64,000 nt of DNA. It comes from Bryobacteraceae bacterium. Lineage in GTDB: Bacteria > Acidobacteriota > Terriglobia > Bryobacterales > Bryobacteraceae. Positions 1 to 64,000 of this stretch are shown here, one piece after another. The stretch lies in the NCBI GenBank assembly GCA_025056865.1, contig JANWVO010000038.1, forward strand, positions 62,001-126,000, given 5' to 3'. The notes beneath the pieces were generated by a model. It saw only the letters and a program-made list of their open reading frames with translations, did not search any database and was not told the DNA's origin. Both the position numbers and the translations under genes were made by a program. The first letter of the stretch is position 1. Each line of letters begins with the position of its first letter.

Positions 1-1418
1 GCTCCGCGCCGCACCGGATGATCCTGCGCTACCAGGTGCGGGAAGGGCGGCGCAATTTCGTCCGCGACGTGCTGGTGCGCGGCCTCGAGGCCACGCGCCC
101 GGAGCTGGTGCAGAGCCGCATTCTCGTGCGCCCCGGCGAGCCGTTGTCGCAGAGCGACATGGTGGAGACGCAGCGGCGGCTGTACGACCTGGGCATCTTC
201 GCCAAGGTGGATGTCGCGGTGCAGAACCCCGACGGGCGCGAGCGCAACAAGTATGTCCTGCTGCACCTGGAAGAGGCCCGCAAGTACTCGTTGAGCCTCG
301 GCTTCGGCGCCGAAATGGGCCGCATCGGCACCGGCAACAACTTCGACGCGCCCGCCGGCGCCGCCGGCTTCGCGCCGCGCGGGCTGCTGGGCATCACGCG
401 GTCGAACCTGTTCGGGCTGGCGCACACGGCCAGCGCGCTGGTGCGCGTCTCCAACATCCAGCAGCGCCTGCTGCTGAACTATCTGGCCCCGCAACTGGCC
501 GGCAGCGACCGCGTGAACCTTTCTTTCAGCTCGCTGCTCGACCAGAGCAAGGACATCCGCACGTTCACATCGCGGCGCAACGAGAGCGCCGTGCAGATCG
601 GCCAGCGCATCAGCCGCGACATCACGCTCCAGTACCGCGCCATCTCGCGTTTCGTTTACATCGACCAGGACACGCTGAAGATCGCCCCGGACCTGATTCC
701 CGTCTTTTCGCAGCCGGTGAAGACCATCACGCTTTCGGCCTCGCTGATCCAGGACCGCCGCGACGACCCGGTGGACTCCCGCCGCGGCATGGCCAACACG
801 ATCGACTTCGGCTTCGCGCCGCGCTTCGCCCGCACAAGCACAAACTACACGCGGCTGGTGGCGCGCAACTCGACATACCATCCGGTGCGGCGCGAGGTGA
901 CCTTCGCCCGCGCCACCAGCTTCGGCTGGCTCTACAATCTTTCGGACCGCCCCGTGCCGCTGCCGGAGAACTTCTATGCCGGCGGCGCGTCGACGCACCG
1001 GGGCTTCCCGGACAACCAGGCCGGGCCGCGCGACCTCGTCACCGGGTTCCCCGTCGGAGGCAAGGCGTTCCTCTTCTTCCAGCACGAGCTGCGCTTCCCG
1101 TTCATCGGCGACAGCGTGGGCGCGGTGCTGTTCCACGACATGGGCAACGTGTACTCGTCGCTTGAGAACCTGAGCTTCCGCGCCCGCCAGCGCGACCGGC
1201 AGGATTTCGACTATATGGTGCAGGCCGCCGGACTCGGCTTCCGCGTGCGCACGCCGGTGGGCCCGATGCGCATCGACTTCGCCTACGCGCCCAACAGCCC
1301 GCGCTTCGTGGGCTTCGAGGGCACGCGCGATCAGCTTCTGCGCGGACAGGGCCGCTTCAACGTGCCGCAGCGGGTGAGCCAGTTCCAGTGGCATTTCTCG
1401 ATCGGGCAGACGTTCTGA
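1..1418 (+). CDS. Omp85-family outer membrane protein (BamA/TamA type), 5' truncated
   Basis: The frame is open to the left edge, so the N-terminus lies outside the window; 471 residues are visible. The first ~75 residues read like a POTRA domain (a strand-helix-helix-strand pattern around RNFVRDVLVRGLE and VRPGEPLSQ). The rest is rich in alternating beta-strand segments and ends in a terminal Phe (IGQTF), as outer-membrane barrels do. A GGxSTHRGF-like segment at about residues 325-335 resembles the conserved Omp85 loop-6 region (VRGF/Y). In this family the barrel inserts or exports outer-membrane proteins. It overlaps the next gene by one base (TGATG), and two genes on is a TamB-like protein, so a TamA-like role is more likely than the essential BamA. 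BamA itself cannot be excluded from a fragment. Confidence 0.85.
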   Translation, partial: SAPHRMILRYQVREGRRNFVRDVLVRGLEATRPELVQSRILVRPGEPLSQSDMVETQRRLYDLGIFAKVDVAVQNPDGRERNKYVLLHLEEARKYSLSLGFGAEMGRIGTGNNFDAPAGAAGFAPRGLLGITRSNLFGLAHTASALVRVSNIQQRLLLNYLAPQLAGSDRVNLSFSSLLDQSKDIRTFTSRRNESAVQIGQRISRDITLQYRAISRFVYIDQDTLKIAPDLIPVFSQPVKTITLSASLIQDRRDDPVDSRRGMANTIDFGFAPRFARTSTNYTRLVARNSTYHPVRREVTFARATSFGWLYNLSDRPVPLPENFYAGGASTHRGFPDNQAGPRDLVTGFPVGGKAFLFFQHELRFPFIGDSVGAVLFHDMGNVYSSLENLSFRARQRDRQDFDYMVQAAGLGFRVRTPVGPMRIDFAYAPNSPRFVGFEGTRDQLLRGQGRFNVPQRVSQFQWHFSIGQTF

Positions 1419-2089
1419 TGCGGCGGCGCATGGCAGTCCTGTCTCTCGTCTTCGCGCTGACGGCGCCGGCGCAGCAGGTGCTGGACCGCGTCGCTGCGGC
1501 CGCCGGGCAGGACGCCATCACGCTGAGCGCCATCCTGCGGCACCTGCGCTTCCGCTCCATCGTCTCCGGCGCGCCGGTGCAGGACACGGAAGCCAACCGG
1601 CGCGAGGCGGCCTCGCAGCTTGTGGATCTGCTCATCGTGCGGCGGGAGCTGGAGCTGAGCCGTTACACGCCGCCGACGATGGACGAAACCGAACAGGCCA
1701 TCGATGCGTTCCTCGCAGAGATGAAGTGGACGCGCGAGCGGCTGGCGTCCGAACTGGCCCGCTATGGATTCACGGAAGAGGAATTCCGCCGCGAAATGCA
1801 GGCGCGCCTCACCATCACGCGTTTCATCGATTACCGCTTCGCGCCGGGCATTCAGGTGACGGATGAAGAGGTGGAAGCGTATTATCAGGGCGAGTTCCTT
1901 CCCGCCCTGCGCCGCATGGACCCGGGCGCAAGGCCGCCGGAGCTGGCCTCCGTGCGGGCGCAGATCGAACAGATTCTTTCCACGCGCAAAGTGAACGCGG
2001 CGATGGAGGAATGGCTTCAGCAGATGCGGCAGACGCTGCGCATCCGCTACTTCGACGAGGCCTTCCGCCCGCAGGGAGGGGCGCCATGA
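1418..2089 (+). CDS. Periplasmic SurA-like N-terminal domain protein
   Basis: This is a 223-residue protein with an N-terminal signal peptide (MRRRMAVLSLVFALTAPAQ). The mature part is mostly helical. Its opening (VLDRVAAAAGQDAITLSAI) and the pattern of an aliphatic LLIVRRELE helix followed by a TEEEFRREMQ helix resemble the chaperone core of SurA/PrsA proteins. No parvulin (PPIase) domain follows, so it would act as a chaperone only. The start at 1418 was chosen because the ATG overlaps the upstream TGA and begins a signal peptide; an in-frame start at 1388 lies inside the previous gene. It sits between an Omp85 gene and a tamB-like gene, which fits escorting outer-membrane clients. The family assignment rests on general pattern, not a detailed match. 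Confidence 0.65.
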   Translation: MRRRMAVLSLVFALTAPAQQVLDRVAAAAGQDAITLSAILRHLRFRSIVSGAPVQDTEANRREAASQLVDLLIVRRELELSRYTPPTMDETEQAIDAFLAEMKWTRERLASELARYGFTEEEFRREMQARLTITRFIDYRFAPGIQVTDEEVEAYYQGEFLPALRRMDPGARPPELASVRAQIEQILSTRKVNAAMEEWLQQMRQTLRIRYFDEAFRPQGGAP

Positions 2090-5000
2090 CGGCGCGGAAA
2101 TGGCTGGCCTTCGCCGCGGCAGCCGCGGTGCTGCTGGTGGCCGCCGTGGTTGCAGTGCTTGAATCCGCGTGGCTCCGCGAGCGGCTGCGCCGGGAGGCGG
2201 TGCGGGCCGTGGAGAGCGCCACGGGCAGCCGCGCTTCGCTCGGGCGGCTGTCTGTGGAATGGTTCCCGCTGGGGGCGCGGCTCGAGGGCTTCACGCTGGA
2301 AGGGCTGCGCCGCGAGGGCGAAAAGGAGCTGTTCGCCGCGCGCGCCATTACCGTGCGGCTGGCGCTGAGGCCGTTTTCCGCACGGCGGGTGCAGATTTCC
2401 GAAGTGCGCCTGGAGGAGCCGCGCGTCCATATTTACCGGCGCGCCGACGGCTCGACGAACCTGCCGCGCCCGAAGACGCCGCCGCGGCGGGAGACGCCGG
2501 TGGCAGACCTCGTCCGGCTGCGCATTGGCCTGCTGGAGCTGCGCCATGCGCGCTTCGAGCTGGAGGACCGGCCGCTGGATTTCAGCCTGGCGCTTGAAAA
2601 TTTCGAGCTCGGCCTTGCGTTTGACTTCCGCCGCTCGCGGTACGGTGTGGAGCTGTCCACCGGCCGCGTGCAGCTTCCCTGGCGGCTCCAGCCTGCGCTG
2701 CGACTGCGGGCATGGCTCGGCCCGGACGAAGTGGAGATCGCCGAAGCCATGGCAAGGCAGGGCGACTCGCGGGTGGCTTTTTCGGGTACGGTGAAATCGT
2801 TCCGGCAGCCGCAGGTGGATCTGGCCTACCGCGCCGCAGCGCTGTTGCGCGATCTCGAAATCAGCCCGGTGCGGCAGGGCTTCGCCGTCAGCAGCGGCCG
2901 CGTGCAGCTAGTGCCCGGCGAGCCGCTGCGGATCGAAGGCGACCTTCGCGCCGAACAGCTTGCCTGGGCCGATGCGGACGTCGAAGTGCGCCGGCTGGAC
3001 GCCCGCGGCAGCTTCGTCTGGACGCCGGAGTCCCTGCGCATCGATCCGCTGGAAGTCCGCAGCCCCTATCTCGACTGGAACGGGCGGCTTGCGCTGGACG
3101 AAGGCACGCGGCTGGCACTCGAGGGCGAGCTGCTTGGCGCGAGCCTCGCGCGCCTTCAGGCAGCGCTGCGGCGCCCCGTGACGGAGCTGGATGCGCAGGT
3201 GGCCGGGCCCGTCTCCGTGCGGCTGCGTCTGGCGGAGGCGGGCGCCCGCGATGCCGAAGTGCGCGCCGCAGTGGCGGTCACGCCAGCGGAAGGCGCCGCG
3301 CTGCCGCTGGAAGGCAGCGTGAAGATGCTCTGGCGGCAGGCGTGTGCCTGCGCGGAATTCGAAGACTCCTGGCTCTCGGCCGGCGCCATGCGCGCCTCTT
3401 TCCGCGGCGTGCTGGGCCGGCGGCTGGAGGCGGGCTTCTACGCGACCAGCCTGGATGCGCTGCCCGTGCTGGCGCGCGCGCTGGGCGCAGAGGGCGAGAT
3501 CGCCGCGCCCGTATCGTTCGAGCACGGCTCGGTGAATGCCTCGGCCGTCGTGGAAGGGCCGGCCGGGGAGCTGCGCCTGTCCGGCACGGTGCAGGCATCC
3601 AACGCCGTCTACGAGGGGATCCCGTTTGAGAGAGTCCAGGCGCGCGTCTCGATGCAGAAGGACCGGCTGGAGATCCCCTCGTTCACGTTGCGGCAGACGG
3701 CGGGGCGTTTGAGCGGCTCGGTAACGTTGGGGCTTCAGGAGTGGCGGCCGCATCCGCCGGGCGCGCTGCGCGCCTCGGTCCAGTTCGAGCGCGCGGATCT
3801 CCAGCAACTGCTGCGGCTGGCGAAGCTCGACGCGGAGCTGCGCGGCACCGCAGCCGGTTCGATCTCGGCCGGGGGGACGCTCGAGGAGCCGCACGGTTCG
3901 TTGCGGATGTCCGTGGAGGGAGCGGCGTGGCGGCAGGAGGCGCTCGGGCGCGTGTCCGTGGCCGCTTCGCTGGCCCCGGATGGCGCCTTGCAGGCATCGC
4001 TGGAGCGCAACGGCACGCGGCTGGCGGCACAGGGCGCCTGGAAGCGCGCCGCAGCAGGGGGCTTCGACGGCGCGCTCGCGCTGGAGGCTTCGCTCGAAGG
4101 ATTCCGCACGGCGGACTTCGCGGCCTTCCGCAACCTCGCGCTTCCTCTGGATGCGGTGCTCGGGGGCCGCGCCCGCTTGCGGGTGCGGGTAGAGAAGGGC
4201 ACGGCCCGGCTGGAGGGGCTGGACGGCGCGATGGCCGCCCCTTCGGTCCGCGCGGGCGAGACCGCCTTTGGCTCCCTGCGCGCCGAGTGCAGGACCACGG
4301 AGAAGGGGCTCGCCGTGCAGGCGACCCTTGCGGCGAAACCCGCTCCCTTGCAGTTGTCCGCCAGCGTGGGCCTGGACGGGAAGCTGCCGGTGGAGGCGAG
4401 GCTGCAATGGCCCTCCATTTCCGTGAGCGTCCTGCACCGCCTGCTGGCGGATGCGAAGCTGGCCCCGCCGGAGCCGTGGCCCATCTCGGGCGCCTTCGAT
4501 GCGGAAATCCGTGCGCGCGGCGAGCTGGCAGCCCCGGAAAGCTTCGCCGGCTCGCTCGTGATTCCGAAGCTGGAGCTGCGCCCGGCGCCGGAGGAGCTGA
4601 TCGAAGAACGTCCGCTGATCGCCGAGCTCTTTCTGCGCAACGCGGGCCCGCTGGAGTTTGAATTCGACGCGAAATCGGCGCGCGTGCGCCAGGCGCAATT
4701 CACGGCGCTCGAGACGGATCTTTCGCTGAGCGGATCGTATGAGTTCGGCTCGCCGACGCCGTGGAACCTGGAGGCCCGGGGCACGGCGAACCTGGCGGTG
4801 CTCGGATCGTTCTACCCGGAGATCACCGCGTCGGGATCGGCCCGGCTGCGGGCCCTGGTGCGCGGGCCTGCGGCGGAGCCGCAGGTGAGCGGGCAGATGG
4901 AGATCGCAAAGACGTCGGTCTTCCTCAAGGGGTTGCCCGCGGGCATGGAGGACATCCAGGGCACCATTTTCTTTGACCGCAACCGCGCCAACATCCAGAA

Positions 5001-6063
5001 GCTGACGGGTGTTTCGGGCGGCGGCACGGTGTCGCTTTCGGGCTTCGCAGGCCTCGCGCGCGGCGATCTCACGTTCCGCCTCCAGGCGCAGCTCCAGAAC
5101 GTGCGCCTGCGCTATCCGGAAGGCGTCAGCAATACGGTGGACGCGGAGCTTTCGCTGACGGGCTCTTCGGCGGCGAGCGTGCTTTCAGGCACCGTGACGG
5201 TGAAACGCTCGGGCTTTGTCGTCACCGGCGACATCGGCAGCGTGGTGGGCGGCGCCGGCAATCCCATCCCGGCGGCGGCGGCGCAGAACGAGTTCCTGCG
5301 CAATCTTCAGTTCGACGTGCGCCTGCGCAGCGCGCCGGACGCCGTCTTCATTACTTCCTACACGAGCGACCTGCAACTGGAGGCGGATCTGCGGCTGCGC
5401 GGCAGCCCGGCCAAGCCGGTGCTGCTCGGCTCGATCTACGCCAGCCAGGGCGAGGTGAACTTCTTCGGCAACCGCTACACGATCAGCCGCGGCGAGATCC
5501 TCTTCTACAACACGGCGGCGGTGCAGCCGCAGCTCGATCTTGATCTGGAGACGCGCGTCCGCGGCATCACCGTGTACATCAACGTGAGCGGCCCGCTTTC
5601 GCGCCTGAACGTCACCTACCGCAGCGAGCCGCCGTTGCAGTCCTCCGAGATTCTTGCGCTGCTCACCGTGGGCCGCACGCCGACGGCGACCTCGGGTTCG
5701 GTGGTTTCCAGCGACCGCATCCGCAGCCAGACGGTGATGGAAAACAGCGCCGGGACCAACACGCTGCTCGGCAGCGCCCTCACCGCTGGCATCAACAGCC
5801 GCACCGAACGCTTCTTCGGCGCCTCGCGGCTGCGGATCGACCCGAGCAACGTGGGCGTCGACGCGCTGCCGCAGGCGCGCCTGAGCATCGAGCAGTCCAT
5901 TTCACGCGACGTCACGATCACGTTCATCACCAACCTGAACCGCTCGCAACAGCAGGTCGTGCGGCTCGAATGGGACCTGTCGCGGCAGTGGTCGCTGATC
6001 GCGATCAAGGACGAGAACGGCGCCTTCGCCGTCGACTTCCTCTACCGCAAGCGCTTCCGCTGA
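2086..6063 (+). CDS. tamB: Translocation/assembly module protein TamB-like
   Basis: This is a 1,325-residue protein with one N-terminal membrane anchor (residues ~7-25) followed by a very long, repetitive beta-rich region. The last ~300 residues have the TamB (DUF490) C-terminal character: a glycine-rich strand run with GSIYASQGEVNFFGNRYTI and LDLDLETRVRGITVYINVSG, then LLTVGRTP. TamB and other AsmA-like proteins form a hydrophobic groove spanning the periplasm, for lipid transport or outer-membrane protein assembly. The ATG overlaps the previous stop (ATGA), so the three genes form one translational unit. The chosen start discards a 25-residue extension that lies inside the upstream gene. 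The gene ends convergent with kdsD. Confidence 0.9.
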   Translation: MTARKWLAFAAAAAVLLVAAVVAVLESAWLRERLRREAVRAVESATGSRASLGRLSVEWFPLGARLEGFTLEGLRREGEKELFAARAITVRLALRPFSARRVQISEVRLEEPRVHIYRRADGSTNLPRPKTPPRRETPVADLVRLRIGLLELRHARFELEDRPLDFSLALENFELGLAFDFRRSRYGVELSTGRVQLPWRLQPALRLRAWLGPDEVEIAEAMARQGDSRVAFSGTVKSFRQPQVDLAYRAAALLRDLEISPVRQGFAVSSGRVQLVPGEPLRIEGDLRAEQLAWADADVEVRRLDARGSFVWTPESLRIDPLEVRSPYLDWNGRLALDEGTRLALEGELLGASLARLQAALRRPVTELDAQVAGPVSVRLRLAEAGARDAEVRAAVAVTPAEGAALPLEGSVKMLWRQACACAEFEDSWLSAGAMRASFRGVLGRRLEAGFYATSLDALPVLARALGAEGEIAAPVSFEHGSVNASAVVEGPAGELRLSGTVQASNAVYEGIPFERVQARVSMQKDRLEIPSFTLRQTAGRLSGSVTLGLQEWRPHPPGALRASVQFERADLQQLLRLAKLDAELRGTAAGSISAGGTLEEPHGSLRMSVEGAAWRQEALGRVSVAASLAPDGALQASLERNGTRLAAQGAWKRAAAGGFDGALALEASLEGFRTADFAAFRNLALPLDAVLGGRARLRVRVEKGTARLEGLDGAMAAPSVRAGETAFGSLRAECRTTEKGLAVQATLAAKPAPLQLSASVGLDGKLPVEARLQWPSISVSVLHRLLADAKLAPPEPWPISGAFDAEIRARGELAAPESFAGSLVIPKLELRPAPEELIEERPLIAELFLRNAGPLEFEFDAKSARVRQAQFTALETDLSLSGSYEFGSPTPWNLEARGTANLAVLGSFYPEITASGSARLRALVRGPAAEPQVSGQMEIAKTSVFLKGLPAGMEDIQGTIFFDRNRANIQKLTGVSGGGTVSLSGFAGLARGDLTFRLQAQLQNVRLRYPEGVSNTVDAELSLTGSSAASVLSGTVTVKRSGFVVTGDIGSVVGGAGNPIPAAAAQNEFLRNLQFDVRLRSAPDAVFITSYTSDLQLEADLRLRGSPAKPVLLGSIYASQGEVNFFGNRYTISRGEILFYNTAAVQPQLDLDLETRVRGITVYINVSGPLSRLNVTYRSEPPLQSSEILALLTVGRTPTATSGSVVSSDRIRSQTVMENSAGTNTLLGSALTAGINSRTERFFGASRLRIDPSNVGVDALPQARLSIEQSISRDVTITFITNLNRSQQQVVRLEWDLSRQWSLIAIKDENGAFAVDFLYRKRFR

Positions 6064-6137
6064 CAGGCAATTCCAGCCGGGCGGGACAGCCTGATGCGGC
6101 CGCTCGGCCCCCTTCCCCTCTGCCGGGATTGCCTCCG

Positions 6138-7106
6138 TCAGGCTGTTCCCTTCTGGGTGGCGTAGATGTCGTGGAGGCGGAGCAGGCCCAGGGCGCGGCC
6201 TGAGGAGTCGACCACGGGCAGCACGCTCAGTTGCCGCGGGCGGCGCTCCATCAGGACCAGCGCTTCGGCCAGCAGCGCATCCGGCGCGATTGTCACGGGC
6301 GTCCGCGTCATCACGTCCGCCGCCGCCAGCGAGCGGATGTCCTCGTGGCGCTCCAGCGCGCGCCGCAGGTCGCCGTCCGTGATCAGGCCGGCCAGAAGCC
6401 CTTCGGTGTCCAGCACGCAGGCGGCGCCCAGCGGCTTCTGCGTCATCGCGATCACGACATCGCGCAGCGGCGTCTCCGGGCGAACCCAGGCCACCTCCTC
6501 GCCCGCGTGCATGGCATCGCGCACGCGCAGCCGCAGGTTGCGGCCGAGCTGCCCGCCGGGATGGAGCCGCCCGAAATGCTCCGGGTCGAAGCGGCGGGCC
6601 ACCATCAGCGCCACGGCAAGCGCATCGCCCAGCGCCGTGGCCACAATGGCGCTGGCCGCAGGGATCAGATTGTAAGGATCTCCTTCCTCTTCGACGCCCG
6701 CATCGAGAACGACATCGCACAGGCGCGCCAGCTCCGTGTCGAGGCGGCCAAGAATGCCGATGCGCGGAATCTCGTGCTCCTGAAGGCGGCGGGCCAGGCG
6801 CACGACTTCCGCCGTGGTTCCGCTCTTCGAGATGAGCACGGCCACATCGCCAGACTCGACCAGCCCGAAGTCGCCGTGCTCGGCCTCCGCCGGGTGGAGG
6901 AAGACCGCCGGGACGCCCGTGGCGCTGAGCGTGGCGGCCAGCTTGCGCGCGGCGGCGCCGCTCTTGCCCATGCCGGCGGCGATGACTTTGCCGGAGCAGT
7001 CCGCCAGCAGGTCCACGGCGCGGCCGAACTCTGCGCCCAGACGCGCGGAAGCCCGCTCGATGGAGCGGGCTTCGCATTCCAGCAACCGGCGGGCGGCGTC
7101 GATCAT
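6138..7106 (-). CDS. kdsD: Arabinose-5-phosphate isomerase (KdsD/KpsF family)
   Basis: This is a 322-residue protein with an N-terminal SIS sugar-isomerase domain (residues ~30-165: AAGMGKSGAAARKLAATLS, then LISKSGTTAEVV) followed by two CBS domains (~200-322: RDAMHAGEEVAWV and AADVMTRTPVTIAP). This is the KdsD/KpsF layout. The enzyme interconverts ribulose-5-phosphate and arabinose-5-phosphate, the first step to Kdo in lipopolysaccharide. Length is normal for the family. The start codon overlaps the stop of the trigger factor gene (ATGA), so it is co-transcribed leftward with tig. It supports an LPS-bearing outer membrane. Confidence 0.95.
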   Translation of the reverse strand: MIDAARRLLECEARSIERASARLGAEFGRAVDLLADCSGKVIAAGMGKSGAAARKLAATLSATGVPAVFLHPAEAEHGDFGLVESGDVAVLISKSGTTAEVVRLARRLQEHEIPRIGILGRLDTELARLCDVVLDAGVEEEGDPYNLIPAASAIVATALGDALAVALMVARRFDPEHFGRLHPGGQLGRNLRLRVRDAMHAGEEVAWVRPETPLRDVVIAMTQKPLGAACVLDTEGLLAGLITDGDLRRALERHEDIRSLAAADVMTRTPVTIAPDALLAEALVLMERRPRQLSVLPVVDSSGRALGLLRLHDIYATQKGTA

Positions 7107-8404
7107 TCCTGCTTCGGCGCGTCCGGCGCGGGCGCGGCCTCCGGCGGCACCTTCACCGCGTGATCGAACAGGAACTTCAGCGTCTTGTCGGTGATGATGC
7201 GGTTGACGATGGTCTGAAGGCCGCCTTCCTTTTCCAGCTTCAGCCGCACGGCGGCCACGGGTTCGCGCCGCTGGCGGGCGATGCGCTGCACCTCGGCGTC
7301 GATCTCCTCTTCGGTGGCGTGGATGTTCTCCTTCGAGGCGATCCTGCCCAGCAGCAGCGCGGCCTTCACGTCGTGCTTCGCCTGCTCGTACTGGTTCTGC
7401 TTCAGCTTCTGCCAGTCGATGCGGATCCTGCTGATGTCGACGCCCTGGGCCTGCATGGAGCGGAGCTGGCCGTCGACCATGTGCTCGATGCGGTCGTCGA
7501 TGTAGGCTTCGGGCACGGGGAAGTCGTGCATGGCGACGATCTGGTCCACCAGATCGTTCTTGGCCTTGACCTGCGCCTCGTAGTCCTTCTCGCGGAAGAT
7601 GGCCTTGCGGATCTCCTCGCGGACCTCGTCAATCGACTGGAAGTCGCCAAGGTCGCGGGCGAACTCGTCGTTCAGCTCCGGCAGCTCCCTGCGGCGGATC
7701 TGCTTCAGCGTGATGCGGAAGCGGACCGTGCGGCCAGCCAGCCGGTCGACGGCGTAGTTCTCCGGATAGGTGACTTCCGCTTCGCGCACGTCGCCGGGCA
7801 CCGCGCCGCGCAGCGCGCTGCTGAATTCCTCGAAAGTGTCCTTGCCGCCAACCTCGATGTTGATGTCGTCCTGCTTCAGCGGCTCGCCCTCGACGCCAGA
7901 GATGGTTTCCAGCGACACGAGGCAGTGGTCGCCATCTTCCACCGGGCGGGGATCGATGTTGACAAACTCGGCGCGGGACTCGCGGATCTGGTTGAGCCGC
8001 TCCTCCACCTCCTCGTCGGTCACCACCGGTTCCGCATACGCGACCCTGAGGCCGCGCACTTCCTTCAGCTCGATTTCCGGAGCCACTTCGAATTCCGCGC
8101 GGAAGTGGACGGCCTCGCCTTCATGAAAGTGCAGGTCCTTGATGGTGGGGCGGCTGACCACGCGAAGGTTCTCGCGCTCGCAGGCCTCTTCCAAGTACTT
8201 CGGGATCAGGTTCTCGAGCGCTTCCTGCCGGATCTCCTGGCCGAAGCGGCTGCGGATGAGGCTGGCCGGAGCCTTGCCGGGACGGAAGCCCTGAATGCGG
8301 GCCTGGGAGCGGACTTTTTCGGTGACTTTTTCGATTTCCGCCGCCATCGCCTCGGCGGGGATGGTGACTTCGATGGAATGCTTGCAGCCTTCGATGAGGG
8401 CCAA
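7103..8404 (-). CDS. tig: Trigger factor, ribosome-associated chaperone
   Basis: This is a 433-residue protein. The N-terminal ribosome-binding domain carries the signature FRPGKAP (GFRxGKxP) near residue 40. A PPIase-like domain (~150-240: VEDGDHCLVSLETISG, AGRTVRFRITLKQIRRRELPELNDEFA) and a helical C-terminal substrate-binding domain follow. I chose a TTG start at 8404 because a perfect GGAGG lies at 8413-8417, eight bases upstream, and the protein then begins with ALIEGCKHSIEV, as trigger factors do. The ATG seven codons upstream (8425) has no comparable ribosome binding site. kdsD follows with an ATGA overlap. Confidence 0.96.
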   Translation of the reverse strand: MALIEGCKHSIEVTIPAEAMAAEIEKVTEKVRSQARIQGFRPGKAPASLIRSRFGQEIRQEALENLIPKYLEEACERENLRVVSRPTIKDLHFHEGEAVHFRAEFEVAPEIELKEVRGLRVAYAEPVVTDEEVEERLNQIRESRAEFVNIDPRPVEDGDHCLVSLETISGVEGEPLKQDDINIEVGGKDTFEEFSSALRGAVPGDVREAEVTYPENYAVDRLAGRTVRFRITLKQIRRRELPELNDEFARDLGDFQSIDEVREEIRKAIFREKDYEAQVKAKNDLVDQIVAMHDFPVPEAYIDDRIEHMVDGQLRSMQAQGVDISRIRIDWQKLKQNQYEQAKHDVKAALLLGRIASKENIHATEEEIDAEVQRIARQRREPVAAVRLKLEKEGGLQTIVNRIITDKTLKFLFDHAVKVPPEAAPAPDAPKQE

Positions 8405-8428
8405 GGAAACTACCTCCAGACGCACGAA

Positions 8429-8457
8429 GGGCGCGCCTCAAAGGGGGAGGCGCGCCC
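8429..8457 (-). terminator. GC-rich hairpin between metK and tig
   Basis: A perfect 11-bp inverted repeat (GGGCGCGCCTC at 8429-8439 and GAGGCGCGCCC at 8447-8457) has a 7-base loop. It lies just after the metK stop and about 25 bases before the tig TTG start. Read leftward it is followed by TTCGTGCGT, a poor U-tract. It may be a terminator or attenuator for metK, or a boundary structure protecting the tig leader. The structure is seen directly; the function is inferred. Confidence 0.5.
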
Positions 8458-8471
8458 GGGGGACCACTTCT

Positions 8472-9662
8472 CTAGCGGGCAGCGGACGCGACGCGTGCGT
8501 CTTCCCGCAATGCGGCGGCCTTGTCGACCGCCTCCCACGTAAACGTTTCTTCGCTGCGCCCGAAGTGGCCGAAAGCCGCCGTGGGGCGGTAGATCGGCCG
8601 GCGCAGTTTCAGGTGCTCGATGATGCCGCGCGGAGTGAGCGGGAAGTGGGCGCGGACGAGTTCGGTGAGCCGCTCCTCGTCGATGATGCCGGTGCCGAAG
8701 GTGTTGACGAGAACACTCACAGGATCGGCCACGCCAATGGCATAGGCGAGCTGCACCTCGCAGCGCGTGGCAAGCCCGGCGGCGACGATGTTCTTGGCGA
8801 TGTAGCGGGCCATGTAGCAGGCCGAACGGTCCACCTTCGTGGGATCCTTGCCCGAGAAGGCGCCGCCGCCGTGACGGCCCATGCCGCCGTAGGTGTCGAC
8901 GATGATCTTGCGCCCGGTGAGCCCGGTGTCTCCGTGCGGACCGCCCACTTCGAAGCAGCCGGTGGGGTTGATGTGGATCTTCGTCTTCGCGTCGAGCATC
9001 CCCTCCGGCACCACCGCCTTGATGATCTTCTCGCGCACTTCCTCCACCAGCCCGTCGGGCATCGTGTTCGGCTTCGACGGATGCGGGTCATGCTGCGTGG
9101 AGACGACGATGGCGTCCACGCGCACGGGCCTGCCATTGACGTATTCGACGCTCACCTGGCTCTTGCCGTCCGGCCGCAGATGCGCGACTTCGCCTTTGCG
9201 CCGCGCCTCGCTGAGGCGGCGCACCAGCCGGTGGGCCAGCATGATGGGCATCGGCATCAGCTCCGGCGTCTCGTCGCAGGCGTAGCCGAACATCATGCCC
9301 TGGTCGCCGGCGCCGCCGGTGTCCACTCCCATGGCGATGTGCGGCGACTGGCCGTGGATCAGGTTGATGACGGCGCAGGATTTGTAGTCGAAGCCGTACT
9401 CGGAGTTGGTGAAGCCGATGTCGCGGACGACAGTGCGCACCAGGTCGGGCAGGTTCTTGAAGAAATGGAGATTCGTCGTGGTGATTTCGCCGGCGACGAT
9501 GACGGTGCCCGTGGTGACGAGCGTCTCGCAGGCGACGCGCCCGTTGGGATCCTCTTTGTAAATCTCGTCGAGAACCGCGTCGCTGATCTGATCGGCGATC
9601 TTGTCCGGGTGGCCCTCGGTCACGGATTCCGAGGTGAAAATGTGACGTCTCGAGTCAGGCAA
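8472..9662 (-). CDS. metK: S-adenosylmethionine synthetase
   Basis: This is a 396-residue protein, typical of MetK. Signatures visible: [13 protein letters not shown] near the N-terminus, the central [12 protein letters not shown], and the glycine-rich [16 protein letters not shown] near residue 260. It makes S-adenosylmethionine from methionine and ATP. The start is a TTG at 9662, with AGGAGG eight bases upstream (9671-9676) and no competing ATG nearby. A leftward promoter lies about 70 bases upstream. I looked for a SAM riboswitch in the short leader and did not recognise one. Confidence 0.97.
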
Positions 9663-9740
9663 CTCGAAGCCCTCCTGCTTGTGGGGATGCGCCGCGCGAG
9701 CTCACACAGAGATCCGGCGGGCGGGAATCAGTCAAACTCC

Positions 9741-9770
9741 AGTCTATCGGACGCGTTTTCAGGCCGTCAA
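9741..9770 (-). promoter_or_regulatory. Putative sigma70-type promoter of metK
   Basis: Reading leftward, TTGACG (9770-9765) and TAGACT (9746-9741) are separated by 18 bases. Transcription would start near 9734, giving a leader of about 70 bases before the TTG start of metK. Confidence 0.5.
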
Positions 9771-9871
9771 TGCGAGGAGGGCGAACGGCAGGGGCGGGGG
9801 AGCGAACGGCAGCTCCGGGATGCCGGGCCGCAACGGCGCGGCCCGCCACCGGAGGGCGTAGGATAGGACAC

Positions 9872-11338
9872 ATGAAACCGGCCCTTCTTCTCGTGGCGGC
9901 AGCGTCCCTGGCGGCAGCACAACCGGATCTCTTCCCCCACAGCGGCGATGTCGGCAGGACAGGCGCCGCCGGGCGCGCCGCCTACGACGCCGCGCTGCGC
10001 GCCTGGCGGATCACCGGCTCCGGAGACAACATCTGGGGCACGGAAGACGCCTTCCACTTCGCCTGGAGGCAGGCGGCGGGCGACCTGGTGATGACCACGG
10101 ACGTCGAGTGGGCCACGCCGGGCGGCCACGCCCACAAGAAGGCGGGCCTCATGCTGCGCGCCTCGCTCGAGCCGGATTCGCCGCACGCCAGCGTCTTCGT
10201 CCATGCCGATGGACTGATCGCGCTTCAGTTCCGCCGCGCGAAAGGCGGGCCGACCGAAGAGGTGCGCACGCCGGTGAAAGCGCCGGCGCGGATCCGGCTG
10301 GCGCGGCATGGCCATGTGATCTCTTTCGAGGTGGCGCGGCCCGGAGCCGCATTCCAGCCGGGAGGCGCGTTGACGGTGGAGCTGCCGCAGACCGTCTACG
10401 CAGGCCTCGCCGTCTGCTCGCACGACAATGCGGACTCGCAGACGGCGCTGTTCCGCAACGCCGCGGTCGATGAAGACGGCATCGTCAGCGATGGGGAACG
10501 CGTGGTGGAGTCCACGCTGGAAATCGTCGACATCCGCACCGGCGAGCGGCGGATCGTGCGCCGCGCGCTGGAGCACTTCGAAGCGCCCAACTGGACGCCC
10601 GACGGCAGGGCGCTGGTTTACAACGGCGGCGGACGCATGTACCGGATCCCGGTGGAAGGCGGCACGCCCGGGCTGATCCCCACCGGCGAGGTGCGCTGCA
10701 ACAACGACCACGTGATTTCGCCTGACGGCAGATGGCTGGCCATCAGCGGCAGCGTGGGCAGGGATCCGTCGAAGATCTACATCGTGCCCATCGCCGGAGG
10801 CGCGCCGCGGCTGGTGACGGAAAAGGGCCCGTCGTATCTGCACGGCTGGTCGCCGGACGGGAAGCGGCTGGCCTACTGCGCACAGCGCAACGGCGAGTAC
10901 GACATTTACGAAATCAGCGTCGAGGGCGGCGAGGAGCAGCGGCTGACCGATGCGCCGGGGCTGGATGACGGCCCCGAATACTCGCCCGACGGCCGGCTGA
11001 TCTACTTCAACAGCGAACGCACGGGCCTGATGCGCATCTGGGGGATGAACGCCGATGGCAGCGGCCAGAGGATGATCTCGCAGGGGCCTGAGTCGGCCGA
11101 CTGGTTCGCGCACTTTTCGCCGGACGGAAAGTGGATCTGCTACCTCAGCTATGACCGGAGCGTGCAGGGACACCCGCCGAACAGGGATGTCGTGATCCGC
11201 CTGGCGGATTCGAGCGGCGCCAACCCGCGCGTGCTGGTGACGCTGTTCGGCGGGCAGGGAACGATGAACGTCCCCAACTGGTCGCCGGATTCGACCCGCT
11301 TCGCCTTCGTCAGCTACCGGCTGGTGAAAAAGAAGTAG
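9872..11338 (+). CDS. Secreted TolB-like beta-propeller protein
   Basis: This is a 488-residue protein with a short signal peptide (MKPALLLVAAASLAAAQ). The N-terminal half (~20-200) resembles a concanavalin-like/DUF1349-type jelly roll (NIWGTEDAFHFAWRQ, KKAGLMLRASLEPDSPHASVFVH). The second half carries at least five PD40/WD40-like blades with the SPDG(R/K) signature (ISPDGRWLA, WSPDGKRLAY, YSPDGRLIYF, FSPDGKWICYL, WSPDSTRFAF). Such proteins are periplasmic or secreted in acidobacteria; the substrate is unknown. The start at 9872 was chosen for the signal peptide; an in-frame ATG at 9770 lies in the metK promoter region. Confidence 0.85.
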   Translation: MKPALLLVAAASLAAAQPDLFPHSGDVGRTGAAGRAAYDAALRAWRITGSGDNIWGTEDAFHFAWRQAAGDLVMTTDVEWATPGGHAHKKAGLMLRASLEPDSPHASVFVHADGLIALQFRRAKGGPTEEVRTPVKAPARIRLARHGHVISFEVARPGAAFQPGGALTVELPQTVYAGLAVCSHDNADSQTALFRNAAVDEDGIVSDGERVVESTLEIVDIRTGERRIVRRALEHFEAPNWTPDGRALVYNGGGRMYRIPVEGGTPGLIPTGEVRCNNDHVISPDGRWLAISGSVGRDPSKIYIVPIAGGAPRLVTEKGPSYLHGWSPDGKRLAYCAQRNGEYDIYEISVEGGEEQRLTDAPGLDDGPEYSPDGRLIYFNSERTGLMRIWGMNADGSGQRMISQGPESADWFAHFSPDGKWICYLSYDRSVQGHPPNRDVVIRLADSSGANPRVLVTLFGGQGTMNVPNWSPDSTRFAFVSYRLVKKK

Positions 11339-11400
11339 CCCGGAAAAGACGGATGGCTCCTCTCCGGGCAGGGAGTGCAGGGTTGGTCAGATCGTCCTTT

Positions 11401-11419
11401 GGCTGCCCGCCGGGCAGCC
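11401..11419. terminator. Hairpin between convergent genes
   Basis: GGCTGCCC and GGGCAGCC form a perfect 8-bp stem with a 3-base loop in the gap between the convergent propeller and fmdB-type genes. There is no U-tract on either side, so termination is an inference from position. Confidence 0.4.
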
Positions 11420-11433
11420 TCGCGGGCTTAGGC

Positions 11434-11640
11434 TCAGGAGAAGCCGCCGCGCGGGGCGCAGCCGCCGCCGGAGCTCCACGACGAAGAAGAGGAGCCCCCG
11501 ATGGCGCAGGCCGAAACCTGGCGCCGCACGTTCTGGCTCCCGCAGACCGGGCATTCCAGGTTGACGTCCGCCTCGCTCATCCGGCGGAGCTGTTCATATT
11601 TCGCGCCGCATTCCTCGCAGCGGTATTCGTACATCGGCAT
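11434..11640 (-). CDS. FmdB-family zinc ribbon protein
   Basis: This is a 68-residue protein beginning MPMYEYRCEECG. Its two CxxC pairs (CEEC at ~8-11 and CPVC at ~31-34) form a zinc ribbon, followed by a serine/glycine-rich tail. This is the FmdB regulatory-protein family, common as short stand-alone proteins in soil bacteria. FmdB was named for a suspected role in formamidase regulation; the role here is unknown. It sits 52 bases downstream of the MFS transporter gene and may be co-transcribed with it. Confidence 0.88.
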   Translation of the reverse strand: MPMYEYRCEECGAKYEQLRRMSEADVNLECPVCGSQNVRRQVSACAIGGSSSSSWSSGGGCAPRGGFS

Positions 11641-11692
11641 AGGCTGGCTACTCTCTTGGATGCGCCCGCGGGCCCGCAGGTGACAACTCTGT

Positions 11693-12955
11693 TTACGCTT
11701 CCTGTTCGCCCAGCTTTCGCATATCGCCGAGGAAGACGTGGACGCAGGTCCAGCCGATCAGGTGGAAGCTGCCCATCATCACAAACACCGGCAGGTAGCC
11801 GAAGTGGGTGATGACGAAGCCCGGCAGCAGCGCGGTGAAGATCACCCCGCCCATGCCGCCGAGGAAGCCGCCCAGACCGGTGACCGAAGCGACGGCGGAC
11901 TTGGGGAAGACGTCCGAGACGGTGGTATACAGGTTGGCGGACCAGCCCTGATGCGCCGCCGTCGCCAGCGAGATGAGGGCGATGGCCATCCACGTCTTCG
12001 GCGCCGCCACGGCGGTGGCGGCAATCGGCATGCAAAGCGCGAAGACGCCCATGGTGAGCTTGCGCGCCTTCCCGTTCGGCCAGCCGCGGCGGATCAGGAA
12101 CCCGCTCACCCAGCCGCCGAAAACGCTGCCGAAATCGGCCATCAGGTAGATGACCGGCAGCGCCCAGCCGATCTGCTCCAGGCTGAGCCCGCGGGCTTCC
12201 TTGAAGTAAAGAGTCAGCCACGTGAGGTAGAACCACCAGACGGGGTCAGAGAAGAACTTGGCCAGCGCGAAGCCGTACGTCTGGCGGATCTTCAAAGCCT
12301 GTGCCCAACTGATGCGCGCCTCGGATTTCTCTTCCGGGTCGCTTTCGATGATGGCCAGCTCCGCCTCGTTCACCCAGCGGTGCTGCCGCGGCAGCCGGTA
12401 GAAGAACCACCAGAGCGCGATGCAGATGGCGCCGGTGGAGGCGGTGATCAGGAAGCAGGCGCGCCAGCCGAGATGGGCGTTCATCCAGACGAACAGCGGC
12501 GGGCCGATCATCACCGCCACGTTGGTGCTCGCGTTGAAGATGCCGGTGGCGAAGGCGCGGTCGCGTTTGGGGAACCACTCGGTGACCGCCTTGATGGCCG
12601 CCGGGAAGTTGCCGCTCTCGCCCAGCCCGAGCAGCGCCCGCCAGAAGCCCAGGTGGAGCCAGTTCGTGCTCAGCGCATGCAGCCCGGCGGCGAGGCTCCA
12701 CAGCGTGATCGCGCCCGCGTAGCCGCGCCGCGTGCCCACGCGGTCGATCCACCATCCCATCAGCAGGAACCCGCCCGCGTAGGCAGCTTGAAACGCCGCA
12801 TTCACGTAGCCATACTCGATCTTGGTGAAACGGAGATCCTCGATGATGACCGGGCTGAGGATGCCGAGCAGGATCCGGTCCAGATAGTTGTTGAGTGTGA
12901 TCAGGAACAGGAGGGCGAGGATCCACCAACGGGTCTTCGACGGTTGCGGATGCAC
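11693..12955 (-). CDS. MFS transporter, anion:cation symporter type (hexuronate/sugar acid)
   Basis: This is a 420-residue integral membrane protein with about 12 hydrophobic segments. Family signatures include LNNYLDRILLGILSP in helix 1, GWWIDRVGTRRGY in the loop after helix 2, and RALLGLGESGNFPAAIKAVTEWFPKRDRAFATGIF, typical of the ACS family (ExuT, GarP). These import hexuronates, glucarate or related organic anions with protons. The substrate cannot be fixed from sequence. It is transcribed away from the adjacent nucleotidyltransferase gene, with only 18 bases between the two start codons. Confidence 0.88.
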   Translation of the reverse strand: MHPQPSKTRWWILALLFLITLNNYLDRILLGILSPVIIEDLRFTKIEYGYVNAAFQAAYAGGFLLMGWWIDRVGTRRGYAGAITLWSLAAGLHALSTNWLHLGFWRALLGLGESGNFPAAIKAVTEWFPKRDRAFATGIFNASTNVAVMIGPPLFVWMNAHLGWRACFLITASTGAICIALWWFFYRLPRQHRWVNEAELAIIESDPEEKSEARISWAQALKIRQTYGFALAKFFSDPVWWFYLTWLTLYFKEARGLSLEQIGWALPVIYLMADFGSVFGGWVSGFLIRRGWPNGKARKLTMGVFALCMPIAATAVAAPKTWMAIALISLATAAHQGWSANLYTTVSDVFPKSAVASVTGLGGFLGGMGGVIFTALLPGFVITHFGYLPVFVMMGSFHLIGWTCVHVFLGDMRKLGEQEA

Positions 12956-12973
12956 GAACCCGATTATACTGAA

Positions 12974-13702
12974 ATGTCAAAACCTGCCGCGGTGATTCTG
13001 GCCGCCGGGCGGGGCACGCGGTTGCAACAGGTGACCCGCGACCTGCCCAAGCCCCTGCTGGCGCTGCACGGCAGGCCGCTCGTCGAGCATGTGCTCGGCA
13101 GCCTGCGCGAGGCGGGCTTCGGACGGTTTCTTCTGGTGGTGGGCTACCGGCACGAGCTGTTCTATGCGCGCTTCGCCGGAGATCCTTCCATCCATTTCGC
13201 CTTGCAGGATCCGGTGGATGGCACCGGGTCGGCGGCGAGGCTGGCCCGGCCGTTCACCCGGGACGAGCCGTTCCTGCTGATCTTCGGCGACATTCTGGCA
13301 GCCCCGGAGGACATCCGCGCCGTGTGGCAGCGGCTCGCCGCTGACCCGCAGGCGGCGGCGGTGGTCGCGGTGAAAGAGGTGGACGACCCGTGGCAGGGCG
13401 CGGCCGTGTATGAGGCCGGCGGCGTGGTGACGGAGATCATCGAGAAGCCGCCGTTCGGCACAAGCCGCACGCGCTGGAACAGCGCCGGCATCTTCGCCTT
13501 CCGCCCGGCGGTTTACGACGCGCTCGCGCGGATTGAGAAGTCCCCGCGGGGAGAATACGAGCTGAGCGACGGGCTTCGCGGGCTGCTCGCCGCCGGACAG
13601 CGCGTGCTGGCGCAGCCGCTCGAGCACGGCTGGCGCGACGTCGGGCGTCCGGAGGACATCGCGGCGGCGCTCGAGCTCACCACTGGGCGGCTTCGCGGAT
13701 GA
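12974..13702 (+). CDS. Sugar-1-phosphate nucleotidyltransferase
   Basis: This is a 242-residue single-domain protein with the nucleotidyltransferase signature at the N-terminus (AVILAAGRGTRLQQVTRDLPKPLL). It also has FGDILA for metal and nucleotide contact and GEYELSDGLRGLL near the C-terminus. It lacks the left-handed helix domain of GlmU. It resembles MurNAc-1-P or mannose-1-P nucleotidyltransferases; the substrate is uncertain. The N-terminal extension of the open frame runs antisense through the MFS gene and was discarded. A TATACT hexamer sits three bases before the ATG, and no Shine-Dalgarno is visible. Its 3' end overlaps the convergent LytTR gene by 26 bases. Confidence 0.85.
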   Translation: MSKPAAVILAAGRGTRLQQVTRDLPKPLLALHGRPLVEHVLGSLREAGFGRFLLVVGYRHELFYARFAGDPSIHFALQDPVDGTGSAARLARPFTRDEPFLLIFGDILAAPEDIRAVWQRLAADPQAAAVVAVKEVDDPWQGAAVYEAGGVVTEIIEKPPFGTSRTRWNSAGIFAFRPAVYDALARIEKSPRGEYELSDGLRGLLAAGQRVLAQPLEHGWRDVGRPEDIAAALELTTGRLRG

Positions 13703-14396
13703 TGCCCGCCATGCGCTTGCTGACCACCGCTTCAATGCCGCCCGTCAGCCGCAGCAGATAGCGGCGCGAGCTGAGCGGCGAAATGGACCGCAGATGCGCG
13801 GTGTTGACGAGGATGGCGCGGTGGATGCGGCGGAACTGCGGCGGGGGGAAGCGCCGTTCGAGTTCGCGCAGCGGGTGGGAGGCGCGGTAGCGCCCGCTGG
13901 TGGCGATGATCTCCACGCCGCCATCCACGGCGCGGAACAGGATGACGTCGCGCGTGTCGACAAGGTGGATCTCCTCGCCGAGCCGCGCGGCGATGCGCTG
14001 CGGCGGCTCGATGCGCGCGGCCTGCGCCGCCTGAAGCGCTTCCAGCCGGGCCCGGGCGCGGTCGAGCGCGGCGCGCAGCCGTTCCAGCCGCACGGGCTTC
14101 AGCAGGTAGTCGACGGCGCCGGTTTCGAAGGCGGCCACGGCGTGCTGCTCGTAAGCCGTGACGTAGATGATGAGCGGCAAAGGCTCCGGCCTGAGGCGGC
14201 GCGCGACGGCGAGCCCGTCGGCCTGCGGCATGTGGATGTCGAGCAGAACGACATCCGGGTTCAGCCGCTCCACCTGCCGCAGCGCCTCCGCCCCGCTGGC
14301 CGCTTCGCCGGCGACGGCGACGCCCGGACACTCCTCCAGCAGCTCGCGCAGCACCTGGCGGGCGATGGGTTCGTCGTCGGCGATGAGAACTTTCAT
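13677..14396 (-). CDS. LytTR-family response regulator
   Basis: This is a 239-residue protein. The receiver domain (1-~118) has acidic D7/D8, phospho-acceptor D53 in VVLLDIHMP, T80 and K100 (YLLKP). A LytTR DNA-binding domain (~135-239) follows, with FRRIHRAILVN and RRYLLRLTGG typical of the fold. Such regulators bind promoter direct repeats after phosphorylation. The start overlaps the stop of the sensor kinase gene (ATGA), so the two form a classical LytS/LytR pair. Confidence 0.95.
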   Translation of the reverse strand: MKVLIADDEPIARQVLRELLEECPGVAVAGEAASGAEALRQVERLNPDVVLLDIHMPQADGLAVARRLRPEPLPLIIYVTAYEQHAVAAFETGAVDYLLKPVRLERLRAALDRARARLEALQAAQAARIEPPQRIAARLGEEIHLVDTRDVILFRAVDGGVEIIATSGRYRASHPLRELERRFPPPQFRRIHRAILVNTAHLRSISPLSSRRYLLRLTGGIEAVVSKRMAGIIREAAQW

Positions 14397-16114
14397 GGGG
14401 CGGCATCCTCCGTGACGGCGGCGGAAGCCGGCCGCGCCATCGGCACGGCGAACCGGGCGACGGTGCGGCCCGCCTCGCGCTTCAGCTCGAGGTGCGCCGC
14501 CCCGCCGAAGTGCAGCGTCAGGCGGCGGCGGACGTTTTCAAGGCCGATGCCCTCCGGGTTGCCCCCCGCGGCCAGGCCCGCGCCCGTATCGCTGACTTCG
14601 ATGCGGCAGGCGTCTTCTTCGATCCGCGCGGCCACGCACACCTCGCCGGGCTGCCCGCTGGGCGCCACGCCGTGGCGGACCGCGTTTTCCACCAGCGGCT
14701 GGAGGCTCAGCGTCGGGATCATCGCGTGAAGAGCCTCTGGCGGGACGTCGATCCGCCAGCTCAGCCGGTCGCCGAGGCGCAGCGCTTCAATCTCCAGATA
14801 GGCGCGCACGATTTCCAGCTCGCGTTCCAGCGGAATCAGCCCCTCGCCGCCTTTCAGCAGGTAGCGGAAGATCTCGGCCAGGTGCAGCACGGCGCGGCGC
14901 GCGGCGGGGGCGGTGCGGGGGATGGATCCATACAGCGCGTTCAGCGCGTTGAACAGGAAGTGCGGGTGGATGCGCGCCTGGAGCGCGCGCAGCTCGGCCT
15001 GCGAGAGCAGCTCGCGCAGGTGCTGCTCGCGCCAGTGTTCGAGCTTTTCATTCACCAGCGACTCGGCGCGCGCCAGCAGCGCCAGGTCCTCGCTGAGATA
15101 CGGACGCCCGCCGGCGCGGCGGCCCAGCCCGAAAGGCAGCGGCGGCGCGCCGGAGTGGACGTCAACGGGCCCGGCTTCGAAAAACGCCGCCACTGCCGCG
15201 CGCGCGGAAGCCAGAAACTCCTGCTCGCCGCGCACCGGCATGCGGCGGATGTGTTCCAGCAGCGCCTCGGCATCGCCGCGGCGGAACACCAGCCGCGTCA
15301 GCAGCCGCTGCACGCCATGACGCAGGGCGGAGAAAGCCACAAGGGCGAGCGTCACTCCGGCTCCGGCCATCACCACCTGCGCCGGAGCCAGCGTGCGGTA
15401 GTCGAACCAGCCGGCGCGCGCCGCCAGCACCGCGCCCGCCCAGGCAAAGGCGGCCGCCAGCAGGATGTTGACCAGGAAGCGCACGAAGGCGTCGAGCAGC
15501 AGGAAGCGGTAGTCCTGCATCAGCACCCACAGCGACAGCGGCACGCCCGCGTGATGCACCAGCAGCTCCACCAGCCAGGCGTGCGGCGCGTCCTGCCGGT
15601 GCAGGTGCGTGAAGGAGAGCGCAAACAGCAGCAGCGCCATGGCCGCCGCGGCGCGCCGCGTGGGCGTGCGGCGCCGGCGCAGGTGGACGAGCGCCGCCAG
15701 CGTGAGCGGCGCAAAGCCGGCGGCGGTGAGTTGCAGCGTGCGGTGATGCAGCGGGAATCCGGCGGCCAGCGGCTCCAGCGCGTGCAGCGCGATGGAGGCA
15801 AGGCTGACGGCGTAGCCCGCCAGCACCAGGCGGCGCGGCCCGCCCTCCACCAGCAGGTCCAGCAGCAGCGCGGGCAGCAGGCTGAGCGCGGCGGTGCTGG
15901 CCAGGCGCAGCAGGAACGAGTCGACGAAGAGATTGGCCAGCGCGCCGGCATTCCACAGGAAGGCCATGCTGCCGGCGGCGAGCGTGCGCCATCCGGCGCG
16001 CAGCCCGCGGCTGGCCAGGTCCTTCGCCAGCAGGACGAGGAAGATGCCGAAGACGACCGCGCCCGCGGTGTAGCCGATCCAGTTGGCAAGCAGGGGCTGT
16101 GCGGCCGGGCTCAT
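14393..16114 (-). CDS. LytS-type sensor histidine kinase
   Basis: This is a 573-residue protein. The N-terminal half (~1-260) holds seven or so hydrophobic segments, a multi-pass sensor. A linker of ~130 residues follows. The His_kinase domain has the phospho-acceptor in ARIHPHFLFNALN, and the HATPase domain has LVENAVRHG (N box), DTGAGL (G1) and GIGLENVRRRL (G2). The start at 16114 (MSPAAQPLL) overlaps the stop of tsaC/sua5 (ATGA); a 27-residue upstream extension lies inside that gene. The signal sensed is unknown; homologues respond to envelope or carbon signals. Confidence 0.93.
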   Translation of the reverse strand: MSPAAQPLLANWIGYTAGAVVFGIFLVLLAKDLASRGLRAGWRTLAAGSMAFLWNAGALANLFVDSFLLRLASTAALSLLPALLLDLLVEGGPRRLVLAGYAVSLASIALHALEPLAAGFPLHHRTLQLTAAGFAPLTLAALVHLRRRRTPTRRAAAAMALLLFALSFTHLHRQDAPHAWLVELLVHHAGVPLSLWVLMQDYRFLLLDAFVRFLVNILLAAAFAWAGAVLAARAGWFDYRTLAPAQVVMAGAGVTLALVAFSALRHGVQRLLTRLVFRRGDAEALLEHIRRMPVRGEQEFLASARAAVAAFFEAGPVDVHSGAPPLPFGLGRRAGGRPYLSEDLALLARAESLVNEKLEHWREQHLRELLSQAELRALQARIHPHFLFNALNALYGSIPRTAPAARRAVLHLAEIFRYLLKGGEGLIPLERELEIVRAYLEIEALRLGDRLSWRIDVPPEALHAMIPTLSLQPLVENAVRHGVAPSGQPGEVCVAARIEEDACRIEVSDTGAGLAAGGNPEGIGLENVRRRLTLHFGGAAHLELKREAGRTVARFAVPMARPASAAVTEDAAP

Positions 16115-17019
16115 GCGCGCGTGGCGGCGCGTCGGAGCCGGTCCCTCACGGCGGCCCACTCCGGCAGATCGGGCGGCTCCTCCACCGCTATCCAATCGTA
16201 TCCCTGCTCGTCGCAGCGGTGCAGCGTCGCATAGAGCGCGGCGGCGTAGTCGCGCGGCGTGGCGGGCATGGTCTCGCCGTGGCGCAGGTAGATGCCGCGG
16301 CCGCCGGCGGGCAGCACGCCGCCGCGCACCAGATAGAGCGGCGTGCGCGGGCTGTAGTGGCGCGGGTGCATGCCAGGCGAAGGATGCGCGCCGCCGCCGG
16401 CCGCCGTGCGCGCCTCCACCGGCCCGATCACCGCCTCGATCTCTTCACGCGTGATCATGCCGGGCCGCAGCAGCAGCGGCGGATCCTGGGCCAGCGAGAG
16501 CACCGTGGATTCGATGCCCACCGGCGTCGACCCGCCATCGAGGATCAGATCGACAGCGTCGCCCAGCGACTTGCGCACGTGTTCGGCCGTGGTCGGGGAG
16601 AGTTCGGTGAAGCGGTTGGCGCTTGGCGCGGCGATGGGGCAGCCGCTCGTCTCGATCAGCGCCAGCGCCAGCGGATGCGCCGGCATGCGCAGCCCGGCGG
16701 TGGGCAGCCCGGCGGTGACGTTGTCGGGAATCGCAGGCTGCCGGGGAAGAACCAGCGTCAGCGGCCCGGGCCAGAAGCGCCCGGCCAGCGCGGCGGCTTT
16801 CTCCGGCCAGGCGGCGGCCAGCGCGCGCGCCATCTCCAGCGAGCACACGTGCACGATCAGCGGGCTGGAAGGCGGCCGGCCCTTCACTTCGAAGATGCGC
16901 TGCACGGCGCGCGCGTCCAGCGCGTTCGCCCCCAGCCCGTACACGGTCTCCGTGGGAAACGCCACCAGCCGCCCGGCGCGGATCAGCCGGGCGGCCTCCT
17001 CGAGCTGCGGGTGGATCAT
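16111..17019 (-). CDS. sua5: Threonylcarbamoyl-AMP synthase (Sua5/TsaC)
   Basis: This is a 302-residue protein. The YrdC domain (1-~190) has the conserved TETVYGLGANA, KGRPPSSPLIVHV, WPGPLTLVLP and PSANRFTELSPTTAEHV. A C-terminal Sua5 domain (~205-302, linked by PSPGMHPRHYSP, a typical Sua5 loop) follows, so this is the long Sua5 form rather than short TsaC. It makes threonylcarbamoyl-adenylate from Thr, bicarbonate and ATP for t6A37 of ANN-decoding tRNAs. The start at 17019 overlaps the prfB stop (ATGA). With prfB upstream, two translation-fidelity genes lead into a two-component system. Confidence 0.95.
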   Translation of the reverse strand: MIHPQLEEAARLIRAGRLVAFPTETVYGLGANALDARAVQRIFEVKGRPPSSPLIVHVCSLEMARALAAAWPEKAAALAGRFWPGPLTLVLPRQPAIPDNVTAGLPTAGLRMPAHPLALALIETSGCPIAAPSANRFTELSPTTAEHVRKSLGDAVDLILDGGSTPVGIESTVLSLAQDPPLLLRPGMITREEIEAVIGPVEARTAAGGGAHPSPGMHPRHYSPRTPLYLVRGGVLPAGGRGIYLRHGETMPATPRDYAAALYATLHRCDEQGYDWIAVEEPPDLPEWAAVRDRLRRAATRA

Positions 17020-18150
17020 TCGGACTCGTCGTCCTTCGCGTCGCCGAAGGTCTTGCCCGTCTTCTTCCACACGAGATAGGCGTGGATCAGGTCGTCGATG
17101 TCCCCGTCCAGCACGCGGTCCACGTCGCCAATGGCGAGCTTCGTGCGGAGGTCCTTCACCAGCCGGTAGGGCGCGAGCACGTAGGAGCGGATCTGCGAGC
17201 CGAAGTTGATGTCCGCCTTCGACTCCTCCAGCTTGCGCTCCTCGGCGCGGCGCTTCTCCATTTCGTATTCATACAGGCGCGCCTTGAGCTGCTTCAGCGC
17301 CGACGCGCGGTTCTTGTGCTGCGAACGCTCGTTCTGGCAGGTGACGACGATGCCCGTAGGGATGTGCGTGAAGCGCACGGCGCTCTCGGTGCGGTTCACG
17401 TGCTGGCCGCCGGCGCCGGAAGCGCGGAAGACGTCGACGCGCAGGTCCTCCGGACGGATCTCGATCTGGATGTCGTCGTCGATCTGCGGGATGACGAAGA
17501 CGCTGGCGAACGACGTGTGCCGCCGGGCGTTGGCGTCGAAGGGCGAGATCCGCACCAGGCGGTGCACGCCGATCTCGCTCTGGAGCAGCCCGTAGGCGTT
17601 TTCGCCGTTGATCTCCACCGTGGCGGACTTGATGCCCGCGCCCTCGCCTTCCTGCCGGTCGGTGACCACAGCCTCGAAGCCGTTGCGCTCCGCCCAGCGC
17701 AGATACATGCGCAGCAGCATCTCGGCCCAGTCCTGGCTCTCGGTGCCGCCGGCGCCGGGGTGAATGGTGAGGATCGCGCTGCGGTGGTCGTTCTCGCCGG
17801 AAAGCAGCATCTCGGTTTCAAGCTGCTCCGTGAGTTTGCGCAGCTTCCCGATCTCGCGCTCGAGGTCGGCGGCGACATCTTCGCCCTCGCCGCCCAGCTC
17901 GATGAGGGTTTCGATGTCGCTGGCCAGCGCCGCAAGCTGGCGGTCCTGCTCGATGGCCGCCTCCAGCTTCTTGCGCTCCTGCATGATCTTCTGGGTCGCT
18001 TCCTGGTTGGACCAGAAGTCCGGCGCGGCGATCAACTGTTCGATTTCTTCCAGGCGCTTCTTCTTGGCGGGGATGTCAAAGATAGCTCCGCACAGCTTCC
18101 GACTGCCGGCGGAGCTCGGAGTACGCCTGGCTGAGGTCTTCCAGGGTCAT
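17016..18150 (-). CDS. prfB: Peptide chain release factor 2, with programmed +1 frameshift
   Basis: RF2 terminates at UGA and UAA. The body shows GGQ in ASGAGGQHVNRT, which triggers peptidyl-tRNA hydrolysis, and SPFD in RISPFDANA, the UGA-reading tripeptide region. The gene is in two frames. The first 24 codons start at the ATG at 18150 (MTLEDLSQ...RSYL) and end at CTT TGA; after skipping one T the frame continues DIPAKKKRLEEIEQ to the stop at 17016, giving 377 residues. This is the family's autoregulatory frameshift, not a mutation. A GGAGG ends one base before the ATG, closer than usual; no better in-frame start is visible. Confidence 0.96.
18075..18090 (-). promoter_or_regulatory. prfB programmed frameshift site
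   Basis: Read leftward, a GGAG (18089-18086) lies four bases before the slippery CTT codon (18081-18079), followed directly by the in-frame stop TGA and a C (TGAC). This matches the known RF2 element: an internal Shine-Dalgarno, CUU, UGA and a following C that weakens termination. Low RF2 raises frameshifting and RF2 synthesis. Confidence 0.95.
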
Positions 18151-18169
18151 ACCTCCATCGTAGCAGCCC

Positions 18170-18197
18170 TTGCGGACGGTTTCGTCTGGGATATACT
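18170..18197 (+). promoter_or_regulatory. Putative promoter of the NlpC/P60 gene
   Basis: TTGCGG (18170-18175) and TATACT (18192-18197) are spaced by 16 bases. The predicted start of transcription (~18204) lies after the ATG at 18170, which supports the TTG start at 18236 for the gene. Confidence 0.5.
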
Positions 18198-18235
18198 GTG
18201 AAAGTTTCGTTGACAACGCTCCGGTTGAGGCTGTT

Positions 18236-19012
18236 TTGCGAGTTCAGGTTCTCCTCCTCCTGCTCCTGATCACCGGATGCGCCACGGCAACGGCGTGGAG
18301 CGCTACCCGTGCCAAAGCACGGCCCGCGGCGAAGGCGGGCGCGGCGCAGCGCACTGCTGCCCCGGCGGCGAAGGCGGCTGCGGCGAAGCCGGCAGGCAGG
18401 GTGCGCGCCGCCGTGCGGAAAGCCGGCGCGAAGCGCAGCGCGCGGGCACGGCGCAGGGGCGCCGACAGGGCGGAGCCGCAGTTCCAGCCCTATGTCATCC
18501 AGAACTGGCCGGAAGTGGCGCTCGAGCGCATGCCGCGCGTGCTGGCCGAGCTTCCCCCGCCTCCGGATCTGCCCTCCCCATGCCGCCTGTGCGAGACGCG
18601 GCTGCTGGCCACGGCCTACGAGCTGATCGGCACGCGCTACCGCCTGGGCGGGACGCGCCCGGAGACGGGCTTCGATTGCAGCGGCTTCGTCCGCTACCTC
18701 TACGAGCAGAACTTCTCGCTCGCCCTGCCGCCTTCGGCGCCGCTTCAGTATCAGGTGGGCTTCCGCGTGGAGCCCTGGGAACTGGAGCCGGGCGATCTGG
18801 TCTTCTTCCGCACCCGCCGCGGCTGGCACGTGGGCATGTATGTGGGCAACGACGCCTTCATCCACGCCCCGAACCGCCGCAAGACGGTGCGCATCAGCCC
18901 TCTGTTCTCCGACCCCTACTGGCGCCGCGCGTTTGTCGGCGCGCGGCGCATCCCTGTCCCGCAGCCGGCGGGCACGCTGCTGGCCGATGACTTCGCCAGC
19001 AACAACAACTGA
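18236..19012 (+). CDS. NlpC/P60 cell-wall peptidase, lipoprotein
   Basis: This is a 258-residue protein. An N-terminal lipoprotein signal ends in a lipobox (LITGC), so it should be anchored in a membrane. A basic, Ala/Lys/Arg-rich linker (~25-80) follows. The NlpC/P60 domain (~120-240) has the catalytic Cys in GFDCSGFV and His in GWHVGMYVG, with a further FIHAP motif. The family hydrolyses D-Glu-diaminopimelate bonds in peptidoglycan stems. I prefer the TTG at 18236, preceded by GAGG, because the ATG at 18170 lies before the predicted transcription start and would bury the lipoprotein signal. Confidence 0.9.
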   Translation: MRVQVLLLLLLITGCATATAWSATRAKARPAAKAGAAQRTAAPAAKAAAAKPAGRVRAAVRKAGAKRSARARRRGADRAEPQFQPYVIQNWPEVALERMPRVLAELPPPPDLPSPCRLCETRLLATAYELIGTRYRLGGTRPETGFDCSGFVRYLYEQNFSLALPPSAPLQYQVGFRVEPWELEPGDLVFFRTRRGWHVGMYVGNDAFIHAPNRRKTVRISPLFSDPYWRRAFVGARRIPVPQPAGTLLADDFASNNN

Positions 19013-19018
19013 CGCGCC

Positions 19019-20602
19019 TCAGCCCGCCTCGACGGGCGCGAACTCCGCCTCCTCCTTCCCGCGCGCGATCCGGGAATGGGCCCGGAAGGCGTCCGATTTC
19101 TCCGGATAATCCGTGCGGTAGTGGGCTCCGCGGCTCTCCCGCCGCGCCAGCGCGCAGCGGGCGATCAGCGAGAGCACGATGCGCGTGTTGGCGCGCTCGA
19201 GCGCGTCGCGGTCCGCGGGCACGGCGGCCTCGCAGGGGCTTTGCTCGAGCGTTTCGAGCGCGGCGGCGATGCTGTCCGAACAGCGCACGATGCCCAGCCG
19301 GTCCATGGCGAGACGGCGCATCTCTTCCAGCCGCAGCGAGGGAACCGCAAGCGGCGCCGGCGGGGCGAAGCGCGCCGGGGCCACGGGTGGCGCCGCCTCG
19401 CGCATATGGGCCCCGGCGCGGGCGCCGTAGACGACGCCTTCCAGCAGCGAATTGGACGCCAGCCGGTTCGCTCCATGAACGCCCGTGCAGGCCGCTTCGC
19501 CCGCGGCCCACAGCCCTTCGAGCGTGGTGCGCCCGTCCAGATCCGACCACACGCCGCCCATCGCGTAGTGCGCCGCCGGGCAGACGGGCGCGGGCTCGCG
19601 GTCGAGGTCGATTCCATAGGCGAGGCAGGTGGCATGAATGCGCGGGAACCGCTTCCGCACGAAATCGCCGCGGCCGGAAATGTCCAGCAGCACATGGGGC
19701 GCGCCGGTGTGCCGCATCTCGCTGACGATGGCGCGCGAGACCACGTCGCGGGGCGCGAGCTCCGCCATCGGATGGTAGCGCGGCATGAAGCGCTCGCCGC
19801 GCACGTTCAGCAGCCGCGCGCCCTCGCCGCGCAGCGCTTCCGAAAGCAGGAACCGCGGCGCGCCTTCGATGTGCAGCGCGGTCGGATGGAACTGCACGAA
19901 CTCGATGTCGCTGATGACGGCTCCGGCGCGCCACGCCATGGAGATGCCGTCGCCGGTGGCGACATCGGGGTTGGTCGTGTCGGCGTACACGCGCCCCAGC
20001 CCGCCCGTGGCCAGCAGCGTCGCGCGGGCAAGCACCGGGACCAGCAGTCCGCGGCGCGCGTCGAGAATCAGCGCCCCGGCCACGCGTCCTTCCTCGAGCA
20101 GCAGGTCGACCACGGCGGTGAACCCCTCGAAGCGCACGTTGGGCAGCGCGGCGGCGGCGCGGTACAGCGTGCGCGCGATCTCGCGCCCGGTGGAGTCGCC
20201 GTGCGAGTGCAGCACGCGGCTGCGCGAGTGCGCCCCCTCGCGCGCGAACAGCAGCTTCGCCCCCTCCCGGTCGAACTCGGCGCCCCAGCGGATCAGCTCC
20301 TCGATGCGCGCCGGGCCTTCGCTCACCAGCACGCGCACGGCGGCCGGGTTGCAAAGCCCGTCGCCGGCGGCCAGCGTGTCGGCTTCGTGCAGCGAGATGT
20401 CGTCCTCGTCGCTCAGCGCGACGGCGATGCCGCCCTGCGCGTATTCCGAGCTGGACTCCTGAAGGCTGTCCTTGGCGACGACGAGCACGCTGCCGGCGCG
20501 GGCCAGTTCGATGGCCGCGCGCATGCCGGCGACCCCTGCGCCGATGACGAGAAAATCGGTCCGGATTGTTTCCGCGAGCCTGTCGATACCCACATGGTAC
20601 AA
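19019..20602 (-). CDS. nadB: L-aspartate oxidase
   Basis: This is a 527-residue flavoprotein. The FAD-binding signature VIGAGVAGMRAAIELA lies near the N-terminus. SSSEYAQGGIA, RVLHSHGDSTGREI, FVQFHPTALH and AAGEAACTGVHGANRLASNSLLEG are typical of NadB and the fumarate reductase/succinate dehydrogenase flavoprotein family. It oxidises aspartate to iminoaspartate, the first step of de novo NAD synthesis. No nadA or nadC is next to it here. The start may be TTG at 20602 or GTG at 20593. Confidence 0.95.
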   Translation of the reverse strand: MYHVGIDRLAETIRTDFLVIGAGVAGMRAAIELARAGSVLVVAKDSLQESSSEYAQGGIAVALSDEDDISLHEADTLAAGDGLCNPAAVRVLVSEGPARIEELIRWGAEFDREGAKLLFAREGAHSRSRVLHSHGDSTGREIARTLYRAAAALPNVRFEGFTAVVDLLLEEGRVAGALILDARRGLLVPVLARATLLATGGLGRVYADTTNPDVATGDGISMAWRAGAVISDIEFVQFHPTALHIEGAPRFLLSEALRGEGARLLNVRGERFMPRYHPMAELAPRDVVSRAIVSEMRHTGAPHVLLDISGRGDFVRKRFPRIHATCLAYGIDLDREPAPVCPAAHYAMGGVWSDLDGRTTLEGLWAAGEAACTGVHGANRLASNSLLEGVVYGARAGAHMREAAPPVAPARFAPPAPLAVPSLRLEEMRRLAMDRLGIVRCSDSIAAALETLEQSPCEAAVPADRDALERANTRIVLSLIARCALARRESRGAHYRTDYPEKSDAFRAHSRIARGKEEAEFAPVEAG

Positions 20603-20610
20603 CCGTAGAT

Positions 20611-21681
20611 ATGCCGACGTTCACGGTGGACACCGGCGCGCAGCAGTACCCGGTGCTGGTGGAGCGCGGCGCGCTCGCGCGGCTCGGCGCCTTCATTCCG
20701 CCGAAGCGCGGCGTCGTCTTCGTCGTCAGCGAAGAGGGCATCTGGCGCATGCACGGCGCGGCGGTGGAGCAGGCGCTCGCCGGGCGGCCGTGGCGGCTGA
20801 TCCTGTTCCCGGGCGGCGAGGAGAACAAGCGGCTCGCGCAGATCGAGGCGATGGCCGAGCAGATGGTGGAAGGCGGCGGAGACCGTTCGAGCCTCGTCAT
20901 CGCCTTCGGCGGCGGCGTGGTGAACGACCTTGGCGGCTTCCTCGCGGCCGTGTTCATGCGCGGCGTTCCCGTAATCCAGGCGCCCACCACCCTGCTAGCG
21001 CAGGTGGACGCGGGCGTCGGCGGCAAGACGGGAGCCAACCTGCGCGCGGGCAAGAACCTGGTGGGCGCCTTCCATCAGCCGCTGGCCGTCATCACCGACC
21101 CCGGCGTGCTGGCCACCCTGCCCGAACGGGAATACCGCGCCGGGCTGTTCGAAGTGATCAAGCACGGCATCATCCGCAGCGAGCCGCTGTTCCGGCTGAT
21201 GCAGCAGCGGCGCGAGGCCGTCCTCGCGCGCGAGCCGGACGTCGTGGAGCAGATGGTGGCCGAGAGTGTGCGCATCAAGTGCGAGGTGGTCTCGCAGGAC
21301 GAAAAGGAAAGCGGGCTGCGGCGCATCCTCAATTTCGGCCACACCGTCGGCCACGCGATCGAAGCCGAAACCGGCTACAGCCGCTTCCTGCACGGCGAGG
21401 CCGTGGGCCTCGGCATGCTGGCCGCGCTGCGGCTGTCGGAGCTGGCCGGGCGGATTCCGGCGCCGCTGCGGGAGGAGATGGCCGCGGTGGTGCGCGCTTA
21501 CGGCCCGTTCCCTTCCACCGATGGATTGACGGTGGATGGGCTGCTCGCGCGGCTGCGGAAGGACAAGAAGGCGATCCAGGGGGCGGTGCACTGGGTGCTG
21601 GCCACGGGCATCGGGTCCACGGAGGTGACCGCGGACATCGCCGAAGATCTGGTCCGCCACGCGGTGGCATCCATTCTGTAG
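20611..21681 (+). CDS. aroB: 3-dehydroquinate synthase
   Basis: This is a 356-residue protein with the AroB core: FGGGVVNDLGGFLAAVFMRG, PTTLLAQVDAGVGGKTGAN and NFGHTVGHAIEAE, the last providing Zn-binding His residues. It converts DAHP to 3-dehydroquinate in the shikimate pathway. The start at 20611 (MPTFTV) was preferred to an in-frame ATG at 20566 that overlaps the divergent nadB start. menG follows after six bases, and chorismate feeds menaquinone, so co-transcription makes sense. Confidence 0.97.
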   Translation: MPTFTVDTGAQQYPVLVERGALARLGAFIPPKRGVVFVVSEEGIWRMHGAAVEQALAGRPWRLILFPGGEENKRLAQIEAMAEQMVEGGGDRSSLVIAFGGGVVNDLGGFLAAVFMRGVPVIQAPTTLLAQVDAGVGGKTGANLRAGKNLVGAFHQPLAVITDPGVLATLPEREYRAGLFEVIKHGIIRSEPLFRLMQQRREAVLAREPDVVEQMVAESVRIKCEVVSQDEKESGLRRILNFGHTVGHAIEAETGYSRFLHGEAVGLGMLAALRLSELAGRIPAPLREEMAAVVRAYGPFPSTDGLTVDGLLARLRKDKKAIQGAVHWVLATGIGSTEVTADIAEDLVRHAVASIL

Positions 21682-21687
21682 GAAGCC

Positions 21688-22428
21688 GTGCAGGGAACCA
21701 CGCCGCCGGGAGCGCGAACCGAACAGGAGGCCGCCGCCTATGTGCAGCGGATGTTTTCGCGCGTCGCCCGCCGCTACGACCTGCTCAATCACCTGCTGTC
21801 GTTCCAGACGGACCGCTATTGGCGCTTCCGCACGGCGCTCGACGTGGAGCCGTTCCTGCGGCGCCCGCGCTCGCGCGTGCTCGATCTCTGCTGCGGCACC
21901 GGCGACCTCGCTCTGGCGCTCGAGCGGCGCGCCGCCGGCGATGCGCTTCTCATTGGCGGCGACTTCTGCCGGCCCATGCTCGAAGAGGCGCGCCGCAAGC
22001 AGCGGCGGCGCGGGGCGCGGATCGAATGGATCGAGTGCGACGGCCTGCAACTGCCCTTCCCGCCCGGCTCGCTGGATCTGGTCACCATCGCCTTCGGGTT
22101 CCGCAATTTCGCCAACTACCGCGCAGGGCTGGCCGAGCTGCGGCGGGTCATCAAGCCCGGCGGCATGCTGGCGATTCTGGAATTCTCGACGCCGCCGAAC
22201 CCCGTCTTCCGCGCCCTCTACCGCTTCTACTCGGAGACGCTGCTGCCCGCCTTGGGCGGCTGGATCTCCGGCGACCGCGGCGCCTACACCTACCTGCCGG
22301 AGTCAGTGAAGAAGTTTCCCAATGCGGAGAGGCTCGCTGCGGAAATGGAAGCCGCCGGCTTCACCCGGGTGCGCTTCCGGCGCATGACATTCGGCATCGT
22401 CGCGCTGCACACCGGGCTGTCGGGCTGA
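21688..22428 (+). CDS. menG: Demethylmenaquinone methyltransferase (UbiE/MenG)
   Basis: This is a 246-residue protein with a GTG start. The SAM-binding motif is VLDLCCGTGDLALAL, and the UbiE signatures YDLLNHLLSFQTDRYWR, FGFRNFANYRAGLAELRRVIKPGG and YTYLPESVKKFPN are all present. It methylates demethylmenaquinone at the last step of menaquinone synthesis (or the ubiquinone precursor in other groups). It lies six bases after aroB. Confidence 0.94.
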   Translation: MQGTTPPGARTEQEAAAYVQRMFSRVARRYDLLNHLLSFQTDRYWRFRTALDVEPFLRRPRSRVLDLCCGTGDLALALERRAAGDALLIGGDFCRPMLEEARRKQRRRGARIEWIECDGLQLPFPPGSLDLVTIAFGFRNFANYRAGLAELRRVIKPGGMLAILEFSTPPNPVFRALYRFYSETLLPALGGWISGDRGAYTYLPESVKKFPNAERLAAEMEAAGFTRVRFRRMTFGIVALHTGLSG

Positions 22429-22533
22429 ATGGCCGGCTCCCGCCTGCCCGGGCGGCGCGTGGCGCGGCGCGCGGATCAGAAGAATCCGCGCAATGCGCCC
22501 GCGGGCGCCACAGCCGGCTCGCGCCGTGCGCCT

Positions 22534-22824
22534 TCAGCCGAGCGCGGCGGCGATGCGCTTTTCCAGCTCTTCCTGGCCGAGCGGGGTGCTGATGAACAGC
22601 TCCTGCCGGGCCCCCGCAGCCAGCGCAATCGCTTTCCAGCCGTTCTGCACCGGCACGGTGACGCGGATCCGCACCGCGCCCTTGGCATCGCGCACCGGGC
22701 GGATCACGCCGGGGATGATCGAGCGGATGTCGGGATCTTCCACCAGCCGCTCGAGCACCGGGCGCAGCCCGTCGAGGATCGAATGCTCAATCTTGAGCTT
22801 GTTCTGGTTGGCTCGCAGGCGCAT
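22534..22824 (-). CDS. Small DUF2103-like protein
   Basis: This is a 96-residue protein of alpha/beta character with no signal peptide. The segments KIEHSILDGLRPVLERL, IRSIIPGVIRPVR and RIRVTVPVQNGWKAIA resemble DUF2103 proteins, described as predicted metal-binding, known mainly from cyanobacteria and other deep bacterial groups. That match is from memory and not certain. It is convergent with menG and 42 bases downstream of gatB on the same strand, so it may share the gatB transcript. Confidence 0.6.
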   Translation of the reverse strand: MRLRANQNKLKIEHSILDGLRPVLERLVEDPDIRSIIPGVIRPVRDAKGAVRIRVTVPVQNGWKAIALAAGARQELFISTPLGQEELEKRIAAALG

Positions 22825-22866
22825 GGAAAATCACTGACCCGGCGTCCAATGGAGCGCACCGCCCCC

Positions 22867-24342
22867 TCACAGCTTCTGTTTGAGCAGTTCGGCTACGGCG
22901 GCGGGGTTGGCCTGGCCGCGCGTCGCCTTCATCACCTGCCCGACGAAAAACTGCAACACCGTTGTCTTGCCGGCGCGGTACTGCTCCACCTGCTTCGGGT
23001 TGTTCGCGATCACCTCATCGACGATCCGCTCCAGCTCGCCCGTGTCCGACATCGCGCGCAGCCCTTCGCGCTCCATGATCGTCCGCGCGCTCTCCCGCGT
23101 GGCGAACATCTTCGGCAGGATCTCCTTGGCGAGCTTCCCCGTCAGCTCGCCCTTCTGCACCAGCACAATCAGCTCGCCCAGCCTCTCGGGCGGCACGGGA
23201 CAGGTCTCGACCGTGAACCCTTCGGCCTTCAGCAGCCCGGCCAGGTCGCCCGAAACCCAGTTGGCCGCGGCGCGCGGATCCCCGCAGGCCTTCACCACGC
23301 CCTCGAAGTAATCCGCCAGCTCGCGCGAACCCGTCAGCACCTGCGCGTCGTACTCCCGCAGCCCGTACTGCTCGACAAAGCGGCGGCGCATCTCCGCCGG
23401 CATCTCGGGCATCGACCGCCGGATCTCCTCCAGCCACTCGTCGCTGACGACAAGCGGCAGCAGGTCCGGCTCGGGAAAGTAACGGTAGTCGTGCGCCTCC
23501 TCCTTGCTGCGCATGGAGAAGGTCTCGTCAAGGTCCGGGTTGTAGAGCCGCGTCTCCTGCACCACCGTTCCGCCCGCCTCGAGCAGCGCCACCTGCCGCG
23601 AGATCTCGAACTCGATCGCCTGCCGCAGGAAGCGGAACGAGTTCAGGTTCTTGATCTCCACCTTCGTGCCGAACTGCTCCGTTCCCCTGCGGCGCACGCT
23701 CACGTTGGCGTCGCAGCGCAGGTTGCCCTTCTCCATGTCGCAGTTCGACACGCCGGCGAACTGCATCGCCAGCTTGAGCTCGGTCAGATACTCGTACGCC
23801 TCGGCGGCGCTGCGCAGGTCCGGCTCGCTGACGATCTCGGCCAGCGGCGCCCCGGTACGGTTCAGATCCACATACGAATAGCGGTCGCTGTCGCGGTAGC
23901 CCTCGTGCGTGCTCTTGCCGGCGTCGTCTTCCAGATGCAGGCGGCGCACGCCAATGCGCTTCCTGCCCTGCGCCGTGCCGATCTCCACCCAGCCGTGCTC
24001 GGCCAGCGGCTGATCGTACTGCGAAATCTGGTAACCCTTGGGCAGATCCGGATAGAAGTAGTTCTTGCGGGCGAAGACGCTGCGCCGTCGCACTTCGCAG
24101 TGCAGCGCCAGCGCGGCGCGGATGCCCAGCTCGACGGCGGCGCGGTTCAGCACCGGCAACGCGCCCGGCATCCCCAGGCACACCGGACACACGTTCGTGT
24201 TGGGCGCGGCGCCGAACTCGTTCGGGCACGCGCAGAAGATCTTGGTGCGCGTGCCCAGTTGCACGTGCACCTCCAGTCCGATGACCGGCTCGTAGAGCGC
24301 AAGCTGCTCCGGCGTCGCCAGCAAAGGCGCGGCAGTGCTCAT
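22867..24342 (-). CDS. gatB: Aspartyl/glutamyl-tRNA amidotransferase subunit B
   Basis: This is a 491-residue protein. GatB signatures are visible: PVIGLEVHVQLGT, the zinc-site cysteines in IFCACPNEF and NTNVCPVCLGMPG, FYPDLPKGYQISQYD, and a C-terminal YqeY-like tail domain (NPAAVAELLKQKL). With GatA and GatC it converts Glu-tRNA(Gln) or Asp-tRNA(Asn) to the amide form. gatA and gatC are not in this window. A TACAAT hexamer ends seven bases before the ATG and no Shine-Dalgarno is present, which suggests a leaderless transcript. Confidence 0.97.
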   Translation of the reverse strand: MSTAAPLLATPEQLALYEPVIGLEVHVQLGTRTKIFCACPNEFGAAPNTNVCPVCLGMPGALPVLNRAAVELGIRAALALHCEVRRRSVFARKNYFYPDLPKGYQISQYDQPLAEHGWVEIGTAQGRKRIGVRRLHLEDDAGKSTHEGYRDSDRYSYVDLNRTGAPLAEIVSEPDLRSAAEAYEYLTELKLAMQFAGVSNCDMEKGNLRCDANVSVRRRGTEQFGTKVEIKNLNSFRFLRQAIEFEISRQVALLEAGGTVVQETRLYNPDLDETFSMRSKEEAHDYRYFPEPDLLPLVVSDEWLEEIRRSMPEMPAEMRRRFVEQYGLREYDAQVLTGSRELADYFEGVVKACGDPRAAANWVSGDLAGLLKAEGFTVETCPVPPERLGELIVLVQKGELTGKLAKEILPKMFATRESARTIMEREGLRAMSDTGELERIVDEVIANNPKQVEQYRAGKTTVLQFFVGQVMKATRGQANPAAVAELLKQKL

Positions 24343-24428
24343 ACGTCTGATTGTAAGATCCGGCGCGGGCGCACAGCCCGGGATCCGGCTGTTGCGCGCG
24401 GCAGCCGTTTGTGAGAAGAATCATCGGC

Positions 24429-25748
24429 ATGGAGAATCCGGGTCCATCCGATGCCCGCACGCTGTTGATCACAACCGTCGGCGGCTCTCCCGAGGCCATC
24501 GTTGCCGGCATCCTCCATCTGCGTCCAGACCGCATCGTGTTCGTGTGCAGCCCCGAGACGGCGAAACTGGTCGAGGGGCCCGACGACCGCGGCAACCCGG
24601 GCATCCTGGAACGCCTGCGGCGGAACGGGTTCGAAGTGCCCGCCGGAGCCTGGGAAATCGTGCAGATCGTTGATGCCCAGGATCTCGAATCCCTCGTCCG
24701 GCAGGCGCGGCAGCAGATCGAACCCGCGGCCCGCCACTGGGTGCGGGATCCTTCCCGGGACCGCGTCGTCGTCGACTTCACCGGCGGCACCAAATGCATG
24801 TCCGCCGGCCTTGTGCTGGCCAGCCTCGACTGGCCCTGCGAGTGGCAATACGTCGGCGGCACGGAGCGAACCAAAGGGGGCGTTGGCGTCGTCGTCGACG
24901 GCAAGGAGCAGATCGTCAACCCGCGCAACCCCTGGGACACGCTCGCCTGGCGGCACGTGCTGCGCGCCGCCGCCCTGTTCGACGAGGGCGAGACGGGCGG
25001 AGCTGTGGCCGTGCTGGAAGGAGCCCTCCGGCGGACCGGGCCAGGCAGGCTGAACAGAGCGCTCGGCACGCTGTTCCAGTTCTGCCGCATCTACCACGAG
25101 TGGGACGCCTTCCGCCACGCCGACGCGCACATGGCGGCCCGTGACTTCCTGAAAAACGTGGATACCCTTTCCTTCTTCGTGTCCCCGGACCGCGTGGAGC
25201 ATTTCCACCGCCGCGTATCCGCAGACGCCACCCTGCTGGAAAAGCTGAGCCAGGGCGGCGGCCCGCGCCCGCTGCTCGTGGCGGACATCTACAGCAACGG
25301 GCTTCGCCGCATGCGCGAGCGCCGCTTCGACGATGCCGTGGCCCGCTTCTACCGCTGCGTGGAAGCCCTGGCGCAGGTGGCGCTGGCCGCGCACGGAATC
25401 CATTCGACTGCCGCCGTGCCCGTGCAGAGCATCCCGGAAGAGCTGCGGGCGGAGTGGAACCTGCCCGCCGGCTGCGAGACCGTCGAGCTGCCGCTGTCGC
25501 GCAGCTATCAGTTGCTGGCGGCGCTTGGCGATGAGCTCGGCCAGCGTTTCCTCGAGTCCCGGCTCGCGAGCCGGGAGAAAAGCCCCTTGCAGGCCCGCAA
25601 TCATTCCATCCTCGCCCACGGTTTTCATGCGGTCAGCGAGGCTGACGCCGATAGCCTGAAAAAGGAACTCGAAGCCCTCGCAGGCGGCTGGCTCAAGGAT
25701 CAGATCCCGGTCTTCCCCAAACTGAGCGACCTGCTCGGCACGTTCTGA
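24429..25748 (+). CDS. CARF-HEPN protein, CRISPR ancillary ribonuclease-like (TIGR02710 type)
   Basis: This is a 439-residue protein. The N-terminal domain (~1-170) looks like a CARF (Rossmann-like) ligand sensor: LLITTVGGSPEAIV with the glycine turn at 16-20, then VVVDFTGGTKCMSAGL at ~114-128, the conserved second ligand-binding loop. A helical middle region follows. Near the C-terminus RNHSILAHGF gives R390-x6-H397, a HEPN RNase motif. The layout matches the TIGR02710 family related to Csm6/Csx1, RNases activated by cyclic oligoadenylates in type III CRISPR immunity. No cas gene or repeat array lies in the 64 kb. The start may be the ATG at 24429 or a GTG at 24411. Confidence 0.8.
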   Translation: MENPGPSDARTLLITTVGGSPEAIVAGILHLRPDRIVFVCSPETAKLVEGPDDRGNPGILERLRRNGFEVPAGAWEIVQIVDAQDLESLVRQARQQIEPAARHWVRDPSRDRVVVDFTGGTKCMSAGLVLASLDWPCEWQYVGGTERTKGGVGVVVDGKEQIVNPRNPWDTLAWRHVLRAAALFDEGETGGAVAVLEGALRRTGPGRLNRALGTLFQFCRIYHEWDAFRHADAHMAARDFLKNVDTLSFFVSPDRVEHFHRRVSADATLLEKLSQGGGPRPLLVADIYSNGLRRMRERRFDDAVARFYRCVEALAQVALAAHGIHSTAAVPVQSIPEELRAEWNLPAGCETVELPLSRSYQLLAALGDELGQRFLESRLASREKSPLQARNHSILAHGFHAVSEADADSLKKELEALAGGWLKDQIPVFPKLSDLLGTF

Positions 25749-25758
25749 AGCGCGCCGC

Positions 25759-25795
25759 AAAACAAAAACCGGCTGGCCCAGGGCGGGCCAGCCGG
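25759..25795 (-). terminator. Rho-independent terminator of the Tes-like gene
   Basis: A perfect 11-bp stem (CCGGCTGGCCC at 25769-25779 with GGGCCAGCCGG at 25785-25795, 5-base loop) is followed, reading leftward, by TTTTTGTTTT. It lies 36 bases after the stop of the radical SAM gene. On the + strand there is no T-run, so it does not look bidirectional. Confidence 0.9.
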
Positions 25796-25830
25796 ATTCA
25801 ATGCACACCGAATGGAGTCTGGGATGAACT

Positions 25831-27933
<2,103 letters not shown>

Positions 27934-27999
27934 CGTTTGTCCTTGTCTCCTGTGTCGGACTGCTCTGGTCTTTATGCCAGATGACTCATTCGGTGTGGC

Positions 28000-28073
28000 G
28001 TCTCCGGAATTCTGCCCACGGAGACACTTTTCTCTCAGCCCATATTGTAGGCAAAGCCGTGCCGGCAACCCAA
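28000..28073 (-). promoter_or_regulatory. Promoter and structured leader of the Tes-like gene
   Basis: Reading leftward, TTGGGT (28073-28068) and TACAAT (28049-28044) are spaced by 18 bases. The predicted start (~28037) leaves a leader of about 100 bases. Within it GTCTCCG (28000-28006) pairs perfectly with CGGAGAC (28019-28025), and a second short stem (TCTGG/CCAGA) lies near 27965-27982. A long leader is unusual in this compact window and may be regulatory. Confidence 0.5.
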
Positions 28074-28173
28074 ACATATCCATTGAAATGCGCTCCGGCG
28101 GGGCTGGACGGGGAAAGTCGCGGGCCCAACGGTTTCCGCCCTCCCGCGTAGTAGGATGACGGAGGGGGTTCCC

Positions 28174-29208
28174 GTGGCAGATCCGGCCCGCGCCAGAGAG
28201 GTTTTCTTCGCCGCCGCGCGCCGTGCCGGGTTCCAGCTTGCGGGCGTCGCGCCGGCCGCCCCCGTGGAGGACTTTCCCATTTTCCAGCAATGGGTTGGCG
28301 ACGGATTGGCCGGGCCGCTGCGGTATCTGGCCGACCACCGCGCCGCCCTCCGCGCCGACCCCCGCCACCTGCTGCCCTCGGCCCGCTCCGTGCTCTGCGT
28401 CGGGCTGCTGTACAACACGGCGGGGCCGCCCAGGCATTCCATTTCCCGCTACGCCTGGGGCGCGGGCGACTACCACGACATCGTGCGGGCGCTGCTCGCC
28501 TCCGTCGTGGACGAAATGCGCGGGCAACTCGGCCCGTTCGAGCATCGCATCTGTGTGGATACGGCGCCGCTGCTCGAGCGCTCGCTCGCCCGCCGCGCCG
28601 GGCTCGGCTGGATCGGGCGCAACACCTGCCTCATCAACCAGCGGCTCGGCTCGTGGTTCTTTCTTGGCGAAGTGCTGGTCTCGCTCGCGCTGCCGCCCGA
28701 CGGCCCGCCTCCGGACCGGTGCGGCACCTGCCGCCGCTGCATCGACGCCTGCCCGACGCAGGCGCTCGTTCCGGCCGGCGGCGGCCGCTACCGCCTCGAT
28801 GCGCGCCTCTGCATCTCCACCTGGACCATCGAGCAGCGCGGCCCGCTGCCCGCTGCCGCCCGCGAACAGACCGGCACGCTCCTGTTCGGCTGCGACATCT
28901 GCCAGGAGGTCTGCCCCTGGAACCGCCGCGCCCCCCTCACCGCCATGCCCGAGTTTCAGCCCCTGCACCCGGATCCCGACCTGGCCGAGCTGGCCTTCCT
29001 CAGCGAAGAGGAGTTCCGCGCTCGCTTCCGCCGCACCCCCGTCTGGCGCGCCCGCTATGCCGGGCTGCTGCGCAATGCCGCCACGGCGATGGGCAACTCC
29101 GGCGACCGCGCCTACCTGCCTGCCCTCCGTCGGCTGGCCGCCTTCGGTGACGAGGGCGTCCGCGAGCACGCCCTCTGGGCCATCCGCCGCCTGGAGGCCG
29201 CGGCATGA
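28174..29208 (+). CDS. queG: Epoxyqueuosine reductase
   Basis: This is a 344-residue protein. It has the ferredoxin-like cluster motif CGTCRRCIDACPT and a second set CDICQEVCPWN, for two 4Fe-4S clusters. The N-terminal cobalamin-binding region has the typical RYAWGAGDYHD and GLGWIGRNTCLIN. It reduces epoxyqueuosine to queuosine in tRNA. I prefer the GTG at 28174, which has GGAGGGGG five bases upstream, over the ATG at 28156. The next gene starts in an ATGA overlap. Confidence 0.95.
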   Translation: MADPARAREVFFAAARRAGFQLAGVAPAAPVEDFPIFQQWVGDGLAGPLRYLADHRAALRADPRHLLPSARSVLCVGLLYNTAGPPRHSISRYAWGAGDYHDIVRALLASVVDEMRGQLGPFEHRICVDTAPLLERSLARRAGLGWIGRNTCLINQRLGSWFFLGEVLVSLALPPDGPPPDRCGTCRRCIDACPTQALVPAGGGRYRLDARLCISTWTIEQRGPLPAAAREQTGTLLFGCDICQEVCPWNRRAPLTAMPEFQPLHPDPDLAELAFLSEEEFRARFRRTPVWRARYAGLLRNAATAMGNSGDRAYLPALRRLAAFGDEGVREHALWAIRRLEAAA

Positions 29209-30395
29209 CGCTGCTCGTGGCGGCCGCGCTGGCTCTGGCGCAATATGACGACGCCGTCATCGCCCGCGGCTTCGACCACTTCTACAACCTCGAATACCCG
29301 CAGGCCATCGAGTGTTTCCAGAAGGCCATCGCCGCCGCGCCGCGCGACCCCCACCGCCACAACCACCTGGCGCAGGCGGTGCTCTTCCAGATGATGTTCC
29401 GCGCCGGCGCGCTCGAAACCGAGCTGGTCACCGGCGGCAACCCCTTCCTGCGCCGCCCGAAGATGGAGCCCACGCAGGAGGAGCAGCAGTTGTTTGCCGC
29501 CTCCATCAGCCACACCCTCTCGCTCACCTCGGAGGCGCTGGCCAAGAACCCGAACGACACCTCCGCCCTGTATGCGCGCGGCGTGGCGCTCGGCTTCCGC
29601 GGCACCTACAACTTCCTGGTCCGCCGCGCCTGGCTGGACGCGCTGCGCGACATCACCGACGCGCGCCGGCTCCACAACCGCGTCGCCGAGCTCGACCCGA
29701 AAAACATCGACGCGCTCATGTTGCAGGGCGTCCACGACTACATCGTCGGCTCGCTCCCGTGGCACTACCGCACGCTCGGCTTCCTCATCGGCTTCCGCGG
29801 CGACCGCGAGCGCGGCATCCGCACCGTGCGGCTGGTGGCGGAAAAAGGATCGCTCAACCGCGTCGACGCGAAGATCCTTCTCGGCGTCGTCGCGCGCCGC
29901 GAACGCCGCCCGCAGGACGCCGTGCCCATCATTGTCGAGCTGCTCGAGCGCTACCCGCGCAACTTCCTCCTCCTGTTCGAGCTCGCGCAGATGTACTCGG
30001 ACCTCGGCCGCAAGGAAGACGCGCTGCGCACCTTCGACCGCATCGAGGAGCTCAAGCGCTCCGGCGCGCCCGGCTTTGCCAGCCTCCCGTGGGAGCGCAT
30101 CGAGTTCGCCCGCGGCAACCTGCTGTTCTGGTACGACGAGCCCGAAGCGGCCATCGTCCACCTGCGCCGCGCCACCCGCGCCGCTGACCGGCTCGACCCC
30201 AACTCCGCCGTCACGAGCTGGCTCCGCCTCGGCCAATGCCTCGACCTGCTCGGCCGCCGCGAAGAGGCCCTCGCCGCTTACCGGCACGCCGTGGAAACTG
30301 CTCCTTCCTCCTATGAAGCAAAGCTCGCCCGCCGATGGCAGCGGCGCGTCTTCGACCGCGAAGAGAAGCGGCTGCTGGCGCGCGGAGAGCTTTAG
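29205..30395 (+). CDS. TPR-repeat protein, probably secreted
   Basis: This is a 396-residue helical protein. A short hydrophobic N-terminus (MTLLVAAALALAQ) may be a signal peptide. Tetratricopeptide-like repeats are spread over its length (LEYPQAIECFQKAIAAAP at ~27-45; KNPNDTSALYARGVAL; RYPRNFLLLFELAQMYSDLGRKEDALRTFD; LRLGQCLDLLGRREEALAAYRHAVE). Such repeats mediate protein contacts; the partner is unknown. It overlaps the queG stop by ATGA, but no functional link to queuosine is evident. Confidence 0.85.
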   Translation: MTLLVAAALALAQYDDAVIARGFDHFYNLEYPQAIECFQKAIAAAPRDPHRHNHLAQAVLFQMMFRAGALETELVTGGNPFLRRPKMEPTQEEQQLFAASISHTLSLTSEALAKNPNDTSALYARGVALGFRGTYNFLVRRAWLDALRDITDARRLHNRVAELDPKNIDALMLQGVHDYIVGSLPWHYRTLGFLIGFRGDRERGIRTVRLVAEKGSLNRVDAKILLGVVARRERRPQDAVPIIVELLERYPRNFLLLFELAQMYSDLGRKEDALRTFDRIEELKRSGAPGFASLPWERIEFARGNLLFWYDEPEAAIVHLRRATRAADRLDPNSAVTSWLRLGQCLDLLGRREEALAAYRHAVETAPSSYEAKLARRWQRRVFDREEKRLLARGEL

Positions 30396-30493
30396 CCGAC
30401 GGCAACCTTCTGCGGCCGATCCATGCGCCGCGCCGCCCACGCCGCAAATCCCGGATGGATTTCCGCAACGCCTGCTGTATACTTGCTCCCACT

Positions 30494-30850
30494 ATGGGAT
30501 TCGTCCAGGAGTTCAAGGAGTTTGCACTCAAAGGCAACGCAATCGACCTGGCCGTCGGCGTCGTCATCGGCGGCGCCTTCGGAAAAATCGTCAATTCGAT
30601 GGTCGCGGACCTCATCAACCCGCTGCTCGGGCTGCTGACCCGCGGCGTGAACCTGGCCGACAAGTGGGTGGCGCTCGACGGCAATTCCTATGCGTCCATC
30701 GAGGAGGCGAAAAAGGCCGGCGCGGCGGTGCTCACCTACGGCAATTTCCTGAACTCGGTCATCGAGTTCTTCCTCATCGCCCTGGCCATTTTCATCGTCA
30801 TCAAACAGATCAACCGGCTCGTACGGGTCTCCGACACGCTGCCGAAATAG
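30494..30850 (+). CDS. mscL: Large-conductance mechanosensitive channel
   Basis: This is a 118-residue protein. MscL signatures: FKEFALKGNAIDLAVGVVIGGAFGKIVNSMVADLINPLLG (amphipathic N-helix and TM1) and FLNSVIEFFLIALAIFIVIKQINRL (TM2). It opens on membrane tension to release solutes after hypo-osmotic shock. It is slightly short at the C-terminal helix bundle. TATACT lies ten bases before the ATG with no clear Shine-Dalgarno, so the transcript would have an extremely short leader. Confidence 0.96.
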   Translation: MGFVQEFKEFALKGNAIDLAVGVVIGGAFGKIVNSMVADLINPLLGLLTRGVNLADKWVALDGNSYASIEEAKKAGAAVLTYGNFLNSVIEFFLIALAIFIVIKQINRLVRVSDTLPK

Positions 30851-30988
30851 GCGGCATCGATCACCACGGCCGGGCGCGCGTCCACGCCTCCAGGAAATCC
30901 GCGCCCCGGAAGCGGATGGTCCGGTCGTCCACGATTTCGCCCTCAAGCGCGGCAGCCGCCTCCCCGCGCCCCGCTACAATGAAAGCGC

Positions 30989-32968
30989 ATGACTGCCGCC
31001 GGAAAGGGGGGATCTGCCCGTCCCTCCCCGCTTTGGGTGATCGGTCCGGCGGTGGTCCTCGGCGCCTTCCTGCTCTTCCTCGTGCAGCCGATGGCGGGCA
31101 AGCGCCTGCTGCCCCTGTTCGGCGGCTCGGCAGCGGTCTGGTCCTCCTGCCTGCTCTTCTTCCAGTCGGTGCTGCTGGCCGGCTACGTCTACGCGCACCT
31201 GCTCGCCCGCAGGCTGGAGCCGCGGCGGCAGGCCGTTCTGCACGCTCTGGTGGCGCTGGCCTGCCTTCTGGCGCCGCGCGTGCCGCCGCGCGCCGGCGGC
31301 GATCCGCTCCACGTGCTTCTCGCCCTGGCCGGCACGGTCGGCCTGCCTTACTTCCTGCTTTCCACCACGTCGCCGCTGCTCCAGCACTGGCTGGCGCTCG
31401 CCGACTCCCGCTCGCGCCCCTACCGCCTTTCGGCCTGGTCGAACGCCGCCTGCGCGCTGGCTCTGGTGGCGTTCCCCTTCCTGCTCGAACCGCGCTTCCC
31501 GCTGTCGCGGCTTGAACGGCTGTGGCACGCGCTGTTCGCCGCCGAAGCCTTCCTGCTCGCCGCGGTTGCATTCCTCCTGTGGCGCCTCCGGCCCGCCGCG
31601 CCGCCGCGCCCCCTCGTCGATGGCGCGCGCTGGCGCGAGCGCCTCCGCTGGCTGGCCTGGTCCGCGCTGGGTTCCGCGTTCCTGGTGGCCACGACGGCCC
31701 ATCTCACCCAGGTGGTCGCCCCCGCGCCCCTGCTGTGGGTGGCGCCAATGCTGGTCTACCTGCTGACCTATGTCGCCGCGTTCGCGCGCGAAGAGATGCC
31801 CGGCCGGCGGCTGGCCCGCCATGCCCTGCTCGGCCTGCTCGGCATGGCCCTCGCGCTGTTGTTCCTCGACCTCCAGGCGGTGCTCGCCGCCAAGCTCGGG
31901 CTTTACTGCCTGGGGCTGTTCCTCGTCTGCCTGTTCGCGCACGGAACGCTGGCCGCCAGCAAGCCGGAGCCGGCGCGGCTCACCAGCTTCTGGACCCACG
32001 CCGCCGCCGGCGGCGCGCTCGGCTCGCTGCTGGCGGGCGTCGCCCTGCCATCGCTGCTCAAAGGCTACTTCGAACTGCCGCTGCTCATGGCGCTCACGGC
32101 GCCGCTGTGCCTGTGGAAGCTGCGCGGCGGCTCGCGCTGGGCCACGCAGGCCGCCTGGATGGCCGCCATCTTCGCCGCCACGCCGTCGCTGGCGCTGGTC
32201 GAAAACCACTACTCCGGCCTCGTCGATGCCGGGCGCAATTTTTACGGCAGCCTCCGCATCGTCGACGAGCCCGCGACGGACGGCCGTCCGAAGCTGCGCA
32301 AGATGCTGCACGGGCTGGTCGTGCACGGGTCGCAGTTTCTCGCCCCGGAGCTGGAGGACACGCCCACGGCTTACTACGGCCGCGCGAGCGCCGCGGGCCT
32401 GCTGCTCAGCCGTCCCGGCGCGCCGCGCCGCGCCGGCATCATCGGCCTCGGCGCCGGCGCGCTGGCCGCCTACGGGCGGCCCGGCGATGTCTTCCGCTTC
32501 TATGAAATCAACCCTATGGTCGTGGGCTTCAGCCGCCGCTACTTCACTTATCTGGCGCGTTCCGCGGCCCGCATCGAGATCGCCGAAGGCGACGCGCGGC
32601 TGACGCTGGCCGCCGAGCCGCCGCAGCGCTTCGACGTTCTCGCCGTGGACGCCTTCAGCGGCGACGCGATTCCCGCCCACCTGCTCACGCGCGAGGCCTT
32701 CGCGCTCTATCTGCGGCACCTCGCTCCCGGTGGCGCGCTCGCCTTCCACATCTCGAACCAGTACGCAGACCTGGCCCCCGTGGTGCGCGCGCTCGCCGCC
32801 GATGCAGGCGTCTCCTGCACGCGCATGTCCTCGCCGCCCGACGCGCGCGCCGCCGCGCTTGCTTCCGTGTGGATGGTGGTGGACACGGCGCGGCCCGCCT
32901 CCGCGCCCGCCGACCGCCGCTACCTCTGGACCGACGACGAGAACTCCATCCTGCGCGTGCTGCGCTGA
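30989..32968 (+). CDS. Membrane protein fused to a spermidine synthase-like domain
   Basis: This is a 659-residue protein. The first ~400 residues contain about ten hydrophobic segments (for example IGPAVVLGAFLLFLVQPM and LPYFLLSTTSPLLQHW). The C-terminal ~220 residues have a Rossmann methyltransferase/spermidine-synthase fold: AGIIGLGAGALAAYG, FYEINPMVVGFSRRYF, IEIAEGDARLTL, VLAVDAFSGDAIPAHLLT. This is the widespread fused MFS/spermidine synthase architecture. Whether it makes polyamines or another product is not known. A TACAAT hexamer ends eight bases before the ATG. Confidence 0.85.
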   Translation: MTAAGKGGSARPSPLWVIGPAVVLGAFLLFLVQPMAGKRLLPLFGGSAAVWSSCLLFFQSVLLAGYVYAHLLARRLEPRRQAVLHALVALACLLAPRVPPRAGGDPLHVLLALAGTVGLPYFLLSTTSPLLQHWLALADSRSRPYRLSAWSNAACALALVAFPFLLEPRFPLSRLERLWHALFAAEAFLLAAVAFLLWRLRPAAPPRPLVDGARWRERLRWLAWSALGSAFLVATTAHLTQVVAPAPLLWVAPMLVYLLTYVAAFAREEMPGRRLARHALLGLLGMALALLFLDLQAVLAAKLGLYCLGLFLVCLFAHGTLAASKPEPARLTSFWTHAAAGGALGSLLAGVALPSLLKGYFELPLLMALTAPLCLWKLRGGSRWATQAAWMAAIFAATPSLALVENHYSGLVDAGRNFYGSLRIVDEPATDGRPKLRKMLHGLVVHGSQFLAPELEDTPTAYYGRASAAGLLLSRPGAPRRAGIIGLGAGALAAYGRPGDVFRFYEINPMVVGFSRRYFTYLARSAARIEIAEGDARLTLAAEPPQRFDVLAVDAFSGDAIPAHLLTREAFALYLRHLAPGGALAFHISNQYADLAPVVRALAADAGVSCTRMSSPPDARAAALASVWMVVDTARPASAPADRRYLWTDDENSILRVLR

Positions 32969-33466
32969 TCAGCGGCGCGCCATTTCGGTGCGCCCGGCCA
33001 GCGGCTGCACGCTGCCCCGCCCGCACAGCGCGATGCCGTTCTGCACCAGCCCGCGCAGCAGCGCCGCGAAAACGGCCAGCAGCGCCTTCTCGGTCACCGG
33101 CTGCCGTCCGGGCAGCCGCGCATGCAGCGGCAGCTCGGTCAGGATCTGGATGCGCACGCCGCGCGGATTCACCCGCCCGCCCGCGTCCTTCAGATTCGCC
33201 AGAAAGATGGGCGTCTGCATCACCGCGCCGCTGCGCGCGTCCACATAAAACTGGCAGCGCGCAAACCAGCCCGTGTTGGCCGGATCGGCGCCGTCGAACA
33301 GCAGCAGCGGCCCTTCGCGCTCCTGCGCCACCAGGTCGAGCACGAGGCTTCGCTCGCGCGTCTCCGCCTTGCAGGTGAAGCCCGCCTCCCCGGCGGCCTG
33401 GCACAGCAGATCCGGATCCAGCTCGAGCCGCACCAGATGGCGGCCCCCCGCCTGAAGCACCTGCAT
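32969..33466 (-). CDS. Hypothetical protein
   Basis: This is a 165-residue protein I do not recognise. It has no signal peptide or membrane segment. It reads as an alpha/beta protein with two cysteines early on (LLCQAAGEAGFTCKAE), a LLLFDGADPANTGWFARCQFYVDARSG segment and a helical C-terminus. Its stop codon abuts the stop of the fused spermidine synthase gene on the other strand with no gap, and it is divergent from the HAD gene. Length, codon use and clean ends support it as a real gene. Confidence 0.65.
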   Translation of the reverse strand: MQVLQAGGRHLVRLELDPDLLCQAAGEAGFTCKAETRERSLVLDLVAQEREGPLLLFDGADPANTGWFARCQFYVDARSGAVMQTPIFLANLKDAGGRVNPRGVRIQILTELPLHARLPGRQPVTEKALLAVFAALLRGLVQNGIALCGRGSVQPLAGRTEMARR

Positions 33467-33504
33467 CAGTTCCAGTGTAGCGCCCGCTATGCTGAAGGAG
33501 GCGC

Positions 33505-34197
33505 ATGGAACCCGCCGCCACCCTCGTCCTGTTTGACATCGACGGCACGCTGCTGCGCCGCGCCGGGCCGCACCACCGCCAGGCGCTCGAGCGCGCCGTC
33601 GCGCGCGTGGCGGGCGTGGCCGTCTCCACCGACGGCATCCCCGTGGCCGGCATGCTCGACCGCGACATCCTGCTCGAGATGCTGGCCCGCGCCGGCGTCC
33701 GCGGCGCGGCCGCCCGCCGCCTGCTGCCCGAAATCGGCCGCGCCGCCCAGAACATTTATGTCCGGATCTGTCCTGACCTGCGCCGCAAGGTCTGCCCCGG
33801 AGTGCGCGCGCTGCTTCGCGCCCTCGCGCGCCGCGGCGTGCCCTGCGGCCTGGTCACCGGCAACCTCGAGCGCATCGCCTGGACCAAGATGCGCCGCGCG
33901 GGGCTGGAGGAGTTCTTCTCCGTAGGCGCGTTCTCCGGCGACGGGCCGACGCGCGCCGCCCTCCTCCGCCTGGCCGCGCAGCGCGCGCGGCGCGCCGGGC
34001 TGATCGGCCGCGGCGCGCGCATCATCTACATCGGCGACCACCCCAACGACATCCGCGCCGCCCGCGAGGCGGGCGCGCGCATCGTCGCCGTCGGCACCGG
34101 AGTGGTCTCCGGCGAGGCGCTGCTCGCCGGGCAGCCCGACCTCTACGTGCCGGATCTGCGCGAGCTCCGCGCCGCCGGGATCCTCGACGGCCCGTGA
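33505..34197 (+). CDS. HAD-superfamily hydrolase
   Basis: This is a 230-residue protein. Motif I is LFDIDGTLL (nucleophile D10, second Asp D12), motif II VTGN, motif III around K132/R134, and motif IV IYIGDHPNDIRAA. The alpha-helical cap at ~18-90 is of the phosphoglycolate phosphatase/beta-phosphoglucomutase type. It dephosphorylates a small substrate that sequence cannot identify. A strong AAGGAGG precedes the ATG. Confidence 0.9.
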   Translation: MEPAATLVLFDIDGTLLRRAGPHHRQALERAVARVAGVAVSTDGIPVAGMLDRDILLEMLARAGVRGAAARRLLPEIGRAAQNIYVRICPDLRRKVCPGVRALLRALARRGVPCGLVTGNLERIAWTKMRRAGLEEFFSVGAFSGDGPTRAALLRLAAQRARRAGLIGRGARIIYIGDHPNDIRAAREAGARIVAVGTGVVSGEALLAGQPDLYVPDLRELRAAGILDGP

Positions 34198-34198
34198 C

Positions 34199-34513
34199 TC
34201 ATTCGCAGGCCCGCGAGGCGAGCCCTTCCTCCACCTTGCGGATCTTGTCCTCCATCGTCTGCGGCTTGTCGATGCGCGTGCCGATGCGGATGTTGGTGGA
34301 GATCCGCGGCACGCCCATCGCGTGCAGCGCCTCATGGCAGCGCTTCACCGCCGCCATCACCTCGTCCCACTCGCCCTCGACGTTGGTGCCATAAGCGTGC
34401 AGTTTTGTTTTCAGGCCGGACTCGCGCAGGATGCGTTCGCACTCGGTCACTTCCTTCGACACGCTGGCGCCCACGCCCAGCGGGATGATGCACACATCGG
34501 CAATCGCTTTCAT
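34199..34513 (-). CDS. MTH1187-family thiamine-binding protein (DUF77)
   Basis: This is a 104-residue protein of ferredoxin-like fold. IADVCIIPLGVGASVSKEVTECERIL and LKTKLHAYGTNVEGEWDEVMAAVKRCHEALHAMGVPRISTNIRIGTR match the MTH1187/YkoF-like group. Members bind thiamine or hydroxymethylpyrimidine and may help its uptake. The start at 34513 has GGAGGAG upstream; a nine-residue extension was dropped. It is convergent with the HAD gene, with one base between the stops. Confidence 0.88.
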   Translation of the reverse strand: MKAIADVCIIPLGVGASVSKEVTECERILRESGLKTKLHAYGTNVEGEWDEVMAAVKRCHEALHAMGVPRISTNIRIGTRIDKPQTMEDKIRKVEEGLASRACE

Positions 34514-34547
34514 GGCCGCTCTCCTCCGTAATTTTCCCATTCCGGGT

Positions 34548-34565
34548 GCCTGGCCAAGGCCAGGC
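34548..34565. repeat. Palindromic hairpin upstream of the nucleotidyltransferase cassette
   Basis: GCCTGGCC and GGCCAGGC lie around a two-base centre, between the divergent thiamine-binding gene and the nucleotidyltransferase gene. It may be an operator or a transcript hairpin. Only the symmetry is certain. Confidence 0.4.
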
Positions 34566-34617
34566 TTGCGTCAGGGGTCCGTCGCCAGCCGTGCCATTTC
34601 GTAAGATGAAGAAGCGC

Positions 34618-35748
34618 ATGAGTGCTGACGCACAGACGCCCTCCTCTCCCATCTGCCCCGGCAACCACTCAACCGACCCGCTCCAGGCCGTGTGGAGGCT
34701 GGAGGAGCGCACCGGCAGCCGATGGTTGCATCTTCACAAAGCCTCCGAAGAGGCCCAGAAAAAGATCGGCGGACTCTCCGAGGCTCTCGGCCGTGAGTTT
34801 GCTTCCGGCGACTACAGCGTAATCGTCTTCGGGTCCCTGGCGCGAAGAGAATTCACCCCCGGCAGCGACGTGGACTGGACCCTCCTCGTCGACGGCGCCG
34901 CGTCAGAGGACCATTGGGAGGTCGCCTGCCGCGTGCGGGAGGTCGTTCGCAGTGTCGTGCCAAAGGAGCCGGGCCGGGAAGGAACGTTCGGAAACCTCGC
35001 CTTCAGCCACGAACTGCTTCACCAGATCGGTGGCTCCGATGACACGAATCGCAACACGACCCGGCGCATCCTGCTGCTGCTGGAAAGTCTCTGTTGCAGC
35101 AGTCCTGAGGCATATGATCGCGTGATCCGAGGAATCCTGAAGCGGTACCTCACAGAGGACGAGGCGTTCTTCCACTGGAGGTCTCGTCACCCCGTGCCGC
35201 GCTTTCTGCTGAACGATTTCGCCCGCTTCTGGTGGACGATGGCCGTGGATTTCGCCTACAAGCGGAGATCTCGTCAGGGCGAGGGCGCCGTCATTCGCAA
35301 CCTGAAGCTGAGGATGTCGAGAAAACTCATCTACGCGTCCGGACTGCTTGCCTGCTTCCGCCTGGCGATGGACACCGAGGCCAGCGGGAAGTTGCAGGAA
35401 TCGGAAAAGCAGCCGGGGAACAGCCAGGCGGGACCAAGGGTGGAGTTCTTCCGCGGACTGCTGTCAATGCCGCCCCTGGCGATTGTGGCCAGCCACCTGA
35501 ATCAGCATCCCCATCTGGACCGGGCGGCTCAGAGCATCTTCGGCGCATATGACCGCTTCCTGGAGGCGCTGTGGGATGGCAGGCAGAGAAGCCAGCTCGA
35601 ACAGATGAGAGAATCCGGACGCCACGCAAACGCGCTCTACAGAGAAGTGCGCGAAGCCACTCACAAATTCCGTGATGGCCTGATCAAGGTATTTTTTGAC
35701 GAAAGCTCTGGCCTCGCGGAACTGACAAGAATGTATGGAGTCTTCTGA
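34618..35748 (+). CDS. Nucleotidyltransferase-domain protein of unknown role
   Basis: This is a 376-residue protein. The nucleotidyltransferase motif at ~70-95 (VIVFGSLARREFTPGSDVDWTLLVDG) gives the Gly-Ser and Asp-x-Asp metal site of the GlnD/DUF294/MNT type. A third Asp is not obvious. The C-terminal two thirds are helical (RRILLLLESLCC, LKLRMSRKLIYASGLLACFRLAMD). No ACT or HD domain follows, so it is not GlnD. Codons ending in A/T and AGA/AGG arginines are commoner than in neighbours, which suggests horizontal transfer. The start may also be the ATG at 34606. It overlaps the next gene by one base (TGATG). Confidence 0.75.
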   Translation: MSADAQTPSSPICPGNHSTDPLQAVWRLEERTGSRWLHLHKASEEAQKKIGGLSEALGREFASGDYSVIVFGSLARREFTPGSDVDWTLLVDGAASEDHWEVACRVREVVRSVVPKEPGREGTFGNLAFSHELLHQIGGSDDTNRNTTRRILLLLESLCCSSPEAYDRVIRGILKRYLTEDEAFFHWRSRHPVPRFLLNDFARFWWTMAVDFAYKRRSRQGEGAVIRNLKLRMSRKLIYASGLLACFRLAMDTEASGKLQESEKQPGNSQAGPRVEFFRGLLSMPPLAIVASHLNQHPHLDRAAQSIFGAYDRFLEALWDGRQRSQLEQMRESGRHANALYREVREATHKFRDGLIKVFFDESSGLAELTRMYGVF

Positions 35749-36500
35749 TGCGAGCGATAGGTTTTTCTACAGGCGCCCTGGCCCTGGGAGATTTCCGCTG
35801 CGGACTCGAGTTATCCAGCCGCCATGGGCTTCCCGCGGTGGAACTGTCTGCGCTTCGGTATCATGAACTGAAACCTCTCGTCGATGCTCTGACCGATCTG
35901 AAACTGGATGGGTTCCGCTATGTCTCGCTTCATGCCCCCAGCCGGTATGAAGAGAAGGAAGAACCCACAGTTGCAAGCCTGGCAATGAAAGCTGCCGAGC
36001 GTGGTATTCCCGTCGTCGTGCACCCGGACGCCATTCATGATGCAGCCTGCTGGCGCCAGTTCGGCAGGATGCTGCTCATCGAGAATATGGACAAGCGGAA
36101 GCCGGCCGGCAGGACTGTTCAGGAACTGGAGCACTTCTTCGAGCTTCTTCCGGACGCGGGTTTCTGCTTCGACATCGGCCATGCGCGTCAGTTCGATCCC
36201 AGCATGACGGAGGCGGAACTATTGCTCCGCGCATACGCAGAACGGCTGAGCCAAGTGCACATGAGTGAAGTAAACTCGTTCAGCCGCCACGAGCGGCTCT
36301 CCTTCCTGTCCTACTTCTCATGCCGGCGCGTGGCCGCGTGGATTCCGGAAAATGTCCCAATCATCCTTGAAGCGCCCGTCCAGCCAGGCGAGATCGAGCA
36401 CGAGGTGCGTTTCGCCATGGACTGCCTGACGCCGCCGCCTCTGCGCGATAAGGATTGGGTTGCGCCTGCGTCCTCCCTGCTTCCCGCGCGGGGCGACTAA
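35748..36500 (+). CDS. TIM-barrel protein, sugar phosphate isomerase/epimerase-like
   Basis: This is a 250-residue protein with the xylose-isomerase-like TIM-barrel pattern: GLPAVELSAL, YVSLHAPSRY, IPVVVHPDAI, LLIENMDKRK, GFCFDIGHARQF, LSQVHMSEV and VPIILEAPV. His, Glu and Asp at the strand ends are those expected to bind a divalent metal. The substrate is unknown. It is translationally coupled to the nucleotidyltransferase and shares its lower-GC composition, so the two probably act together and arrived together. Confidence 0.8.
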   Translation: MRAIGFSTGALALGDFRCGLELSSRHGLPAVELSALRYHELKPLVDALTDLKLDGFRYVSLHAPSRYEEKEEPTVASLAMKAAERGIPVVVHPDAIHDAACWRQFGRMLLIENMDKRKPAGRTVQELEHFFELLPDAGFCFDIGHARQFDPSMTEAELLLRAYAERLSQVHMSEVNSFSRHERLSFLSYFSCRRVAAWIPENVPIILEAPVQPGEIEHEVRFAMDCLTPPPLRDKDWVAPASSLLPARGD

Positions 36501-36541
36501 GAGCTGCGCGATCCAAGGAGCGTCGTCGGACGCGAGGGAAC

Positions 36542-36588
36542 CGAAGTACAGGAACGGCCTGCTGCCCCGGGGGAAACGACGTACTTCG
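36542..36588. repeat. Inverted repeat downstream of the cassette
   Basis: CGAAGTAC (36542-36549) and GTACTTCG (36581-36588) are perfect inverted copies 31 bases apart. They lie in the 165-base gap after the two-gene cassette, which otherwise shows nothing recognisable. This could mark the edge of an inserted segment or be a weak terminator. Confidence 0.35.
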
Positions 36589-36665
36589 CTGGTCGCCCCA
36601 CGCCTGCGGTTTTCTGCGCGCGGCATTATCTCTTCCCAACCCTGCACGCTGACAGCCGCCGCCGC

Positions 36666-38024
36666 TCACGGCCGGAAGCTGATCAGCTCGGTGCGGAACG
36701 TGCCGTCGCGCTGCGGCACGCGCGCCAGCGTGAAGATGCGGCCGTCGCGCACCACCGCGATCGAGTTCACGTACGTCGGATGGCTGCCGTCCTCGTAGAA
36801 GATGGCGCCATGATCGCGGTAGCGCCCCGTCGGAATGTGCCAGGTCACCAGATGGAGATGCTCGTCGCCCTTCGCTTCTCCCCTGGCGGTTCCGTCCTTT
36901 CCCTTCAGCCTCCGCCCGTCCAGGTAGATGGGCCCGCCCGTCAGGTAGTAGAGCGTCTCGCGGTCCGGCCCGAGCGTGAAGCCCAGATACCCGTAGCTGA
37001 ACTGGTCGAACATCCCGCTGCGGCGCGAAGGCTCGCTGGTGATGCGCTCGAGCACCTCCACGCGCTCGGCGCGCGGATCGAAGCGGAACAGATAGCCCGA
37101 GTTGCCGTGCACGCCGTAGAACATCTGCGTGCGCGGGTGCCAGACGATCTGGCGCCAGTTGTAGGCCATGTGGCCGGGCGACGTGATGTCGTACTGGCCG
37201 AAGTAGTCCTTGCGGAGATCATCGCCGCGCACCGGCTCCACCTGCTCCGTGTCGTAGCGGTAGCGGTGGATGACGCCATCGCCGGTGGTGAAGTAGGCGC
37301 TGCCGTCGCGCGGGTCGATTCCGATGGCGCGGCAGATCGTCCGGTATGACGGTCCGCGCCCGTTCTCGCCCTCTTCGAAGAACGCGCCGATCTCCTTCCA
37401 CTCCCGCCGCCGCACGTCGTAGCGGAAGAAGACGCCGGTGGGCCAGGTGAGCCCGTAGACGCGCATCCGCTGCGGGTCCATGTTCATCGTGAGGATGCCC
37501 TCGCCGCGCGGCGCGATGCCGTGGTCTTCAAAGCGGCGCGTCTTCAGGTCGTAGGCGAGCACGTGGCCGCCGCGGTAAGGCTTCATGCCGGGCGGCGGCA
37601 CGCCGGGCTTCTCCATGCCGTCGAGGATCGTGTAGTAGCCGATGTGCGTGGCGAACCACAGCCGGCCTTCGGCCTCGACGAAGTTCACGTGGCTCTTGCC
37701 CTGCGCGATCGCGTTCATGCCCTTTTCGCCGCAGGCCTCGGTCAGGTCGCCGACGTGCTGCACGCGGTCCGTGTAGGGATCGTAGAAGAACATCTGCCCG
37801 GCGACGTCCGGCTTCTCGCTGCTGAGCACGTAGTAGACGCGACCGTCGCTGGCCACGCCCATGCCGTTGTAGGTGTCGTGCGCGTGCTCGAAGCCGGAAG
37901 GATGCACGCGGGCGATGAGGCGCGCCGGCCCGGGGCGGGCACCCCGGGAAGGGTCGCCTCCGCAGGCGTCGAGGAGCAGGGCGGGCAGGGCGGCGAAGCA
38001 GAAAGCGCGTGCGCGCAGGGTCAT
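36666..38024 (-). CDS. Secreted beta-propeller lipoprotein
   Basis: This is a 452-residue protein. The signal peptide ends in a lipobox (LLLDAC), so it is probably a lipoprotein. The rest has repeated beta blades: VYYVLSSEKPD, GRLWFATHIGYYTILDG, GHVLAYDLKTRRFEDHG, GSAYFTTGDGVIHRYRYD, GYLFRFDPRAERVEVLERI, DGRIFTLARVPQRDG. This is a WD40/SMP-30-like propeller of the kind common in Solibacter-type genomes. No catalytic residues can be assigned. It is 37 bases downstream of the PLP decarboxylase on the same strand. Confidence 0.8.
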   Translation of the reverse strand: MTLRARAFCFAALPALLLDACGGDPSRGARPGPARLIARVHPSGFEHAHDTYNGMGVASDGRVYYVLSSEKPDVAGQMFFYDPYTDRVQHVGDLTEACGEKGMNAIAQGKSHVNFVEAEGRLWFATHIGYYTILDGMEKPGVPPPGMKPYRGGHVLAYDLKTRRFEDHGIAPRGEGILTMNMDPQRMRVYGLTWPTGVFFRYDVRRREWKEIGAFFEEGENGRGPSYRTICRAIGIDPRDGSAYFTTGDGVIHRYRYDTEQVEPVRGDDLRKDYFGQYDITSPGHMAYNWRQIVWHPRTQMFYGVHGNSGYLFRFDPRAERVEVLERITSEPSRRSGMFDQFSYGYLGFTLGPDRETLYYLTGGPIYLDGRRLKGKDGTARGEAKGDEHLHLVTWHIPTGRYRDHGAIFYEDGSHPTYVNSIAVVRDGRIFTLARVPQRDGTFRTELISFRP

Positions 38025-38061
38025 GCGGGCACCTCCCGCCGTCCAATATACACGCGCCCCC

Positions 38062-39663
38062 TCACAGCAGCTCTTCGATGCTGTAAATGAGGCGGTCCAG
38101 CACCGCCGCGTCCGTCATCGGGTTGAAGAAGACTGCCTTCCAGGCGGGCAGCGCCAGCCCGTTGGCCTTGTGGCCGGCATTCAGCGTGAAGCTCAGCCGC
38201 GCGTCGAGCCGCGGGTCCAGATTCTTTTCGCGCTTCTCGAACAGGCGGCGGATCTCGGCCGCGTAGCGCTCAAAGCGGTCCGCCGGCATCTGTCCGGAGA
38301 TCACCCGCTGATAGATTTCCTTCGCGTTGCGGCCCTTGGGCAGCACCCACCAGACGACGCTCGGCCCGATGGAGCCGAGGTTGAGCACCTTGCAGTACTC
38401 GAGCCGTTCCAGCCGCTGCTTGAGATCCTCGGCCAGCTCGAGCGCGCGCGCCACCAGCAGTTGCCAGCCCGCCAGCCCGATGCCGTTCAGCGAGGCCATC
38501 ACCGTGTAGGGCCCCAGCGCGGGCCGCGACGTCTCCAGGGTGAACACCGCCGGGTCGCGGCGCCCGTCGGCTTCCGAAAAGTAGGGCATCTCCTCGGTGC
38601 TGCGGGACAGGTAGCGCAGGTCCTGCCGGCTCTTGACCAGAAACGCGCTTGCCGGGTAGTGGCCCCAGCCCATCTTGTGGAAGTCGATGGTGATGCTGTC
38701 GGCGACGCGCAGCCCGGCGGTGGCTTTCTGCGCGCGCGCCACCAGCGCGAGCGTCGAGGGCGAAAAGCCCAGCTCGTTGCGCTCGATGTCATAGGCGGCC
38801 AGGAAACACAGCACCCAGCCGACGGCGGCATCGACGTGCAACTGCGGCCGCGGCACGCCGTGCCGCGCGGCGAAGCGGTCGAGAATCTCACGGATGGCGG
38901 CGACGTCGTCGATGCCGGAGGCGTCCGTGGTGCCGAAGGTGGCCGTGACGAAGGCAACGCGCGCGCCCGCCGCATGCAGCTCTTCGAGCTTCTCTTCCAG
39001 AAGGTCCAGCCGCATCGCGAAGGCTTCATCGGTGGGAATTGCGTGCAGGTTGCGCGTGCCGAGGCCCAGCCAGCCCGCCAGCGTGAGGTTGGAATAGTGC
39101 GCCGCCTCGCTGACGATGCCGGCGATGTTCAGCCCGCGCAGCCCCGCGTGCATCGCGCCCGGGCACGTCTTCTCGATGCCGATCTTGGCCCCGTACAGGT
39201 TCGAGACCGTGCCGCCCATGGTGAAGACGCCCCACGGGTCTTCGATGTGGTAGAAGAGCAGGTTCGCCAGCGCGGTGACGGACTTGATTTCCAGCTCGTT
39301 GGACCTCTGGCTGTAAGTGTCCGTGCAGAGGTTCGGGTTCTTCAGCAGGCAGGCCAGAGCGCCCACCAGCGAGGCGTAGTTGGCCGGCCCCTTGACGTTT
39401 TCGAGATGCAGCGGGCTGTACCAGGAGTCCGTGCCCCAGAAGTAGGGGAAGATGGCGTCGCGCGCGTCCTTGAGGTTGCCGGGCAGGACGTGGATTTCCG
39501 GGTTGGCCTGCGCCGTCTCGTAGTTCTGGGCCATGTGCGGCGAAGGCGGCAGCGCGGCCTCGGCCTGCACCGCCATCAGGAACTCGCGGAAGATCGAGGT
39601 GATCAGCTCGGGGTCGCAGGTGAAGAAGTTGTCAACGATCTGGCCGTAAAGCTTCTGGTCCAT
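38062..39663 (-). CDS. PLP-dependent group II decarboxylase
   Basis: This is a 533-residue protein of the glutamate/aromatic/tyrosine decarboxylase fold. FTMGGTVSNLYGAKIG binds the cofactor phosphate. FVTATFGTTDASGIDDV and LHVDAAVGW carry the conserved Asp for the pyridine nitrogen. SITIDFHKMGWG supplies the Schiff-base Lys preceded by His. An N-terminal extension (~1-60) is longer than in GadB. The amino-acid substrate is not clear from sequence; glutamate, aspartate and tyrosine are all possible. Confidence 0.88.
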   Translation of the reverse strand: MDQKLYGQIVDNFFTCDPELITSIFREFLMAVQAEAALPPSPHMAQNYETAQANPEIHVLPGNLKDARDAIFPYFWGTDSWYSPLHLENVKGPANYASLVGALACLLKNPNLCTDTYSQRSNELEIKSVTALANLLFYHIEDPWGVFTMGGTVSNLYGAKIGIEKTCPGAMHAGLRGLNIAGIVSEAAHYSNLTLAGWLGLGTRNLHAIPTDEAFAMRLDLLEEKLEELHAAGARVAFVTATFGTTDASGIDDVAAIREILDRFAARHGVPRPQLHVDAAVGWVLCFLAAYDIERNELGFSPSTLALVARAQKATAGLRVADSITIDFHKMGWGHYPASAFLVKSRQDLRYLSRSTEEMPYFSEADGRRDPAVFTLETSRPALGPYTVMASLNGIGLAGWQLLVARALELAEDLKQRLERLEYCKVLNLGSIGPSVVWWVLPKGRNAKEIYQRVISGQMPADRFERYAAEIRRLFEKREKNLDPRLDARLSFTLNAGHKANGLALPAWKAVFFNPMTDAAVLDRLIYSIEELL

Positions 39664-39678
39664 GCGCGGGCCGCCTTT

Positions 39679-39710
39679 CCTGGCGCGCCCCGCCGAAGGG
39701 GCGCGCCAGG
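39679..39710 (-). promoter_or_regulatory. Strong GC hairpin ahead of the PLP decarboxylase
   Basis: A perfect 13-bp stem (CCTGGCGCGCCCC at 39679-39691 with GGGGCGCGCCAGG at 39698-39710) has a 6-base loop. Reading leftward it ends just before the AAAGG ribosome binding site and the ATG at 39663. There is no U-tract. It may terminate the upstream gene or control the decarboxylase. It shares the GGCGCGCC core with the metK-tig hairpin. Confidence 0.5.
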
Positions 39711-39829
39711 ATCAAGTCTAGCGCCGCACCGGCACAGGGCGGCGCGGCCCGCGTTCGGGCGTGGCGGCACCGGGATTCAGGCCGGCCCCTGCCTGCTGGG
39801 GAACACGGCTGAGGGGCCGCGGTCGCGGG

Positions 39830-40468
39830 TCAACGTCCGCGGGCCAGGCGGGCGAAGCCTGCGCGCGCCAGCTCCTGCCGCTCCGGCGGACTCATCGTCT
39901 CCGGCGAGACCAGAAACACCACGGCAACGGACTCCGCCCCCTCCTGATCGGGAACCGGCAGCGACGCCACCGCATCCTGCGGCAGCGGATCGCAGGACAG
40001 GCACAGGCAGTAGGGCCCCATGCGGACGCACGAACCGCAGGCGGAGGGGCCGCAGGCGGAGCCCGCCTCTTCAATGGGCGTGACGGAGACGACCGCGGCA
40101 ATCAGGCGGCCCCTCTGCCCCGCCTGCCGGACCTGCGCGGCGAACGATGCCAGCCCAGGCGGCAGAGGCGCCGTGCGCGCTGCGTCCGCCTTGGTCATCT
40201 TTCCGCCGCCTGCGATCGCATCCAGCACCTGCCGCAACGCCGGCTCGAGCTGTGGAAGCTGGCGGGCGTGCGGGGTGATGCTGCCCGGCCTGGCGATGAC
40301 CATGCCGCGGCGGATGTCCTTCTTCTCAATGCCGCGCGCAGCCGCGCCCGCGTCGAGATCCAGCAGGACCATTTCGGGGGCCGCAGCTCCAGCGGCCCGG
40401 CCCTCCTGCGCACGGGAGGGCGCAGCGGCGATCAGCACAACAGAAAGCAGGGTGAGATGGAACTTCAT
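39830..40468 (-). CDS. Secreted protein containing an EF-Tu domain 2-like segment
   Basis: This is a 212-residue protein. A signal peptide (MKFHLTLLSVVLIAAAPSRA) is followed at residues 45-68 by RGIEKKDIRRGMVIARPGSITPHA. That is close to the elongation factor Tu domain 2 stretch RGIEKxDIERGMVxAKPGSIxPHxK, as remembered from bacterial EF-Tu. No GTPase domain is present. A Cys-rich stretch (ACGPSACGSC...YCLCLSCDP, ~138-161) lies toward the C-terminus and may bind metal or form disulphides. I chose the second ATG (40468), which has GAGGGG six bases upstream. Function unknown. It is not a pseudogene of tuf, because it has its own signal peptide and an intact frame. Confidence 0.72.
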   Translation of the reverse strand: MKFHLTLLSVVLIAAAPSRAQEGRAAGAAAPEMVLLDLDAGAAARGIEKKDIRRGMVIARPGSITPHARQLPQLEPALRQVLDAIAGGGKMTKADAARTAPLPPGLASFAAQVRQAGQRGRLIAAVVSVTPIEEAGSACGPSACGSCVRMGPYCLCLSCDPLPQDAVASLPVPDQEGAESVAVVFLVSPETMSPPERQELARAGFARLARGR

Positions 40469-40704
40469 GGGCATCCCCTCTGCTCATAGATAACGGAAGG
40501 GCGGAGAAGTTTCTTCACGCCAGAGACCCCCGTGTTTGTATTTCTGCGGCGGAGCCAAGCCCGGCGTACAGAGGATCCGTGAGACCCGGGGGCGGCCCGC
40601 AGCGGAGCGTCCGCACCGGGCCGGTTCCATCCGGGCGGCGGCTCGCATAAGATGTTGCCGGGCTGGGGCCGGAACGGGCCGCGGCGGAAGGATCGGGCGC
40701 ATTC

Positions 40705-41883
40705 ATGGAATCCTCGCGAAGAACATTCCTCACTGCGGCGGCTGCCGCAACGCGGGTGTTGGGCGCAAACGACCGCATCCGGCTGGGCGTCATCGGGACA
40801 GGCGGGCGCGGCAGGCACCTGATCCGGATGGCAAAGCTGGCGGGCGGCTGCGAGATCGCCGCCGTCTGTGACGCATGGGACGTGCGCGCCCGGGAAGGAG
40901 CCGGGGAGGCGGTGAAGCAGTTCGGCGGCGCCGCGCCGGCGCAATACGCCGACTAACGCAGGCTGCTCGATCGAAGCGACGTGGATGGCGTCATCGTGGC
41001 GACGCTCGACCACTGGCACTCGCGCATGACCGTCGACGCGCTGCGCGCCGGCAAGGACGTCTTCGTCGAGAAGCCGATGACGTCGCTGCCCGCGCAGGGC
41101 CACGACATCCTCCGCGCCGTGCGCGAGACGAAGAGGCTGGTGCAGGTGGGCGTGCAGCAGCGCTCGATCAGCCACTTCATCGAAGCGAAGCAGAAGTACT
41201 TCGACACCGGCCGCATCGGCCGCGTCCACATGGTGCGCACCTACTGGAACGCGAACACCGGCTATCTGACGCCGGTGCCGCCGGGCATGGAGAACAAGCC
41301 TCCCGGGCTGGACTGGGACGCCGTGCTCGGCTGGCTGCCGAAACGGCCCTGGAACCCGAAGATGTATTTCAACCGCTTCGCCTACTGGGAGTTCTCCACC
41401 GGCGGGCAGACCGGCGGCCTGTTCGTGCACCTGGTCGACGTCGTGCACTGGTACCTCGGGCTGAAGCGGCCTTCCTCCGCCGTGGCGCTCGGCGGCATCT
41501 ACCAGTACGACGACGGGCGCGACACGCCGGACAACATCAACTTCATCCTCGATTACCCGGAGCGGGTGAACGTGACCTTTGAGGCGAGCATCAGCGATCT
41601 GAACCCGCGCGAGTCGGTCGACATCGCCTTTCTGGGCACGCAGGGGCGGCTCCACATCTTCCGCTCCGGCTACCGGTTCCTGCCGAAAGAGGGCGAGCCG
41701 GAGGTGCAGAAGGGCGGGCCGGAGGAGGCGCACATGGCGAACTTCCTCGAGTGCATGCGCACGCGGAAGGAGCCGAACGCGAACGCGGTGGACGGGCACT
41801 ACTCGGCGATGGCCTGCCACATCGGCAACATCGCCTACCGCGAGGGGCGGCGCGTCGAGTGGGATCCGCACTGGGACGTCTGA
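40705..41883 (+). pseudogene. Gfo/Idh/MocA family oxidoreductase, interrupted by an in-frame stop
   Basis: The reading frame runs for 393 codons but has a TAA at 40954-40956, where relatives usually have Tyr (QYAD-stop-RRLLDRSDVDGV). Upstream is a Tat-type signal (SRRTFLTAAAAA) and the NAD-binding LGVIGTGGRGRHL. Downstream are DHWHSRM, VEKPMTSL, VQVGVQQRS and GGLFVHLVDVVHWYLG, all typical. Nothing else is damaged, so the change is recent, a sequencing error, or read through. Enzymes of this family oxidise or rearrange sugars and inositols. A GTG at 40981 could restart the second part, which would lack the nucleotide-binding domain. Confidence 0.85.
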
Positions 41884-41907
41884 GGCTTCAGGGAAGAGAG
41901 GATGGCG

Positions 41908-42732
41908 ATGACGCCCGGCATCAACATGGAGTTCATCCGCTGCGAGGACAAGCCGTTCGCCGCCGGCGTCGAACGCGCCGCGCAGATCGGCTACCGCTAC
42001 ATCGAGCCGATGGTGCACAACGGGCGCGAGCTGCTGAGCGAAGCAGGCTACTTCCATTCGGTGTCGATGGACGAAGAACCGCTTTTCGTGCGCGACCTGA
42101 TCGAGAGCCACGGCCTGCGGTGCAGCGGGCTGTCGGCGCACACGCCGCTGATGCGGCCCGAGATCAGCGTGCCGTACCTTGAAAAGGCCATCCGCTTCGC
42201 CCATGCGCTCGGCGCGCCGGTGGTGAACACGGACGAGGGGATCCGGCCGCCGTGGCTCGACGGGGACGAAATCTGGCATGTCATGCGCTACACGCTGAAG
42301 AAGGTCCTGCCGGTGGCGGAGCGCTACGGGGTCTGCCTCGGCATCGAGCCCCACCAGTCGATCTCGAAGACCACCGGGGGGCTGCTGCGGATCGCAACGC
42401 TCGTGGATTCGCCGATGCTCCGGATCAACTACGATACGGGCAACGCCTTGCTGGCAGGGGAGGATCCCTACGCCGGGCTGGACGCCGTCGGCGGGCTCGT
42501 GGTGCATGTGCACGCGAAGGACATTTCGATCCGGCAGGCCGAAACCGAACAGGGCCATGTGACGGGAACGCCGGTGGGCTGCGCCTGCGGCGATGGCGTG
42601 ATCGACTGGCGGCGCGTGGTGGCGATCCTCCGCAAACACGGCTACGATGGCGTGCTGAGCGTCGAATGCGGGACGCCGGAACAGGCGGCGCGCTCTCTGG
42701 CGCATCTGAATGAGGTGATTGCCGGTGCATAG
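41908..42732 (+). CDS. Sugar phosphate isomerase/epimerase (xylose isomerase-like TIM barrel)
   Basis: This is a 274-residue protein. The TIM-barrel pattern includes IGYRYIEPMVHNG, LRCSGLSAHTPL, APVVNTDEGIRP, VCLGIEPHQS, LRINYDTGNALL, VVHVHAKDI and GVLSVECGTP, with metal-binding Glu, Asp, His and Glu in the expected order. The ATG at 41908 has AGAGG six bases upstream and is preferred to the ATG at 41902. It follows the Gfo/Idh/MocA gene by 24 bases and overlaps the ThuA gene, so the three form a sugar-oxidation operon; the sugar is unknown. Confidence 0.88.
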   Translation: MTPGINMEFIRCEDKPFAAGVERAAQIGYRYIEPMVHNGRELLSEAGYFHSVSMDEEPLFVRDLIESHGLRCSGLSAHTPLMRPEISVPYLEKAIRFAHALGAPVVNTDEGIRPPWLDGDEIWHVMRYTLKKVLPVAERYGVCLGIEPHQSISKTTGGLLRIATLVDSPMLRINYDTGNALLAGEDPYAGLDAVGGLVVHVHAKDISIRQAETEQGHVTGTPVGCACGDGVIDWRRVVAILRKHGYDGVLSVECGTPEQAARSLAHLNEVIAGA

Positions 42733-44203
42733 GTTGGCATGGCTGATGATGGCCGCGGCGGCGATGGCGCAGCCGCCGGCGGAGATTCCGGAGCGTTTCT
42801 CCTTCGAGGAAGGCCGGATCCGGGTGCTCATCCTCACGGGGCGGAACAATCACGACTGGCGCGCCACCACGCCCCTGCTGCGCGCGGCGCTCGAGGCCGC
42901 CGGCCGCTTCGACGTGCGGGTCACCGAGGAGCCGGCGGGGCTCGACGAAAAAACATTGCGCCCCTATCATGTTCTGGTCTCGAACTACTGCGGCCCGCGC
43001 TGGGGCGCCGCCGCCGAGGCTGCGGTGGAAGGCTTCGTGCGCGGCGGCCGCGGCCTGGCGGTGGTCCATGCGGCCAGCTATCCGTTCGGCGGTCTCGAGG
43101 TGCTCGGGGAGAAGATGACGCGCACCGGGGTCCGCGAACCTGCCTGGCCGGCCTGGGGCGAGATGGTGGGCGCCGTGTGGTCCGCCGGGGAGCCCCGCAC
43201 CGGACATGGCCGGCGGCATGTCTTCCAGGTCGAGTGGAAGGACGCGGAGCATCCGGTGGCGGCGGGCATGCGGCCCTTCCTGATCTCGGACGAGCTGTAC
43301 AACAACTTCCGGCTGAAGCCGGGCAACGTGGTGCTGGCCGAGGCCTTCGACGACCCGGCGCAGGGCGGCACCGGACGGCGCGAGCCGCTCCTGTGGGCGC
43401 GCCGCTACGGCAGCGGGCGCGTTTTCCACACCGCGCTGGGCCATGACACGGACGCGATGCGGACGCCCGGCTTCCTGGTTTCCTTCGTGCGCGGCGTGGA
43501 GTGGGCCGCCACCGGCGCCGTGACGCTCGGCACGCGGCTCGACCTGAACCCGAAGGATCCGGACGCCGTCCGCGTGCTGCTCGTGACCGGCGGGCACGAC
43601 CACGAGGCTTCGTTCTACGAGGTGCTGGAAGGCCACCGCGACATCCGCGTGAACGTCGATCCCCATCCCGTGGCGTTCCGCCATGACCTGCGGAAGCTCT
43701 ACGACGTGCTCGTGCTGTACGACTCCATCCAGGTGGAGCATCTCCCGGAAAGCCACCGCGAGAACCTGCGCGCGTTCGTCGAAAGCGGCAAAGGCGCCGT
43801 GCTGCTGCACCACGCCATCGTCGATTTCGCCGGCTGGGAATGGTGGTGGCGCGAGGTCGCGGGCGGCCTGTACGTGCTTCAGGCGCGCGAGGGGATGCCG
43901 GCTTCCCGCTATCTGCATGATGTCGAGCTGGTGGTGGAACCCGTGGGCGGCCATCCCATCACGCGCGAACTGCCCCCTATGCGGCTGTTCGATGAGACCT
44001 ACAAGGGCGTCTGGCGGCGGCCCGACGTCGTGCCGCTGTTGCGGACTACCCACCCCACCAGCGACGAGGTGATCGGCTGGGTGAGCCCGTATGCGAAGTC
44101 GCGGATCGTCTTCCTCCAGCCGGGCCACGGCCGCGAGACGCACGAGCTGCCCTGGTACCGGCGGCTGGTGCGCCAGGCGGTGCTGTGGGCGGCGGGCCGT
44201 TGA
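42725..44203 (+). CDS. Secreted protein with two tandem ThuA domains
   Basis: This is a 492-residue protein with a signal peptide (MHRLAWLMMAAAAMAQ). Two copies of the ThuA (type 1 glutamine amidotransferase-like) domain follow: the first at ~30-255 (VLILTGRNNHDW, GLAVVHAASYPFGG, RVFHTALGHD) and the second at ~275-485 (VLLVTGGHDHEASFY, GAVLLHHAIVDFAGWEWWW, RIVFLQPGHGRETH). ThuA domains occur in trehalose-utilisation and other sugar clusters; a catalytic Cys is not evident. The GTG at 42725 fits a GAGG at suitable spacing; a TTG at 42719 is possible. It overlaps the upstream isomerase by eight bases. Confidence 0.85.
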   Translation: MHRLAWLMMAAAAMAQPPAEIPERFSFEEGRIRVLILTGRNNHDWRATTPLLRAALEAAGRFDVRVTEEPAGLDEKTLRPYHVLVSNYCGPRWGAAAEAAVEGFVRGGRGLAVVHAASYPFGGLEVLGEKMTRTGVREPAWPAWGEMVGAVWSAGEPRTGHGRRHVFQVEWKDAEHPVAAGMRPFLISDELYNNFRLKPGNVVLAEAFDDPAQGGTGRREPLLWARRYGSGRVFHTALGHDTDAMRTPGFLVSFVRGVEWAATGAVTLGTRLDLNPKDPDAVRVLLVTGGHDHEASFYEVLEGHRDIRVNVDPHPVAFRHDLRKLYDVLVLYDSIQVEHLPESHRENLRAFVESGKGAVLLHHAIVDFAGWEWWWREVAGGLYVLQAREGMPASRYLHDVELVVEPVGGHPITRELPPMRLFDETYKGVWRRPDVVPLLRTTHPTSDEVIGWVSPYAKSRIVFLQPGHGRETHELPWYRRLVRQAVLWAAGR

Positions 44204-44243
44204 GCGCCAGGAAGTTGCTGGCAGGCAGAGAGTTGGCGCGTCT

Positions 44244-44264
44244 TTCGGTTCGTTTTGCACTTCT
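44244..44264 (-). repeat. Copy of the TGCAAAACGAACC dispersed repeat
   Basis: On the minus strand this reads AGAAGTGCAAAACGAACCGAA. It lies in the 169-base gap between the ThuA and GGCT-like genes. Two more copies lie near 63.4-63.6 kb. The shared core is TGCAAAACGAACC(A/G)AA. Confidence 0.7.
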
Positions 44265-44372
44265 CCCGCCGGGCGGGCCGCAGTGCCGGAACCTCATGCG
44301 GCCTTCGCATGGGGCCGCCCCCCGCGAGGCTCTGCCAGTCCGGCACACCGCCGCAATGCGAAGCTGGGAGGA

Positions 44373-44819
44373 ATGCCGTACTTCGCCTACGGGAGCAACC
44401 TCAGCCGGAGCCAGATGGAGAAGCGGTTGGGGAGGGTTCCTCCCGCCCGCGCGGCGCGCCTCGAGGGCTGGCGTCTCGCTTTCAACAAGCGTGGCCGCCC
44501 GGTCTATGCCAACATCGTCCGCCACGCCGGCGGCGCCGTCTGGGGCGTCTTGTATGAGTGCACGGAAGCGGAGCTGGCCGTCATGGACCGCTATGAGGGC
44601 GTGGCCGGCGGGCACTACCGCCGTATCGTGGTCGAAGTGGAAACGGAGGACGGCGGGCGGCTGGCCGCCATCACCTACGAAGCCTGTCCACAGAGCGTGA
44701 CGGAAGAGCAACCCCCGCCGCCGGAATATGCCGCGCGGATTCTGCAAGGCGCGGCCGAGCACGGGCTGCCCGAGGCCTGGCTGAAAGAGGTGCTCCGCCT
44801 CTGCGAAGCCAGCCGCTGA
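44373..44819 (+). CDS. Gamma-glutamylcyclotransferase-like protein
   Basis: This is a 148-residue protein starting MPYFAYGSNLSRSQM, the YGSNL nucleotide-like loop of the GGCT/AIG2 fold. VWGVLYECTEAELAVMDRYEGV carries the expected catalytic Glu in the DxxEG context. Enzymes of this family release 5-oxoproline from gamma-glutamyl peptides or amines. GGGAGGA lies directly upstream of the ATG at 44373. An in-frame extension upstream runs through the ThuA gene and was discarded. Confidence 0.9.
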   Translation: MPYFAYGSNLSRSQMEKRLGRVPPARAARLEGWRLAFNKRGRPVYANIVRHAGGAVWGVLYECTEAELAVMDRYEGVAGGHYRRIVVEVETEDGGRLAAITYEACPQSVTEEQPPPPEYAARILQGAAEHGLPEAWLKEVLRLCEASR

Positions 44820-44912
44820 GACCCGGCAAGAGGAGCCGGTCACGGGCGCGCCCTGCGGCGGGTTGCCCCCTTCCTGGTGGAGGAAGCCCGGGAGGAGCGG
44901 TTCCCATCCGCT

Positions 44913-45461
44913 TCAGCGCTGCGGTTTGGCGGCCTGGCGGATGGCCTTCTGGAGCTCGCTGGCGACGCGGCGGGCGGTGGCATCGAGCTCGTCCGGCACG
45001 GTGCGCCTGGGCCGGGCGTAGATGGACCAGACGACGTGGCGCGAGCCGCGGGCCACAAGGAAGACGGTTCCCCTCCCGCGGCCCAGGCTGCTGGCACGCT
45101 GGTCGGGTACCACCCTGACGTCGAGACCGGCGGGGGAACGGTCGGCTTCCTCCTCGGCTTTGGAGGGCTTCGCTTCTTCAGGTTTTGGCTGCGGGTAGAG
45201 CTCCTCGAGCGCCTTCTCGAAGGGCTTGCCGATTCGGTCTGTGAGGATGGCGTCGGCTTTGGCCGGATCGGCGACCACGCGAAGCACGCCCTGCCGCGTG
45301 ATGTGGTTGGCCAGATACTGATCGAAGCTGTTGGCCATCGGCAGCAGATACACGGTGTGGATCTGGAGGATCTCCGGCCCCGCCTGCACGGGCTGGGGAG
45401 CCGCTTCCTGGGCCGTGCCGGCGGCCACGGTCATCGCTGCAAGCAGCAGGGGCAAAACCAT
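44913..45461 (-). CDS. Secreted hypothetical protein
   Basis: This is a 182-residue protein with a signal peptide (MVLPLLLAAMTVAAGTAQ). IHTVYLLPMANSFDQYLANHI, VVADPAKADAILTDRIG and a charged Pro/Glu/Lys linker (~95-115) follow, then RGTVFLVARGSRHVVWSIYARPRR and an amphipathic C-terminal helix. The KADAIL pattern recalls small envelope proteins that bind or assemble at the outer membrane, but I do not recognise the family. AAGGAG lies upstream of the chosen ATG. The ATG is close to the divergent glycosyltransferase start. Confidence 0.72.
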   Translation of the reverse strand: MVLPLLLAAMTVAAGTAQEAAPQPVQAGPEILQIHTVYLLPMANSFDQYLANHITRQGVLRVVADPAKADAILTDRIGKPFEKALEELYPQPKPEEAKPSKAEEEADRSPAGLDVRVVPDQRASSLGRGRGTVFLVARGSRHVVWSIYARPRRTVPDELDATARRVASELQKAIRQAAKPQR

Positions 45462-45527
45462 GAAGGCAACTCTCCTTGGGTCCGCAACTATACAATAGAC
45501 GGTTTCAGGGGCTGGAAAGACGGACGC

Positions 45528-46205
45528 TTGTACAGGGACCACAAAATCACGGTGGTGATCCCCTGCCTGAACGAGGAGCAGGGCATCGCGGAGGTGCTGC
45601 GGCGGATGCCGGCATTCGTCGATGAAGTCATTGTCGTCGACAACGCCAGCACGGACCGCACCGCCGAGGTGGCGCGCAGCTTCGGCGCGATGGTGATCCG
45701 CGAGGACGTCCGGGGCTACGGGCGGAGCTACAAGAAGGGCTTCAGCATGGCCACCGGCGACATCATCGTGACGCTCGACGGCGACCACAGCTATCCGCCC
45801 GACGCCATCAGCTACCTGCTGGAAGCCTTCTTCCACCTGGAGGCGGATTTCCTGAACGCAAGCCGCTTTCCGGTGCGCGACCGGCGGGCGATGAGCTTCA
45901 AGCACAAGGTGGGCAACCTGATCCTGAGCCTGGCGATGTCGCTGCTGTTCTTCCGCTGGGTGCGCGACTCGCAGAGCGGAATGTGGGTGTTCCGCCGCAG
46001 CATCCTCGACAGAATGAAGCTCGAAAGCGACGGCATGGCGTTTTCCGAGGAGATCAAGATCGAAGCGCTGCTTCAGCCGGGCCTGCGCTTCGAGGAGATT
46101 TCCATCATGTACTCGTCGCGGCTGGGCGAGATCAAGCTGAACCCCTGGAGGGACGGCTTCTACAATCTGTGGTTTCTTCTGAAGAAGCGCTTTGCGCGGC
46201 GCTGA
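45528..46205 (+). CDS. Family 2 glycosyltransferase (dolichyl-phosphate mannosyltransferase-like)
   Basis: This is a 225-residue protein. The GT-A fold has VVIPCLNEEQGI, VIVVDNASTDRTAEVA and VTLDGDHSYPPDAI (the DxD-like Asp pair), with a hydrophobic stretch near 130-150. It lacks C-terminal membrane anchors. It is like enzymes that load a sugar onto polyprenyl phosphate. The TTG start at 45528 is the only one close to the fold; the frame extends upstream through the divergent gene. TACAAT at 45491-45496 may be its -10. Confidence 0.88.
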   Translation: MYRDHKITVVIPCLNEEQGIAEVLRRMPAFVDEVIVVDNASTDRTAEVARSFGAMVIREDVRGYGRSYKKGFSMATGDIIVTLDGDHSYPPDAISYLLEAFFHLEADFLNASRFPVRDRRAMSFKHKVGNLILSLAMSLLFFRWVRDSQSGMWVFRRSILDRMKLESDGMAFSEEIKIEALLQPGLRFEEISIMYSSRLGEIKLNPWRDGFYNLWFLLKKRFARR

Positions 46206-46276
46206 AGGCGTGGTAGGCTGGTATTTCCCGCCCTGGTTCCCTTCCATTCTGACGGCTGCCGCCGGAAGACTGTCTG

Positions 46277-47257
46277 ATGGATCTGGAGATCACCGCCGTC
46301 ATCCCGAACTTCAACCGCGCTGAGCTTCTCGGGCGAACGCTGGAGACGCTCGGGCGGCAGACGCGGCCCTGCGCTCGCGTGATCGTGGCCGACAACGGCA
46401 GCACGGATTCGAGCGCCGCCGTGGCACGCAGCCACGGGGCGGAGGTGATCCCGATGGGAGGCAACCTGGGGTTTGCCGCGGCGGTAAACCGCGGCGTGGA
46501 GGCAGCCGCGGCGGCGTGGGTGTGGATCCTGAACAACGACGTCGAGCTCCATCCGCGCTGCCTGGAGGCGCTTGCCGCGCGGGTGGTGGAAGAAGAGGCG
46601 GCATTTGCGGCGCCGCGGCTGAAGAGCCTGGCCAACCCTTCGAGGCTGGATGGCTGCTACGACCTGCTGGCGCGGAGCGGCTGCGCGTGGCGGGCAGGAC
46701 ATGGCATGCCGGACGGGCCGCTGTTTGCGGCGCCCCGGCGCGTGGCCTTCGCGCCGTTCACGGCGCTGCTGGTGCGGCGGGACGCCTTCCTGCGGCTCGG
46801 CGGGCTGGACGAGCGGTTCGGCTCGTATCTGGAAGATGTGGACTTCTGCCTGCGGTGCGCGGTGGCAGGGCTGCGGGGCGTGTATGTGCCGGAGGCAGTG
46901 GCCTACCATCATGGAGGCGCGACGCACGGAGCCTGGAGCGCGGCCATGGTGGAACTGCTGGCCCGCAATCAGGTGCTGCTGGCAGCCAAGCATTTTCCCG
47001 CCGCCTGGTGGTGGCGCGTGCTCGCCGGACAGCTTCTGTGGGGCGCGGTGGCGGCGCGGCACGGGCGGCTGGCCGCCTGGCTGCGCGGCAAGTGGCGGGG
47101 CATCGTGGAGGGCTGGAAGATCCGCCGGGCCAGCGTCCGCCCGGAGCGGAGCGTGCTGGAACCGCTGCTGGAGGCCTGCGAGGAGGAGATCCGGCGGCTC
47201 CAGCGGGAGACCCGGCAGGAACCATACTGGCGGCTGTATTTTGCGGTGGCGCGATGA
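46277..47257 (+). CDS. Family 2 glycosyltransferase, rhamnosyltransferase-like
   Basis: This is a 326-residue protein. AVIPNFNRAELLGRTLETL, VIVADNGSTDSS, GGNLGFAAAVNRGV, WVWILNNDVELHP (metal-binding NNDV), LDERFGSYLEDVDFCLRCAVAGL and VAYHHGGATHG form the GT2 rhamnosyltransferase-like pattern. A helical C-terminus follows. It probably adds a sugar to a surface polysaccharide. The next gene begins in an ATGA overlap. Confidence 0.92.
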   Translation: MDLEITAVIPNFNRAELLGRTLETLGRQTRPCARVIVADNGSTDSSAAVARSHGAEVIPMGGNLGFAAAVNRGVEAAAAAWVWILNNDVELHPRCLEALAARVVEEEAAFAAPRLKSLANPSRLDGCYDLLARSGCAWRAGHGMPDGPLFAAPRRVAFAPFTALLVRRDAFLRLGGLDERFGSYLEDVDFCLRCAVAGLRGVYVPEAVAYHHGGATHGAWSAAMVELLARNQVLLAAKHFPAAWWWRVLAGQLLWGAVAARHGRLAAWLRGKWRGIVEGWKIRRASVRPERSVLEPLLEACEEEIRRLQRETRQEPYWRLYFAVAR

Positions 47258-48249
47258 AGCTGGCGGCGCTGGTGATCACGCACAACTCGGCAGGCCACAT
47301 CGGCCCGTGCCTGTCGGCGTGTCTGCGCTTCCGCGGCGATTTTGCGGCGGGCATCCTGGTGATCGACAATGCGAGCACGGACGGCACCTGTGCCGAGGCG
47401 GAAGCTGCCGAAGGAGTCCGGCTGATCCGCAACAGCGCCAACCGCGGCTTTGCCGGGGCGGCCAACCAGGGCTTCCGGGCGCTGGCCGGAGCCGACGCCG
47501 TGCTCTTGCTGAATCCGGACGTGGAGATCGCTTCGCCGCCTTCCGTGCTGGCGCGGGCGCTCGGGCAGGATCCCCGCATCGGAGCGGCCGGAGGCCTGCT
47601 TCTGGGACGGGACGGCGCGCCGCAGCGCGGCTTTGCCGTGCGCCGGCTGCCTGGCACGGCGGCGCTGGCTTTCGAGGTTCTCGGCATCAACCGGCTCTGG
47701 CCGGGCAATCCGGTCAACCGGCGCTACCGGGCGCTGGACCTGCCGCTGTCGGAAGCGGTGGAGGGCGTGCAGCCGCCGGGCGCCTGCCTGATGGTGCGGC
47801 GCGCGGCCTGGGAGCAGGCAGGCGGGTTCGACGAGGGATTCCATCCGGTGTGGTTCGAGGACGTCGATTTCATCCGCCGGCTCCGGGACGCCGGGTGGAA
47901 GACGCTGTTTGTGCCGGAGTTCCGGGCCGTCCATGCCGGCGGTCACTCGGTGCTGCGGCTGGAATGGGAGCGGCGGCAGCTATACTGGTACAGGAGTCTG
48001 CTACGCTACGTTTCCAGGCATTTGCATGCGCCTGGGCGCGTCTCTGTCTGCTTGTCTGTCATTGCCGGGGTGTTGCCGAGGATCGTGACGGGGATTGTTG
48101 CAACGCGATCTGCTGACCCCCTGCGCGTGTATGGTAGATTGGTTCGGCTGGCGGCCCGCGCTGCTGTTTTTCCTGCGGCGGCAAGCCGTCCCCGGCCGGA
48201 GGATGATTTGCGGGAACCGGTGCAGGCACCGGGGCGACCCGGAATTTGA
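47254..48249 (+). CDS. Family 2 glycosyltransferase
   Basis: This is a 331-residue protein. LVITHNSAGHIGPCLSACL, ILVIDNASTDGT, NSANRGFAGAANQGF, VLLLNPDVEIAS, GACLMVRRAAWEQAGGFDEGFHPVWFEDVDFIRRL and AVHAGGHS define a WbbL-type rhamnosyltransferase fold. WbbL-like enzymes add rhamnose to the lipid-linked precursor. The C-terminus (~250-331) is less conserved and basic. Overlapped by four bases with the preceding gene. Confidence 0.92.
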   Translation: MKLAALVITHNSAGHIGPCLSACLRFRGDFAAGILVIDNASTDGTCAEAEAAEGVRLIRNSANRGFAGAANQGFRALAGADAVLLLNPDVEIASPPSVLARALGQDPRIGAAGGLLLGRDGAPQRGFAVRRLPGTAALAFEVLGINRLWPGNPVNRRYRALDLPLSEAVEGVQPPGACLMVRRAAWEQAGGFDEGFHPVWFEDVDFIRRLRDAGWKTLFVPEFRAVHAGGHSVLRLEWERRQLYWYRSLLRYVSRHLHAPGRVSVCLSVIAGVLPRIVTGIVATRSADPLRVYGRLVRLAARAAVFPAAASRPRPEDDLREPVQAPGRPGI

Positions 48250-48267
48250 GTCAGGCTGCTCTTTCAC

Positions 48268-49329
48268 ATGGCATCTCATGATCTTGTCTCGGTGACCATC
48301 GTCACCTACAACAGCGGGCGCTACATCAAGCGGTGCCTGGAATCAGTGCTGGCTCAGAAAGGGCCGCAAATCGAAATCATCGTCGTCGACAACAACTCCA
48401 CCGACGGCACCCGCGACATCCTCGAGCGTTACGAAGACCGGTGCACCATCATTTACAACGACCGCAACATCGGCTTTGCGGCAGCCCAGAACCAGGCCAT
48501 CCGCCTTTCGCGCGGCAACTGGGTGCTGACGCTCAACCCTGACGTGCTGCTGATGCCCTACTTCATTCAGGCGTTGCTCGAGGCGGGGCGGCTGGACAAC
48601 CGCATCGGCACCGTGTGCGGCAAGCTGCTGGTGATGAGTCCGGATTTCACCATCGACGCGCGTCCGCGGGTGGACTCCACCGGCATCTACTTCACGCCCT
48701 ACCTGCGGCACCTGGACCGGGGCAGCCGGCAGATCGACAACGGGCACTACCTGAAGCGGGAATACGTCTTCGGCGCGACCGCCGCGGCGGCGCTGTACCG
48801 CCGCGAGATGATCGAGGACATCTCGATCGACGGCGAGTTCTTCGACAGCGACTTCTTCGTCTACCGCGAGGATGCCGACGTGGCGTGGCGGGCGCAGCTC
48901 ATGGGGTGGCGCTGCCTCTATACGCCTTACGCGCGCGGCTATCATGTGCGCGCCGTGCTGCCCGGCAACCGGCGCGCGCTGCCCAAAGAGATCAACATGC
49001 ACTCGGTGAAGAACCGCTTCCTGATGCGGATCAAGAACATCACCGGGGACCTGTACCGGCGGCTGTGGCTGCCGATCACGCTGCGCGACATCGTCGTGGT
49101 CGGCTGCTGCCTGCTGTACGAGCATTACTCGCTCAGGGCCTTCTGGCACATCTTCCGCTCCTGGCGCCGGGTGCTGGCCAAGCGGCGCTGGATCATGGCG
49201 CGCAAGCGCGTTTCCGACGAGTACATGGCCGCGTGGTTCCACCACGAGCCGGTGAGCCGCCCGGCTCCGAAGAAAGCCGTGGCCGCGCTCAGCCCCGCCC
49301 GCTCCCAGGCCCAGATCGCCGAGGGGTGA
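48268..49329 (+). CDS. Family 2 glycosyltransferase
   Basis: This is a 353-residue protein. VTIVTYNSGRYIKRCLESVL, IIVVDNNSTDGTRDIL, YNDRNIGFAAAQNQAI, WVLTLNPDVLLMP, EYVFGATAAAALYRREM and FVYREDADVAWRAQLMGW form a third GT2. A C-terminal hydrophobic stretch (LRDIVVVGCCLLYEHYSL) may touch the membrane. It lies 18 bases after the previous gene. Confidence 0.92.
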   Translation: MASHDLVSVTIVTYNSGRYIKRCLESVLAQKGPQIEIIVVDNNSTDGTRDILERYEDRCTIIYNDRNIGFAAAQNQAIRLSRGNWVLTLNPDVLLMPYFIQALLEAGRLDNRIGTVCGKLLVMSPDFTIDARPRVDSTGIYFTPYLRHLDRGSRQIDNGHYLKREYVFGATAAAALYRREMIEDISIDGEFFDSDFFVYREDADVAWRAQLMGWRCLYTPYARGYHVRAVLPGNRRALPKEINMHSVKNRFLMRIKNITGDLYRRLWLPITLRDIVVVGCCLLYEHYSLRAFWHIFRSWRRVLAKRRWIMARKRVSDEYMAAWFHHEPVSRPAPKKAVAALSPARSQAQIAEG

Positions 49330-49462
49330 GCAGGCGCAATGCAGGCGCGGAATGCCGGGCAGCGGCCGCAGCCTCGCGGCCCGTCCCGCTTCCGGCGCCC
49401 GCACTTTCAGACTGGGGAAGCCGGGCCGGGGCGCATCCCGGCCGCCGGCGGGCGCTAGGGCC

Positions 49463-50563
49463 ATGCGCATCGCGATCCTGGGCACGCGGGGCATTCCGGC
49501 CTCCTATGGAGGCTTCGAGACGTTCGCCGAAGAGCTCTCCGTGCGGCTGGCCCGCCGCGGCCATGACGTCACCGTCTACTGCCGCTCGCCGCATCCGGAA
49601 CCGGTGTGGCGGGGCGTGCGCCTGCGCTACATTCCGCCCCTGCGGCACAAGTATTTCGAGACGGTGGCGCACACGTTCCTTTCGACGCTCGACCTGCTGC
49701 GGCACCCGCCCGAGGTGGCGCTTTACTGCAACGGCGCCAACGCGGTCTTCACGCCGCTGGCGCGCCGGGCCGGAGCGCGCGTGGCGCTCAACGTGGACGG
49801 GCTGGAGCGGAAGCGGAAAAAATGGAACGCGCTGGCGCGCTTCTGGTACCACGTCTCCGAGGGCCTGGCGACGTTCTGCCCGGATGTAATTGTCACCGAT
49901 GCCCACGAAATTCAGCGCTATTATCTGGAAAATTACGGGGCGAAATCGGTCTTTATTCCTTACGGCGCGGAGACCGGCAGGACGCCGACCCGCGCGGCGC
50001 TGGACGCGCTGGGCCTCGAACCGGAGCGCTACTTCCTGTATGTCACGCGCTTCGAGCCGGAGAACAACCCGCTGATGGTGCGGCGCGCCTTCGAGCGCGT
50101 GGAAACGGAGCTGCGGCTCGTCCTGGTGGGCGATGCGCCCTACGCGCAGGACTACATCCGCCGGGTGAAGGACACGCGCGACGCGCGCATCCTGTTCCCG
50201 GGCGCGATCTACGGGCAGGGGTACCGCGAACTCCAGTCGCACTGCTACGCCTACATCCACGCCACCGAAGTGGGCGGCACGCATCCGGCGCTGATCGAGG
50301 CCATGGGCCGCGGCGCGCTGGTGCTGTACCTGCGCACGCCAGAAAACGAGGAAGTGGCCGGCGGCGCCGGGCTGCCTTTTCACGACGAGGACTCGCTGGC
50401 GGCGCGGCTGCGCGAGGCGCTCACGATGCCGGAGCCGGAGAGGCGCCGCCTGGGCGAAGCGGCGATGCGGCGGGTGGAGGAGCGCTACAGTTGGGAGGCT
50501 GTGACGGACGCCTATGAACGGCTCTTCGAGCAGATGCTGGCCGGAAGCGCGCACGTGGGCTGA
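49463..50563 (+). CDS. GT4 glycosyltransferase with DUF1972 N-terminus
   Basis: This is a 366-residue protein. The start IAILGTRGIPASYGGFETFAEELS is the DUF1972 signature seen in rhamnosyltransferases of polysaccharide loci. VALNVDGLERKRKKW and YIHATEVGGTHPALIEAMGRG (acceptor/donor site EAMGRG) show a GT-B fold. A leading 37-residue in-frame extension upstream of 49463 is not supported. Its last 50 bases overlap alr. Confidence 0.92.
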   Translation: MRIAILGTRGIPASYGGFETFAEELSVRLARRGHDVTVYCRSPHPEPVWRGVRLRYIPPLRHKYFETVAHTFLSTLDLLRHPPEVALYCNGANAVFTPLARRAGARVALNVDGLERKRKKWNALARFWYHVSEGLATFCPDVIVTDAHEIQRYYLENYGAKSVFIPYGAETGRTPTRAALDALGLEPERYFLYVTRFEPENNPLMVRRAFERVETELRLVLVGDAPYAQDYIRRVKDTRDARILFPGAIYGQGYRELQSHCYAYIHATEVGGTHPALIEAMGRGALVLYLRTPENEEVAGGAGLPFHDEDSLAARLREALTMPEPERRRLGEAAMRRVEERYSWEAVTDAYERLFEQMLAGSAHVG

Positions 50564-51662
50564 GATTTCCCTGGCGCAGGTCGCTGCCAACTGGCACGCG
50601 CTGCGCCGCGCCGCGGGCGGGGCGGAAGTGGCGGCCGTGGTGAAGGCCAATGCCTACGGGCACGGCGCGGTTCCGGTAGCCCGGCGGCTCGAGCGGGAAG
50701 GCTGCGCGTGGTTTGCGGTAAGCAACGCCGCCGAGGGCGCCGAGCTGCGCCGCGCGGGCGTCGGGGGAAGAATCCTCGTCATGGGCGGTTTCGCGCCTTT
50801 TGAGATGGATGCTTTCTTCGAGCACCGCCTGACGCCCGCGGTGCATTCGACGGAAAGCCTGCGCGCGCTCGAGGAGCGCGCCGCCGCGCTGGGGCAGCGG
50901 CTGGCCGTGCATGTCAAGCTCGACACGGGCATGGGGCGGCTGGGAACGCGGGAGGAGGCCGCCGTGGTAGCGCGCAACGCCGCGTCGCTGCGGCACATCG
51001 AGGTGGAGGGCGTGATGTCGCACCTCGCGTCGGCGTCCGATTTCGCTTCGCCGCAGACGCGGGAGCAGCTTGACGCGTTCGACCGCGCGCTGGAGGCCCT
51101 GCGCGGCTGCGGCGTGGCGCCGCCGATCGCCCACATCGGCAGCAGCGCCGTGGTCTGCTACGGGATGCGGCGGGCTTTCCATCAGATGGTGCGCGCCGGG
51201 CTGGCGCTCTACGGCTATGTGCCCGAGCCGGCGGGCGACGCTCCGCCGGCGTGCGTCCGCGTGGCGCCCGCGCTGTGCTGGAAGGCGCGCATTGTGGCCG
51301 TGAAGGAAATCCCCGAAGGCCACCCGGTGGGATACAACGCCCGCTGGCGCGCGCCGCGGCCTTCGCGCGTGGCGGTGGTGGCGGCGGGCTATGCCGACGG
51401 CGTGCCGCACACGCTCGCAGGGCGGGGCAAGGCGATCGCGGCAGGGGCGGCGGTGCCGATCCTGGGCGCCGTGTCGATGGACGTCATCAGCGTGGATGTA
51501 ACCGGCTGCCCGCCGCTGGCGGTGGGCGACGTGGTGACGCTGATCGGCGAAGAAGGAGCGGCGCGGCACGACGCGGTGGACTTCGCCCGCGAAGCAGGCG
51601 TGATCCCCTACGTGGTGCTCTGCGGGCTTGGCAACCGGGTAGAACGGATTTATCAGGATTAA
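50514..51662 (+). CDS. alr: Alanine racemase
   Basis: This is a 382-residue PLP enzyme. The cofactor Lys lies in AVVKANAYGHGA, and MGRLGTR and the second catalytic Tyr region (PVGYNARWRA) are present, with VSMDVISVDVTGC in the C-terminal beta domain. It supplies D-alanine for peptidoglycan. The ATG at 50514 gives a 50-base overlap with the glycosyltransferase gene; no later start precedes TWAEISLAQV closely enough. It ends the glycan cluster. Confidence 0.95.
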   Translation: MNGSSSRCWPEARTWAEISLAQVAANWHALRRAAGGAEVAAVVKANAYGHGAVPVARRLEREGCAWFAVSNAAEGAELRRAGVGGRILVMGGFAPFEMDAFFEHRLTPAVHSTESLRALEERAAALGQRLAVHVKLDTGMGRLGTREEAAVVARNAASLRHIEVEGVMSHLASASDFASPQTREQLDAFDRALEALRGCGVAPPIAHIGSSAVVCYGMRRAFHQMVRAGLALYGYVPEPAGDAPPACVRVAPALCWKARIVAVKEIPEGHPVGYNARWRAPRPSRVAVVAAGYADGVPHTLAGRGKAIAAGAAVPILGAVSMDVISVDVTGCPPLAVGDVVTLIGEEGAARHDAVDFAREAGVIPYVVLCGLGNRVERIYQD

Positions 51663-51750
51663 CTTTCGGGAATATCCTTGCCGGTGCAGCGGCATTTCGC
51701 TGTTAACTGTAGTTATCATCCGGCTCGATCCAGTACGAATTTCCCTGTGT

Positions 51751-51795
51751 GGAAATCAGATTTCCTCTTGATTTGCAACGGCTCAGGTGTATTCT
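51751..51795 (+). promoter_or_regulatory. Promoter with upstream palindrome
   Basis: TTGATT (51768-51773) and TATTCT (51790-51795) are spaced by 16 bases. A perfect palindrome GGAAATC-A-GATTTCC (51751-51765) ends two bases before the -35 and could be an operator. The predicted start (~51802) precedes the gene's AAGGAGG. Confidence 0.55.
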
Positions 51796-51837
51796 GTGGC
51801 AGGAGTGCGTGGACGGCCCGAAGGAGGTCATGCGTAC

Positions 51838-54800
51838 ATGAGCCGGCTCATAGTTTTCCTGCTCCTTGTTGCTGCCGCCATGCAGGCACCGGCAGGAACC
51901 GTAGGCAGGCTGGTGCCGATGCGCGGCACCATTTCAGACGTGGCTGTGGATGACCGGCGGCTGCTGGTCTATGCCGCCAATTTCACCGCCAACCGCATCG
52001 AGGTGTTTTCGTCGGTGGACTTCAGCCCGCGGCCGCCGCTGGTTGTATCCGAAACGCCATACTGGATTGAGATTTCCCGCAGTGGGCGGTTTCTGGCCGT
52101 GGGGCATTTTCTTGGGGGCCTGACCATTTTCGACCTCGACGCGAAGCAGCGGCTGGATCAGACCTTCCCGGAGAATGTGCTGGCCCTCGCTTTCGGCGAG
52201 GAAGAGATCGCCTACGTTGCCACGAACAAGGGCTTCTACCGGCTCGACCCCCTGACTGGCGTAAGGACCGCGATCCCCTTGAGCTTCAGCCCCGCCACCT
52301 GCGACATTCCGGTGAAGGCGGGCCTGCGCGGGGTGGACATCACGATGGCTGCGGCAGGAGTTTCCGGCGACGGACGGACGCTCTACTTTGTGGCCAGCGC
52401 GGTTGGATCCACGCCGCCGGAGTGCAGCCTGCCCACGAGGGAACCGACCTACCTGCTGCGCTACCGTCCGCAGGAGCAGGACCTGTATGTGGAACAGATC
52501 CTGGCGGAGCCGCCGCTGGGGCCCCGCGTGGTGAGCGTGAACGAGGATGGAAGCCGGCTGATGGCCGGGCCTGCGCTGTACTGGCAGGACTCGCGGGAGA
52601 TGTATCTGCGGGCGCAGCTCCCCAACGTGAAGGGCCGGCTGGCGCTGGGCGGCCACGCCTACGACTGGAAGCGGAACCGCATCTATGTGCAGGCTCCCGT
52701 GATGGACAACACCGCCACCAGCGCGCCGCCGGTGCTGCACGTGCTGGACCCGGACAACCTGGCGGTGCGGGAGATCCTGCAACTGCCGAACCCGGTGGCC
52801 GGACCGATGGTCTTCTCCCGCGACATGAACCGGATCTATGCGCCGTCCCAAAGCGGCGTGCTGGTGCTGGACATGGCGGAATTGGACAACGCGCCCCGTG
52901 TGGCGGCCAGCCGCGAGGACGTGCTGTTCCTTGCCAACGCGTGCGACCGTTCCACCATGCGGCAGACGATCCGCATTGAGGATCCCTCGGGGCGGGGAGC
53001 GGACTTCCGGATCGCGCCGGCGGCGGCCGATGCCGGCGTGCGCGTCTTTCCCGCCAGCGGGCGCGCGCCCATGGATGTCACCGTCGAGGTGGATCCGGCG
53101 CGCTACCAGAGCCAGACCGGCACGGTGAGCGTGCTGCTGAACATCACTTCGCGGGACGCGGTGAACGTTCCGTGGCCGGTGCGCGTGCTGATCAACACGA
53201 AGGATTTCGATCAGCGGGGCCGCATCGTCAATCTGCCCGGGCGGAACGTCGACATCGTCGCCGACCCGGCGCGGCCGCGCTTCTACGTGTTGCGGCAGGA
53301 CCGCAACGAGGTGGTGGTGGTCGATTCGAACACGCTGGAGGCGGTGGCCCGGCTGAAGACCGGCAACACGCCAGTGCAGATGGCGGTGACGCTGGACGGG
53401 CAGCGGCTGCTGACCACGGCGGACAATTCGCAGTACATCAGCGTGCACAATCTGTCCACGCTGGCCGAGGAACAACCCATCCTGCTGCCGCGCTACTATT
53501 TCGCCCGGTCGATCGCCGTCAGCGAGTCCGCCATCTGGGCCTCCTCCCGCAATGTGGCGGAGGCGGAGCAGTGCACGGGAGGCCGCAGCCGGTTGCTGCT
53601 GGTTTCGACCCGGACAGCGCGGGCGAGCGTGCCGGCGCGGCTGGGGATCTTCGAGAACTGCGTGGACACGGGTTCGCTGCTGGCGGCGAGTCCGGGCGGA
53701 GCCACCGCGATGCTGGCAGCGCCCAATGGCGTCACGATGCTGTATGAGAGCGATTCGCGCACGTGGGTGGCCGCGAGGCAGGACTTCACCGCGATCTCCG
53801 GTACGGCGGCCGCGTTCTCGGATGCGCTGTACGTGGCCGGCTTCGATCTGCTGGACATGTCGCTGTTCCCCACGGCGCGCACCGGGGGCAGAGGCACGCC
53901 GGCTGGCGCGGCGGCCATGGGCGATGGCTCCTTTGCCGCCACCTACGTGGCCTCCCCGGGGCCGGCCTACCTGGACAGGCTCCTGGTGGAAGGGGGCGCG
54001 GTGGGCCGGCGCACCGTGCGGCTGATCGAGTCTCCGCTGATCCCCTACACGCCGCCGGCGCCCACGAATCTGGTGGGCGCGACGATCCTGCCGCTGCTGC
54101 GGACGCTGACGGTGATGGCCTGGCCGCGGCAGTTGGTGTCGCTGTCCACTTCCGGCGTGATGGTGGTGGAGTGGACCTTTGACACGCCGGTGCCGACGCC
54201 TGACATCTCGGCCGTCTTCAACGCGGCCGACCAACGTGCGGCCCTTGCGCCGGGCAGCCTGATGGTCATCCGCGGATCCGGCCTGGCATCGGCGGCAGTG
54301 GGCCTCGCCCGCCCGCCCTATCCGGCGGCTCTGGATGAGGCCTGCGTGCAACTGAACGGACAGGCTCTGCCGCTGGTGCGGGTGGCGCAAAACGAGATCC
54401 TGGCGCTGATTCCCTACGATGCGCCGCCCTCCGGCTCGCTCGTGGTGAAGTCGTACGGGGGCGCGAGCGCCTCGTACCGCCTGCCGATGGCCCTGGCGGC
54501 TCCGGCCATCTTCCGCAGCGGGACTGCGGGTCCGCTGACCGGGCTGGCAACCATCGTCCGGGCCGAGAACGGCGAGCTGGTGACGTTCTCGAATCCCGTG
54601 CAGCCCGAAGATGTCCTCTCGATCTACCTGACGGGGATGGGCGCGGTGACCCCGGCGGTGGAAGCCGGCGCGCCGGTGCCCGCCGATCCGCCGGCCAGGG
54701 TGATGCTGCAACCCCAGGTGCTGCTTGGAGGAACCAGCCTGGAGGTGCTGTTCGCCGGGCTGGAGCCAGGCCAGGCGGGTGTCTACCGGATCGATGCCCG

Positions 54801-54897
54801 GGTGCCGTGGTGGATCAGGAGCGGAAACGCAGTGCCGCTGGTAATCCGCCAGGCCGGGGCGGAGACGTCGGTGGACGTGCGCGTGGTGCCAAAGTAG
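51838..54897 (+). CDS. Secreted protein with Solibacter-type C-terminal domain
   Basis: This is a 1,019-residue protein with a signal peptide (MSRLIVFLLLVAAAMQAPAG). Its first ~770 residues contain two sets of propeller-like blades (RRLLVYAANFTANRIEVF, GRFLAVGHFLGGLTIFDLD, LYFVASAV, RNEVVVVDSNTLEAVARLKTGN), separated by a sheet region (~380-440). The last ~230 residues carry the TIGR03437-type (Soli_cterm) domain: VFNAADQRAALAPGSLMVIRGSGL, VAQNEILALIPYDAPPSG, LSIYLTGMGAVTP, GLEPGQAGVYRIDARVPW. It is very abundant in Solibacter-like genomes and of unknown role. AAGGAGG lies ten bases before the chosen ATG. No sorting motif was recognised. Confidence 0.9.
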   Translation: MSRLIVFLLLVAAAMQAPAGTVGRLVPMRGTISDVAVDDRRLLVYAANFTANRIEVFSSVDFSPRPPLVVSETPYWIEISRSGRFLAVGHFLGGLTIFDLDAKQRLDQTFPENVLALAFGEEEIAYVATNKGFYRLDPLTGVRTAIPLSFSPATCDIPVKAGLRGVDITMAAAGVSGDGRTLYFVASAVGSTPPECSLPTREPTYLLRYRPQEQDLYVEQILAEPPLGPRVVSVNEDGSRLMAGPALYWQDSREMYLRAQLPNVKGRLALGGHAYDWKRNRIYVQAPVMDNTATSAPPVLHVLDPDNLAVREILQLPNPVAGPMVFSRDMNRIYAPSQSGVLVLDMAELDNAPRVAASREDVLFLANACDRSTMRQTIRIEDPSGRGADFRIAPAAADAGVRVFPASGRAPMDVTVEVDPARYQSQTGTVSVLLNITSRDAVNVPWPVRVLINTKDFDQRGRIVNLPGRNVDIVADPARPRFYVLRQDRNEVVVVDSNTLEAVARLKTGNTPVQMAVTLDGQRLLTTADNSQYISVHNLSTLAEEQPILLPRYYFARSIAVSESAIWASSRNVAEAEQCTGGRSRLLLVSTRTARASVPARLGIFENCVDTGSLLAASPGGATAMLAAPNGVTMLYESDSRTWVAARQDFTAISGTAAAFSDALYVAGFDLLDMSLFPTARTGGRGTPAGAAAMGDGSFAATYVASPGPAYLDRLLVEGGAVGRRTVRLIESPLIPYTPPAPTNLVGATILPLLRTLTVMAWPRQLVSLSTSGVMVVEWTFDTPVPTPDISAVFNAADQRAALAPGSLMVIRGSGLASAAVGLARPPYPAALDEACVQLNGQALPLVRVAQNEILALIPYDAPPSGSLVVKSYGGASASYRLPMALAAPAIFRSGTAGPLTGLATIVRAENGELVTFSNPVQPEDVLSIYLTGMGAVTPAVEAGAPVPADPPARVMLQPQVLLGGTSLEVLFAGLEPGQAGVYRIDARVPWWIRSGNAVPLVIRQAGAETSVDVRVVPK

Positions 54898-54938
54898 GGC
54901 GCCGCGGCGATGGGATCGCCCTGTGAAAGGATGACAGC

Positions 54939-55571
54939 ATGATCTTGCGTGTTTTTCTGGCCGCTGCGGCCATGGCCGCCGTTGCGTGGGCTCAGCCATT
55001 CGAAGCAGGCGTGGTGGGGGGATTCGCCGTCCAGCGCGGGCTGAAGGTCGAGTCCGGCAGCATCTCCGGAACCGTCGGGTTCAAGGAGGCGCCGGTGGCC
55101 GGCGCCTGGGGCGGGGAAGCGGGACGGCGCTGGGGCGGGGAAGTCCGCTACCTGTACCGGTGGGGCGATGCGCGCGTCGAAATCGGCAACGACAGGGCCT
55201 CGCTGACGGCGCGCCAGCACATCATCACTGGCGACCTGCTGCTGTTCCTGAAAGGCGGCAGGGAAGCGCCCGTGCGGCCGTTCGTGGTCTTCGGCGGCGG
55301 CGTCCGGCGCGTGGAGGGAACGGGAAGGCAGCAGGCGTTCCATCCGGGCAGCCAGTATGCGGCGCTCGCGCAGACCAGCGAGACGATGCCTGTGGGCGAC
55401 TTCGGCTTCGGCGTGCGCGTCCGCGCCGGCAGGCGCGGAGTGTTCCGCGTCGAGGTGCGGGATTATCTGAGCCCGAAAACGGACAACGTGATTGCCGCCG
55501 CGCCGGGATCGAAGCTCAAGGGGCTGATGCACGACATCGTCGTCATGGCGGGCGCCGGCATCCAGTTCTGA
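54939..55571 (+). CDS. Small outer membrane beta-barrel protein
   Basis: This is a 210-residue protein with a signal peptide (MILRVFLAAAAMAAVAWAQ). The rest alternates hydrophobic and polar residues (GEVRYLYRWGDARVEIG, VRPFVVFGGGVRRVEG, DFGFGVRVRAGRRGVFRVEVRDYLSP) and ends in GAGIQF, a terminal Phe typical of barrels inserted by BamA. It reads as an eight-stranded OmpA/OmpX-like barrel. It is 41 bases after the Solibacter-type gene. AAGGA lies upstream of the ATG. Confidence 0.8.
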   Translation: MILRVFLAAAAMAAVAWAQPFEAGVVGGFAVQRGLKVESGSISGTVGFKEAPVAGAWGGEAGRRWGGEVRYLYRWGDARVEIGNDRASLTARQHIITGDLLLFLKGGREAPVRPFVVFGGGVRRVEGTGRQQAFHPGSQYAALAQTSETMPVGDFGFGVRVRAGRRGVFRVEVRDYLSPKTDNVIAAAPGSKLKGLMHDIVVMAGAGIQF

Positions 55572-55586
55572 GCCGGACGCGGCGCC

Positions 55587-59167
<3,581 letters not shown>

Positions 59168-59293
59168 GCGTGTCGTCCTCTTTTCCGATCAGCTCCTGGA
59201 ACCTGCTGTCTCCCGAGGTAGCCAGGCTGAAACCTCAAGAGTGCCTGTCAACCGGATTCGTAGGGGCTGTGAGAATGTCGATATCCCACCTAA

Positions 59294-59299
59294 ATTATA
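59294..59299 (-). promoter_or_regulatory. Perfect -10 hexamer upstream of dnaN
   Basis: Reading leftward, TATAAT (59299-59294) lies in the 267-base gap between dnaA and dnaN, giving a leader of about 120 bases for dnaN. No good -35 is visible at the right spacing. The same gap holds one TGTGGAAAT motif (59416-59424). Confidence 0.45.
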
Positions 59300-59434
59300 C
59301 AAAACTCATCCCGTTCCCTGCTGAAAGATCTGTGGGGTACGGGGTTGGCAGGCCTGGGGAAACGAGAACCGGACCGGTCTTCCACACGGTTCCACCCTGA
59401 GCAGAAACGGGACATTGTGGAAATCGTGGTAAAC

Positions 59435-60787
59435 CTAATGGAATGAGTCGATTATGCTCTGAATGAGCCTGTTGATCTCTGGGTCGGTCTTGCGGAGCTC
59501 CTCCACCTTGCGGATGGCGTGAAGCACGGTGGTGTGGTGCTTGCCGCCAAAGTGGCGGCCAATCTCGGGCAGGGAGGCGCCGGTCAGCTCCTTGCAGAGG
59601 TACATGGCAATCTGGCGCGGGCGGGAGATCTCATGGGCGTTGGTCTTCTGCTTGAGCTGCGCCGGCTGGAGCCCGAAGCGCTCCGCCACGGCGCGAACCA
59701 CGGCTTCCATGGTGATGCGCTTCTCGGGTGTGTGGAGCATGTGGCGCAAGGCCTCCATCGCCATGGCCGCGGTGATGGGCGCGCCAGTGACAGAGGAGTA
59801 GGCCAGCAGCTTGGTGAGGGCCCCTTCGAGTTCGCGGACGCTGGAGCGGATCCTGGTGGCCAGGAGGATGCGCACGTCGTCCGGCAGGTGGACTCCTTCG
59901 GCCTCGGCTTTCTTGTCGAGAATCGCCATTTTCGTTTCGAGATCCGGGGGCTGCACGTCCACCATCAGGCCCCACTCGAAGCGTGTGCGGAGGCGTTCAA
60001 CGAGGCCGGGAATGTTCTTGGGGAGCTGATCGCTGGAGATGACGATCTGCTTCTGGTGGTCGTAGAGGGTGTTGAAGGTGTGGAAGAACTCTTCCTGTGT
60101 GCGTTCCTTGCCGCCAAGGATGTGGATGTCGTCGATCAGGAGGGCGTCGGCGTTGCGGTAATGGTGCTGGAAGGAGAGCATGCGGCCGGCGCGGAGGCAG
60201 TGGATCATCTCGTTCATGAACTGCTCGCCGGTGGTGTAGACGACGCGCATGCCGGGGAAATGGTCGAGCAGGGTGCGTCCGACGGCATGGAGCAGATGGG
60301 TCTTGCCCATGCCGCTGCTGCCGTAAATGAACAGCGGATTGTAGCGAGTGGCCGGCTGGCGCGCCACGGCGGTAGCGGCGGCATGCGCGAACTGATTGCA
60401 GGAACCGACGACGAACGTGTCAAAAGTGAAGCGCGGGTTGAGCTGCGCGGCGGTCTCAGGGAAGCGGAAGGCATCCGGAGAAGGGGAAGGCGGTCCATTG
60501 CGGGGAACGGCGCCCGGCATGGGTGGGAGGGAGGCTTCCGGAGCGAGAACATAGCGCACCGTCAAGCCCGGCATCCCAAGCGCGCGGCGCGCCTCATCCA
60601 CGGCAGGCGCCAGCTCGCGTTCGAGCCACATCTTGGAGTGCTCGTCGGGAACGGCGACCTCCAGGCGCCCCTCGGTCTCGGAAAGGAGTTCGGTGCGGGC
60701 AACCCAGTTGTGGTAGGCTTCCTCGGGCAGAACTCGGGAAAGATATTGCTTGATCTCTTGCCAGTTGTTCTTTGCTGTTGTCAACAC
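59435..60787 (-). CDS. dnaA: Chromosomal replication initiator DnaA
   Basis: This is a 450-residue protein. Domain I (NWQEIKQYLSRVLPEEAYHNWV), a short domain II, domain III (AAA+) with Walker A GSSGMGKTHLL, Walker B ALLIDDIHIL, and sensor and arginine-finger regions (ERLRTRFEWGL), and the DNA-binding domain IV with RPRQIAMYLCKELTGASLPEIGRHFGGKHHTTVLHAI are all complete. I chose the GTG at 60787, with GGAG eight bases upstream; the ORF extends 12 codons further upstream. It starts replication by melting oriC. Confidence 0.98.
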   Translation of the reverse strand: MLTTAKNNWQEIKQYLSRVLPEEAYHNWVARTELLSETEGRLEVAVPDEHSKMWLERELAPAVDEARRALGMPGLTVRYVLAPEASLPPMPGAVPRNGPPSPSPDAFRFPETAAQLNPRFTFDTFVVGSCNQFAHAAATAVARQPATRYNPLFIYGSSGMGKTHLLHAVGRTLLDHFPGMRVVYTTGEQFMNEMIHCLRAGRMLSFQHHYRNADALLIDDIHILGGKERTQEEFFHTFNTLYDHQKQIVISSDQLPKNIPGLVERLRTRFEWGLMVDVQPPDLETKMAILDKKAEAEGVHLPDDVRILLATRIRSSVRELEGALTKLLAYSSVTGAPITAAMAMEALRHMLHTPEKRITMEAVVRAVAERFGLQPAQLKQKTNAHEISRPRQIAMYLCKELTGASLPEIGRHFGGKHHTTVLHAIRKVEELRKTDPEINRLIQSIIDSFH

Positions 60788-61136
60788 CTCGGTTACTCCA
60801 CACCATGCCCACAGGATTTCCACAGGAGTGGAAACCGGGGACGATTCTCCTGTTGGTGATCCGGCTGTGGCTCCTCACGACGCGGGGCTGCCCGACAGGA
60901 AGCGTCCTTCCCGGGCCCTCGCAGCCGCACCGGCGTTGATCAGAATAGCACAGTTCACAGCGGCTGATGGCAGCAGTGAAACATACTCGTAACAAACTGA
61001 AAAATCGCGAATTACTACAAAACACGAACGTTTTGGAACCGCCCTCATTTTCACAGGTTTTTGTTCTGGCGGCTGTGCAAATTTCTGATGGTGAAAGCCG
61101 TAACAGCGCGCCCCGGAACGTGCCCGGAGATGGGAT
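60788..61136. other. Candidate origin of replication (oriC)
   Basis: This ~350-base gap upstream of dnaA carries no protein gene. It is clearly A+T-richer than the rest (for example 60985-61030). It has three copies of TGTGNAAAT: 60816-60824 (minus), 61047-61055 (minus) and 61074-61082 (plus); a fourth is at 59416 in the dnaA-dnaN gap. These differ at two positions from the E. coli DnaA box (TTATNCACA) and may be the local DnaA box. Position among dnaA, dnaN, gyrB and parAB supports oriC. Confidence 0.7.
60942..60950 (-). promoter_or_regulatory. Putative extended -10 promoter of dnaA
   Basis: Reading leftward, TGC-TATTCT (60950-60942) is an extended -10 element about 150 bases before the dnaA GTG. 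No clear -35 was found, as is common for extended -10 promoters. Confidence 0.45.
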
Positions 61137-61165
61137 TTGACAAGCGGGGAAGGGTGAGACAAAAT
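61137..61165 (+). promoter_or_regulatory. Promoter of tRNA-Gly
   Basis: TTGACA (61137-61142) and CAAAAT (61160-61165) are spaced by exactly 17 bases and lie ~18 bases before the tRNA 5' end. Confidence 0.65.
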
Positions 61166-61183
61166 GAAAAGTGGAACTCCCGG

Positions 61184-61259
<76 letters not shown>

Positions 61260-61360
61260 TCCCCTGAATTCCTCTCCCGCGTTCCCCTTTGATGCCTGCG
61301 ATGCAGGAACCGTGTCCGGCAGGAGTGTGCGCGCTCGGAGGAAGGCGGGCGTGGGCTGCG

Positions 61361-61392
61361 CGCCGCCAGGTGGAGGCCGGTGCCTGGCGGCG
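61361..61392 (-). terminator. Inverted repeat after parB
   Basis: CGCCGCCAGG (61361-61370) and CCTGGCGGCG (61383-61392) form a perfect 10-bp stem with a 12-base loop, 44 bases beyond the parB stop. It may terminate the parAB transcript. There is no U-tract. A smaller stem (CCTGC/GCAGG near 61292-61304) is also present after the tRNA. Confidence 0.4.
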
Positions 61393-61436
61393 GTCTGTGC
61401 CCGGGCGGCAAATCGGGCCAGGAGGCGCGGGGCCAA

Positions 61437-62348
61437 TCACTCGCGCACGATGACGTCGTAGATGCGGGCGAGGTCTTCCTGCGAGTAGTATTCGATCTCG
61501 ATCCTGCCGCGGTTGTCGTCCCTGGGGACAATGCGGACCCTCGTGCCGAGGACGCGCTCGAGTTCTTCGATGGCGGCGCGGACGTTGGGATCCGCCTCGG
61601 GGCGGGGCGGGGGCGCGGGCGGCTCGGGGGGAGCGGTAGTGAGCTTCTGCACCATGCGCTCCACCTGGCGGACGGAGAGGGCGCCATCGGCGGCTTTGTG
61701 GGCAAGGGCGACCTGCTGCTCGGCGGACTCAAGACCGAGGAGGGCGCGCGCATGGCCCATGGAGAGGCGCTGTTCGGCCACAAGCTGCTGCACCTCGAGG
61801 GGGAGGCGGAGAAGGCGGAGCATGTTGGTCACCGTGGAGCGGTCCTTGCCCGTGCGCTGGGCGATCTGCTCGTGGGAGAGGCGGAACTCGCGGTGGAGCC
61901 GCTCGAAGGCGTGGGCGACTTCAATCGGGTTCAGGTCCTCGCGCTGGATGTTCTCGATGAGGGTGACCTCCATGAGGCGGTCCTCTGCGAACTCCTGCAC
62001 GACAACGGGCACCTCGTGAAGGCCGGCGAGGCGGGCGGCGCGGAGGCGGCGTTCGCCGGCGACGAGTTGGTAAGCGTCGCCATGGCGGCGGACGACGAGC
62101 GGCTGGATGATGCCGTTTTCGCGGATGGACTGGGCGAGTTCCTGGAGGCCCTCCTGCGAGAAAGTGGACCGGGGCTGGAGGGGATTGGGGTGGATGGAGT
62201 CGATGGGAACGCGGAGGGGGGCCGCAGCGGTCGGGGGCGCGGAGGAAGGCTGGGAGGACGAAGGGGCCTGCTGGGTGCGGTTGGCAGGGATGAGGGACGA
62301 AAGGCCCTTGCCGAGGGCTTTACGAGACGGATCCTTGGCGTTGGTCAT
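61437..62348 (-). CDS. parB: Chromosome-partitioning protein ParB
   Basis: This is a 303-residue protein. The CTP-binding region has [16 protein letters not shown] (GERRxR motif) and [16 protein letters not shown]; the helix-turn-helix follows ([19 protein letters not shown]); a Pro-rich linker and the dimerisation tail ([20 protein letters not shown]) end the protein. It loads onto DNA at parS as a CTP-dependent clamp. Its start lies inside the parA 3' end (29-base overlap). A longer N-terminal open frame is inside parA and was discarded. Confidence 0.97.
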
Positions 62349-63102
62349 GAGCGAGGATTTCCTTGGCGAGCTTGATGTAGGTTTCAGCGCCGCGGGAGCG
62401 GACGTCGTAGCTGAGAATGGGCTTGCCGAAGCTGGGGGCCTCGGCGAGGCGGATGCTGCGCGGAATGACGGTTTCGAAGACTTCGCCGCGGAAGAACTCC
62501 TTGAGGTCCGCCGCAACCTGGCGGGTGAGGTTGGTGCGGTCGTCGTACATGGTGAGGAGGACGCCTTCGAGCCGGAGAGCTGGCTGGAAGGCGTCGCGGA
62601 TGCGGTCAATGGTGTCGAGCAGTTGCGAGATGCCTTCGAGGGCGAAGAACTCGCACTGGATGGGGACAAGGACGGAGTCCGCGGCGACGAGGGCGTTGAC
62701 GGTGAGGAGGTCGAGGGCTGGGGGGCAGTCGATGAGGATGTACTGGTAGGCGTTGCGGACGGGTTCGAGGGCTTCGCGGAGGCGGAACTCGCGGCGGGGG
62801 AGATCGACGAGTTCGAGGTTGGCGGCAACGAGGTTCTTGTCCGCCGGGAGGATCTCGAGACCCTCGAATTCGGTTCGCTGGATGGCACTACTTATTGGGA
62901 GATCTCCTATAAGAACCCTATACGTGGTGGGGAGGTTCTCAGATTTCGGGATGCCGACCCCGGTGGTGCAGTTGCCCTGAGGGTCCATGTCGACGAGGAG
63001 GACGCGGAGGTCGTTGGCGGCGAGGGAGGCGGCGAGGTTGATGGCGGTAGTCGTCTTGCCGACACCACCCTTCTGATTGGCAATGGCGATGACTTTGCCC
63101 AT
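62320..63102 (-). CDS. parA: Chromosome-partitioning ATPase ParA (Soj)
   Basis: This is a 260-residue protein. The deviant Walker A is [14 protein letters not shown], Walker A' [11 protein letters not shown], and Walker [12 protein letters not shown]. No N-terminal HTH is present, so it is the chromosomal (Soj-type) form. It acts with ParB-parS to segregate origins. It begins a leftward parA-parB operon; rsmG lies upstream beyond the parS cluster. Confidence 0.97.
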
Positions 63103-63207
63103 AGGGCGTGTCCCCGGTACGGAGGAGGTGGGAAAGCACTATCGTATCACGCTCTGAAGCGGGAGGTCGAATGGATGGCGGCGGGTGGGGTTTACGGTTG
63201 GGTGGGA

Positions 63208-63223
63208 TGTTTCACGTGGAACG
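63208..63223. other. parS site 1
   Basis: TGTTTCACGTGGAACG matches the parS consensus TGTTTCACGTGAAACA at 14 of 16 positions, centred on CACGTG. Confidence 0.9.
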
Positions 63224-63250
63224 CCCAGTGCGCGTCAGGGAGAGGAGGAT

Positions 63251-63266
63251 GGTTCCACGTGGAACG
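63251..63266. other. parS site 2 (diverged)
   Basis: GGTTCCACGTGGAACG keeps the CACGTG core and near-perfect dyad symmetry but differs from the consensus at four positions. Confidence 0.8.
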
Positions 63267-63298
63267 TTGGCGGTGCGTGCGCCCGACCTCAGGTATCC

Positions 63299-63314
63299 TG
63301 TTCCACGTGAAACA
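63299..63314. other. parS site 3
   Basis: TGTTCCACGTGAAACA differs from the parS consensus at one position only. Confidence 0.95.
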
Positions 63315-63372
63315 GCGAAGCTCGGGAGCCGGCCACGAGCGCATGGGATCCGAAAGCATGGCCGGACGGCTC

Positions 63373-63388
63373 CGTTCCACGTGAAACA
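63373..63388. other. parS site 4
   Basis: CGTTCCACGTGAAACA differs from the consensus at two positions. It lies in the same 525-base gap between parA and rsmG. Confidence 0.9.
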
Positions 63389-63422
63389 AGGACACGCGGA
63401 CGCCGCGCCTGCACCCCGCAAA

Positions 63423-63444
63423 GAACTGCAAAACGAACCAAAGA
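63423..63444 (+). repeat. Dispersed repeat copy with TGCAAAACGAACC core
   Basis: AGAACTGCAAAACGAACCAA is at the centre of this copy. It lies between parS site 4 and rsmG. No gene is visible between 63389 and 63627 apart from these repeats. Confidence 0.7.
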
Positions 63445-63568
63445 TCCCCGCAAGTCCCTTCCCGCCAGTGACTCACGCCAGCGAGCCGCAGCCACCCCGC
63501 GCGGTATCTTGTCAGCCCCTGCCCGCCCTCGCTCCACGATCCACACCCGCCCAACGGCCCACCGCGGC

Positions 63569-63590
63569 AAGAATGCAAAACGAACCGAAC
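63569..63590 (+). repeat. Dispersed repeat copy with TGCAAAACGAACC core
   Basis: AAGAATGCAAAACGAACCGA is the core of this copy, 146 bases downstream of the previous copy in the same orientation. It ends about 38 bases before the stop of rsmG on the other strand. Confidence 0.7.
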
Positions 63591-63627
63591 GCTGGCGTAA
63601 GCCATTCCGCCACAACCACTCAGGCGG

Positions 63628-64000
63628 TCATGCCGACGGATCCGCCCGCCGCGGCGAGTCCGCCTCCGCCTGCGCCACCATCGCCACCCACAGTGCCCCC
63701 CGCCCGTCCGGCAACGCCGTCGAACTCCAGGTCAGACCCTTTTCCCGGAGCGGAGGCTCGGTGCCGACCAGCAGCACCCACCGGCAGCACAGCCTCGCGA
63801 ACCCGACGACCTCCTCCGCCCTCACGGCTCGGGAGACTGCAATGTCGAACCGTCCGGTGACCTCGCGGCTCCGCCTTGCCACCACGCGGACATTCGGAGC
63901 AAGATCGCTCGCCTCCCGCAGAAACGCCGCCTTGCGCTGATCGGACTCGATCAGCGTCACCTCCAGCTCGGGACGCGCCACCGCAATGACGAAGCCGGGG
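63628..64000 (-). CDS. rsmG: 16S rRNA (guanine-N7)-methyltransferase RsmG, C-terminal part
   Basis: About 123 residues are visible; the frame is open to the right edge, so the N-terminus is missing. VTLIESDQRKAAFLREAS is the second part of the SAM-binding fold, and FDIAVSRAVRAEE is the conserved RsmG catalytic loop. It methylates G527 of 16S rRNA (loss gives streptomycin resistance). Next to parA and parB is its usual place near the origin. The C-terminus is short and Ala/Pro-rich. Confidence 0.92.
   Translation of the reverse strand, partial: PGFVIAVARPELEVTLIESDQRKAAFLREASDLAPNVRVVARRSREVTGRFDIAVSRAVRAEEVVGFARLCCRWVLLVGTEPPLREKGLTWSSTALPDGRGALWVAMVAQAEADSPRRADPSA

Follow-up and report, generated by a model that had tools for sequence, protein, structure and literature searches.

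The gene found at positions 24429-25748 of the window, the whole 64,000-nucleotide stretch analysed here (positions 62001-126000 of the 245-kb contig C50 in a Bryobacteraceae genome, G000, of 61 contigs and 4.18 Mb), probably encodes an accessory effector of type III CRISPR immunity, of the Csm6 type, which is encoded away from its CRISPR locus and would act in trans. The protein is a genuine member of the Csm6 family that is off-locus without being an orphan of its genome, and it is probably part of a known defence system. The basis of this reading is the domains, the conserved residues and the fold of the protein, together with the presence of GGDD-bearing Cas10 in the same genome and a statistical link with Csm1. 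The features of the gene and of its two neighbours are given below.

24429..25748, + strand: CARF-6H-HEPN protein of the TIGR02710/Csm6 family, 439 aa (profiles and fold)
24456..24923, + strand: predicted cyclic oligoadenylate sensor, the CARF domain, residues about 10-165 (structure match to CARF ring nucleases)
24477..24488, + strand: CARF motif I, V17-G-G-S20 (aligned to L57-G58-T59-S60 of T. thermophilus Csm6)
24780..24794, + strand: CARF motif II, T118-G-G-T-K122 (K122 aligned to the cA4-binding K137 of T. thermophilus Csm6)
24957..25145, + strand: Csm6 6H domain, residues 177-239 (Pfam PF22205)
25269..25676, + strand: HEPN ribonuclease domain, residues 281-416 (Pfam PF09670)
25596..25619, + strand: HEPN active-site motif R390-N391-x5-H397 (aligned to R415/N416/H422 of T. 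thermophilus Csm6)
22867..24342, - strand: gatB, divergent left neighbour, for context only (Pfam GatB_N, 1.5e-122)
25831..27957, - strand: Tes-like radical SAM gene, convergent right neighbour, for context only (NCBIfam NF045702, 316 bits, below the cut-off of 450)

The open reading frame begins with ATG at position 24429, its stop codon ends at position 25748, and it encodes 439 aa with no inner stop. The frame, its coordinates, the two CARF loops (T16-V-G-G-S20 and D116-FTGGTKCMS125) and the HEPN motif (R390-N-H-S-I-L-A-H397) were the same as in the original prediction, and the proposed CARF-HEPN layout and kinship with Csm6/Csx1 were borne out by profiles as well as by fold. The NCBIfam equivalog TIGR02710 matched residues 28-418 with 188.2 bits (E=2.2e-55; cut-off 83.9), which places the protein in this family. 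The Pfam Csm6 HEPN model (PF09670) was matched with 93.6 bits (E=1.3e-26; cut-off 27) and the 6H domain was recognized by Csm6_6H (PF22205) with 28.8 bits (E=1.4e-6; cut-off 27.6), while PADLOC returned CARF1_HEPN (4.3e-71) and Csx1 (PDLC01360, 2.9e-70). Despite the Csx1 match, the curated NCBIfam family is TIGR02710, and no solved Csx1 ranked above the Csm6 of T. thermophilus in the structural comparisons.

An AlphaFold2 model of the monomer, for which 24 sequences were aligned, reached a mean pLDDT of 91.2 and a pTM of 0.80. The top Foldseek match of this model was the cA4-bound Csm6 of T. thermophilus (6.5e-18), which was also the best solved structure found by sequence alone (3e-9). In the VIA-align comparison, which covered the first 1000 Foldseek chains, this cA4-activated enzyme (PDB 8jh1, 8jbb, 5fsh) aligned end to end with residues 9-434 of the model (Z 21.2; rmsd 5.0 over 384 residues), and residues about 8-169 matched the CARF domains of the ring nucleases Can2, Card1, Cam1 and Crn1 (Z 11.9-15.3; rmsd 1.8-3.5 A). 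It is because of this structural match that the N-terminus is assigned to CARF, as had been proposed, although no Pfam CARF model scored above its cut-off (Card1 CARF, E=0.21); in the model, the N-terminal region is a predicted CARF domain with ligand motifs I and II. The Csm6 proteins of Streptococcus thermophilus and Enterococcus italicus (PDB 8pe3, 6tug), which bind cA6-type ligands, share the CARF and HEPN domains and the overall fold (Z 17.9-18.6), but they are only 10-13% identical to the window protein in the structure alignments, whereas the cA4-bound T. thermophilus enzyme is nearer, at 23%. Since kinship is closer to the cA4 enzyme, cA4 is the likely messenger.

The alignment with T. 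thermophilus Csm6 paired G18-G19-S20 of the window protein with G58-T59-S60, S41 with T81, E43 with E83, T118/G120/K122 with T133/G135/K137, Y141 with Y161, and R390/N391/H397 with R415/N416/H422. In this way, the window protein has equivalents of S60, E83, T133, G135, K137 and Y161 and the same R-N-x5-H active site, whereas T59 and T81 are replaced by G and S, respectively, and the mobile loop differs. In a study of the T. thermophilus enzyme (PMC10897365), the K137A substitution abolished both cA4 binding and RNase activity, Y161A markedly reduced cA4 cleavage with binding retained, and R415A, N416A and H422A abolished RNase activity. Residues V17, G18, T118-K122, Y141, R390, N391, S393 and H397 were invariant in all 24 sequences of an alignment (the window protein together with 23 chosen by hand from the best 80 of 276 relative loci) and in a nine-sequence family set that includes the window protein (9/9), and G19 was nearly invariant in the 24-sequence alignment. 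The conservation of R390 and H397 extended to the 98 sequences used for the tree, all of which presented R-N-x5-H within their last 130 residues, in agreement with the R-x4-6-H pattern of HEPN domains; the motif II pattern T-(G/S/R)-G-T-K was found in 91 and was absent from 7. RNase activity is predicted on these grounds. Cleavage of the messenger by the CARF domain is more doubtful, since T59 is replaced by G19 and the mobile loop aligns poorly.

No cas gene and no CRISPR array was found from 44 kb to the left to 58 kb to the right of the gene, i.e., in the window and in 20 kb beyond each of its ends, by two repeat searches and a panel of 14 cas queries (proteins from contigs C12, C41 and C44 of the same genome; E below 1e-6 on the set of open reading frames). 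The absence noted earlier for the window was therefore upheld and extended, and the gene, although it encodes a Csm6 protein, does not belong to a type III locus. At the level of the genome, however, the idea of an orphan without a CRISPR locus did not hold, nor did the ranking of the gene as the strongest candidate for an undescribed system, because a complete III-A locus was found on contig C12. This locus comprised cas6, csm1-5, cas1, cas2 and two further Csm6 HEPN proteins, with scores and cut-offs, in bits, of 536/170 for Csm1, 55.5/30.6 for Csm2, 209.6/90 for Csm3, 80/55 for Csm4, 50/38.3 for Csm5, 188/71.7 for Cas1 and 28.2/24.5 for Cas2, Cas6 being identified by Pfam. Its Csm1 carries an HD motif and GGDD. 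Both Csm6 proteins of the locus were above the cut-off of the Csm6 HEPN family, like the window protein, and against TIGR02710 one was above the cut-off and the other just below it; nonetheless, they belong to a distant clade, are 28-29% identical to the window protein and are not its recent paralogues. An origin of the window gene as a local duplicate of these genes was ruled out by the tree.

Near the end of contig C44, a partial III-B operon was found, which included Cmr2 (243 bits; cut-off 79.4) with GGDD, Cmr3 above its Pfam cut-off and two RAMP proteins. Judged from these motifs, the genome has Cas10 proteins (Csm1 and Cmr2) with an apparently intact cyclase site. CRISPR arrays were searched for beside the C12, C41 and C44 loci and none was found; nevertheless, the repeat of the III-A array of the congener G144, with up to 3 mismatches, occurred in 6 copies close to the end of contig C28 in G000, in 287 copies in the single-contig congener G099 and in 104 in G144 itself, with 0 copies in G044 and G126 and 0 copies of a control pattern in all five genomes of the genus.

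Among 200 genomes of the family, a match to the window protein was found in 14 at 1e-10, and TIGR02710 in 17 at 1e-5. TIGR02710 and Csm1 above its cut-off occurred together in 14 genomes, TIGR02710 only in 3, Csm1 only in 5 and neither in 178, so that Csm1 accompanied TIGR02710 in 14/17 genomes versus 5/183 without it (Fisher p=6e-15). The corresponding counts by genus were 10/2/5/59 (Csm1 in 10/12 versus 5/64; p=1.8e-7), descent being handled only by this collapse to genera. Csm1 above cut-off here includes fragments and short forms, 6 of the 19 being partial or short (G048, G001, G113, G139, G063 and G065), and of the 19 loci inspected 17 showed GGDD, the other two being fragments. The TIGR02710 genomes without such a Csm1 have adjacent cas genes, namely cas6/cas1/cas2 in G044, csm3/csm4 in G057, and cas1/cas2 with an array in G027; in the last, the relative is present with no Csm1 or Cmr2 above cut-off. 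In six genomes of the family, selected after inspection of the data, a copy lay away from cas genes (G000, G099, G010, G115, G063 and G051), and all six had Csm1 above cut-off. Cmr2 was above cut-off in 7 of the 18 genomes searched and in 3 of these six (G000, G099 and G010). These results altogether point to III-A as the preferred partner, with III-B as a serious contender, and they agree with one of the options raised earlier, that the gene serves a type III locus at a distance. The gene is dispensable, since it is missing from G126, which has III-B, and from G144, which has both III-A and III-B.

The mechanism proposed for an effector acting in trans would start when a Csm or Cmr complex encoded in another part of the genome, guided by its crRNA, binds phage or plasmid RNA. 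The Cas10 palm of this complex would make cyclic oligoadenylate, and the messenger, most likely cA4, would diffuse to the pocket of the CARF dimer that the window protein, if expressed, is expected to form. Upon binding, the HEPN dimer would cut RNA non-specifically, and the cell would be slowed or the infection killed; the CARF domain may later cleave the messenger, switching itself off. Some observations run against this reading: no operon or shared regulation joins the window gene to the III-A locus, this locus already owns two Csm6 proteins of a distant clade, and the nearest relative outside the genus, in G063, is itself not CRISPR-linked, although it lies near a contig end.

A tentative alternative is that the protein chiefly serves, as effector, the III-B operon of contig C44, and perhaps also a module with a short Cas10 on contig C41. 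The window protein would then supply inter-locus signalling, because both loci have a cyclase and no known effector beside them. In agreement with this, the Cmr2 of G000 carries GGDD; the counterpart operon in G099, Cmr1-Cmr6 by PADLOC (L151:5889-13891; L018/L019/L039 in G000), is flanked by four genes that match no defence family, with no array, cas1 or cas2 in the 20-kb stretch; and the four genes flanking the C41 module match no defence family either. Moreover, a survey (PMC11229360) counts 133 type III loci with a cyclase and without an effector, some of which were proposed to activate effectors elsewhere in the genome. However, Cmr2 was above cut-off in only half of the six off-locus genomes, whereas Csm1 was so in all of them, G126 and G144 have III-B and lack the window gene, and the III-B genes of G000 lie near a contig end.

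It is rather improbable that the protein is a shared RNase output in a genome-wide second-messenger network of three Cas10 cyclases, those of III-A, of the III-B operon without an effector and of the short-Cas10 core module, the messenger of any of them being sufficient for activation. If so, the trigger coming through the short-Cas10 module, which is core to the family, may not be phage at all. As a partner of the window gene, this module was uninformative: it cannot explain the TIGR02710 pattern, because it is present in 182/200 genomes and TIGR02710 in 17/200.

The preferred reading, of a type III effector acting in trans, was also supported by the relatives of the protein. A search of 84,980 species, each represented by one genome, led to 276 confirmed loci, of which the best 80 were analysed: in the DNA examined, 68 had a match to the cas panel (weak in L179, L239 and L213), 2 had only a weak array (L220 and L230, 3 copies each) and 10 had neither (L171, L174, L195, L207, L221, L224, L226, L227, L229 and L234), most of the latter being cut by contig ends. 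In this respect the window gene, with no cas gene near it, differs from its family. In a quick tree of 98 sequences, from which the partial or duplicate rows L230_1336, L048_19091, L041_18995 and L224_702 had been dropped and one L224 stretch removed by a length filter, the window protein and its G099 orthologue grouped with support 100 and nested in a clade of 30 (SH-aLRT 99), 25 of which are CRISPR-linked, while the III-A Csm6 pair of the same genome fell in another clade. The relatives in G081, G029 and G027 (41, 40 and 36% identity) adjoin cas1, with cas2 or cas6, and repeat arrays; the G027 copy adjoins cas1, cas2 and a 78-copy array. Outside the genus, the relative closest by tree path was that of G063 (39%), with no cas gene in 12 kb, at about 0.9 kb from a contig end.

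A second off-locus lineage was found in G010 and G115, with no cas gene within 20 and 12 kb, respectively, and Csm1 above cut-off elsewhere in both genomes; the G051 copy, on a 4-kb contig, groups there. The two copies (L050:8320-9576 in G010 and L049:3337-4572 in G115) represent a distant CARF-HEPN lineage with matching neighbours, which by eye are PIG-L-like and rhomboid-like. The notion that the gene had relocated many times was abandoned: the tree needs at least 9 changes between linked and off-locus states for 13 off-locus rows (mean for shuffled rows, 12.4), but several of these rows lie at contig ends, so that only two off-locus lineages are argued here, that of G000/G099 and that of G010/G115 with G051.

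The place of the gene was partly shared within the genus. In G099, the orthologue (71% identity) is likewise flanked by gatB and the radical SAM gene, but of the five genomes of the genus only two have the gene. In G144, G126 and G044, the 1.5 kb upstream of gatB contained no match to CARF-HEPN or radical SAM, which rules out the same gene place in all congeners; by a reading of the DNA by eye, the gene upstream of gatB in these three genomes is a histidine kinase. As for the radical SAM neighbour (25831-27957, - strand), its product is related to the tetraether lipid synthase Tes and is 97% identical in G099.

Another report (PMC12669027) describes CARF homologues as abundant outside CRISPR-Cas systems. 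The original prediction had considered a non-CRISPR cyclic-nucleotide system as an option. That the window protein is a non-CRISPR cyclic-nucleotide RNase of stress or immunity, recruited to a housekeeping role, is very unlikely. Its stable place in two species, with gatB on one side and the radical SAM gene on the other, and the second lineage away from cas genes in G010 and G115, speak for such a role. However, this option was rejected as the main reading because the neighbours scanned have no cyclase and the relatives are mostly CRISPR-linked. Among ten neighbour genes scanned between 18.2 and 33.0 kb, a set chosen from the open reading frames of this segment that did not include others such as 30335-30850, no cyclase or defence partner of the kind expected for CBASS or another non-CRISPR cyclic-nucleotide system was found, and the genes were of housekeeping type or unnamed: Pfam gave NlpC/P60, FAD_binding_2, DHQ synthase, a UbiE-type methyltransferase, DUF2103, GatB, radical SAM, QueG and TPR, one gene being unmatched. 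The PADLOC matches to these neighbours were only at superfamily level, to a methyltransferase model (mad2, 2e-19 for the UbiE gene and 8.9e-7) and one at 6.5e-4, and the pVip viperin match of the radical SAM neighbour (1.3e-11) was far exceeded by its Tes match (3.6e-94). The tracking of Csm1 and the presence of the gene in only two of five congeners also count against a housekeeping role. In addition, between G000 and G099 the dS of the window gene was 1.24, at the pace of the III-A genes (csm1 1.23, csm6a 1.13 and csm3 1.07), whereas five of its neighbours ranged over 0.35-0.69 (Nei-Gojobori estimates with no codon-bias correction; the gatB range was taken without its first codon and with the stop masked). 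The high dS shared with the III-A genes is compatible with membership of the CRISPR pool or with weak codon bias.

It is equally improbable that the gene is decaying as the last trace of a type III locus formerly at the same place, which would suit an isolated gene, patchy in its genus, with related copies that adjoin cas1 and arrays in G081, G029 and G027, but not an intact frame with all catalytic residues kept, the same place in two species and a dN/dS of 0.20, the purifying selection that marks the gene as functional.

With the protein read as an effector acting in trans, the gene clearly exemplifies a type III effector encoded apart from CRISPR loci, and two species keep it in the same position. 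Its genome also has type III modules that are cyclase-positive but have no known effector next to them. The idea of inter-locus signalling by cyclic oligoadenylate is not new, since it appears in PMC11229360, and the window gene fits it from the effector side; with one protein and three Cas10 complexes, the idea becomes directly testable. The case also suggests that part of the output side can escape surveys of type III effectors that are based on loci.

The short-Cas10 module of contig C41 (L016:13586-19806, - strand) was a side finding. It comprises a Cas10 of 465 aa with no HD-domain match, Csm2-5, of which Csm2 has a long N-terminus rich in Pro/Ala, and an AAA ATPase, which we take to be ExeA-like, and it was also located in G099 (L150:4565-10746), G126 (L163:2883-9030) and G027 (L159:8862-14950). 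The short Cas10 open reading frames of other genomes were mostly of 470-520 aa. The presence of the module in 182/200 family genomes was scored at 1e-30; among 396 genomes across the phylum, searched at 1e-20, there were 3 matches, all three from the family. GGD(D/E) and RGDxD were present in 16/16 short Cas10 rows aligned, and by plain pattern the best 30 loci had GGDDF in 14, GGDEF in 10 and neither in 6, with RGDxD in 27. In eight loci of other genera, the core of Csm2 was 83-86% and Csm3 71-74% identical to the G000 proteins; across the best 30 loci, taken with short flanks, 26 had Csm2 (lowest identity 59%) and 25 had Csm3 (lowest 72%). Within the genus, the dS of the module was at the level of core genes, 0.50-0.65. 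No CRISPR array or cas1 was found beside the module in G000; the array finder also fires on tandem repeats, such as a 5 x 45-nt repeat in L016, and its flags there and in L150 and L163 were not counted as CRISPR. The module looks like a vertically inherited, slow-evolving core type III complex. It would be unusual for a CRISPR effector complex to be conserved as housekeeping complexes are, and this side finding may be the more novel one: in a non-exhaustive search, no title or abstract beginning among the matches listed described a short-Cas10 core module in Bryobacteraceae or Acidobacteriota.

Finally, several CRISPR loci of the family (L041, L045, L046, L048, L051, L053 and, in the genome of the window, L005) carry another cas2-like gene in addition to the cas1-cas2 pair and separate from it, and in a number of these loci this gene is adjoined by a weak cas1 match.
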